33,491 nt of DNA from Fibrobacteria bacterium GUT307 (GTDB lineage Bacteria > Fibrobacterota > Fibrobacteria > Fibrobacterales > Fibrobacteraceae): assembly GCA_001462235.1 (NCBI GenBank), contig LIUI01000083.1, positions 1 through 33,491 on the forward strand. The letters are read 5' to 3'. Below are positions 1 through 33,491 of this stretch, in pieces. A program made the position numbers and the translations under genes. Every line of letters starts with the position of its first letter. Positions within the stretch are counted from its first letter, which is position 1. A model generated the notes under the pieces. The model worked only from the letters and a program-made list of their open reading frames with translations, made no database searches and was not told where the DNA came from.

Positions 1-432
1 ATATTTTTTAGGTTTCTAGGTGTGCTACGAAGCAGGTTCTTAGAAAGAAGCATAGTGCCAACATTCCAATCCGTAATTTTAGCTGGTGTTCGCGACATCA
101 ATAATATTAAACTAAAAATGATTGAAACTTACACGCACCAATTGCAAGACTACGAAGGAAGGATAAACAGCCCTTGGAATATAGCGGCAAATTTCAAAGT
201 TGATATGTCTTTCTCCGCACCAGAAATAGCCACCATGCTAAGCGAATACGAAAAAGACCATAAAATAAGAATGGATATAGAAGCAATTTCAAAAGAAATC
301 AGAGCCTATACCAGCGGTTATCCTTATTTTGTTTCCTTGAAAAACATCAACCAGCAAAAGGGCATAGTCAAAACTAAAAATCTGGCACGGCGAACAAAAG
401 CAAAGCCAAGAAGCCTAGTGCAAAGTGGGTAA
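1..432 (+). pseudogene. AAA-ATPase-like protein, C-terminal remnant (5' end outside window)
   Basis: The reading frame is open from the first base of the window, so the GTG at 22 is probably not the real start. The protein contains FQSVILAGV, then SPWNIAANFKVDMSF, then ending at SGYPYFVS. This order matches the back half of the AAA-ATPase domain in the AAA-ATPase-like/PD-(D/E)XK nuclease family (PF09820 type), which is heavily multicopy in gut bacteria. After YFVS the sequence stops resembling the family. It ends about 31 residues later in a basic tail, so the C-terminal nuclease domain is missing. I infer a truncated or decayed copy. The start of another member of the same family lies at the right end of the window (33403). 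Cellular role is unknown. Confidence 0.6.
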
Positions 433-478
433 GGAAGGGCAAGAAGAAGTTTTTGGACTGTTTGTGCGTGTAATTTTC

Positions 479-484
479 TATATT
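479..484 (+). promoter_or_regulatory. Promoter-like element TTTCTATATT before the permease
   Basis: TATATT preceded by TTTTC lies 11 bases upstream of the ATG at 496. It fits the element seen repeatedly before genes in this window. No Shine-Dalgarno sequence lies between it and the start codon. It is the likely promoter of the long 496-9670 cluster. Confidence 0.45.
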
Positions 485-495
485 CAAACATAGCC

Positions 496-1620
496 ATGCC
501 GCAAAACCCAAATACAGAACCTTATTGGAATTCAGACCGCAAAATGCGGCTCTTGTTTGCAGCTTGCGGTTTTGCTGCGTTCTTTGCTTTGCTTTACTAT
601 TTAGCCGATGTGCTTACTCCCTTTGCTGTGGCATTCTTGCTTGCATATATTCTTAACCCGCTTGTGAATATTTTGCAAAAAAAAGTTAAGCGTAGGTGGG
701 TTGCCTGCCTTTTGATACTCTTTGCACTCCTCATAGTTTGTATTGGAGCGGCGTTTATTTTTATCCCTATGATTATTGAACAAGGCATGAGTTTGGGGCG
801 TTTACTGCAAAAATATGCAAACAGCACCGCATGGAAAGAATATATGCCCATGGGAATTTTGACAAAAATACAATATCTGTGGGAAGAAAGAGATGTCAAA
901 GTTGTTTTTGATAGACTCATGAATATGGACGTGCTTAAAATTGCGCAAGGGCTTTTGGAAAAAATTATGTCTGGCGCAATGGGAGTATTTTCCGGGGTTG
1001 GCAGGGTGTTAGCGTGGTTTGTGGGCTTTTTTATGATAGCCTTATGCTTGGTATTTATGCTTTTGGATTTTGAAAATCTCAGAAAAAAATTAGCCGCTCA
1101 AATTCCGGCAGAACACTCGGAAATTGTTTTGCGGTTTTTCCAAACTTTTGACAGCATAATGAGCAAATATTTCAGAGCGCAAACTTCCATAGCAGGGATA
1201 GTTGGAATACTTTTTGCCACATCGTTTAGCATAATGGGGCTTCCTATGGGGCTTACCTTTGGGCTTTTTATAGGCGTGCTGAATATGGTACCTTATTTGC
1301 AGGTGGCAAGTATTCCCATAGCGGTATTTTTGGGGTTAATTTATTCGCTGGAAACAGGCATTGCGTTTTGGCAGGTAGTCCTGATAATAACCGCAATTTA
1401 TGTATGCGTTCAAGTTTTGCAAGATATGGTAATAACCCCAAGGATAATGGGCGGCGCGCTTGGTCTTTCGCCTGTTCTAATTTTGCTGTCGCTTGCCGTT
1501 TGGGGAAAATTGCTGGGATTTTTGGGATTTGTGTTGGCTATTCCGTTTACCTGCGTTGCTATAGCCATATATAAAAGTCTTCGTGGAGGTATGAATAAAC
1601 ATGAGAAATTACGAACTTGA
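496..1620 (+). CDS. AI-2E/PerM family transporter (permease)
   Basis: This 374-residue polytopic inner-membrane protein resembles the AI-2E transporter (PerM/YdiK/TqsA) family. Two hydrophobic segments near residues 17-60 (one containing ADVLTPFAVAFLLAYILNP), another around 65-90, a soluble middle region, and a cluster of membrane segments in the second half with PRIMGGALGLSPVLILLSL near the C terminus follow the family layout. Length is normal for the family. Substrates vary (autoinducer-2, small organic solutes, ion/proton antiport) and cannot be read from sequence. It is first in a long co-directional cluster, and its last 20 bases overlap the start of nadE. The ATG at 496 is preferred because it follows a promoter-like TATATT and gives the full N-terminal membrane region. 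There is no recognisable ribosome binding site. Confidence 0.85.
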   Translation: MPQNPNTEPYWNSDRKMRLLFAACGFAAFFALLYYLADVLTPFAVAFLLAYILNPLVNILQKKVKRRWVACLLILFALLIVCIGAAFIFIPMIIEQGMSLGRLLQKYANSTAWKEYMPMGILTKIQYLWEERDVKVVFDRLMNMDVLKIAQGLLEKIMSGAMGVFSGVGRVLAWFVGFFMIALCLVFMLLDFENLRKKLAAQIPAEHSEIVLRFFQTFDSIMSKYFRAQTSIAGIVGILFATSFSIMGLPMGLTFGLFIGVLNMVPYLQVASIPIAVFLGLIYSLETGIAFWQVVLIITAIYVCVQVLQDMVITPRIMGGALGLSPVLILLSLAVWGKLLGFLGFVLAIPFTCVAIAIYKSLRGGMNKHEKLRT

Positions 1621-2329
1621 AACAAAGCAAAGGGTTGAGTTTATTCGCGGCGTTGTGGAATCTGCGGGTGCAAAGGGCATTGTTTACGGGAACAGCGGCG
1701 GCAAAGACTGCACCCTTGTTGGCATTCTTTGCAAAATGGCGTGCAACGATACGCTTGGCATAATTATGCCCTGCGGCTCAAAACGCAACTACGAAATAGA
1801 CAAAAACGATGCGGAAAGCATATCGCAAACCTTTGGCATAGCCACGCGACTCGTGGATTTATCCAATATAAAAAACGAGTTTATAGGCGTTGTTGGCGAA
1901 AAAACGCAACTCAGCGAAATTGCCCTTGCAAATATAGCTCCACGCCTCCGAATGGCAACGCTCTATGCAATTGCCGCAAGCGAAAACAGGCTTGTTGCCG
2001 GAACCGGCAACCGAAGCGAGGGCTATATGGGCTATTTCACAAAATGGGGCGATGGCGCATTTGACTTTAACCCAATAGCAGACCTCACGGTTACCGAGAT
2101 TTACGAATTTTTGCGTTTCTTGAAAGCTCCCGATTTTATAATAAGCAAAGCCCCTTCTGCCGGTCTTTTTGACGGCCAAACAGACGAAAGCGAAATGGGC
2201 ATTAGCTACCGTAGCATAGATGAATTTTTGCTTAACGGCAATGCAAGCGAGCAAGACAAAGCCATAATAGAGAAATTCCATAAATCAAGCGAGCACAAGA
2301 GAGAATTTCTATATTATAAGCCAGTTTAA
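1601..2329 (+). CDS. nadE: NAD synthetase (ammonia-dependent type)
   Basis: This 242-residue protein of the NAD/GMP synthase (adenine nucleotide alpha-hydrolase) family converts deamido-NAD to NAD, using ATP and ammonia, in the cytosol. The P-loop reads GNSGGKDCT (around residues 30-38), where most family members have SGG(I/K)DS. MPCGSKRNYE follows, and the C-terminal half contains LVAGTGNRSEGYMGYFTKWGDGAFDFNPIADLTV with the usual NRSE and KWGDG motifs (quoted here in overlapping family blocks). No glutaminase domain is present, so free ammonia is the expected nitrogen donor. GGAGG at 1585-1589, 11 bases before the ATG, supports the start inside the permease 3' end. Overlap implies translational coupling with the permease. 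The Cys in place of Ser in the P-loop is the only oddity. Confidence 0.88.
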   Translation: MRNYELETKQRVEFIRGVVESAGAKGIVYGNSGGKDCTLVGILCKMACNDTLGIIMPCGSKRNYEIDKNDAESISQTFGIATRLVDLSNIKNEFIGVVGEKTQLSEIALANIAPRLRMATLYAIAASENRLVAGTGNRSEGYMGYFTKWGDGAFDFNPIADLTVTEIYEFLRFLKAPDFIISKAPSAGLFDGQTDESEMGISYRSIDEFLLNGNASEQDKAIIEKFHKSSEHKREFLYYKPV

Positions 2330-2336
2330 AAGAGGA
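2306..2336 (+). promoter_or_regulatory. Candidate internal promoter and ribosome binding site for mreB
   Basis: TTTCTATATT at 2306-2315 lies inside the last codons of nadE, and a Shine-Dalgarno-like AGAGGA at 2331-2336 sits 7 bases before the mreB ATG. The hexamer ends 28 bases before the ATG. This would give mreB a conventional short leader and expression independent of the upstream pair. Confidence 0.4.
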
Positions 2337-2343
2337 ATTTAAC

Positions 2344-3372
2344 ATGTTTGGATTGTTTTCCTGCGACATTGGTATAGATCTTGGCACCGCCAATACCTTG
2401 GTTCACGTTTCGGGCAAGGGTATAGTTATCAACGAACCAACCGTTGTTGCTGTAGATAGGAAAAGCGAAAGGGTTACTTACATAGGTGCAGAAGCCAAAA
2501 AAATGCTGGGCCGCACCCCAGACGAAATTGTAGCTGTTCGCCCCATGAAAGACGGTGTTATAGCGGATTACCACCTAGTTGAATCCCTACTACAGTACTT
2601 TATAAGCAAAGTTCAAAGATACCCCCTATTTTTGGTAAAGCCACGGGTGGTGGTTGGCGTTCCATCCGGAATAACAGAGGTGGAAAAAAGAGCGGTTCTT
2701 GATGCAACAAGAGCCGCAGGTGCAAGAGAGGTTCACTTGGTTGCAGAGCCTATGGCCACGGCTATAGGCATGAATATCCCGGTTGCAGAACCCTCCGGCC
2801 ACATGGTTATAGACTGCGGCGGCGGCACTTCTGAAGTTGCGGTAATTTCGCTAGGCGGCTTGGTTTGCAAATCTTCTGTGCGAGTTGGCGGCGATAAAAT
2901 GGATAACGCCATAGTAGGCTACCTGCGCCGCACCCACGGACTTTTAATAGGCGAATCCATGGCCGAAGACGTGAAAAAGAAAGTTGGCTCTGCTTTCCCC
3001 TTGGAAAAAGAACTTGAAATGGAAGTTAAGGGTAGAGACTTGGCAGCCGGCATTCCACGCACAATAACCATTAAAAGCGAAGAAATAAGAGAAGCTTTGG
3101 GCGAATCCGTTTTGCAAATAGTTGAAGCGGTTAAAAAAGCACTGGAAAGCACGCCCCCGGAACTCTCTGCAGATATTCTGGACAAAGGCATAATAATGGC
3201 AGGCGGTACAAGCTTGCTCAGAGGCTTGGATGCAAGGCTCCGCCATGAAACAGGATTACCCGTAAGCGTTATAGACGATGCCCCCTTGTGCGTGTGCAAA
3301 GGCACGGCTCGCATTCTGGAAAATTTGGATTATTACCGCAACTGCAAAGTTCTTATGGCCTCTTCGGTGTAA
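2344..3372 (+). CDS. mreB: Rod shape-determining protein MreB (actin homologue)
   Basis: MreB forms membrane-associated ATP-dependent filaments that organise the elongasome. The 342 residues carry the actin-fold signature: phosphate-1 loop DIGIDLGTANTLVHV near the start, INEPTVVAVD, the phosphate-2 loop MVIDCGGGTSEVAV around residues 153-166, and the adenosine motif IIMAGGTSLLRGLD near residue 285. The N-terminal MFGLFSCDIG resembles the hydrophobic tip used for membrane contact. Length is typical. It opens the canonical order mreB-mreC-mreD-PBP2-rodA, and its stop overlaps the mreC start by one base (TAATG). The product should cooperate with the next four products in lateral wall synthesis, so this cell is probably rod-shaped or elongated at some stage. 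Confidence 0.97.
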   Translation: MFGLFSCDIGIDLGTANTLVHVSGKGIVINEPTVVAVDRKSERVTYIGAEAKKMLGRTPDEIVAVRPMKDGVIADYHLVESLLQYFISKVQRYPLFLVKPRVVVGVPSGITEVEKRAVLDATRAAGAREVHLVAEPMATAIGMNIPVAEPSGHMVIDCGGGTSEVAVISLGGLVCKSSVRVGGDKMDNAIVGYLRRTHGLLIGESMAEDVKKKVGSAFPLEKELEMEVKGRDLAAGIPRTITIKSEEIREALGESVLQIVEAVKKALESTPPELSADILDKGIIMAGGTSLLRGLDARLRHETGLPVSVIDDAPLCVCKGTARILENLDYYRNCKVLMASSV

Positions 3373-4190
3373 TGAAGCTTTTTAGATATATAATCAAGCT
3401 ATGCAAGTGGGCGCGAGGCGCTCTTGTATTTGCCCTGCTGGTTGCTTTCTCGCTTTACATGTTGTTCATTCAAGTCAAGCAAAAACAGAACGTTGCAGAT
3501 TTTCTTCTTTCGAGCATTTTTTATTTGCCGCAGTCCATTACTTCATACGTATTGCGTATAGGTAATCTTAGCGAAGAAAATATAATGCTCAAAAAAGAGA
3601 ATGGAAAGCTAAAACTAGAAGTGGATTTGATAAAGGAATACGCCATTGAAAATGAACGCTTAAAAAAACTTTTGCTTTTTGAAAACCAATGGGACTATCC
3701 TATTTTCCTAACCCAAATAATAGGGCATAATCCGGGTACCTATATGACAACAGTTGTGGTGAACAGCGGAGAAACGGATTCTATTTTTTACGGAATGCCG
3801 GTATTCACCACCAATGGCTTGGTGGGCAAGGTTTCAAAAGTTTTTTCAAAACACTCAATGGTGCAACTGCTTTCTGACCCAAATTCAAGAACCTCCGTTA
3901 TTTCTCAACGCTCCAGAGTTTTAGGAACTCTATTTTCAAAAGATAACGGCGAGATGCAGGTTCAGGTTTCCAGCTATGCAGATCTGGTACCGGGCGATAC
4001 CCTTGTAACCTCAGGGCTTGGCGGTATTTATCCAAAAGGAATTCCCGTTGGCGTTGTGAGCAAATTGGAAAAGAATAATTCCGAAGTTTTGAGTTATGGA
4101 GATATTCAATTATTGCAGCATATAGAATCTCTGGAAGAAGTTTTTGTGATTCGCAAAAACATGGACTGGATTGTGTGGAGCGAAGAATAA
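3372..4190 (+). CDS. mreC: Rod shape-determining protein MreC
   Basis: MreC is a bitopic inner-membrane protein whose periplasmic domain activates PBP2 and links MreB to wall synthesis. From the ATG at 3372 the protein has 272 residues: a cytoplasmic start, one membrane segment (about residues 15-35), a coiled coil (about 60-95, rich in Leu, Lys and Glu), and a beta-rich periplasmic domain with VVNSGETDSIFYGMPVF, GLVGKV and LVTSGLGGIYPKGIPVG, all typical of MreC. An in-frame start at 3288 would add 28 residues inside mreB. I reject it because 3372 overlaps the mreB stop by one base and gives a normal MreC N terminus. Only one base separates mreC from mreD. Confidence 0.95.
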   Translation: MKLFRYIIKLCKWARGALVFALLVAFSLYMLFIQVKQKQNVADFLLSSIFYLPQSITSYVLRIGNLSEENIMLKKENGKLKLEVDLIKEYAIENERLKKLLLFENQWDYPIFLTQIIGHNPGTYMTTVVVNSGETDSIFYGMPVFTTNGLVGKVSKVFSKHSMVQLLSDPNSRTSVISQRSRVLGTLFSKDNGEMQVQVSSYADLVPGDTLVTSGLGGIYPKGIPVGVVSKLEKNNSEVLSYGDIQLLQHIESLEEVFVIRKNMDWIVWSEE

Positions 4191-4191
4191 T

Positions 4192-4698
4192 ATGCTTAAA
4201 TTTCTCCTATATTTTATTTTATTTTTCATAGCAGCAACTTTGCAAACGGTTCTTGTTCCGCAAATTGAAATACTAGGGGCACAACCCTCTTTTCTTTTGA
4301 TTTTAACGGTTATAGTAGCCCTGAGGCATGGCACCCTTGCCGGTTGCATTTGCGGTTTTATGTCTGGTTTGCTGTGCGATGTTTATGGACCTATTGAATG
4401 GCTTGGCGCATATTCCCTTTCTTATTGCATAGTAGGTTTTGCCTTGGGGCAAATTGAAGAAAGTTTCATAGATTTGAATTTGCTTCCTGAAATATTTGTG
4501 CTTGCTCTTGCGGATTTTTTCAAAGACATAATATATTATTTTGCCATTGGAAAAGCCGGCGATGATATTTTGCAGGCAATGATTTCACTTTCTGCTCCTA
4601 ACGCAATTTACACGGTTTGCATTGGGGCTGTTTGCTTCTATTTATTTTCACCTAAAAAGAAAAAGAAAATAGAGATGTACACGCAGCCGGGGTTATAG
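4192..4698 (+). CDS. mreD: Rod shape-determining protein MreD
   Basis: This small, very hydrophobic protein of 168 residues has five or so predicted membrane helices, as expected for MreD, the integral membrane partner of MreC in the elongasome. Conserved-looking features are the N-terminal LKFLLYFILFFIAATLQT, the motif ALRHGTLAGCICGF and the following GLLCDV. The MreD family is poorly conserved, so position between mreC and PBP2 is the strongest evidence. An upstream in-frame GTG-type start at 4171 falls in mreC and is not preferred; the ATG at 4192 begins a clean hydrophobic N terminus one base after the mreC stop. The stop is immediately followed by the PBP2 start codon. Confidence 0.9.
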   Translation: MLKFLLYFILFFIAATLQTVLVPQIEILGAQPSFLLILTVIVALRHGTLAGCICGFMSGLLCDVYGPIEWLGAYSLSYCIVGFALGQIEESFIDLNLLPEIFVLALADFFKDIIYYFAIGKAGDDILQAMISLSAPNAIYTVCIGAVCFYLFSPKKKKKIEMYTQPGL

Positions 4699-6558
4699 AT
4701 GCTCTCACATTCCAACGAACAGGAAGATATCAGGCATGAGATGAACTTTAAAACGATTGTGTTTGTATGCATAAATATAATTGCTTTTTCTGTTTTGATT
4801 TTGCGGCTTTTGCAACTGCAATATTTTGACTTTGAGAATAACCTGAAAAAAGCAGAAGAAAACCGCATTCGCAAGGTAAATGTAAAAGCGAGCCGTGGTT
4901 ATATTTTAGACCGCAACGGTATAGTTTTGGTTCGCAACCGGCCATCTTACCAAATATCGCTTTTATACAACGGATTAAAAACCAAAGAGAATAGGGATTC
5001 CGTTTTTAACAGACTTTTAAGAATAACAGACGCCAAAGGAAAACGCCTGCTGGATTCAGCAGCTCTTCATTTTTCCTTTGAAAGGGGCAGGTGGCAAAAA
5101 TTCAGATATCAACGGCTTATGGAAGATGCCGCACCAGAGGTAGTAGCTCTTTTTGAAGAACGAGCAGAGGAGTTGCCCGGCATTGAAATTTTAGTTGAAT
5201 CGCGCAGGGATTATCCATTCGGTTCGCAAGGTGCTCACATATTTGGTTACACCGGAGAAATATCCGAAAAGGAACTTGAACTTCCGGAAAACGCTCACTA
5301 CGTTATGGGAGACCGCATAGGTAAAAAAGGCTTGGAATTCAGCTATGAAAAGGAATTCAGAGGGAAAAACGGTTCAAGGCACGTAGAGGTAAATGCAATG
5401 GGGCGCGAAATGGGCCCCGTGGCGGGAATGCCTTTTGAAAAACCCGTTTCTGGAAATGCTCTTGTTACCACCATTGATTGGCGAATCCAGCAGGTAGCTG
5501 AGGCGGCAATACCGGAGAATTTGAAGGGAGCCGTTGTAGCACTCAATCCTCAGAACGGGGAAATTTACGCGATGGTAAGCCGCCCCCCTCTTGACCCAAA
5601 TATATTTTCTCTGGAAAAAAGGGAACTCCATAAAGCATGGGCATCTGTTGCCTTAGATACGGCAAAACCGCTCACAAACCGCGCTATAAGCGGGGTGTAC
5701 CCGCCTGCATCTGTTTTCAAGGTAATTACTGCGGCAGCCGGATTAGAAGACAATGTATTTACGGAGCATACCAGATATAAAAGTTGCTTAGGCGGGTTCC
5801 GCTTTGGAAGCAGATATGCAAAATGCTGGCGTGCCGCTGGGCATGGAGTGCTGAACGTTGTTGGAGCATTAAGGGAATCTTGCGATGTGTTTTTTTACCA
5901 AGCCGGTTTGGATGTGGGCAGCAGGAGAATCAGCGATATGGGCAAGCGTTTTGGCTTGGGTTCTGCACTTGGCGTGGACATTCCGGGCGAGCGTTCCGGG
6001 CTTTTGATAGACTCTGCTACTTATGAAAAATGGTTTGAAAGAAGGGGCTGGAAATGGAGCGCCGGCGAAATTTTGAATATTGCCATAGGGCAAGGAGCGC
6101 TTTTGGTTACCCCTTTGCAACAAACAGCAATGGTAGGTGCATTAGCTTGGGGCAATGGTGTGTATAAGCCGCATTTTTTGAAAGAGATAACAAGCCCGGA
6201 TGGCGAAGTGTTAATAAAATTCAAACGGGAAAAAGTAGCCGAAGGGCAAGTTTTAGAACATACCAGAAAAATTGTGCTTAAAGGCCTTGATGAGGTTGTA
6301 AACTCTCCGTACGGCACAGGGCGCCGTGCTATTGTTCCCGGCATTAGAGTTGGTGGCAAAACAGGCAGCGCAGAAAATCCGCACGGAGAAAAAACGCACG
6401 CATGGTTTGCCGCAGTAGCACCTCTTGACAATCCAGAAATAGCCGTGGGCGTGGTTTTGGAAAATGCCGGCGGTGGTGGCGCAATGGCTGCTCCCATAGC
6501 ACAGAAAATTTTGAAAGCATATTTTTACCCGGATACTTTGCAGGTGGAAACAAAATGA
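4699..6558 (+). CDS. mrdA: Penicillin-binding protein 2 (peptidoglycan DD-transpeptidase, elongation)
   Basis: This class B PBP cross-links peptidoglycan during lateral growth, anchored in the inner membrane with its catalytic domain in the periplasm. The 619 residues comprise a short cytoplasmic tail, one membrane helix (about 17-38), a dimerisation/pedestal domain beginning SRGYILDRNGIVLVRNRPSY, and a transpeptidase domain. Catalytic motifs are visible: the SxxK nucleophile at S338-K341 (PPASVFK), SCD at 394-396 in the position of SxN, and KTG at 554-556 (GGKTGSAENP). SxD at the second motif is normal for PBP2. The gene abuts mreD with no spacing, and its last four bases overlap rodA, its glycosyltransferase partner. 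Confidence 0.96.
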   Translation: MLSHSNEQEDIRHEMNFKTIVFVCINIIAFSVLILRLLQLQYFDFENNLKKAEENRIRKVNVKASRGYILDRNGIVLVRNRPSYQISLLYNGLKTKENRDSVFNRLLRITDAKGKRLLDSAALHFSFERGRWQKFRYQRLMEDAAPEVVALFEERAEELPGIEILVESRRDYPFGSQGAHIFGYTGEISEKELELPENAHYVMGDRIGKKGLEFSYEKEFRGKNGSRHVEVNAMGREMGPVAGMPFEKPVSGNALVTTIDWRIQQVAEAAIPENLKGAVVALNPQNGEIYAMVSRPPLDPNIFSLEKRELHKAWASVALDTAKPLTNRAISGVYPPASVFKVITAAAGLEDNVFTEHTRYKSCLGGFRFGSRYAKCWRAAGHGVLNVVGALRESCDVFFYQAGLDVGSRRISDMGKRFGLGSALGVDIPGERSGLLIDSATYEKWFERRGWKWSAGEILNIAIGQGALLVTPLQQTAMVGALAWGNGVYKPHFLKEITSPDGEVLIKFKREKVAEGQVLEHTRKIVLKGLDEVVNSPYGTGRRAIVPGIRVGGKTGSAENPHGEKTHAWFAAVAPLDNPEIAVGVVLENAGGGGAMAAPIAQKILKAYFYPDTLQVETK

Positions 6559-7769
6559 AAAAACTAGACTGGCTTTTTATGGGTTCTCTATTCGCTCTTA
6601 TATCAATAGGGATTATGCTTGTGTATTCTGCAACCAGCAATACTGATTTACCGTGGTATAAAACGGAATGGTTCAAGCAGATAATTCATTTTGCAGTAGG
6701 TTCCATAATTGCCGCAGGTGTAGTTTTTATGCCGGCAAAGTTCTGGAAAAACGTAGCATGGATTGCATACGCCGTTGCCCTTGCCTCTCTGCTTTTGGTT
6801 GTGAATTCCGGGCACGTGTCAAAGGGAGCGGGTCGCTGGCTGGATATTGCAGGTTTTAGGTTTCAGCCATCCGAGTTTGCCAAGGTTGCCTATTTGCTTG
6901 CAAGTTCTCTTTGGCTTTCAAAGCACCGAGTTAGCATTATGGAGCCAAAAACCCTGCTGGTTCCGGGCTTGCTATTCATAGTTCCGTTTTTGCTGGTTTT
7001 AAAACAACCTAATTTAAGCACGGCTTTGGTTTTCACCGCTGTTACCTTGGTGCATTTTTATTGGGCAGGCTTCCGTTTGGTGGACTTGTTTTTATTTGTA
7101 AGCCCTGCGGCAAGCGTTATATTTTCTGCAATTTCTGCTCTTTATTGGAATTTGTTGATTATAGGCGTATTTTTTATTTCCATAAAATTCAAATTTCCAT
7201 TATGGCTAATAGTCTTGACTATGCTGCTCAACATAAGTGCCGGGTATGTAAGCCAAATGGCTTGGAATTCTATGGAAGACCACCAGCGAAGCCGCATTTT
7301 AACATTCTTAGACCCTATGCGAGATCCAAAAGGCGAGGGCTACCAAGTTATACAATCGCAGGTGGCAATAGGAAGCGGCGGTTTGTTTGGCAAGGGTTTT
7401 GGCGAGGGTTCGCAAACCAATCTGGCATTTTTGCCGGAAGAGCACACAGACTTTATATTCAGTGTTCTGGGTGAGCAATTTGGTTTTGCGGGTTCGTTTT
7501 TAGTTTTGGTTTTGTTCTTCCTTTTGTTTTGGCGAGGAATAATGATATGCAGGCTGCATCCGGATAATTTTGTTAACTTGGTGGTAGTAGGCGCATGCAC
7601 AATATTATTTTTCCACACCCTTGTAAACGTGGCTATGACCATAGGTTTTATGCCAGTAACCGGTTTGCCTTTGCCGTTTTTGTCTTATGGAGGTTCCTTT
7701 GTAATTACCTGCATGATTTTGATAGGTTTGCTATTGAATATGAGGCTAAAAGGAAAGGATATTATATAA
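6555..7769 (+). CDS. rodA: RodA, SEDS-family peptidoglycan glycosyltransferase
   Basis: RodA polymerises lipid II into glycan strands together with PBP2. The 404-residue polytopic protein shows SEDS hallmarks: GAGRWLDIAGFRFQPSEFAK (residues about 94-113), KQPNLSTALV, DPMRDPKGEGYQVIQSQVAI before the periplasmic loop, EEHTDFIFSVLGEQFGF, and the C-terminal TGLPLPFLSYGGSF. All are diagnostic of RodA/FtsW/SpoVE. RodA rather than FtsW is inferred from its place after mreBCD and PBP2. The start overlaps the PBP2 stop (ATGA). Only three bases separate it from the following phosphatase gene, so that gene is probably co-transcribed. Confidence 0.95.
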   Translation: MKKLDWLFMGSLFALISIGIMLVYSATSNTDLPWYKTEWFKQIIHFAVGSIIAAGVVFMPAKFWKNVAWIAYAVALASLLLVVNSGHVSKGAGRWLDIAGFRFQPSEFAKVAYLLASSLWLSKHRVSIMEPKTLLVPGLLFIVPFLLVLKQPNLSTALVFTAVTLVHFYWAGFRLVDLFLFVSPAASVIFSAISALYWNLLIIGVFFISIKFKFPLWLIVLTMLLNISAGYVSQMAWNSMEDHQRSRILTFLDPMRDPKGEGYQVIQSQVAIGSGGLFGKGFGEGSQTNLAFLPEEHTDFIFSVLGEQFGFAGSFLVLVLFFLLFWRGIMICRLHPDNFVNLVVVGACTILFFHTLVNVAMTIGFMPVTGLPLPFLSYGGSFVITCMILIGLLLNMRLKGKDII

Positions 7770-7772
7770 AAT

Positions 7773-8561
7773 ATGGCACAAGATTTTTTATCTCTAATTC
7801 TTAAAGCAGGCGATATTGCCAAGAGCGAAATCCTCAAACATTGGAATACTTCTTTTAATGTTGAATGGAAAGCAGATGCAACGCCGGTTACCATAGCAGA
7901 CAAAAAAGCAGAAGAATTGGTGAGAAACTTTGCACAAAAAGAAACACCTGAATTTGGATTTATAGGCGAAGAATTTGGGCAAGAAAACCCAAACGCAGAA
8001 TACCAGTGGGTGCTAGACCCCATAGATGGCACAAAATCCTTTATTCACGGGGTTCCGCTATTTGGAACACTCATAGCAATTCTAAAAAAAGGAACCCCCA
8101 TTGCAGGCTTAATTCAATTACCCGCATTGAACAGCAAAATCTGGGCTACAGCGGGCAACGGAGCATTTGCAAACGAAGGCACTCAGGTAAAAGTTTCTGA
8201 TGTTTGCGAACTCAAAGATGCCCTAGTGCTTTCTGGCACTATAAACACAATAGAAAGCAAAGGCTATGGCGAGTGGTTTGCCAATATCCGCAAAAATGCA
8301 AAACTCTACCGCGGCTGGGGAGACTGCTACGGTTATTACTTGGTAGCTTGCGGCAGGGCAGAAATAATGATAGATCCAGTGGTATCGCTTTGGGACATAG
8401 CTCCCTACCCGCTGATTTTTGCCGAAGCCGGCGGCTCATTTTCAACCTTAAAAGGCGAAAAATCCCTTTTTTCCGCAACTGGAGAGCCTTTGCACCCCAT
8501 ATACGAAGGTTACACAGCTATAGCCAGTAACGGAAAGTTACTATATTCCTTACAACTATGA
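7773..8561 (+). CDS. hisN: Inositol-monophosphatase-family phosphatase, histidinol-phosphatase (HisN) type
   Basis: The 262-residue protein has the metal-dependent phosphatase signature of the inositol monophosphatase superfamily: GEEFG with E66/E67, WVLDPIDGTKSF with D82, D85 and T87, and WDIAPYPLIFAEAGG near the C terminus. The combination WVLDPIDGTKSFIHGVPLFGTLIA (in blocks) and RGWGDCYGYYLVACGRAEIMIDP resembles the HisN subgroup that removes phosphate from L-histidinol phosphate, the penultimate step of histidine synthesis. Other substrates in the superfamily (inositol phosphate, fructose 1,6-bisphosphate, PAP) cannot be excluded from sequence. No other his genes are in the window. It lies three bases after rodA and overlaps the next gene by four bases. 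Confidence 0.78.
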   Translation: MAQDFLSLILKAGDIAKSEILKHWNTSFNVEWKADATPVTIADKKAEELVRNFAQKETPEFGFIGEEFGQENPNAEYQWVLDPIDGTKSFIHGVPLFGTLIAILKKGTPIAGLIQLPALNSKIWATAGNGAFANEGTQVKVSDVCELKDALVLSGTINTIESKGYGEWFANIRKNAKLYRGWGDCYGYYLVACGRAEIMIDPVVSLWDIAPYPLIFAEAGGSFSTLKGEKSLFSATGEPLHPIYEGYTAIASNGKLLYSLQL

Positions 8562-9670
8562 GTTTATCTAAGCGAATCCGTGGGCATTATATGTGTTACG
8601 ATGCAGGGGTAGAGTTTACCTCTGCTCAGGTGCTTAAATATAAACTGTTTTTCATGGATGAAATTAAAGACACTAAGTTAGATATGGCTTTCGATATGCG
8701 CAACGCTGAACGCATAGATGGCGCTGCAATAGTGTTCTTTAAGAATCTTTACGAACAGTTGGTCAAAGAAAAACGCAAAATATCATTCTTTGGCGGAGCA
8801 CCGAGCGTACAGGAGCAATTAAGAAATGCAAACACATTTCTGGTATATACCTCAATAGTGGAATTTGAGCGTGATTTCCACGAGATAAATCCAGACTTGA
8901 ACAGAACCTTTTTTAGGTTAACTGAGGGCAAAGGGCACTTCCGTTCTCTAAGGATGATTTGCCCGCTTTGCGCTTTTGACAATGTGTCTGGCTTTATAAT
9001 AGACGAGAATTATTATAGGCAAAAATGGAGCGAAACCGAGATAGTTCCTGTATTTGAACCTGAAGAGGCAGATCCTAACTCAATAGATTTCTCCTGCTAC
9101 CAGGTTGCCGTTTGCCCAAAATGCTTTTATGCTTCTACCCGGCTGGATTGGTTTACCATAGTATTCCCGGAAGGTCGGTATGAATCTAACTTAACCCAAG
9201 AAAACAGAGCAAAGCTTTCCAATGCGGCTGCCTTGAGGCGTAGCTTGGCTATGAGCCAGAGCGGTGCAAGCGATATGACATTTTTCAGGGTTCCAAGGGA
9301 AAAGAGCGCGGCCTACCTGTCTTGGCTCCTAAACGAATTTAACTTAAAGCACATGAGCGACCAGCAAACAACAGATGGCTTTGACATAGTTGTGAGCAAT
9401 TTTATGATGTGCAAGTTTGCCCTTAGAGAGATGGATGTGGACAATCACATGTACACCGCCTTAGCGTGGCTCTATGGAATAATGGATAACAAGGCAAATT
9501 ACTCCACTTTACGCCTTGCCAAAGCCTACGTGTACCTAATAAGCATTCTTATATCCCAAGATAAAGTTGGCGATGCCCGCAAATTTTACCGCGAATTGGA
9601 AAGGGACTATAAAGATATAGAAGATTGCAAATACCTGATAAACAGGGCGCAGCAGTTATTGCTGAGTTAA
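8558..9670 (+). CDS. STAS-like domain fused to DUF2225 zinc-ribbon protein
   Basis: The 370 residues appear to hold two parts. Residues about 10-115 follow the pattern of a STAS (anti-anti-sigma-like) domain: LDMAFDMRNAERIDGAAIVFF corresponds to the usual beta strand plus D(s)xG region, followed by a Lys-rich helix and KISFFGG. Residues about 130-220 carry two CxxC knuckles, ICPLCAFD and VCPKCFYAS, in the arrangement of DUF2225, a probable zinc-binding domain of unknown function. The rest is helical, perhaps TPR-like. It overlaps the phosphatase gene by four bases and ends the cell-elongation cluster. A TATATT at 8542-8547, ten bases before the ATG, might give it a separate promoter. Function is not known; a signalling or regulatory role is inferred from the STAS-like part only. 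Confidence 0.6.
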   Translation: MSLSKRIRGHYMCYDAGVEFTSAQVLKYKLFFMDEIKDTKLDMAFDMRNAERIDGAAIVFFKNLYEQLVKEKRKISFFGGAPSVQEQLRNANTFLVYTSIVEFERDFHEINPDLNRTFFRLTEGKGHFRSLRMICPLCAFDNVSGFIIDENYYRQKWSETEIVPVFEPEEADPNSIDFSCYQVAVCPKCFYASTRLDWFTIVFPEGRYESNLTQENRAKLSNAAALRRSLAMSQSGASDMTFFRVPREKSAAYLSWLLNEFNLKHMSDQQTTDGFDIVVSNFMMCKFALREMDVDNHMYTALAWLYGIMDNKANYSTLRLAKAYVYLISILISQDKVGDARKFYRELERDYKDIEDCKYLINRAQQLLLS

Positions 9671-9676
9671 ATTTTC

Positions 9677-9682
9677 TATATT
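9677..9682 (+). promoter_or_regulatory. Promoter-like TTTTCTATATT, leaderless spacing
   Basis: TATATT preceded by TTTTC ends six bases before the ATG at 9689. If it is a -10 element, transcription would start at or next to the A of the ATG. No ribosome binding site could fit between them. Confidence 0.5.
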
Positions 9683-9688
9683 CCCGCT

Positions 9689-10465
9689 ATGAACAAATTT
9701 AAATATGCTTTTTGCGGCTGTTTAACGGCAATATTTTTCTTCGCTTGCTCCACAACACAAGTAGGCCTAAAGGAAAATTGGATAGACGAGCGTGATGTGA
9801 TAGCTCTAATAGGCACTCCTATGGACGAATGGATGGTAAAAGCCGGGCGCCCAACCCTAGTGGAAATTAGCGGCGATACGGGCATTTACTATTACAATTA
9901 TAGACCCACAATGTATGCGGCAGCCGTTTATGATAGCACAACTTTCTTCAAAACCTGGGGCAAAGCAGCCGAAGTAAAGCCCGGTTTAGCGAATGCAACC
10001 GAGGTATGGGGCAGCAGAAGGAACGTTATGCAAATAAAAGTGCTCAAAAATACGGTTGTCCAAGCTATGGTATCAGACGGGCCGGATAAAAGAACCCTTG
10101 TCCGGGATTTAAGCGGGAACCTAGTTATAGACCCAATTTCCGGTTATAACACTAGTGTTTCTCAAGAACAAAGAATAACCAGTTCTTCTAAAGAATTTGA
10201 TAATGCCTATAACAGCCTAAAAGGCAAATACACATGGCCGCAAAAGCAAATAGGCCCCACAGGGGACTCTGCCTCAACAAGAAGCCCATGGGAAGATTAC
10301 CGCTATAGGCAGCAAGAATCAGAAAGGCGAGCCGCAGAGCGTGCCAAAGAAGAAGCCGGTCCCATAAGCCCTGCTCCTGAAGCTACCGTGCCTGCTCCGG
10401 AGGCTGCTGTGCCTGCGGCAATAACTCCGGTTCCTGCAGAAACTGTTGCACCTGCTGCTGAATAG
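9689..10465 (+). CDS. Predicted lipoprotein with Pro/Ala/Glu-rich C-terminal tail
   Basis: The 258-residue protein starts with a type II signal peptide ending in a lipobox, FFFACSTTQ (Cys at about residue 20), so it is probably a lipid-anchored envelope protein. The mature N-terminal part contains ALIGTPMDEWMVKAGRPT and ISGDTGIYYYNYRP, loosely recalling small lipoproteins that follow a 'G-x-P ... GxP' strand pattern such as BamE/SmpA, but this is not convincing. A charged segment rich in Arg and Glu (about 205-222) is followed by a low-complexity tail of repeated APE/VPA units. I do not recognise a family. It has its own promoter-like TATATT six bases upstream and is convergent with nuoD. Confidence 0.7.
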   Translation: MNKFKYAFCGCLTAIFFFACSTTQVGLKENWIDERDVIALIGTPMDEWMVKAGRPTLVEISGDTGIYYYNYRPTMYAAAVYDSTTFFKTWGKAAEVKPGLANATEVWGSRRNVMQIKVLKNTVVQAMVSDGPDKRTLVRDLSGNLVIDPISGYNTSVSQEQRITSSSKEFDNAYNSLKGKYTWPQKQIGPTGDSASTRSPWEDYRYRQQESERRAAERAKEEAGPISPAPEATVPAPEAAVPAAITPVPAETVAPAAE

Positions 10466-10479
10466 CAACTCTGTTGCCG

Positions 10480-10513
10480 CTCCAAGCCGGTGCTATAAGC
10501 AAATCGCTTGGAG
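10480..10513. terminator. Possible stem-loop between convergent genes
   Basis: CTCCAAGC at 10480-10487 pairs perfectly with GCTTGGAG at 10506-10513 across an 18-base loop. It lies in the 78-base gap between the convergent lipoprotein and nuoD genes, where a bidirectional terminator would be expected. No T-tract follows on either side, so this is weak. Confidence 0.3.
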
Positions 10514-10543
10514 ATTCTCCGCTAATCCTTTCCTGTTCTGCAT

Positions 10544-11689
10544 TTACCTATCTATCTCTGGTATCACAGGGTCTAATGTTGCCATTATTGTTACTAAATC
10601 GGAAACTTTGTGGCCCTTGCTCATTTCGTTTAAGGCAAACATATTTGCAAAACTGGGGCTGCGGGTGTGAATGCGGTATGGTTTGTCTCCTTGCTCTGCT
10701 ACTATATACGTACCGTAAATGCCTTTTGCACTCTCTGTTTGAACATAATAACTGCCCTTAGGCAACTTATAAACAGGCTTTGGCGCAGAACGGTAAGGGC
10801 CTTCCGGGAAACGTGCTATGCACTGCTCCAAAATTTTTATGGACTCATAAATCTCTTGCATGCGAACAACATAACGTGCATAACAATCACCGCTCGTGGC
10901 AGTTGGAACATTAAAATCCAAAGAACTGTAAATTGAATAAGGATCATTCTTGCGAACATCGTAGCTAATACCGCTTGCCCTTAACACAGGGCCGGAACAT
11001 CCCAGGGCTGCTGCCCTGTTCTTAGAAAGAACCCCAATGCCTTGCGAACGGAACAGCACAATGATATTTTTGGAAAGAAGAGTTTCGTAGTCGCGTAAGG
11101 TGGGTTTGAGATGCTCCAAAAATGCCTTGACCCTAGGGATGAAGGTCTCCGGCACATCTTTGGAAGAACCGCCTGGCCTAAAATAATTCATGGTGAGCCG
11201 CTGCCCGCATACCTCTTCAAAAATATCGTGAATCATCTCGCGTTCCTTAAAGCCATAAAGCAATGCGGTTTGCCCACCTAAATCACCGCCAAAACACGCG
11301 TAAAAAACCAAATGCGAAGCTATGCGGTTAAGCTCGCAAAGCATTACCCTTATATATTCTCCACGCTCCGGAACACCTATGCCCATAGCCTTTTCTATTG
11401 CCATGCACACACAATGATTGTTCTGATGAGAAATTAAATAATCTTGCCTGTCTGTTAAAGGGATGTAGTGAACATAATCCTCGTTTTCTGCTTGCTTCTC
11501 TAAACCCCTGTGTATGTAGCCCATGTGCGGCACAACTTCAACTATGGTTTCACCGTCTAAACGCAAAACCAAACGCAAAGCACCATGCGTGCTGGGATGC
11601 TGAGGCCCCATATTTACAAAAAACTCCTCCGTGCCACTGGAAAGCGGCGGCAACTTAAAACCCGGAGGCAATGGAGTATGTGTGGACAT
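10544..11689 (-). CDS. nuoD: NADH-quinone oxidoreductase subunit D (NuoD)
   Basis: NuoD is the 49-kDa-type subunit of respiratory complex I that helps form the quinone pocket at the membrane interface. The 381 residues contain the family motifs in order: MGPQHPSTHGALRLVLRLDG with the quinone-site His, MGYIHRGLEK, an ELNRIASHL helix, YFRPGGSSKD, and the C-terminal DPVIPEIDR. This matches complex I subunit D rather than a [NiFe] hydrogenase large subunit, since the terminal Cys pairs are absent. Length is slightly short but complete. It stands alone: no nuoC, nuoE or other nuo gene adjoins it, and it is divergent from enolase. A TTTTCTACCTT element (core 11703-11698) ends eight bases before the ATG. 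Confidence 0.92.
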   Translation of the reverse strand: MSTHTPLPPGFKLPPLSSGTEEFFVNMGPQHPSTHGALRLVLRLDGETIVEVVPHMGYIHRGLEKQAENEDYVHYIPLTDRQDYLISHQNNHCVCMAIEKAMGIGVPERGEYIRVMLCELNRIASHLVFYACFGGDLGGQTALLYGFKEREMIHDIFEEVCGQRLTMNYFRPGGSSKDVPETFIPRVKAFLEHLKPTLRDYETLLSKNIIVLFRSQGIGVLSKNRAAALGCSGPVLRASGISYDVRKNDPYSIYSSLDFNVPTATSGDCYARYVVRMQEIYESIKILEQCIARFPEGPYRSAPKPVYKLPKGSYYVQTESAKGIYGTYIVAEQGDKPYRIHTRSPSFANMFALNEMSKGHKVSDLVTIMATLDPVIPEIDR

Positions 11690-11697
11690 TTTGCAAT

Positions 11698-11703
11698 AAG
11701 GTA
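11698..11703 (-). promoter_or_regulatory. Promoter-like TTTTCTACCTT before nuoD
   Basis: On the minus strand TACCTT, preceded by TTTTC, ends eight bases before the nuoD ATG. The same string occurs before the CitE-like gene (33148-33153), supporting a shared element. Confidence 0.4.
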
Positions 11704-11710
11704 GAAAATA

Positions 11711-11743
11711 TTTCTATGTTACCCCAGTAAAATCAAAAAGGAG
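11711..11743 (+). promoter_or_regulatory. Enolase promoter-like element and Shine-Dalgarno
   Basis: TTTCTATGTT at 11711-11720 is followed by a strong Shine-Dalgarno AAGGAG at 11738-11743, eight bases before the ATG at 11752. This is the clearest conventional leader in the window, fitting a highly expressed glycolytic gene. Confidence 0.5.
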
Positions 11744-11751
11744 TTGTCAAA

Positions 11752-13044
11752 ATGGCAAAGATCAAAAATGTAGTTGGCCGTCAGATTCTAGATTCACGCG
11801 GCAACCCAACTGTAGAAGTTGAAATCACCTTAGATACCGGCTTTGTAGCCCGTGCAGCAGTTCCAAGCGGAGCCAGCACCGGTGAGTACGAAGCCTGCGA
11901 ACTTCGTGATGGAAACAAAAAGGTGTATCAAGGCAAAGGCGTGCTAAAGGCAGTAGCTTCGGTTAATGGCCCAATAGCTAAATTGCTCAAAGGCAAAAAC
12001 CCCCTTGACCAAAAAGCCCTAGATAATGCAATGATTAAACTAGACGGCACAAAAAACAAGAGCAAGCTAGGTGCAAACGCTATCCTAGGTGCATCTATGG
12101 CTATTACCGTTGCAGGTGCAAACGCCAGCAAAATACCGCTTTGGAAATACATAGGCAAACTGCACAACAATAAAAAATTCGTGCTGCCTACCCCAATGGC
12201 AAACATTGTAAACGGCGGCAAACACGCAGATAATAAAATCGATTTCCAGGAATTTATGGTTATGCCTGTAGGCGCAAAATCCTTCTCAGAGGGCTTGCGC
12301 TGGATTACCGAGATTTTCCATGTTCTAAAAAGCCTGCTCAAAAAAGACAAACAGGCAACCTCCGTTGGCGACGAAGGCGGCTTTGCACCAAACCTCACCA
12401 ACGACGAGGCTTTGGAATACATAATGAAAGCCATTAAAGATGCCGGCTACAAACCCGGTTCTCAAATTGCCATAGCCTTAGACTGTGCCTCTTCAGAACT
12501 TTTTGACGAGGGTGGCCGCAAAGGTTATAAATTCTGGAAATCAGAACCCGGCAAGCTTTACACAGCCAAAGAGATGGTTGCAAAATACGCTTCTTGGATA
12601 AAAAAATACCCCATTATTTCAATAGAAGACGGTTTAGACCAAAACGATTGGGAAGGTTATGTTGGATTTACCGCAGAACTCGGCAAAAAAACACAGCTGG
12701 TTGGCGATGATTTCTTTGTAACAAACCCGGAACGTTTGGCAAAAGGCATAAAAATGAAAGCCGCAAACGCAATTCTTATAAAGGTAAATCAAATTGGCAC
12801 CGTTAGCGAGACCTTGGAAGCCATCAAAATGGCTCAAAAAGCAGGTTACGGGGTAATTGCAAGCCACCGCAGCGGAGAAACCGAGGATTCCTTTATAGCA
12901 GACCTTGCCGTTGGCACAGGTGCAGGGCAAATCAAAACAGGTTCGCTTTCCCGCACAGACCGCGTATGTAAATACAACCAGTTGCTACGTATAGAGGAGC
13001 AATTAGGGAAAAGTGCCAAGTATCAGGGGAAGATAAAAGCCTGA
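11752..13044 (+). CDS. eno: Enolase (2-phosphoglycerate dehydratase)
   Basis: Enolase interconverts 2-phosphoglycerate and phosphoenolpyruvate in glycolysis, with Mg2+. The 430 residues align throughout with bacterial enolases: [29 protein letters not shown], the [11 protein letters not shown] segment, [21 protein letters not shown] (metal ligands E and D), [19 protein letters not shown] with the catalytic Lys, and the signature [17 protein letters not shown]. Length is normal and no key residue is missing. It is a single gene with its own promoter-like element and AAGGAG ribosome binding site, divergent from nuoD. Confidence 0.98.
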
Positions 13045-13072
13045 AAATGTGACCCGCTCTTAAAAAAAAATG

Positions 13073-13089
13073 TATATTTACCCTAGAGG
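13073..13089 (+). promoter_or_regulatory. Promoter-like TATATT and GAGG before the serine-rich lipoprotein
   Basis: TATATT at 13073-13078 follows an A-tract and lies 17 bases before the ATG at 13096. A GAGG-type Shine-Dalgarno sits between them. No enolase terminator is evident in this 51-base gap. Confidence 0.35.
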
Positions 13090-13095
13090 TATATT

Positions 13096-14112
13096 ATGAA
13101 TCGTTTGTTCTCAATTCTTTGCTCTCTGGGGGTTTTCCTCCTTTTCTTGGGTTTAGCCGCTTGTGGCGATGATGGTGGCGATGACGGGCCTAAAAGTTCA
13201 GGCTCAGGCAGACCAAACTCATCGGCCTACATTCCCTCATCGGAATCAAAAGGTGATGGTTCCATAGATGAAAACTCGCTTGTATTTGACATACTACCTG
13301 ATGGTCGTTACCTAGACATAAACGTTCAAGTTGCTACGAAGGATGCAGATGAAAATCTTAAGAGAGTTGAGGTTAAGGTTAATGGTACAATTATAAATGA
13401 TCCCAATGTCACCTATGGAAGATCTTATTCGTTCAATACTGCCACGAGTGATAAAACATTAACACTTAAAAACTATTGCGATGCACCCGGCAGGAAATTA
13501 GTCTTTGAACTTATGGCACGTTTAGAAGCTGATACAACTAAAGTGACGAAAAACGATGAATATTATATACCTGAGGAAATATGCTTTGTTCCTAGTTCTT
13601 CCAGCGACGAACAGAGTTCCAGCTCTTCTATAGTAGAGGTGATTGACAAAGAACTCGAAGAAGTGACTTTCAGCGGCGGTCAAAAAATCGTTAAGTTGAA
13701 TACTTCACAAGGTAACAAAGGCATTAAATTAAGTGCCGAACAGCTTACAGAGAGTACATCAGACGCGGATATTTATTTTAAGGTTACAAGTGAAGAATTC
13801 TTGGTAGCCAATAGTGGCATAAACATAATAGAACGTTTTGATAGAGAGAGAGCTCAATATGTCTCTCCTTCCAAGGGTAGAGTATTTCTTGCTGACGTGT
13901 CTGATCCAAAGAGCACAAAGGGTTTTACTCCCGCATCACCAAACGATTCGGGCGAATCTGAAATTCCTTATGCCAAGGAACAATATTATATGGTTCGTAC
14001 ATCCGGTGCAACGGAATGGAATTCCAATTGTTTCCTTGTATATGCCGTTACAGAACCAATGTTGAAAGATGGCAACACAACGATAGAAGTAAAGGTTTGG
14101 AAGGTAAAGTAG
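13096..14112 (+). CDS. Lipoprotein with serine-cluster linkers (Fibrobacter-like)
   Basis: The 338-residue protein begins with a signal peptide and lipobox, LGLAACGDD (Cys about residue 23), followed by an acidic GDDGGDDG stretch and a Ser-rich segment. A first beta-rich region (about 55-160) ends in CFVPSSSSDEQSSSSS, a serine-cluster linker typical of Fibrobacter envelope and cellulolytic proteins. A second beta-rich region (about 180-338) follows. I recognise no catalytic motif or carbohydrate-binding module. It is expected to be lipid-anchored in the outer membrane, possibly surface exposed. It sits between enolase and the GspE/PilB ATPase. Start choice is supported by the signal peptide and the upstream GAGG. 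Confidence 0.75.
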   Translation: MNRLFSILCSLGVFLLFLGLAACGDDGGDDGPKSSGSGRPNSSAYIPSSESKGDGSIDENSLVFDILPDGRYLDINVQVATKDADENLKRVEVKVNGTIINDPNVTYGRSYSFNTATSDKTLTLKNYCDAPGRKLVFELMARLEADTTKVTKNDEYYIPEEICFVPSSSSDEQSSSSSIVEVIDKELEEVTFSGGQKIVKLNTSQGNKGIKLSAEQLTESTSDADIYFKVTSEEFLVANSGINIIERFDRERAQYVSPSKGRVFLADVSDPKSTKGFTPASPNDSGESEIPYAKEQYYMVRTSGATEWNSNCFLVYAVTEPMLKDGNTTIEVKVWKVK

Positions 14113-14123
14113 ATTGATAAAAT

Positions 14124-16040
14124 ATGCCTGCCTCTAAATTACAAATTGGTCAACTTTTACTACAAAAAGGCCTTATAGATGAAGATCAGCTCGCCCACGC
14201 AGTGGGCGAGCAAAAACGCACAGGGCTTCATTTAAGCAAAATACTCATACGGCTTGGCTTTATAAGCGAAGACAGGCTGGCTTTTATACTCGGCGAACAA
14301 CTCCAAGCAAAAGAACACAAACGCATAGGTGAATTGCTTGTAGAAAGAAATTACATAACCGTAGAACAACGCGATAGAGCACTTGAAGAACAAAAGAAGA
14401 CAGGGCTTAGGCTTGGCAAAATGCTAATGCAACTCGGTTTTATGACCGAAGAACGCCTAATAGAAATACTCTCCGCGCAATTAGAAATCCCAACCGTGAA
14501 CCTTGGAGATGCAAACGTCCCGCAAGAAATTTTGCAGCTTTTGCCGGAAGATTTTTGCCGCTCTTACAAGGTAATACCGCTTGGCGTAAAAGACAAAGTT
14601 TTAACCCTTGTGATGCACGACCCAAGCAACCAAAGAACCCTAGACCATATCAGGTTCAAGGTTCAAATGGAAGTAACCCCGGTAATGGCACACGAAAGGG
14701 ATATAATAGAAGCCATAAACAGGCTTTATATCGGCTCCTCCGGCGGAGACGCAATGCGGGAACTCGCCCGCCTTAGCGAAGACGAAGGCCTGCAAACCGT
14801 GGACAAAAAAGAGGAAGCCGCCCAAGAAGAACAACTCTCAGATGAAGAAGGCCAACAGGTTGTAAAATTGGTTAACTCCATAGTTCAAGACGCCATAGCA
14901 CGCAAAGCCTCTGATATTCACCTTGAACCGCAAGAAACTTTCTTAAAACTCCGCATACGCGTGGACGGCGATTTAGCGGTAATGCCTCCCATACCGGCTC
15001 GCTTAATGCCGCAAATATTATCTAGGGTAAAACTCTTAGCACGCATGGATATAGCAGAAAAACGCAAGCCTCTTGACGGCCGCTTTACCGTTCGCTTCCG
15101 TGGCAAAGAAGTTGATTTGCGTGTAAGCTCCTTTCCCATTGCCTTACGCAAAAGAGGCGTGATGGAAAAAATAGTAATGCGTATTTTGGACCCATCATCC
15201 GGCCAAGTTGACCTTGACCAGATGGGCTTTAGACCTGCGGTGTTTAAGCAAATAGATTATACAATTAACCTACCAAACGGTATTATGCTTGTGACCGGCC
15301 CAACCGGTTCCGGAAAATCAACAACCCTTTACGCCTCAATACGCAGAATTCTGGATAACACAATCAATATAACCACCATGGAAGACCCCGTGGAAATGAA
15401 CATAGACGGCGTAAATCAAGGGCAAATAAACAATGCCGCCGGCTTTACATTTGCTGCAGGCATAAGGGCAATTCTTCGCCAAGATCCTGATGTGATACTC
15501 GTAGGTGAAATGCGCGATAAAGAAACCGCAGGCATGGCTATAGAGAGCGCTTTAACAGGCCATTTGGTGTTCAGCACCTTGCACACCAACGATGCCGCCG
15601 GAGCCTTCCCCCGTTTGCTGGAAATGGGCTTAGAACCCTTTTTAGTTGCAACTGCCATAAAGGGAGTTTTAGCCCAGCGCCTTGTACGCAAAATTTGCCC
15701 CGGCTGCAAGGAAGAAGATACCACCATAGACCCCGAACTCAGAAAGGATCTCGGCATTCCGGAAGATGTGAAATTCTACCGCGGCAAAGGCTGCCCCAGA
15801 TGCGATTCCACCGGTTTTAAAGGGCGTCTTGGGCTTTTTGAATTTTTGGTGCCAAACGAGGATGTTCGCAATCTGATTCTTAAAAGATCCAGCGGTGATG
15901 AAATAAAAAGGATATGCGTTGCGCAAGGTATGAGTACTTTACGTATGGACGGCATGGAAAAGGCACTTGCCGGCATAACAACCTTAGATCAGGTCCTAAG
16001 TTCATCAGAAAGAGACGAAGACCAAAAAACAATGGGATAA
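14124..16040 (+). CDS. GspE/PilB-family secretion or pilus assembly ATPase
   Basis: This cytoplasmic hexameric ATPase powers a type II secretion system or type IV pilus. The 638 residues start with two tandem copies of a roughly 60-residue unit (IGQLLLQKGLI..., IGELLVERNYI..., each with EQKxTGLxLxKxLxxLGF), then an MshEN-type domain with PTVNLGDANVP. The ATPase core has Walker A GPTGSGKST at 392-400, TMEDPVE, the Walker B/Asp box QDPDVILVGEMRD, and HLVFSTLHTNDAA. A four-Cys zinc site is present (C525, C528, C557, C560), as in GspE and PilB. No other secretion or pilus gene is nearby, so the two options cannot be separated. It lies 11 bases after the lipoprotein and 5 bases before the secreted protein. 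Confidence 0.9.
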   Translation: MPASKLQIGQLLLQKGLIDEDQLAHAVGEQKRTGLHLSKILIRLGFISEDRLAFILGEQLQAKEHKRIGELLVERNYITVEQRDRALEEQKKTGLRLGKMLMQLGFMTEERLIEILSAQLEIPTVNLGDANVPQEILQLLPEDFCRSYKVIPLGVKDKVLTLVMHDPSNQRTLDHIRFKVQMEVTPVMAHERDIIEAINRLYIGSSGGDAMRELARLSEDEGLQTVDKKEEAAQEEQLSDEEGQQVVKLVNSIVQDAIARKASDIHLEPQETFLKLRIRVDGDLAVMPPIPARLMPQILSRVKLLARMDIAEKRKPLDGRFTVRFRGKEVDLRVSSFPIALRKRGVMEKIVMRILDPSSGQVDLDQMGFRPAVFKQIDYTINLPNGIMLVTGPTGSGKSTTLYASIRRILDNTINITTMEDPVEMNIDGVNQGQINNAAGFTFAAGIRAILRQDPDVILVGEMRDKETAGMAIESALTGHLVFSTLHTNDAAGAFPRLLEMGLEPFLVATAIKGVLAQRLVRKICPGCKEEDTTIDPELRKDLGIPEDVKFYRGKGCPRCDSTGFKGRLGLFEFLVPNEDVRNLILKRSSGDEIKRICVAQGMSTLRMDGMEKALAGITTLDQVLSSSERDEDQKTMG

Positions 16041-16045
16041 ACCTA

Positions 16046-18331
16046 ATGCGTTTTTTGCCTTTTTTGTTTTTAATCGCTGTGAGTCTTGCAGCAGAAAATC
16101 TTGAAATTCATGTTTTAAAAGTTCAATTCAAAGAAGAAAATCCGGATAATTCCCTTACAACGGGGCGGGGGCACTTTGCAGATTCTACCAAAACAGATGC
16201 GTATTGGGAAAGGCATATAAATTTTGCCAAGAACTATTTTGAAAAAGCAAGCGGTGGCAAAGTTAATATTTATCCCAGAATTTATCCGGAAATTTACACA
16301 TTAGATTCATCGATGATCAGTTATAACCGCACAAGCCGTAAAAAAGGCGAAAAAATGGAGGAATTTGATTCCGTTCGCACTGCCGATTATGCTAGGTTTG
16401 TAAACGATGTTTTGAGAAAAGCAAAAGAAGATATTAGGCCTGCCAATTCCGGGAAAAGGGTAATTTTAATTGCCCATGCCGGGCATTCGCGCCTTATAGA
16501 TGGCGGCACTATGGGAACTCGCGGTGCAAATACGCCCGGGGATTTTATAGATGCTTATATAGATACCTCATGGGGGGATTTTTGGAGAGGCTTTGAAGTT
16601 TCAACAACAGACAGCATAAAATCCGTAATTGTAACAAGCGAGACCGCAGAACAAGATGGCTTGAATTGGGGGATAGAAGGGACAATCACCAGCCAAATAG
16701 GGCGGGAACTGGGTTTGCCATATACCTTTGATGTGGTGAAAGGCTTTTCTAGGCTGGGTTATTTTGACGGAATGGATTTTGCGGGGTACAATGCCGGGAA
16801 TGGATTTTTCCCAAGTTTGCCAAGCGCGTGGCTTAGAATTAAAGCAGGATGGGACAAGCCCTTTGAGCTTGGCGTAGGCAAAGATACTGCTATTTCTATT
16901 TGCTCGGTGAGTTGTGCGGAATTGTGCGGCGCTTCCCCGCAAATAGTGAAAGTTCCTATAAATTCCAATGAATATATTTTGCTGGAAAATAGGCAAAGAA
17001 TGTGCGAAGGCAAAGCCAGCATAGATACTGCCCTCCCTGCAAGCGGCATTGTAGCATGGCACATAAACGAGTGGTTTATAAAGGCTATGCTTGATTCCAG
17101 TTTTGGAGCAGCGGTAAATGCTTGGGGTGGGGACACCTTTAGAGACCATCAATTTGGCATAGCATTGATTGAAGCAGACGGGGTTTTGGGCCTAGGCAAA
17201 GAGTTCAAGGCGGCAAATGGAGAAAGTGATTTTGATTTTGGCTCCGGCAGCGACTTAATTCCGCACAAAAGATTTAAATCCAAAGATACGGTGTTTTCAA
17301 TAAGCCCTGCCGGCTATGCAAATACCGCTTCTACTTTTGGCGGATATTCCGGCATAGAAATAACGGCAAGGCTCCCTGCAAACAGCACAAAAGAAGGAAG
17401 CTATAACCGCTTTACCGGGGATAGCGTAACAACGTGGCAAGCCTTAAACATCCCAATTAAAATAGAATGGATAGGAGAATTGGTTAAGCCTATTTCAATG
17501 GAAAACTTACCTGCAAAAGAGGAATTTCCCGAATGCCAAGAATCCCCAAAGCCGCCTTACCTAAACAAAAGCTACGACCTTGGCAAAGAAACATTTTGCC
17601 CCCTCAACGAGGGAATAAACAAGGAAACTATATTCTTGGGCAATAACCGCTTATACATTGTGGACTCAAACGGAATTCCTTTGCCAAAGTTCCCCTCCAT
17701 TCTCTCAAACGGAGAACCACTGACAAACTTCCACTCAAAACCGCTCTCAATAGACATAGACGGCGATGGTTCCCGTGAAATCCTTGTTCCAACAAATAAC
17801 GGTTTAATTTTGGCGGTAAACAGCGATGGAAAACTCTTGCAAGGGGAATTCCCAATAGCAGCCGGCACTTTCTTTTACGAAAAAGACATTCACACTATCC
17901 CGCCACCCATGAAGCTTCTTACCAAGCAATCCAATGATTCCATCTATTTGTTCGCTTTGCATAGGGATTCCATAAAAGCATTTTATTTGCCAAAAGCAAA
18001 GGAATTCCAAGGAGGGGCTAAAAGTCCAACCTATAAAGACGAGATCTCGGAATTTTTCATTTACCCAAATCCAATTCGCACGGGCAAAGCTTCAATGCGT
18101 TTTAGAATAGAGAACTACGCCACAAGCGCAACCTTGGAAATTTTTGATATAACAGGTTTTAGGGTATTCAAGCGTGATTTTTCCAATGTGAACTATGGTT
18201 CTAACCAAATAGAAGGCATGGATTTTTCCAATTTGGGCAGCGATATTTACAGCGCGAGGTTAACCGTGAAATTTGAAAGCGGTAAACGCAAGGAAAAATG
18301 GATGCGGATAGGCGTAATAAGGGGTCGCTAA
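16046..18331 (+). CDS. Secreted M6-protease-like protein lacking the zinc site, with YPNP sorting-like C-terminal domain
   Basis: From the ATG at 16046 the protein has 761 residues with a signal peptide (FLPFLFLIAVSLAAEN). An upstream in-frame start at 15914 lies in the ATPase gene and is rejected. Residues about 60-320 follow the layout of M6 (immune inhibitor A-like) peptidases, including ELGLP, then SRLGYFDGMDF and PSAWLRIKAGWDKP. However, the place of the zinc motif HEFGH reads SQIGR (216-220), so it should be catalytically dead. Around residue 570 the repeat-like DIDGDGSREILVP resembles FG-GAP/VCBS-type beta-propeller repeats. The C-terminal about 90 residues start with YPNP (673-676) and include LEIFDITGFRVFKRD, resembling type IX secretion sorting domains. 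Likely secreted or surface attached; the role is unknown. Confidence 0.65.
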   Translation: MRFLPFLFLIAVSLAAENLEIHVLKVQFKEENPDNSLTTGRGHFADSTKTDAYWERHINFAKNYFEKASGGKVNIYPRIYPEIYTLDSSMISYNRTSRKKGEKMEEFDSVRTADYARFVNDVLRKAKEDIRPANSGKRVILIAHAGHSRLIDGGTMGTRGANTPGDFIDAYIDTSWGDFWRGFEVSTTDSIKSVIVTSETAEQDGLNWGIEGTITSQIGRELGLPYTFDVVKGFSRLGYFDGMDFAGYNAGNGFFPSLPSAWLRIKAGWDKPFELGVGKDTAISICSVSCAELCGASPQIVKVPINSNEYILLENRQRMCEGKASIDTALPASGIVAWHINEWFIKAMLDSSFGAAVNAWGGDTFRDHQFGIALIEADGVLGLGKEFKAANGESDFDFGSGSDLIPHKRFKSKDTVFSISPAGYANTASTFGGYSGIEITARLPANSTKEGSYNRFTGDSVTTWQALNIPIKIEWIGELVKPISMENLPAKEEFPECQESPKPPYLNKSYDLGKETFCPLNEGINKETIFLGNNRLYIVDSNGIPLPKFPSILSNGEPLTNFHSKPLSIDIDGDGSREILVPTNNGLILAVNSDGKLLQGEFPIAAGTFFYEKDIHTIPPPMKLLTKQSNDSIYLFALHRDSIKAFYLPKAKEFQGGAKSPTYKDEISEFFIYPNPIRTGKASMRFRIENYATSATLEIFDITGFRVFKRDFSNVNYGSNQIEGMDFSNLGSDIYSARLTVKFESGKRKEKWMRIGVIRGR

Positions 18332-18336
18332 AATTG

Positions 18337-18342
18337 TATATT
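18337..18342 (+). promoter_or_regulatory. Promoter-like TATATT, leaderless spacing
   Basis: TATATT ends six bases before the ATG at 18349, overlapping no coding sequence. Spacing equals that before 9689, again leaving no room for a ribosome binding site. Confidence 0.45.
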
Positions 18343-18348
18343 CTTTAA

Positions 18349-19212
18349 ATGCCTCGTAAACGCAGGAAAATACAGATACAAATTTATTCCAAAGGCACGG
18401 ATAAGCCGCGCTCTTATGATATTCCGCTTAGGGTCTTAGGGGAGTGGCTTGTTGGGCTTGTAATAATAGTTTTGGGCTTTGCATTATGGCTGCCGGATAA
18501 TATTATTAACCTTAAAAACTTTCGCGTTTTTGAAATAGCAAAAGAGCAGAAGTCAATGCAACTGGTGGCAAATAAATTGGAAAAGCAGATTTCTGAGGCA
18601 AACTTGCAAATAGAAAGCGGCCATAACCTAAGAGAGAAAATGAATTTATTGGCAGGGCTTTCCAGCAGCACAGAAGAAATTGAAAAAAAAGCGATTGCAA
18701 AAAAACAAAAAGAAGACAAACGCTCTGCAGATTTTGACCACTTAAAAAAAACACTGGAAACATTTAAAAATATGCGGGATGCTCTTTTGCAAGATGAGCA
18801 ATACACAAACAGCCTGCCCTTGCTTTACCCGATAAAAAATCACGAAAACATAACCAATAAATTTGGCTTTATGCGAGATCCTATGAGCAAAAGAGAATTG
18901 TCGCACAGGGGTTTGGATTTTGCTGTGAGCGAGGGTGATACCGTTATAGCTACAGGGGATGGCATTGTTGAAAGCGTTATTAACAGAAGGCATGGTTTTG
19001 GCACAACACTGGAAATTCAGCATACACCGCTAATAAAAACCGTATATGCTCATTTGCAAGAGGTTTTGGTTCAATCCGGGAAGCCTGTGAAAAAGGGGCA
19101 GGCGGTGGCGCTGGCCGGTAAAAGCGGCAGTGTTCCATGGACGGTTTTGCACTACGAAGTTCGCTACGACAATCAACCATTAAATCCAGAAGATTATTTT
19201 CTTACACGTTGA
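18349..19212 (+). CDS. M23 (LytM)-domain cell wall protein with coiled coil; catalytic His replaced
   Basis: The 287-residue protein has a short basic N terminus, one membrane anchor (about 28-48), a Lys/Glu-rich coiled coil (about 58-145), and a C-terminal M23 domain. Zinc ligands appear intact: H186 and D190 in HRGLDF, and H268 in VLHYEV. The YAHL His at 235 is also present. The first His of the usual HxH motif is V266, so the residue expected to act in catalysis is missing. It may be a weak or inactive peptidase that regulates a partner, as known for degenerate EnvC/NlpD LytM factors. It lies 12 bases before the transglycosylase gene, suggesting a joint role in peptidoglycan remodelling. 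Confidence 0.8.
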   Translation: MPRKRRKIQIQIYSKGTDKPRSYDIPLRVLGEWLVGLVIIVLGFALWLPDNIINLKNFRVFEIAKEQKSMQLVANKLEKQISEANLQIESGHNLREKMNLLAGLSSSTEEIEKKAIAKKQKEDKRSADFDHLKKTLETFKNMRDALLQDEQYTNSLPLLYPIKNHENITNKFGFMRDPMSKRELSHRGLDFAVSEGDTVIATGDGIVESVINRRHGFGTTLEIQHTPLIKTVYAHLQEVLVQSGKPVKKGQAVALAGKSGSVPWTVLHYEVRYDNQPLNPEDYFLTR

Positions 19213-19224
19213 ATTAGGGGTATA

Positions 19225-20043
19225 ATGCAAAAAATATTGAAAATATTGAAAATAATTTATAAGGTACTAAACCAAGCCGTTCGATTGATTTTGCTTGTGT
19301 TTATTTTGTATTCAATAGTTTTTAGCCTTGCATGCACTTATGGCGCATGGAAAGCTTATACTTACGGAAAAACCATTCTGGACGAGGTTGAAGTCTTAAA
19401 AAACTCACAGCCTGCTCAGAGTGCATTCATGAAGGATTTGCACAGAGCAAGTCCAAAGCTGGAAATCAAGCAAAGATTTGTGCCAATGGACAGCATAAGC
19501 CCGTATTTGCAAAGAGCGGTTATAGCCGGCGAAGATGCCGCATTTTATTTTCACCCGGGTTTTGATGTGAGAGCGATTGCAGAGGCTTTGGATGCAAATC
19601 AAAAACGCAATAAAACCATGTTTGGCGGCAGTACTCTAACTCAGCAACTCGCAAAAAATATGTTTCTCTCAAATGAACGTTCTTGGGAACGGAAATTCAA
19701 AGAATTTGCTTATGCCATTTTGATGGAAAAATATTTAGGCAAAGACAGAATTTTGGAACTTTATTTGAATTACGCCCAGTGGGGTCAAAATATTTTTGGC
19801 TGCGAAGAGGCTGCTCAGCACTATTACAAAAAACCCTGCGCAAAATTGAACGTAGATCAGGCAATAAATTTGGTAGCGATGTTAGCCAGCCCCGGCAGGC
19901 ACCATCCGGAAATGCGAGAAAGCCGTTTTATGCAAGAGCGCCGCAACATGATTTACCGCAATATGTTCCCACCCAAAGACTCCCTGCTTGTTGACAGTTT
20001 AAGAAATTTGACTAAACCATTGCCAAAAGAAAGCGCGGAATGA
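19225..20043 (+). CDS. mtgA: Monofunctional peptidoglycan transglycosylase (GT51)
   Basis: MtgA polymerises lipid II into glycan chains without transpeptidase activity. The 272 residues show an N-terminal membrane anchor (about 17-45) and a GT51 domain with AVIAGEDAAFYFHPGFD (catalytic Glu in GED), GGSTLTQQLAKNMFLS, ERKFKEFAYAILMEKYLGKDRILELYLN (in overlapping family blocks) and GCEEAAQHYY. No penicillin-binding domain follows, which separates it from class A PBPs. AGGGG at 19216-19220, four bases before the ATG, supports the start. Its stop overlaps the vsr-like start (ATGA), so the restriction island begins at the very end of this gene. Confidence 0.93.
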   Translation: MQKILKILKIIYKVLNQAVRLILLVFILYSIVFSLACTYGAWKAYTYGKTILDEVEVLKNSQPAQSAFMKDLHRASPKLEIKQRFVPMDSISPYLQRAVIAGEDAAFYFHPGFDVRAIAEALDANQKRNKTMFGGSTLTQQLAKNMFLSNERSWERKFKEFAYAILMEKYLGKDRILELYLNYAQWGQNIFGCEEAAQHYYKKPCAKLNVDQAINLVAMLASPGRHHPEMRESRFMQERRNMIYRNMFPPKDSLLVDSLRNLTKPLPKESAE

Positions 20044-20441
20044 ATATGTCCTTGATAAAAAGCAAAGATACTTCTATAGAAGTTATCTTTCGCAAGGCTC
20101 TCTGGAAGGCGGGATTCCGCTATAGAAAAAATTACAAGAAATTGCCGGGCAAGCCGGATATGGCTTTGACAAAACATAAAATAGCCATTTTTTGCGATGG
20201 CGAATTTTGGCACGGCAAAAACTGGGATGAGGACAAGGAGAGAATAAAAAGCAACCGTCCTTATTGGCTTCCAAAAATTGACAGGAACATACGGCGAGAT
20301 TTTGAAACAGATAGAGATTTGAAACTTATGGGCTGGGAAGTTCTGCGTTTTTGGGGCAGAGATATAGAAAAAAACTTGCAGGGCTGCATTGAGCAGGTCA
20401 AGGAAGCAATTTTTTACAGGGAAATTGGGGTGGAGCCGTGA
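20040..20441 (+). CDS. vsr: Very short patch repair (Vsr)-like endonuclease
   Basis: The 133-residue protein has the Vsr layout: IKSKDTSIEVIFRKALWKAG at the N terminus, FRYRKNYKKLPGKPDMAL with the catalytic Asp, IAIFCDGEFWHG, then WLPKIDRNIRRD and GWEVLRFWGRDI. Classical Vsr nicks next to T in T:G mismatches created by deamination of 5-methylcytosine, so it pairs logically with the C5 methyltransferases downstream. Unlike E. coli Vsr, the zinc-binding Cys/His set appears absent (E in place of the Cys of CFWH, GRD in place of WEC). It could instead be a restriction-type nuclease of the same fold. It overlaps mtgA by four bases. A partial copy of its 3' end lies at 22732-22785. Confidence 0.8.
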   Translation: MNMSLIKSKDTSIEVIFRKALWKAGFRYRKNYKKLPGKPDMALTKHKIAIFCDGEFWHGKNWDEDKERIKSNRPYWLPKIDRNIRRDFETDRDLKLMGWEVLRFWGRDIEKNLQGCIEQVKEAIFYREIGVEP

Positions 20442-20444
20442 GGT
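20392..20444 (+). repeat. vsr tail, intact copy of direct repeat 1
   Basis: The last codons and stop of vsr are repeated in direct orientation at 22732-22785. The pair differs at a few positions plus a one-base insertion in the T-run, roughly nine in ten positions identical. Confidence 0.85.
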
Positions 20445-20449
20445 GATTT

Positions 20450-21418
20450 TTATACTGAAAAATCCATATAAAAATTTTCATCGTCAATTTTATAAAAATC
20501 AATATCTGTTCTGCCATAACGTTCCAAATCTTTTTTCCATATTGGTGCACCATTAGACAACTCAAGTCTATTTCTAAAGTACTCCCCCAACAAAGCGTTA
20601 TTGTGAGGCGTTTCTATAGCCGCGCCAGTAGTTCCAGTTTTTTGGGCGCGACAGCAAATAAAGGTTTTTGAGTCATCGGTTGTTACAGTAAAATGCTGTG
20701 GTTTGGGTGGAAAAAAATCGCTTTTATAGACATCAGGGGGTAATTGAATATACGCTTGATTGGGATTTCTCCTATATTCGGGGCGTTGCCCCCAATTCAA
20801 ACCAGCTTTCTTTTGTACTTCTCCTGTTTTTTTATCTAGTAATGTTATTCTTTTGAGATTGTTAGTATGAATTGAATTATCTTTACTCACTTCTTCGTGT
20901 GGATGATTGGGATAATAATTTCTATCATTGCAAATAGGAATAAGAGATTCTATTTCTTGGTTATTACAATAAATAGAATCTTTTTCTAATAATTTGTAAT
21001 AATCAGTAACATTGCTATCTCTAATTTCGGATAATATTTCTCGCTGTTTTTTAAAAAAAGCATTTTGCGTATAGTTTGCGGAGCCTATAAATGATTTATA
21101 TAATTTATTTCTTCTATACCAAATGTATATTTTACTATGTACAGATGGAAGTTTAAAAATGTAACTACATGAAAATTTACTAGAATAATTTGAATTAATT
21201 ATATTTAAAAAACCATTGTGATTACTTAAAGAAATTCCATCTGTTGGACACATACCTAATAATAATGAAATATTAGCTTCAAGTCGTTTTTTTCTTAATT
21301 CTTCCAAATGATGAAAAGCCATTGCCGACGTTGCGTATCCAGAAATAATTTTAAGTGTATCCGCACCTTCTCGACAAGGTTTTATTAAAACTTCTTCATA
21401 TAAGTTTGTATATATCAT
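20450..21418 (-). CDS. Type II restriction endonuclease, PLD-type (NgoFVII-like), R-M system 1
   Basis: The 322-residue protein has the phospholipase-D-like nuclease signature: an N-terminal half with IISGYATSAMAFHHLEEL and LLLGMCPTDGI, then the half-site SVHSKIYIW (H94, K96) followed by FIGSANYT (G112-N115). This arrangement fits NgoFVII-family restriction enzymes (NgoFVII recognises GCSGC), which act as dimers through one HxK site per subunit. Specificity here is inferred, not shown. The ATG overlaps the stop of the methyltransferase by four bases, so the two are translationally coupled. The gene is clearly more AT-rich than the chromosome flanks, suggesting transfer. It is convergent with vsr with an 8-base gap. 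Confidence 0.78.
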   Translation of the reverse strand: MIYTNLYEEVLIKPCREGADTLKIISGYATSAMAFHHLEELRKKRLEANISLLLGMCPTDGISLSNHNGFLNIINSNYSSKFSCSYIFKLPSVHSKIYIWYRRNKLYKSFIGSANYTQNAFFKKQREILSEIRDSNVTDYYKLLEKDSIYCNNQEIESLIPICNDRNYYPNHPHEEVSKDNSIHTNNLKRITLLDKKTGEVQKKAGLNWGQRPEYRRNPNQAYIQLPPDVYKSDFFPPKPQHFTVTTDDSKTFICCRAQKTGTTGAAIETPHNNALLGEYFRNRLELSNGAPIWKKDLERYGRTDIDFYKIDDENFYMDFSV

Positions 21419-22563
21419 GCTATTTTATACTCCGGCATTTTTTCTAAAAGAAGCATTTGTTGGGGGTTTTTTATATTATAAAGATCAATTTGTTTTGAAT
21501 GTATTATAGGCGATAAATTGTACTCATCATAATCGTAGTTAACACCAGCAAAACTTTTAAGAACTGCTTCGAATATAATTTTAACACCTGCTACAGGAAC
21601 TGCCATTCCTATTTGTTTGCGTACGCTTTCTTTAGAACCTGCGAAAATAAAATCATCGGGAAATGTTTGTAACCTCGCTCGCTCTCTATTTGTTAAAGCA
21701 CGATTTTCTTTCCAATGGTATACATGGGTTCCGCCGCCACCCGAACCTGTAATTGTATATGCAGGTTTATTTGGATCAAGCCTGCGATATATTTGACTTA
21801 TTTTGGCACCAGCTACTCTTAGCTGATATTTTTCTGGAATATCAGCTGTAAAAGCATTTTCGCCTGGTCTAATAAATTTTAATCTCTCAATAACATCTTC
21901 TGATTGCTTAGTCGGCTCGTTATTTTTAGCATCAATTGGAATAGGGGGGTCTTCGATAGCACTTCTGCTTGTTTTAATTTTAAATTTATTTACAGAAGGC
22001 ACCCTATATACAATGTGTTGATCTCTGCGAATTCCTATAATAATAATTCTATGGCGTGCCTGCGGAACGCCATATTCTTCAAATTTGTAAAGATGTGGAT
22101 ATATGGAATATCCGGCAGAAAACATGTCGTTAAGTATTGCAGAAAAAGCTTTACCATCATTTGCGTTGCGAAGACCGCCAACATTTTCTGCTAAAAACCA
22201 TTTTGGTTGAAATTTCTTCAGTACTTGTATACCGTATGAATACAATGGGCCATAGACTCCATCCATGCCTTTTTGTTCACCAACCATGCTAAAATCATTG
22301 CAAGGAAAACCAAATGCCAAGGCGTCTATATCAGATATTTTTTCTAATTTGTTAAAGTCTAATTTTCTGATATCACAACATACAACCGTTCCTTTTTTCT
22401 TAGCAACATTATGTTCATAAGTTGCACAAGTGTCTTTGTCATAATCATTTGCCCAAGCATGAATTATTTTAAAATTCGGGTCTTTAATATGGGCAATTTT
22501 AGCAGCATAGCCTATGCCACCAGGTCCGCAAAAAAGTTCGCCAAGCTTAAATTTCATACACAA
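21415..22563 (-). CDS. DNA (cytosine-5) methyltransferase, R-M system 1
   Basis: The 382-residue protein carries the C5-methyltransferase motifs: motif I ELFCGPGGIG for AdoMet binding, motif IV GFPCNDFS with catalytic C88, motif VI ENV at 126-128, motif VIII QARHR, a target-recognition region including GSGGGGTHVYHW, and a C-terminal motif X (KQIGMAVPV). It should protect the sites cut by the PLD-type nuclease encoded immediately downstream. A second in-frame ATG at 22557 is an equally plausible start (protein beginning MKFKLGE). A promoter-like TATATT on the minus strand (22597-22592) lies 28 bases upstream, inside a perfect inverted repeat. The AT-rich composition contrasts with the flanking genes. 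Confidence 0.9.
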   Translation of the reverse strand: MCMKFKLGELFCGPGGIGYAAKIAHIKDPNFKIIHAWANDYDKDTCATYEHNVAKKKGTVVCCDIRKLDFNKLEKISDIDALAFGFPCNDFSMVGEQKGMDGVYGPLYSYGIQVLKKFQPKWFLAENVGGLRNANDGKAFSAILNDMFSAGYSIYPHLYKFEEYGVPQARHRIIIIGIRRDQHIVYRVPSVNKFKIKTSRSAIEDPPIPIDAKNNEPTKQSEDVIERLKFIRPGENAFTADIPEKYQLRVAGAKISQIYRRLDPNKPAYTITGSGGGGTHVYHWKENRALTNRERARLQTFPDDFIFAGSKESVRKQIGMAVPVAGVKIIFEAVLKSFAGVNYDYDEYNLSPIIHSKQIDLYNIKNPQQMLLLEKMPEYKIA

Positions 22564-22591
22564 AGCCTACACCTGTAAATCATTGGAAATA

Positions 22592-22627
22592 AATATAGAA
22601 AAATATTTTTGTGCATTTTTCTATATT
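22592..22627. promoter_or_regulatory. Divergent promoter pair within a perfect 13-bp inverted repeat
   Basis: AATATAGAAAAAT (22592-22604) and ATTTTTCTATATT (22615-22627) are exact inverse complements separated by ten bases. Each arm is the promoter-like TTTTTCTATATT seen elsewhere, so the element can drive methyltransferase 1 leftward and the scar plus R-M system 2 rightward. It could also be an operator. Confidence 0.5.
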
Positions 22628-22630
22628 GAA

Positions 22631-22730
22631 TCCTTGCACAAATGAAAATTTTCCTCCTCCTTATTGCTCCCACCCTAGCTTTTGCCGCATTCTACGGCAA
22701 CCAAAGTGGCATAAATTGGAAAAGCGCGGA
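22631..22730 (+). repeat. Truncated copy of the start of the 24532 gene (direct repeat 2)
   Basis: These 100 bases match 24521-24620 with about ten differences. They contain the leader TCCTTGCACAA, the ATG (22642) and about 30 codons including the signal peptide. The match begins just after the TATATT at 22622-22627 and stops where the vsr-tail copy begins. Confidence 0.9.
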
Positions 22731-22782
22731 AAGCAGATCAAGGAAATGTTTTTTTTACAGGGAAATTGGGGTAGAGCCGTGA
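22642..22782 (+). pseudogene. Chimeric 46-codon ORF: gene-start fragment fused to vsr tail
   Basis: The ATG of the duplicated gene start reads through about 30 codons (signal peptide LLLIAPTLAFAAFYGNQSG) and then, because of a one-base insertion in the vsr-tail copy, continues in the vsr frame to end YREIGVEP and stop. It is a by-product of the rearrangement. A promoter-like TATATT ends 14 bases upstream, so it may be transcribed and could yield a short secreted peptide. I assign no function. Confidence 0.6.
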
Positions 22783-22785
22783 GGT
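22732..22785 (+). repeat. Truncated copy of the vsr 3' end (direct repeat 1)
   Basis: These bases match 20392-20444 in direct orientation, including the stop codon region GAGCCGTGAGGT, with about 90% identity. The copy abuts the gene-start fragment with no spacer and precedes methyltransferase 2 by 44 bases. Confidence 0.88.
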
Positions 22786-22829
22786 AATGATATTATTTAC
22801 TATATTTGGTAAATGTTTCGGTGCGTTTT

Positions 22830-23780
22830 ATGAGTTATAAGTTCATTGATTTGTTTTGCGGCATAGGCGGTTTTAGAGTAGCTTTAGAAAAACGTGGTTT
22901 GGAATGCGTTTTTTCAAGCGATATAGACCCTTATGCCCAAGAAGTATATAAACAAAATTTTGGGGAAAAACCTAGTGGTGATATTACGGAAATACCCGAA
23001 AAAAAAATACCTAAACACGATATTTTATGTGCAGGATTTCCTTGCCAACCTTTTAGTATCTCAGGTAAGCAAGGTGGCATTTCTGACCCAAGAGGTCGTT
23101 TATTCTATGAAATACAGAGAATAGCCGATCATCACCAACCTTATATTTTACTTTTGGAAAATGTTAAAAATATTTTAACCATTGATGGCGGTAATATAGT
23201 TGAAACAATAAAACGGAAGTTAGAAAAAATTGGATACCATTTAGACAAATACATTTTAAATGCCTCTTATTTTGGTGTGCCACAAGCCAGAGAAAGGGTT
23301 TATTTTGTTGGTTTAAGAAAGGATATGAAAATAACCGATAAACCATCTTTAGCTTCACCTCCAAAGGAAAAATACAAAGCAATATTTTTAAAAGATATTT
23401 TAGAAAAAGAAGTGGATAAAAGTTTTATTGTGAATCGTGACGATATAAAGATAACAAAAGATGAAAATGAATTAGAATGTAAATTAGAACCTATAAGAGT
23501 TGGCATTTTAAATAAGGGTGGACAAGGTGAAAGGATTTACAGCCCTAAAGGTCATGCCATAACGCAATCTGCTTATGGTGGTGGCGTTGGTGCAAGAACA
23601 GGGCTTTACAATACGGAGCAAGGAATTAGACGTTTAACAATAGACGAATGTAAAAAAGTTATGGGATTCCCTACCGAGCATAAAGTGAGCAGTGGTACCC
23701 AAGGTTATCAACAATTAGGAAATGCAGTTGTTCCTGCTATGATAGGTTATGTTTACGATAGCATAAAGAAGGTGTTATGA
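22830..23780 (+). CDS. DNA (cytosine-5) methyltransferase, M.HhaI-like, R-M system 2
   Basis: From the ATG at 22830 the protein has 316 residues; a TTG at 22806 would add eight and is not favoured. Motifs: I FIDLFCGIGGFR, IV AGFPCQPFSISGKQ with catalytic C72, VI LLLENVKN (E110), VIII PQARERVYFVG, and X QQLGNAVVP. The target-recognition region contains LNKGGQGERIYSPKGHAIT and SAYGGGVGARTG, closely recalling M.HhaI (recognition GCGC) over the residues that contact DNA. GCGC specificity is therefore a reasoned inference. TATATTTGG at 22801-22809 could serve as a local promoter. The gene overlaps its nuclease partner by four bases. It is unrelated in subfamily to methyltransferase 1. Confidence 0.9.
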   Translation: MSYKFIDLFCGIGGFRVALEKRGLECVFSSDIDPYAQEVYKQNFGEKPSGDITEIPEKKIPKHDILCAGFPCQPFSISGKQGGISDPRGRLFYEIQRIADHHQPYILLLENVKNILTIDGGNIVETIKRKLEKIGYHLDKYILNASYFGVPQARERVYFVGLRKDMKITDKPSLASPPKEKYKAIFLKDILEKEVDKSFIVNRDDIKITKDENELECKLEPIRVGILNKGGQGERIYSPKGHAITQSAYGGGVGARTGLYNTEQGIRRLTIDECKKVMGFPTEHKVSSGTQGYQQLGNAVVPAMIGYVYDSIKKVL

Positions 23781-24505
23781 GAAACGAAAATAACAAAAAT
23801 GCTTTTGCAGGAATGAATATTGAAGTTTTAATCAAAAACAGCATAGTTGACCATCCCGCTATAATAACAAAACTTAGAGACCATTTCAACATAAAAGGCG
23901 ATTTAGAGAGTGCGGCTTGTGGCGGTATATATGGCGAAAAATCTGATGTTAGAATAAATTTCACTTGCGGTCATTATATTGATGCGAATGTGAAAGGATT
24001 TAAAATAGGCTTTAATCAATTAGCAAGGACAACTGTATCTAGGTTTTGCGAGATTTTTTGCCTTAATTCTTGCGATAAACAAGATTTAGAAAATATTGTT
24101 GTCACTAAGTCTAAAAACACAAAAAATCCATTATTTTCAGAAAAACAACAAGAAAAATGGGGTAATTTCTTTAGAGCCAATGTGAAAAAACTTTTAAGAT
24201 GGGGATTTTCGGAACATCCGAACAGAGAAATTCTTGTACTTTATAATAGAGATACTCAAATAGTAAAAATATACGCTATAAAAGAGATTTTAAGCAGTTT
24301 ACCTACGGATATAGTTTTTACTAAAGGTGGCTTTAATATAGGTGGTTGTATATCATTCCAAAGAAAAGGCGGCAATGGTTCTTTAAGGAGCAAATATCAA
24401 AAAACGAATATTAAACATCCTGGAAATAATATTCAATTAAAAATCAAAGCGAGTAAACTCATAGAGACGTTAGAATCTGTAAAACTTGCGGAGTATGTTA
24501 TATAA
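23777..24505 (+). CDS. Type II restriction endonuclease, HinP1I/MspI-like, R-M system 2
   Basis: The 242-residue protein overlaps methyltransferase 2 by four bases. It carries KSDV (D57) and, 13 residues later, NVK (N71, K73), the SD...(Q/N)xK active-site pattern of the monomeric enzymes HinP1I (GCGC) and MspI. KGFKIGFNQL after the Lys and the C-terminal FNIGGCISFQRKGGNGS resemble the HinP1I region reading NFGRVTIQRKGGDNG, as I recall it. This agrees with the M.HhaI-like partner and supports a GCGC target. The gene is AT-rich relative to its flanks. The next gene starts only 26 bases downstream without an obvious promoter. Homology was judged by eye. Confidence 0.72.
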   Translation: MRNENNKNAFAGMNIEVLIKNSIVDHPAIITKLRDHFNIKGDLESAACGGIYGEKSDVRINFTCGHYIDANVKGFKIGFNQLARTTVSRFCEIFCLNSCDKQDLENIVVTKSKNTKNPLFSEKQQEKWGNFFRANVKKLLRWGFSEHPNREILVLYNRDTQIVKIYAIKEILSSLPTDIVFTKGGFNIGGCISFQRKGGNGSLRSKYQKTNIKHPGNNIQLKIKASKLIETLESVKLAEYVI

Positions 24506-24520
24506 CAACTACTGCTAGGC

Positions 24521-24620
24521 TCCTTGCACAAATGAAATTTTTCTCCCTCCTTATTGCCCCTGCCCTCGCTTTTGCCGCATTTTACGGCAACCAAAGTGGT
24601 ATAAATTGGAAAAGCGCAGA
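24521..24620 (+). repeat. Intact copy of direct repeat 2 (start of the 24532 gene)
   Basis: This is the functional counterpart of 22631-22730. Upstream of the shared TCCTTGCACAA the two loci differ completely: the TTTTTCTATATT element before the truncated copy is absent here. Confidence 0.9.
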
Positions 24621-27450
24621 GACGGAGCATTTTTTGGCGCACTACCCTGCAGAGCATAGAGAACGGGCGGCACGGGCAACCGAAATTGCAGAAAGTGTTT
24701 ATGATACTATTACAAATCGCTATAAAATAAAATTGCCAAGCAAGGTTAATCTGGTATTTGAGAATGCTCTTTACAGCAATGGTGAGGCAAATCCCGTTTA
24801 CAATATGATGCGTATTGGGCTTACAAATTGGGATTTCAAAATTCGTGGCTCGCATTCATGGCTAAGAGATGTGGTAACCCATGAGTTTAGCCACTTGGCA
24901 AGTATGCAGAACGGAAGCAAAACGCCATTCCCTTGGATTCAAGGAGTGCAAATTTCTGCAATGGATTTTTACAATGAACGGCAGCAAGTGAATTATGCGG
25001 GATACATTCCCTTTATGATACAGCCTTTTTGGTTTGCAGAAGGCACCGCACAGTTTGAAAGCTATAGAATGGGATTTGACCGCTGGGATACCCACAGAGA
25101 TATGCTTTTGCGAACCGCATTCTTGGAAAACAAGGTTTTGCCCTTGGAATTTATGGAAGACTTTAGCGAGCAGGCTTTGGAAGCGGAGTTAGGGCCATAC
25201 ACCCAAGGTTTTGACATGGTTCGCTACATTGCAGAAACTTACGGAGAAAATGCAATTCCGGAGTTGTGGAAAGAAATGGGAAAAATATCCAACCTTACTT
25301 TAAGCGGGGCATTGAGCAACAAGTTTAACATTACGGAAAAAGAATTGTATAAAAATTGGAAAGAAAACAGAAAAGAGCATTACGAAAAAATTCGTAGTTC
25401 GCTTGGCACACCTATTGCAGGAAAAAAAATAACAAAAGACGCTTCTTACAACGAATTCATCTCTTTGGCAAATGGCAATCTTTACGGGCTTTCAAATTTT
25501 GGCGGAGATTTTTTTGAAGGCGAAGTATTTGAATTGAAAGACACTGTCACTACGCCTTTTGAAAAATTCAAATTGAAAAAACCTTATCTTTCGCAAGGGA
25601 TAAGCATAAGGCAAACACCGGAAGGATTGCTACTAGCTTATGTAAGCTACCAAAACAGAGATAAAAACGGAAAACCTTATTTTGACATAGCCATTGCAGA
25701 TACCCTTGGCAATAATCGTTTTATCACAAAATTCGCAGATGCGGTTTATCCGGATATTTCACCGGATGGGAAACAAGTTGTATTTGCTAGGCGGGAGCAG
25801 AATGGAACGCGGTTTTATTTGTCAATAGCAAGCACAGACACATTGGGGGATTACAGGGACATCGTTGCCCCAAGCGGGGAGGAATTTAATATTTTCAACC
25901 CAAAATTCTCGCCGGACGGTAAACAAATTGCGTATAATTTTTTTGACGGAACAAGCCGAAAAATAATTTTGCCAAACGATACTATTGCATTTGCAGGTGA
26001 TGTCCGCAATCCCAATTGGAGTTTAGACGGTAAAAGCATTTATTTTTCCAGCGATGAGACAGGAATTTTTAACATATACAAAAAGGATTTGCAAACAAAA
26101 AAAATAGAACGCATCACAAATGTTTTAGGCGGTGCATTTTCACCTGTGGCAGATACAAATGGATTGTATTATGTGGGGTATGACAGGGATGGATTTTCTG
26201 TGTATAAAATGACGAATGTAGAGACGGATGTAAAGGATGTAAAGACGGATGTAAAGACGGATGTAAAGACGGATAATTATCCGTCTCTGCCCCCCGAAAT
26301 ATCTTTTGTCAATTCGGAACGGAATTATTTGCCCATTCCACGGATGCCAATCCTTGTGCCTTTGTTTGCCTTTGATGACAGGCCGCCGGATTTTGGTGCG
26401 GTTAATGCCGGGATAAAGATTCCAAAGATTGGGCTTGCATTTGGTTTGAATGACCCGCTTAACAAAAATTTTTTCCAAATAGCTGCTTTGCAGCAAATAG
26501 GCAAATTTGGCGAAGATAGCCAAAGCGATTTATTTGCAAGTTTGGAAAACCGCAGTTTCCCAATTACCCTTAACCTCGCTTTTATGCGAACCAACACGCC
26601 CTCAAAAGATACCGTGCGCTACGAAAACCCGCGCGATCACGAAGAACCGCTTGCCTTAAGCGAATATGCTTCTGAACTTTACAGTGCTTCATTTGCCGCT
26701 TCTTATTCCATTTTCAAAAAAGGGGATTCCTTAGCAGCATTTGCCTCTTATGATTGGCAGGCTTTTAATCTTTACCAAGATGGCTTTTCTTGGGATTATC
26801 ATAAGAGATGGCAATTGGGTTTAATGCTCGGTTTTACCGCCCAAGATAGCTTATTCGCTTTACAAGGTCTTTATTCTTTTGCCAATTCAAATTTATTTAG
26901 GCCCGGGACTTTTGCAGAGAGCTTTACTGTGAGTGATGCCGGGGCTATCATTCCAATTTACAGAAATTTCCGCTTACACGAATTGGCTTTTTCTGCAAAT
27001 TTATCTCTCAACAATCCATTGCAAAAATACGGCAAACTTTCCTTCTCGGCTTTTGGCAGTGGAATTTTGAATTGGAAAAGCACAGACTCAGATACTTTGG
27101 ATAATTTTTACCTGCACCCTCTTGTTATGGAAGGTTACCCCATCTTGGAAAGCAGCGAAAGCTACTTTAGGCAGGGAACAAGAACGGTTTTGGGAGAAGT
27201 TCGCTATAAATTTCCCATTTACAGCGATTTTAGAAAAAGATTTTGGATTTTTACCACGAAAAATTTTAATTTTTCGCTTTTTTCGCAAATAGGCTTTGTT
27301 GAGGAAAAAAAACGGCTGCGAAATTATGGCGTAAACTGGCATTTGGAAAATCGCCTGTTTTATTCCGTGCCTTTTAACTTCAATTTTGGAGTTGCAAGGG
27401 GCTTGGATAGGCCAAAAGACACAAGGATAAAAATTTGGATAGGCATTTGA
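24532..27450 (+). CDS. Predicted outer-membrane protein: gluzincin-type peptidase domain, TolB-like propeller, C-terminal beta-barrel
   Basis: The 972-residue protein starts with a signal peptide (FFSLLIAPALAFA). Residues about 25-260 hold a zinc-peptidase-like domain with HEFSH (117-121) and WFAEGTAQF (E170), the gluzincin arrangement seen in peptidase-MA-like families. Residues about 300-560 contain PD40/TolB-type propeller repeats (ISPDGKQVVFARR, FSPDGKQIAYNFF, WSLDGKSIYFSSDETG). After a repetitive linker (about 563-583) the rest is rich in alternating aromatic strands and ends GLDRPKDTRIKIWIGI, typical of Omp85-like or surface-antigen barrels. The substrate is unknown. R-M system 2 was placed directly before it, apparently displacing its original promoter (see 22631-22730). 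Zinc ligands look intact, so it may be an active peptidase. Confidence 0.72.
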   Translation: MKFFSLLIAPALAFAAFYGNQSGINWKSAETEHFLAHYPAEHRERAARATEIAESVYDTITNRYKIKLPSKVNLVFENALYSNGEANPVYNMMRIGLTNWDFKIRGSHSWLRDVVTHEFSHLASMQNGSKTPFPWIQGVQISAMDFYNERQQVNYAGYIPFMIQPFWFAEGTAQFESYRMGFDRWDTHRDMLLRTAFLENKVLPLEFMEDFSEQALEAELGPYTQGFDMVRYIAETYGENAIPELWKEMGKISNLTLSGALSNKFNITEKELYKNWKENRKEHYEKIRSSLGTPIAGKKITKDASYNEFISLANGNLYGLSNFGGDFFEGEVFELKDTVTTPFEKFKLKKPYLSQGISIRQTPEGLLLAYVSYQNRDKNGKPYFDIAIADTLGNNRFITKFADAVYPDISPDGKQVVFARREQNGTRFYLSIASTDTLGDYRDIVAPSGEEFNIFNPKFSPDGKQIAYNFFDGTSRKIILPNDTIAFAGDVRNPNWSLDGKSIYFSSDETGIFNIYKKDLQTKKIERITNVLGGAFSPVADTNGLYYVGYDRDGFSVYKMTNVETDVKDVKTDVKTDVKTDNYPSLPPEISFVNSERNYLPIPRMPILVPLFAFDDRPPDFGAVNAGIKIPKIGLAFGLNDPLNKNFFQIAALQQIGKFGEDSQSDLFASLENRSFPITLNLAFMRTNTPSKDTVRYENPRDHEEPLALSEYASELYSASFAASYSIFKKGDSLAAFASYDWQAFNLYQDGFSWDYHKRWQLGLMLGFTAQDSLFALQGLYSFANSNLFRPGTFAESFTVSDAGAIIPIYRNFRLHELAFSANLSLNNPLQKYGKLSFSAFGSGILNWKSTDSDTLDNFYLHPLVMEGYPILESSESYFRQGTRTVLGEVRYKFPIYSDFRKRFWIFTTKNFNFSLFSQIGFVEEKKRLRNYGVNWHLENRLFYSVPFNFNFGVARGLDRPKDTRIKIWIGI
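26221..26287. repeat. In-frame ACGGATGTAAAG tandem repeat ending in a 20-bp palindrome
   Basis: Four-fold repetition of GACGGATGTAAA-type units encodes TDVKDVKTDVKTDVKTD. It ends in the perfect palindrome AGACGGATAATTATCCGTCT at 26267-26286. The whole block is bounded by GAGACGGAT (26221-26229) and its inverse ATCCGTCTC (26279-26287). It forms the linker between propeller and barrel of the host protein. Confidence 0.85.
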
Positions 27451-27462
27451 TTTTAGATTTAC

Positions 27463-27468
27463 TACTTT
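27463..27468 (+). promoter_or_regulatory. Possible TACTTT promoter element before prs
   Basis: TACTTT ends seven bases before the ATG at 27476, the spacing seen for other elements in this window. The match to TAnnTT is exact but the TTTTC extension is missing, so support is weak. Confidence 0.3.
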
Positions 27469-27475
27469 CACTCTT

Positions 27476-28648
27476 ATGTCAGATGGTATTGTTGTAACAG
27501 GCACCTTTACAGACGACTCCTTTGCTATGGATGTAGCGCAGTTCTTAGGGCTGCGCGGAGACATCTCAGACGAGGTATCGCTAAAAACTTACGCAAACGG
27601 CGAGTTTTGCCCTCGCTATATTTCCGATATTGACAGTATGGATAGGGTAGGCCGCTACCTTGAGGGTAAGGTTGTTATTATATGTTCCGTTTCAATTTCA
27701 GACAGAAGCAGGAACGACTGTGCCATGCGCAATATGATTTTGGCAAGAGCGGCAAAGGATAACGGTGCAAAAAGAGTTGTTTTAATTGAGCCGGATTTGT
27801 TCTACTCTGCCCAAGATCGCGGTGCACACCGTTTTGGCGATATTGAAAAAGACAGAGATATTTCAGATTTAAAAAAGTTTGACGGGCAGGCTTTCACCTC
27901 CTTGCTCTACGCAAAACTTTTAAAAGAAGCCGGCGTAGATACTGTGATTACCGTCCATAACCATTCCTTAAAGGTGGAAAATCTTTTCAGAGAAATTTTT
28001 GAAGGTGATTTTCACAATCTTATTCCTGCGGAAATTTATGCTCATTACATCAAGACTTCGGATTTTTTGCAAACAGGCAAGGATGGTGATAATCTGGTTA
28101 TAGTTTCTCCGGATAAGGGCGCGGCACCTTTTGGAAATAGAGTGTGCAGTACCCTTGACCTCCCCGAATGCAAACGCATAATTCTGGACAAAAAACGCAC
28201 CGGCGAGCGTGAAGTGAGCATGGCGTTAAACCCTGCAAGCGAGGTTGATATCAGCTACCTTACAGGCAAGGATGTAATAATTCTAGACGATATGGTTCGC
28301 ACCGGTTCCACCATTGTTCAATGCTGCGAATACTTAAAAGAAAAGGCCAACCCGCGCAGAATTTGCTTTGGGGTAACGCATTTTTATTCAAGCCATGAAG
28401 CACGCGAAAAACTGAACAGCCATTTTATAGATGAGATAATGACCACAAATACCTTGCCGGATATTCTCAACCGCGATTGCCAAGGCCGTTTGCGCCGCAA
28501 AATAGTTGTGCTAAAACTCGGTCAATGGATTGCCCGCTATGTTCTTCGTTTGTTCGATATGGATTACGGTTATTTGAGCAAGCAATTTTATATGGTGGAT
28601 ATGTCTTCTAAAAATCCAAGATGGCCGCCGCTCAGTTATTTGAAGTAG
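27476..28648 (+). CDS. prs: Ribose-phosphate pyrophosphokinase (PRPP synthetase)
   Basis: The enzyme makes phosphoribosyl pyrophosphate from ribose 5-phosphate and ATP, feeding nucleotide, histidine and NAD synthesis. The 390 residues show the family pattern: YANGEFCPRY (where many Prs have F-x-DGE), IICSVSISDRSRNDCAMRN, LIEPDLFYSAQDR, a His in TVHNHS, IVSPDKGA, DKKRTGEREVS, and the PRPP-binding loop VIILDDMVRTGSTI. It is longer than the usual 310-320 residues, with an extended C terminus. The N-terminal motifs deviate from the classical class I enzyme, so it may be a lineage-specific variant. It converges with meaB; the 3' ends overlap by 17 bases. Confidence 0.88.
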   Translation: MSDGIVVTGTFTDDSFAMDVAQFLGLRGDISDEVSLKTYANGEFCPRYISDIDSMDRVGRYLEGKVVIICSVSISDRSRNDCAMRNMILARAAKDNGAKRVVLIEPDLFYSAQDRGAHRFGDIEKDRDISDLKKFDGQAFTSLLYAKLLKEAGVDTVITVHNHSLKVENLFREIFEGDFHNLIPAEIYAHYIKTSDFLQTGKDGDNLVIVSPDKGAAPFGNRVCSTLDLPECKRIILDKKRTGEREVSMALNPASEVDISYLTGKDVIILDDMVRTGSTIVQCCEYLKEKANPRRICFGVTHFYSSHEAREKLNSHFIDEIMTTNTLPDILNRDCQGRLRRKIVVLKLGQWIARYVLRLFDMDYGYLSKQFYMVDMSSKNPRWPPLSYLK

Positions 28649-29747
28649 CCCCTGCAAATAATTTCAACAACCTTGCTGCCGCCGCAAAGGGGCTTTCTTT
28701 GCCTTCAAGAACGGCGTTCTTTGCCAGCGGTAATTCTTTTTTTATGGCAGGGTGATTGTAAAAGTCAAGCAAAAGAGCATTGTGAATGCTGCTTTCCATC
28801 CAGTTTTTTTGCTGCTCTTTTCTGTTTTGGAAAAACCAAGCATTTTGCTTAACAAGGCTTTCAAACTCCGCGATCATTTTCCAAACATCTGGCAAGCCCT
28901 CTTTGGTAACGGAAGATGTTGCTATAACACGAGGCTCCCACTTGTAGGGAGTTGCCGGAAACAGATGAAGCGCGCTTTGATATTCTGAACGGGCGGCAAG
29001 GGCCTTTGTAACATTTTGCCCATCGCATTTTGTGATTGCCATGCCATCGCACATTTCCATTATGCCACGCTTTATGCCTTGCAATTCATCGCCTGCGCCT
29101 GCAAGCATTAAGAGCAAAAAGAAGTCCGTCATCTCATGCACAGCGGTTTCGCTTTGCCCAACTCCAACCGTTTCTATTAAAATTACCGAATAGCCCGCCG
29201 CCTCGCACAGGAGTATGGATTCCCGTGTTTTTTGTGCCACGCCACCCAGAGATGCACCGGATGGCGAAGGACGAATAAAAGCCTCTTCTCTTGAAGAGAG
29301 TTCATTCATTCTGGTTTTATCGCCTAAAATACTGCCTTTTGTACGCTGGCTTGTGGGGTCTATGGCAAGCACGGCTAATTTTTTTTTATGCTCTTCTATC
29401 AAATAAACGCCAAACGCCTCTATAAACGAGCTCTTACCAGCCCCCGGGCTTCCTGTTATGCCAATCCTCAAAGAATTGCCGGAGTGTGGCAAGCATTTTT
29501 GAATCAACTCTTGGGCTTTATTCTGATGTTCTGGCAAACTGCTTTCCACAAGCGTTATGCCTTGGGCAAGAGCAGTTCTATTGCCATTCAATATACCGCT
29601 GAAAAGTTCATCAACGCCAATTTCTTTGCGGCGGCGCTTTGCAAGCACCGCTTCTATGTCTGGATTTACAAGGGGCTTTTTCGCCACGCCTCTGGATATG
29701 GAAAGCGCTTCGGAATCTTCCCGTTCTGCAAATTCTTTACCAGACAC
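28632..29747 (-). CDS. meaB: MeaB/ArgK-type G3E GTPase (methylmalonyl-CoA mutase chaperone)
   Basis: MeaB gates delivery of adenosylcobalamin to, and protects, methylmalonyl-CoA mutase. The 371 residues have an N-terminal helical extension, a P-loop GSPGAGKSS, the AVLAIDPTSQRTKGSILGDKTRM switch region (in family blocks), FIRPSPSGASLGGVA, ETVGVGQSE, and TKCDGQNV in the position of the NKxD base-recognition motif (here TKCDG). These identify the MeaB subfamily of G3E GTPases. The start is GTG at 29747, which overlaps the TAG of the FKBP gene by one base (TAGTG). No mutase gene is visible in the window. It implies a methylmalonyl-CoA step, as in succinate/propionate metabolism. Confidence 0.93.
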   Translation of the reverse strand: MSGKEFAEREDSEALSISRGVAKKPLVNPDIEAVLAKRRRKEIGVDELFSGILNGNRTALAQGITLVESSLPEHQNKAQELIQKCLPHSGNSLRIGITGSPGAGKSSFIEAFGVYLIEEHKKKLAVLAIDPTSQRTKGSILGDKTRMNELSSREEAFIRPSPSGASLGGVAQKTRESILLCEAAGYSVILIETVGVGQSETAVHEMTDFFLLLMLAGAGDELQGIKRGIMEMCDGMAITKCDGQNVTKALAARSEYQSALHLFPATPYKWEPRVIATSSVTKEGLPDVWKMIAEFESLVKQNAWFFQNRKEQQKNWMESSIHNALLLDFYNHPAIKKELPLAKNAVLEGKESPFAAAARLLKLFAGATSNN

Positions 29748-30478
29748 TATTTTTTTGCCGTTTTAATATCAAGCAATTCCATTTCAAAAATGAGCAGGGA
29801 ATTACCCGGTATCACTTGATTGCCTTGTTCTCCATAAGCCAAACTGCTCGGAATCCAAACTTTGAACTTATCGCCTTTTTTCATAAGACGCAAAGCTTCT
29901 ACCCAGCCCTTTATCAACTGACCCTCGCCCAAAACAATGGACAGGGGGGAATTGCGTTCAATTGAACTGTCAAATACGGTACCATCCAGCAATGAACCTC
30001 TGTAATGAACGCTTACGGTGTCTCCGTCTTTGGCTACCTCGCCGGAACCTTCTGTAACTTTTATGTATTGCAAACCGCTTTCGGTAACAGCAATGCCAAC
30101 TTCGCCTTTGTTCTTTTCAAGGAATTCGTTTTGGCCGGCTAAGTTTGCTGCTGCTTTTGCCGAGTCTTTTGCTATGCGGGCATTTCGCATCTCTAGCATA
30201 AGGTCTTGCATGGCGGCAATCACTTCACTATCGTTCATAAGGGCCGGTTTAGTGGTATCTAGTTGGTCTTTTATGCCTTGCAGTACTACAGAATAATCCA
30301 AGTCTGCGTCTATTTGCTTTATTGCCCTGCCCATATCTATGCCAACTGCATAGCTGTGCTTGCCTTTAACGGTTTCAAGGGCGGCTTTGGTTGAAGCTTC
30401 TTTATTGCTTGCGTTTAAATCGCAAGACATCAAGAATACGCTCATAAGAGCGGCGGAGATAAAAAGGGATTTTTTCAT
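29747..30478 (-). CDS. FKBP-type peptidyl-prolyl isomerase lipoprotein
   Basis: This 243-residue protein catalyses proline isomerisation to help fold envelope proteins. It has a lipobox, VFLMSCDLN (Cys about residue 19), so it should be lipid-anchored facing the periplasm. Residues about 38-135 resemble the FkpA-type N-terminal helical dimerisation domain (YAVGIDMGRAIKQ). The C-terminal FKBP domain contains VSVHYRGSLLDGTVFDSS, VLGEGQLIKGWVEALRLMKKGDKFKVWIP (in family blocks) and LAYGEQG, and ends LLIFEMELLDI. It shares one base with the meaB start, so the two are probably co-transcribed. A TAGATT element ends seven bases before its ATG, in the 18-base gap to dsbD. Confidence 0.93.
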   Translation of the reverse strand: MKKSLFISAALMSVFLMSCDLNASNKEASTKAALETVKGKHSYAVGIDMGRAIKQIDADLDYSVVLQGIKDQLDTTKPALMNDSEVIAAMQDLMLEMRNARIAKDSAKAAANLAGQNEFLEKNKGEVGIAVTESGLQYIKVTEGSGEVAKDGDTVSVHYRGSLLDGTVFDSSIERNSPLSIVLGEGQLIKGWVEALRLMKKGDKFKVWIPSSLAYGEQGNQVIPGNSLLIFEMELLDIKTAKK

Positions 30479-30485
30479 AGGGGTA

Positions 30486-30491
30486 AATCTA
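30486..30491 (-). promoter_or_regulatory. Promoter-like TTTCTAGATT before the FKBP gene
   Basis: On the minus strand TAGATT, preceded by TTTC, ends seven bases before the ATG at 30478. It lies wholly in the short gap after dsbD. It would give a leaderless FKBP-meaB transcript. Confidence 0.45.
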
Positions 30492-30496
30492 GAAAT

Positions 30497-32245
30497 TTAA
30501 TATGCCCTCTCTAAGGCTTCAATCACATCATCTGCTGTTAGAAGCTCTGGCAGCAAAATAGCATCCCCGTGTGAAGTAAGCAGCAAATCAAAGGGAACCC
30601 CGCCACGCCCGTATTTTTCAAAAAATTTCAACGCTTCGGAATTTGAGTTGGTATAATCCGCTCGCATTTTAATTATGGGTTTTTCGGCGAATAACTCTTT
30701 AATCTTCTCGTTTTCAAATGTTACTTTTTCATTCACCTTGCATGTAATGCACCAGTCTGCAGAGCCATTTACCCAAACAGCCAAACCTTCGCTCTGTAAA
30801 CTATCCAATTTTTTCACGGAAAAAGAAACCCACTCCGTTTCTTCGGAGCCAACCTGGGTAAAACCTGGCGGGCTAATCCATAATTTCCATGAGAACGCGC
30901 AGAGAAAAATAAAAATAAACCATAGCAGAGCAAACCGCCACCAAGGTTTTCCCGGCTTTGCAAGCATACCAGAAAGCCATGCAAAAAAGCCCGCTGTGCA
31001 TAAAAGCAACCCAAGTTTCACAGAAGCATCAATCCCCGTTTGTTTGCAAAAAATCCAAAACAGCCACACAACGGTGAGCAAAAGCGGGAAACCCAAAAAT
31101 TGCTTTAATACAAGCATCCAATGCCCGGGGCGGGGAAGTTTTTTTGTCCATTGTGGAAATATGCTGAGTGTTAAATACGGGGTGGCCATTCCTATTGCAA
31201 GGGCAGCGAAAATTGCAAACAATTCACCGGTTGATGCCGCAAAAGCAAAACCCACAGCCGTGCCTAAAAAAGGCGCAGAACAAGGCGTGGACAAAAGCAC
31301 AAGCAAAATTCCGTAGGCAAAAGCTCCGCCAAAACCACCTTTCTTTGAGTGCCTTTCCCAAACGTGAAGCAAATTGCCTGGCATCCAAATATCAAAAACA
31401 CCCCAAAGGCTCAAAGCAAAAATCGCAATGCACAAAGCCATAGCTGCTGTGTATGCAGGGTATTGAAACTGAAATCCCCACCCAACAGCATTCCCAGTTA
31501 AACGAATAACAACAATGGCTGTCGCAATAACAAAAAAGGAGAAGCATATCCCGCCCGTTGTAGCAATTCCCCACTCAAGCGTACGGCGTCTTGATTCCCC
31601 TGATTTTTTCATCAAGTCAAAAATTTTAAGAAACAGAACTGGTAGCACGCACGGCATAACATTCAAAAGCAAACCGCCGAGCATTGCCAACAAAACATAT
31701 ATAAAAAATGAATTTTCGCTATTATTTAAGTTGGAGTTTTTTTTTTCGTTTTGCAACAAACTGGCTTCGCCTGTGCCTGCGTTAAAGGATACCTCTATTG
31801 TTTTTGGGGCTAAGCATATATTGGAGCAGGCTTGGTAGGTGAATTTGAGTTTTACATCGTAAGGGTTGCTGTTCTTTTGCATATTTTTTATAGGCAAGCT
31901 AACCACAAAGGAATCTTGCAGCAAAAATAAATCCAGATTCAAAACTTCATTGTACATCTTAAAAGGTTCGGGCCACAAGGTGGAGTCAAATTCAATGCCT
32001 TCTGCAATGGTCTCTATATTGCTCGGAACCAAAAATTCGTCTGGAACATTGTTTGAGTTTATGTGCCAGCCTTGCGGTATAATCACTTTGAGATAAAGGG
32101 TATCACCGACTTTTGGAAATTCCTGTGAATAGAACAATTCCGTTTTTGGTTTTTCCATATTGTTTAGGGAAACAACGGATAATTCCTGAGAATGAACCGC
32201 CAGGGTAAGGAAGAAAATAGCCAGTATATGTAAAAACGCACTCAC
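30497..32245 (-). CDS. dsbD: Thiol:disulfide interchange protein DsbD
   Basis: DsbD carries electrons from cytosolic thioredoxin across the inner membrane to periplasmic thiol systems. The 582 residues include a signal peptide, an N-terminal immunoglobulin-like domain with the Cys pair CSNIC (about 140-144), a membrane domain of about eight helices with the two redox Cys in MPCVLPVLFL and STPCSAPFLG, and a C-terminal thioredoxin domain with WCITCK. All three redox modules expected for full-length DsbD are present. The start overlaps the stop of the CitE-like gene by four bases (ATGA), so translation is probably coupled. The downstream FKBP isomerase has its own promoter-like element; both act in envelope protein folding. 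Confidence 0.94.
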   Translation of the reverse strand: MSAFLHILAIFFLTLAVHSQELSVVSLNNMEKPKTELFYSQEFPKVGDTLYLKVIIPQGWHINSNNVPDEFLVPSNIETIAEGIEFDSTLWPEPFKMYNEVLNLDLFLLQDSFVVSLPIKNMQKNSNPYDVKLKFTYQACSNICLAPKTIEVSFNAGTGEASLLQNEKKNSNLNNSENSFFIYVLLAMLGGLLLNVMPCVLPVLFLKIFDLMKKSGESRRRTLEWGIATTGGICFSFFVIATAIVVIRLTGNAVGWGFQFQYPAYTAAMALCIAIFALSLWGVFDIWMPGNLLHVWERHSKKGGFGGAFAYGILLVLLSTPCSAPFLGTAVGFAFAASTGELFAIFAALAIGMATPYLTLSIFPQWTKKLPRPGHWMLVLKQFLGFPLLLTVVWLFWIFCKQTGIDASVKLGLLLCTAGFFAWLSGMLAKPGKPWWRFALLWFIFIFLCAFSWKLWISPPGFTQVGSEETEWVSFSVKKLDSLQSEGLAVWVNGSADWCITCKVNEKVTFENEKIKELFAEKPIIKMRADYTNSNSEALKFFEKYGRGGVPFDLLLTSHGDAILLPELLTADDVIEALERAY

Positions 32246-33138
32246 TTAACGGAATCTACTAAATTTTGTGCTAAACGAACCGTCGCTTTATCTATCATTC
32301 TGCCATCCACGGCAACGGCTCCCCGCCCCGGGTTAGCTTTTACGGCATTGAGAATGCGATTTGCCCTTTCTATTTCTTCTTGTGCAGGTGAAAACACTTC
32401 ATTTATAATTTCTATTTGGCTTGGATGAATAGCCCATTTGCCGTCAAAGCCAAGCGCGCAAGACATTTTTGCGCTTTTGAGCAATCCTTGCAAATCCTGG
32501 AAATTTCCATAGGGGGAATCTATGGCAAGCAGGTTGTGAGCTTTTGCGGTTTGCACGATTTTAGACATTACAAAATGCCACTTATGCCCGGGATAGATTT
32601 CCGAATCGTCTTCGCCGTGGCCACTAATGCTATTTAACCTTGCACCTATGGATGCGCTGTAATCCGCTATTCCAAAAATAAGGGCACGAGTTCTTGGGGC
32701 AGCGGCAATTTTGGAAATATTTTCAACTCCCAGTGCAGACTCAATAGTAGCATCTATAGCAATGGGATTTTGCAAACCGATTTCCAGTTCAACGCCATCC
32801 AGCAGTCTTGAAAGAAAATGCACATCCCCGGCACTATCCACTTTAGGCAACACAATGGAATCAATTTTTGCGCCAACCGCCTGCACAACTTCTATAACAT
32901 CCCTAAAGCAATAAGGAGTATCCACACTATTAACACGCACGGATATACCGCTGCATTTTTTGGATTCAAGAGCTTTAAGCGTTGAGATTACCTGTTCTCT
33001 GGCAGCAAGTTTTGCATCCGGAGGAACGGAATCTTCCAAGTCCAGCATTACTACATCCACGGCAGAGCCAAATGCTTTTGGGTGCATTTTTTGCAAATGC
33101 CCGGGAACAGACAAAGTTGAGCGTTGGCGGGAGAGCAT
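32242..33138 (-). CDS. CitE/HpcH-family CoA-ester lyase (malyl-CoA lyase-like)
   Basis: The 298-residue protein has the HpcH/HpaI aldolase/CitE TIM-barrel pattern: RSTLSVPGHLQKMHPKA at the start, DVVMLDLEDSVPPDAK with acidic metal ligands, ISVRVNSVDTPYC, IVLPKVDSAGD, a helix with IGLQNPIAID, ALIFGIADYSASIG, and the C-terminal GFDGKWAIHPSQIEIINEVFSP that caps the CoA site. It probably cleaves or forms a malyl-CoA, methylmalyl-CoA or citramalyl-CoA type thioester; lone citrate lyase beta is less likely because citD and citF are absent. Co-occurrence with meaB in the same strand block hints at short-chain acyl-CoA metabolism. TTTTCTACCTT ends nine bases before the ATG. Confidence 0.85.
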   Translation of the reverse strand: MLSRQRSTLSVPGHLQKMHPKAFGSAVDVVMLDLEDSVPPDAKLAAREQVISTLKALESKKCSGISVRVNSVDTPYCFRDVIEVVQAVGAKIDSIVLPKVDSAGDVHFLSRLLDGVELEIGLQNPIAIDATIESALGVENISKIAAAPRTRALIFGIADYSASIGARLNSISGHGEDDSEIYPGHKWHFVMSKIVQTAKAHNLLAIDSPYGNFQDLQGLLKSAKMSCALGFDGKWAIHPSQIEIINEVFSPAQEEIERANRILNAVKANPGRGAVAVDGRMIDKATVRLAQNLVDSVK

Positions 33139-33147
33139 AATGGTGTA

Positions 33148-33153
33148 AAGGTA
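33148..33153 (-). promoter_or_regulatory. Promoter-like TTTTCTACCTT before the CitE-like gene
   Basis: TACCTT preceded by TTTTC on the minus strand ends nine bases before the ATG at 33138, identical to the element before nuoD. It probably drives the CitE-dsbD pair. Confidence 0.4.
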
Positions 33154-33178
33154 GAAAATTTAGAGTAGGGAACGTTTC

Positions 33179-33184
33179 TATATT
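33179..33184 (+). promoter_or_regulatory. Promoter-like TTTCTATATT (rightward)
   Basis: TATATT preceded by GTTTC lies 31 bases before the ATG of the small ORF at 33216 and six bases before a GTG at 33191. It is back to back with the CitE promoter-like element. Confidence 0.35.
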
Positions 33185-33215
33185 TCCACAGTGCTCCTAA
33201 AAAACTTTGGAAAAA

Positions 33216-33347
33216 ATGAAAGCAAATCCGTCTGTTTTGCAGAATTTAACGGAAATTTCAAAAGAAGAAATAGAGGAACTTAAAAGAATCATATCAAATT
33301 TAATTCCGGGCTGGGAGCAAACCATTCTGCAAAATTTTATGCGTTAA
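33216..33347 (+). CDS. Small ORF of 43 residues, possibly a gene remnant
   Basis: The ORF encodes an acidic-basic helical segment (TEISKEEIEELKRIISNLI) and ends WEQTILQNFMR. The next frame continues open past its stop with a helix-like stretch (FYALIAKHFPYWKEIR), which could mean a frameshifted longer gene. I recognise no family. It has a promoter-like element upstream and no Shine-Dalgarno. Existence as a real gene is uncertain. The remainder of 33139-33402 holds only the promoter-like sites listed. Confidence 0.3.
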   Translation: MKANPSVLQNLTEISKEEIEELKRIISNLIPGWEQTILQNFMR

Positions 33348-33389
33348 TTGCAAAGCATTTTCCATACTGGAAAGAAATTAGAAATTTTC

Positions 33390-33395
33390 TATTTT
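33390..33395 (+). promoter_or_regulatory. Promoter-like TTTTCTATTTT, leaderless spacing
   Basis: TATTTT preceded by TTTTC ends seven bases before the ATG at 33403, with only a pyrimidine-rich spacer between. Confidence 0.4.
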
Positions 33396-33402
33396 TTCTC
33401 TT

Positions 33403-33491
33403 ATGCCCAAAAAACTCCCTTATGGTCAATCCAACTTTGCAGATTTAATTGAACGCGGCTATGCATACGTGGACAAAACCCGCTATGTTGA
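33403..33491 (+). CDS. AAA-ATPase-like protein, N-terminal fragment (continues beyond window)
   Basis: Only about 29 codons are visible. The sequence MPKKLPYGQSNFADLIER followed by GYAYVDKTRYV is the standard N terminus of the AAA-ATPase-like family with a C-terminal PD-(D/E)XK nuclease-like domain (PF09820 plus DUF1703 type). Whether the rest of the gene is intact cannot be seen. It is a second member of the family whose remnant begins the window. The family is multicopy and its role is unknown. Confidence 0.75.
   Translation, partial: MPKKLPYGQSNFADLIERGYAYVDKTRYV

What the first reader, a model, noticed from the sequence alone, without database searches (positions are those of the whole stretch)
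22592..22627. Perfect 13-bp inverted repeat made of two back-to-back promoter elements
Both arms are TTTTTCTATATT-type promoter sequence and the symmetry is exact over 13 bp with a 10-bp spacer. Overlapping symmetric promoters could coordinate methyltransferase 1 with rightward transcription. The palindrome might also be the binding site of a repressor, or of methyltransferase 1 itself, a known autoregulation mode for C5 methyltransferases.
Basis: partly seen in the sequence, partly recalled or inferred. Interest (0 to 1): 0.55.

Follow-up and report, generated by a model that had tools for sequence, protein, structure and literature searches.

The report
Two promoters placed back to back
The perfect DNA palindrome is best read as a pair of ordinary bacterial promoters pointing away from each other, one for a DNA methyltransferase and one for its neighbour, a layout that recurs between many divergent genes in this termite-gut bacterial genus.

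Summary
The inverted repeat is real: 13/13-bp arms at 22592-22604 and 22615-22627, 10-nt loop. It exceeds chance (0 of 40 Markov windows) but is ordinary for this genome. TTTTTCTATATT is the lineage's promoter -10 region: 114 genome copies against 8 for the reversed control. Random pairs of 41 of its promoters share at least 13 nt in 7.7% of cases.

The left arm points into methyltransferase 1 (M1). The right arm was probably the promoter of the neighbouring 972-aa gene; only a fragment of that gene's 5' end remains here (22631-22730), because a second R-M cassette separates it from the intact copy at 24532. Both single-cassette relatives found keep back-to-back promoters at this junction with different spacing. 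None of 18 M1 relatives from other lineages has the pair. This, and M1's lack of an N-terminal extension, argues against an M1 or repressor operator.

Similar palindromes occur at 81 places in 12 of 12 genomes of the genus and in none of 13 others, mostly between outward-pointing ORFs, often 6-10 nt from a start codon. No transcription data were available, so promoter activity is inferred.

The parts
22592..22604 (-). Left arm: promoter -10 region TTTTTCTATATT reading leftward, hexamer 22597-22592, 34 nt before M1 ATG; predicted start near 22585 (inferred)
   Evidence: (22.1 bits)
22605..22614 (.). 10-nt loop between the arms
22615..22627 (+). Right arm: promoter -10 region TTTTTCTATATT reading rightward, hexamer 22622-22627, 14 nt before ATG 22642; predicted start near 22634 (inferred)
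   Evidence: (17.0 bits)
21415..22557 (-). M1, C5 cytosine methyltransferase (ATG at 22557; a TTG start at 22563 is also open)
   Evidence: (PF00145)
20450..21418 (-). R1, NgoFVII-type restriction endonuclease, downstream of M1
   Evidence: PF09565, PF20731
20040..20441 (+). vsr mismatch endonuclease gene
22631..22730 (+). Duplicate of the 5' end of the 972-aa gene (90 of 100 nt identical to 24521-24620)
22732..22788 (+). Duplicate of the 3' end of vsr (matches 20392-20447)
22642..22782 (+). 46-aa ORF fusing the two duplicates in frame
22791..22806 (+). Promoter-like site before M2 (TATTATTTACTATATT, 14.2 bits)
22830..23780 (+). M2, second C5 cytosine methyltransferase
23777..24505 (+). R2, 242-aa ORF overlapping the end of M2, presumed restriction enzyme (name inferred from position only)
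   Evidence: no Pfam or NCBIfam match; follows M2 in G001 too
24532..27450 (+). Intact 972-aa gene; no promoter-like site of 9 bits or more between 22806 and its start

Best explanation
The palindrome is two sigma-70-type promoters of the host lineage standing back to back, with their -10 hexamers (TATATT) at the outer edges and no recognisable -35 box. Shown from sequence: both arms match the genome's own promoter-like consensus, lie at usual distances from start codons, and back-to-back promoters recur at the same junction in both single-cassette relatives. Inferred: the left promoter makes M1-R1 mRNA; the right one was the promoter of the 972-aa gene and now reads into the 46-aa fusion remnant and perhaps on into M2, R2 and the intact 972 gene. 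The two polymerase sites overlap (predicted starts about 49 bp apart), so only one polymerase should bind at a time. In one relative (G007) the 972 start overlaps the vsr stop, as in an operon; a type-1 cassette points against that direction and cuts 972 off, and the right-hand promoter at its edge would restore expression.
For: 114 against 8 copies in the own genome; TTTTCTATATT pieces top the 8-mers enriched upstream of ORFs in the sampled stretches; consensus WAAAWTTTTCTATATT; scores 22.1 and 17.0 bits; junction scores 19.9/11.9 in G006 and 20.6/15.5 in G004; G004 has a perfect 11-bp repeat with a 4-nt loop; 81 similar palindromes in 12 of 12 genus genomes, 0 in 13 others, 0 in the reversed control; 57 of 59 examined have outward ORF starts within 200 nt on both sides and 47 of 59 within 60 nt, against 944 and 317 of 2000 random positions; 21 of 41 divergent regions in the sample have outward promoter-like sites both ways, 11 within 60 bp; G002's 972 gene has TTTTCTATATT 14 nt before its ATG.
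Against: No RNA data. The matrix is circular for the hexamer. 61 of 127 T[CA]TATATT hits in the sample plus window fall inside called ORFs and 10 precede an antisense ORF. G006's right-hand element is weak (TAAATT, 11.9 bits) and its junction is not a perfect palindrome at the promoters. Outward flanks of the 59 palindromes agree slightly more than shuffles (244 against 209, 14 of 2000 as high), which two independent promoters would not predict. In E. coli, polymerase competition mattered only at high activity (PMC12825309, abstract and passages).
Confidence: 0.8

Rival explanations
1. The palindrome is an operator: a dimeric repressor, or M1 itself, binds it and controls M1 (and rightward) transcription.
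For: Perfect symmetry with a 10-nt loop and position over the promoter; the slight excess of outward symmetry in the genus set leaves room for some symmetric constraint.
Against: Hexamer gap 24, 10 and 9 nt in the three type-1 junctions; the same palindrome type at many unrelated gene pairs (59 sites fall into 51 protein-similarity clusters); 0 of 18 M1 relatives of other lineages carry both halves, 2 of 18 carry one 7-mer half; M1 has no N-terminal extension; no controller-like gene found in the junction.
Confidence: 0.08
2. Only one arm (the left) is an active promoter; the right arm is a decayed relic, so the symmetry has no present role.
For: The right arm now precedes only a 46-aa fusion remnant and scores lower (17.0 against 22.1 bits); M2 has its own promoter-like site.
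Against: The right arm is still a full TTTTTCTATATT, scoring in the top 53 of 792,400 positions.
Confidence: 0.1
3. The repeat is a transcription terminator or an RNA hairpin.
For: Each strand can fold as RNA (-8.2 and -10.0 kcal/mol).
Against: The stem is almost all A-U, the site lies between divergent genes, and the predicted starts lie outside it, so neither transcript would contain it.
Confidence: 0.02

Closest known systems
Overlapping divergent promoters of R-M systems (EcoRV, CfrBI); passages of PMC5333194
   Same: Promoters of a methyltransferase and of a divergent unit overlap so that polymerase cannot occupy both at once
   Different: There the divergent unit is the same system's C and R genes, and EcoRV is C-controlled; here it is a host gene (now a remnant and a second cassette) and no controller gene was found
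Prokaryotic bidirectional promoters of Warman, Grainger and colleagues; abstract and passages of PMC12825309; the 2021 paper was not held
   Same: DNA symmetry gives divergent transcription, and polymerase can bind in either orientation but not both
   Different: Those share one -10 element, with starts commonly 10, 18 or 23 bp apart; here there are two separate -10 hexamers 24 nt apart with predicted starts about 49 bp apart, and separate divergent promoters are expressly not counted in that class
Autoregulating C5 methyltransferases with an N-terminal DNA-binding extension (recalled; no call)
   Same: C5 methyltransferase gene next to a palindrome over its promoter
   Different: M1 has no such extension and the palindrome does not travel with M1

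Membership tests
Overlapping divergent promoter pair | Promoter elements of the host's own type on both strands, pointing away from each other | tested here: met
   Scores 22.1 and 17.0 bits; circular for the hexamer
Overlapping divergent promoter pair | Outward genes at usual distance on both sides | tested here: met
   34 nt to M1 ATG and 14 nt to ATG 22642, but the right-hand ORF is now a 46-aa remnant; intact 972 there in G006 and G004
Overlapping divergent promoter pair | Mapped transcription starts on both strands | not testable with these tools
   No RNA data
Overlapping divergent promoter pair | Mutually exclusive polymerase binding | not testable with these tools
   Inferred from overlap of the sites
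Bidirectional promoter with a shared -10 element | One shared -10 element with starts about 10, 18 or 23 bp apart | tested here: not met
   Hexamers 24 nt apart; definition from PMC12825309 passages
Autoregulating C5 methyltransferase operator | N-terminal DNA-binding extension on the methyltransferase | tested here: not met
   PF00145 match from residue 5; TIGR00675 from residue 7
Autoregulating C5 methyltransferase operator | Operator kept beside the gene in close relatives | tested here: not met
   0 of 18 relatives of other lineages have both halves
Autoregulating C5 methyltransferase operator | Methyltransferase binds the palindrome | not testable with these tools
   Needs a binding assay
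C-protein controlled R-M system | Small helix-turn-helix controller gene beside the promoter | tested here: inconclusive
   ORF list (60 aa or longer) and the 46-aa fusion ORF show none in the junction; C-boxes and shorter ORFs were not tested

The most novel reading that the evidence does not exclude
This termite-gut Fibrobacterota genus packs divergent genes onto compact near-palindromic double promoters (outer span most often 20-24 bp) with leaderless starts on both sides, a geometry outside the described shared -10 class. Antisense R-M cassettes that enter the vsr/972 slot keep such a two-way promoter at their edge, so the host gene downstream stays expressed after insertion.
Probability: 0.35. 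Interest if true: 0.5.

Novelty: new member of a known kind. Interest (0 to 1): 0.3.

Why it matters
It replaces a guessed operator by a lineage-wide promoter signature that could help to annotate gene starts in uncultured termite-gut Fibrobacterota. It also suggests how an R-M cassette inserted against an operon can leave the downstream gene expressed. Leaderless initiation in this lineage is a directly testable prediction.

Tried and rejected
M1 or repressor operator: set aside on variable spacing, recurrence at unrelated gene pairs and absence beside M1 homologues of other lineages.

Terminator or hairpin: set aside on orientation and A-U content.

Palindrome perfected by template switching (quasipalindrome correction): tested by asking whether the arms agree beyond the consensus. 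Outward positions gave 244 identities against 209 expected (14 of 2000 shuffles as high); inward, 24 sites at four positions gave no clear excess. Weak, left open.

Shared -10 bidirectional promoter: set aside on geometry.

The MAFFT alignment of the three junctions misplaced the short junctions and was not used; they were compared by eye and by script.

G012, of another genus, showed a weaker and different upstream motif, so absence of the exact pattern in the 13 other genomes does not show that they lack compact divergent promoters of their own sequence. A shorter pattern, AATATAG-N-CTATATT, was not free of background: 78 sites against 7 in the reversed control for N 2-8 and 156 against 3 for N 9-17.

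The literature searches that bear on this listed no paper that I recognised as describing this element; I saw the listings, and passages of four papers.

Full report
Observation. The finding is exact: 13-bp arms at 22592-22604 and 22615-22627, loop 10 nt. None of 40 first-order Markov windows has such a repeat. To the right, ATG 22642 starts a fragment of the 972-aa gene whose intact copy begins at 24532. To the left, M1 starts at 22557 on the minus strand.

What the arms are. TTTTTCTATATT occurs 114 times in the host genome against 8 for the reversed pattern. In 20 sampled stretches (396.5 kb) its pieces lead the list of 8-mers enriched upstream of ORFs. Aligned sites give WAAAWTTTTCTATATT with no conserved -35 box. 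Of 127 T[CA]TATATT hits in the sample plus window, 45 lie within 150 nt upstream of a same-strand ORF, 11 further upstream, 10 before an antisense ORF and 61 inside called ORFs. A weight matrix from 41 sites, window excluded, gives 22.1 bits for the left arm and 17.0 for the right; its hexamer part is circular because the sites were chosen by it. Of 820 random pairs of these promoters 7.7% share at least 13 nt, so exact symmetry over 13 bp needs no special cause once two such promoters lie back to back.

Recurrence in the genus. AATATAGAAA-N(0-26)-TTTCTATATT occurs 81 times, in 12 of 12 genomes of the genus (9 in the own genome), in none of 13 other genomes of the family, order or class, and never in the reversed control. 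I examined 59 of the 81 with flanks; the choice favoured short spacings. Automatic ORF calls put 36 of 59 between divergent ORFs, 19 inside an ORF and 4 elsewhere. When start codons inside those ORFs are allowed, 57 of 59 have outward starts within 200 nt on both sides and 47 of 59 within 60 nt; random positions give 944 and 317 of 2000. 78 of 116 starts lie 5-10 nt beyond TATATT, which would leave almost no leader (inference). The 59 sites fall into 51 protein-similarity clusters, 46 of them single, so most are separate loci. By hand count, 24 of the 75 sites listed have outer spans of 20-21 bp. In the host sample, 41 divergent regions were scored: 21 have outward promoter-like sites both ways, 11 of these within 60 bp, and 9 of those 11 span 20-27 bp, 8 of them 20-24. 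The window's 36-bp span is looser than that norm.

On leaderless starts one printed statement points the other way: a 2011 paper reports a Shine-Dalgarno signal in Fibrobacteres that is less obvious but detectable (PMC3155529, passages). It concerns the phylum as then known, not this genus.

History of the junction. Among the 11 relatives of the genus, G006 has vsr-R1-M1-972 on one contig and G004 has the same genes on two contigs: single type-1 cassettes. G001 has mtgA-vsr-M2-R2 up to a contig end, and its 972 gene starts another contig: a single type-2 cassette, the link being inferred. In G007 the vsr stop overlaps the 972 start, with no cassette. G003 and G011 have other methyltransferases in the slot; G005 and G008 have mtgA before 972 with no vsr match; G002 and G010 gave only 972 matches in the stretch read; of G009 only a 3' fragment of 972 was found. 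The window holds type 1 and type 2 in tandem, separated by duplicates of the 5' end of the 972 gene (22631-22730, 90 of 100 nt identical) and the 3' end of vsr (22732-22788), fused in frame into a 46-aa ORF. Back-to-back promoters at the M1/972 junction therefore do not depend on the second cassette: both single type-1 relatives have them, scoring 19.9/11.9 bits (G006) and 20.6/15.5 (G004). G004 has a perfect 11-bp repeat with a 4-nt loop; in G006 the right hexamer is TAAATT and the symmetry is imperfect. The gap between hexamers is 24, 10 and 9 nt in window, G004 and G006.

Mechanism. Leftward: M1 and R1. Rightward: formerly the 972 gene, now the fusion ORF and possibly M2, R2 and the intact 972 gene, before which no site of 9 bits or more lies between 22806 and its start. 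M2 has its own site at 22791-22806 (14.2 bits), and G001 has TTTCTATATT between vsr and M2. Overlap of the two polymerase sites implies exclusion at initiation (inference). In E. coli such competition arose only when one direction was strongly active (PMC12825309, abstract and passages). EcoRV and CfrBI are named as R-M systems with overlapping divergent promoters (PMC5333194, passages).

Against an operator. Spacing is not kept. I looked at 18 M1 relatives of other lineages (65-76% identical) out of 80 loci returned: 17 from other phyla by their record titles and one, L177, from Chitinispirillia, another class of Fibrobacterota. None has both halves of the palindrome within 200 nt upstream; L183 and L193 have one 7-mer half each. 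L189 is G006 itself, and L190 was left out because its 5' end is missing. M1 has no N-terminal extension. There is no GCSGC in the junction; that recognition sequence is recalled by analogy with NgoFVII and was not tested.

Organism. G006 corresponds to the public record Candidatus Fibrimonadales bacterium Co191P4bin13 (L189), an order of Fibrobacterota; that the sample is termite gut is recalled from the isolate naming and the termite-gut MAG literature (listing). The window is a whole 33,491-base contig of a 157-contig genome.

Verdict. The element is ordinary for its genus. The compact genus-wide layout with apparently leaderless starts is the more interesting by-product.

Noticed in passing
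window 20040-24532; L063, L064, L067, L070, L075, L076, L078: The stretch between vsr and the 972-aa gene is an exchange slot: different R-M cassettes occupy it in G006/G004 (type 1), G001 (type 2), G003 and G011 (other methyltransferases), and none in G007; the window holds two in tandem. A Neisseria paper notes vsr followed by different R-M systems in different strains (PMC6789123, passages).
   Followed up: partly
genus genomes G000-G011: 78 of 116 start codons beside the examined palindromes lie 5-10 nt past TATATT, suggesting leaderless mRNAs.
   Followed up: partly
22642-22782: A 46-aa ORF joins the signal-peptide-like start of the 972-aa protein to the last residues of Vsr in frame.
   Followed up: partly
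L009 (G010), upstream of the 972 gene: A 14-bp inverted repeat GGTAATGTAGAAAA...TTTTCTACATTACC lies between the 972 gene and a divergent ORF (kinase-like by recall); it extends beyond the -10 consensus.
   Followed up: no
genus genomes: A second recurrent palindrome type, AATATAGTAAAC...GTTTACTATATT, stands beside the TTTCTATATT type; M2's own site (22791-22806) is of this TTTACTATATT form.
   Followed up: no
L177-L185, L187: Relatives of M1 at 65-76% identity occur in bins labelled Treponema, Spirochaetaceae, Azoarcus, Campylobacteraceae, Bacteroidales and Chitinispirillia, usually with an R1-like gene (65 of 80 loci have an R1 match), suggesting wide transfer of the cassette (or mixed bins).
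   Followed up: no
23777-24505: R2 has no Pfam or NCBIfam match, though it follows M2 in G001 as well (52% identical).
   Followed up: no
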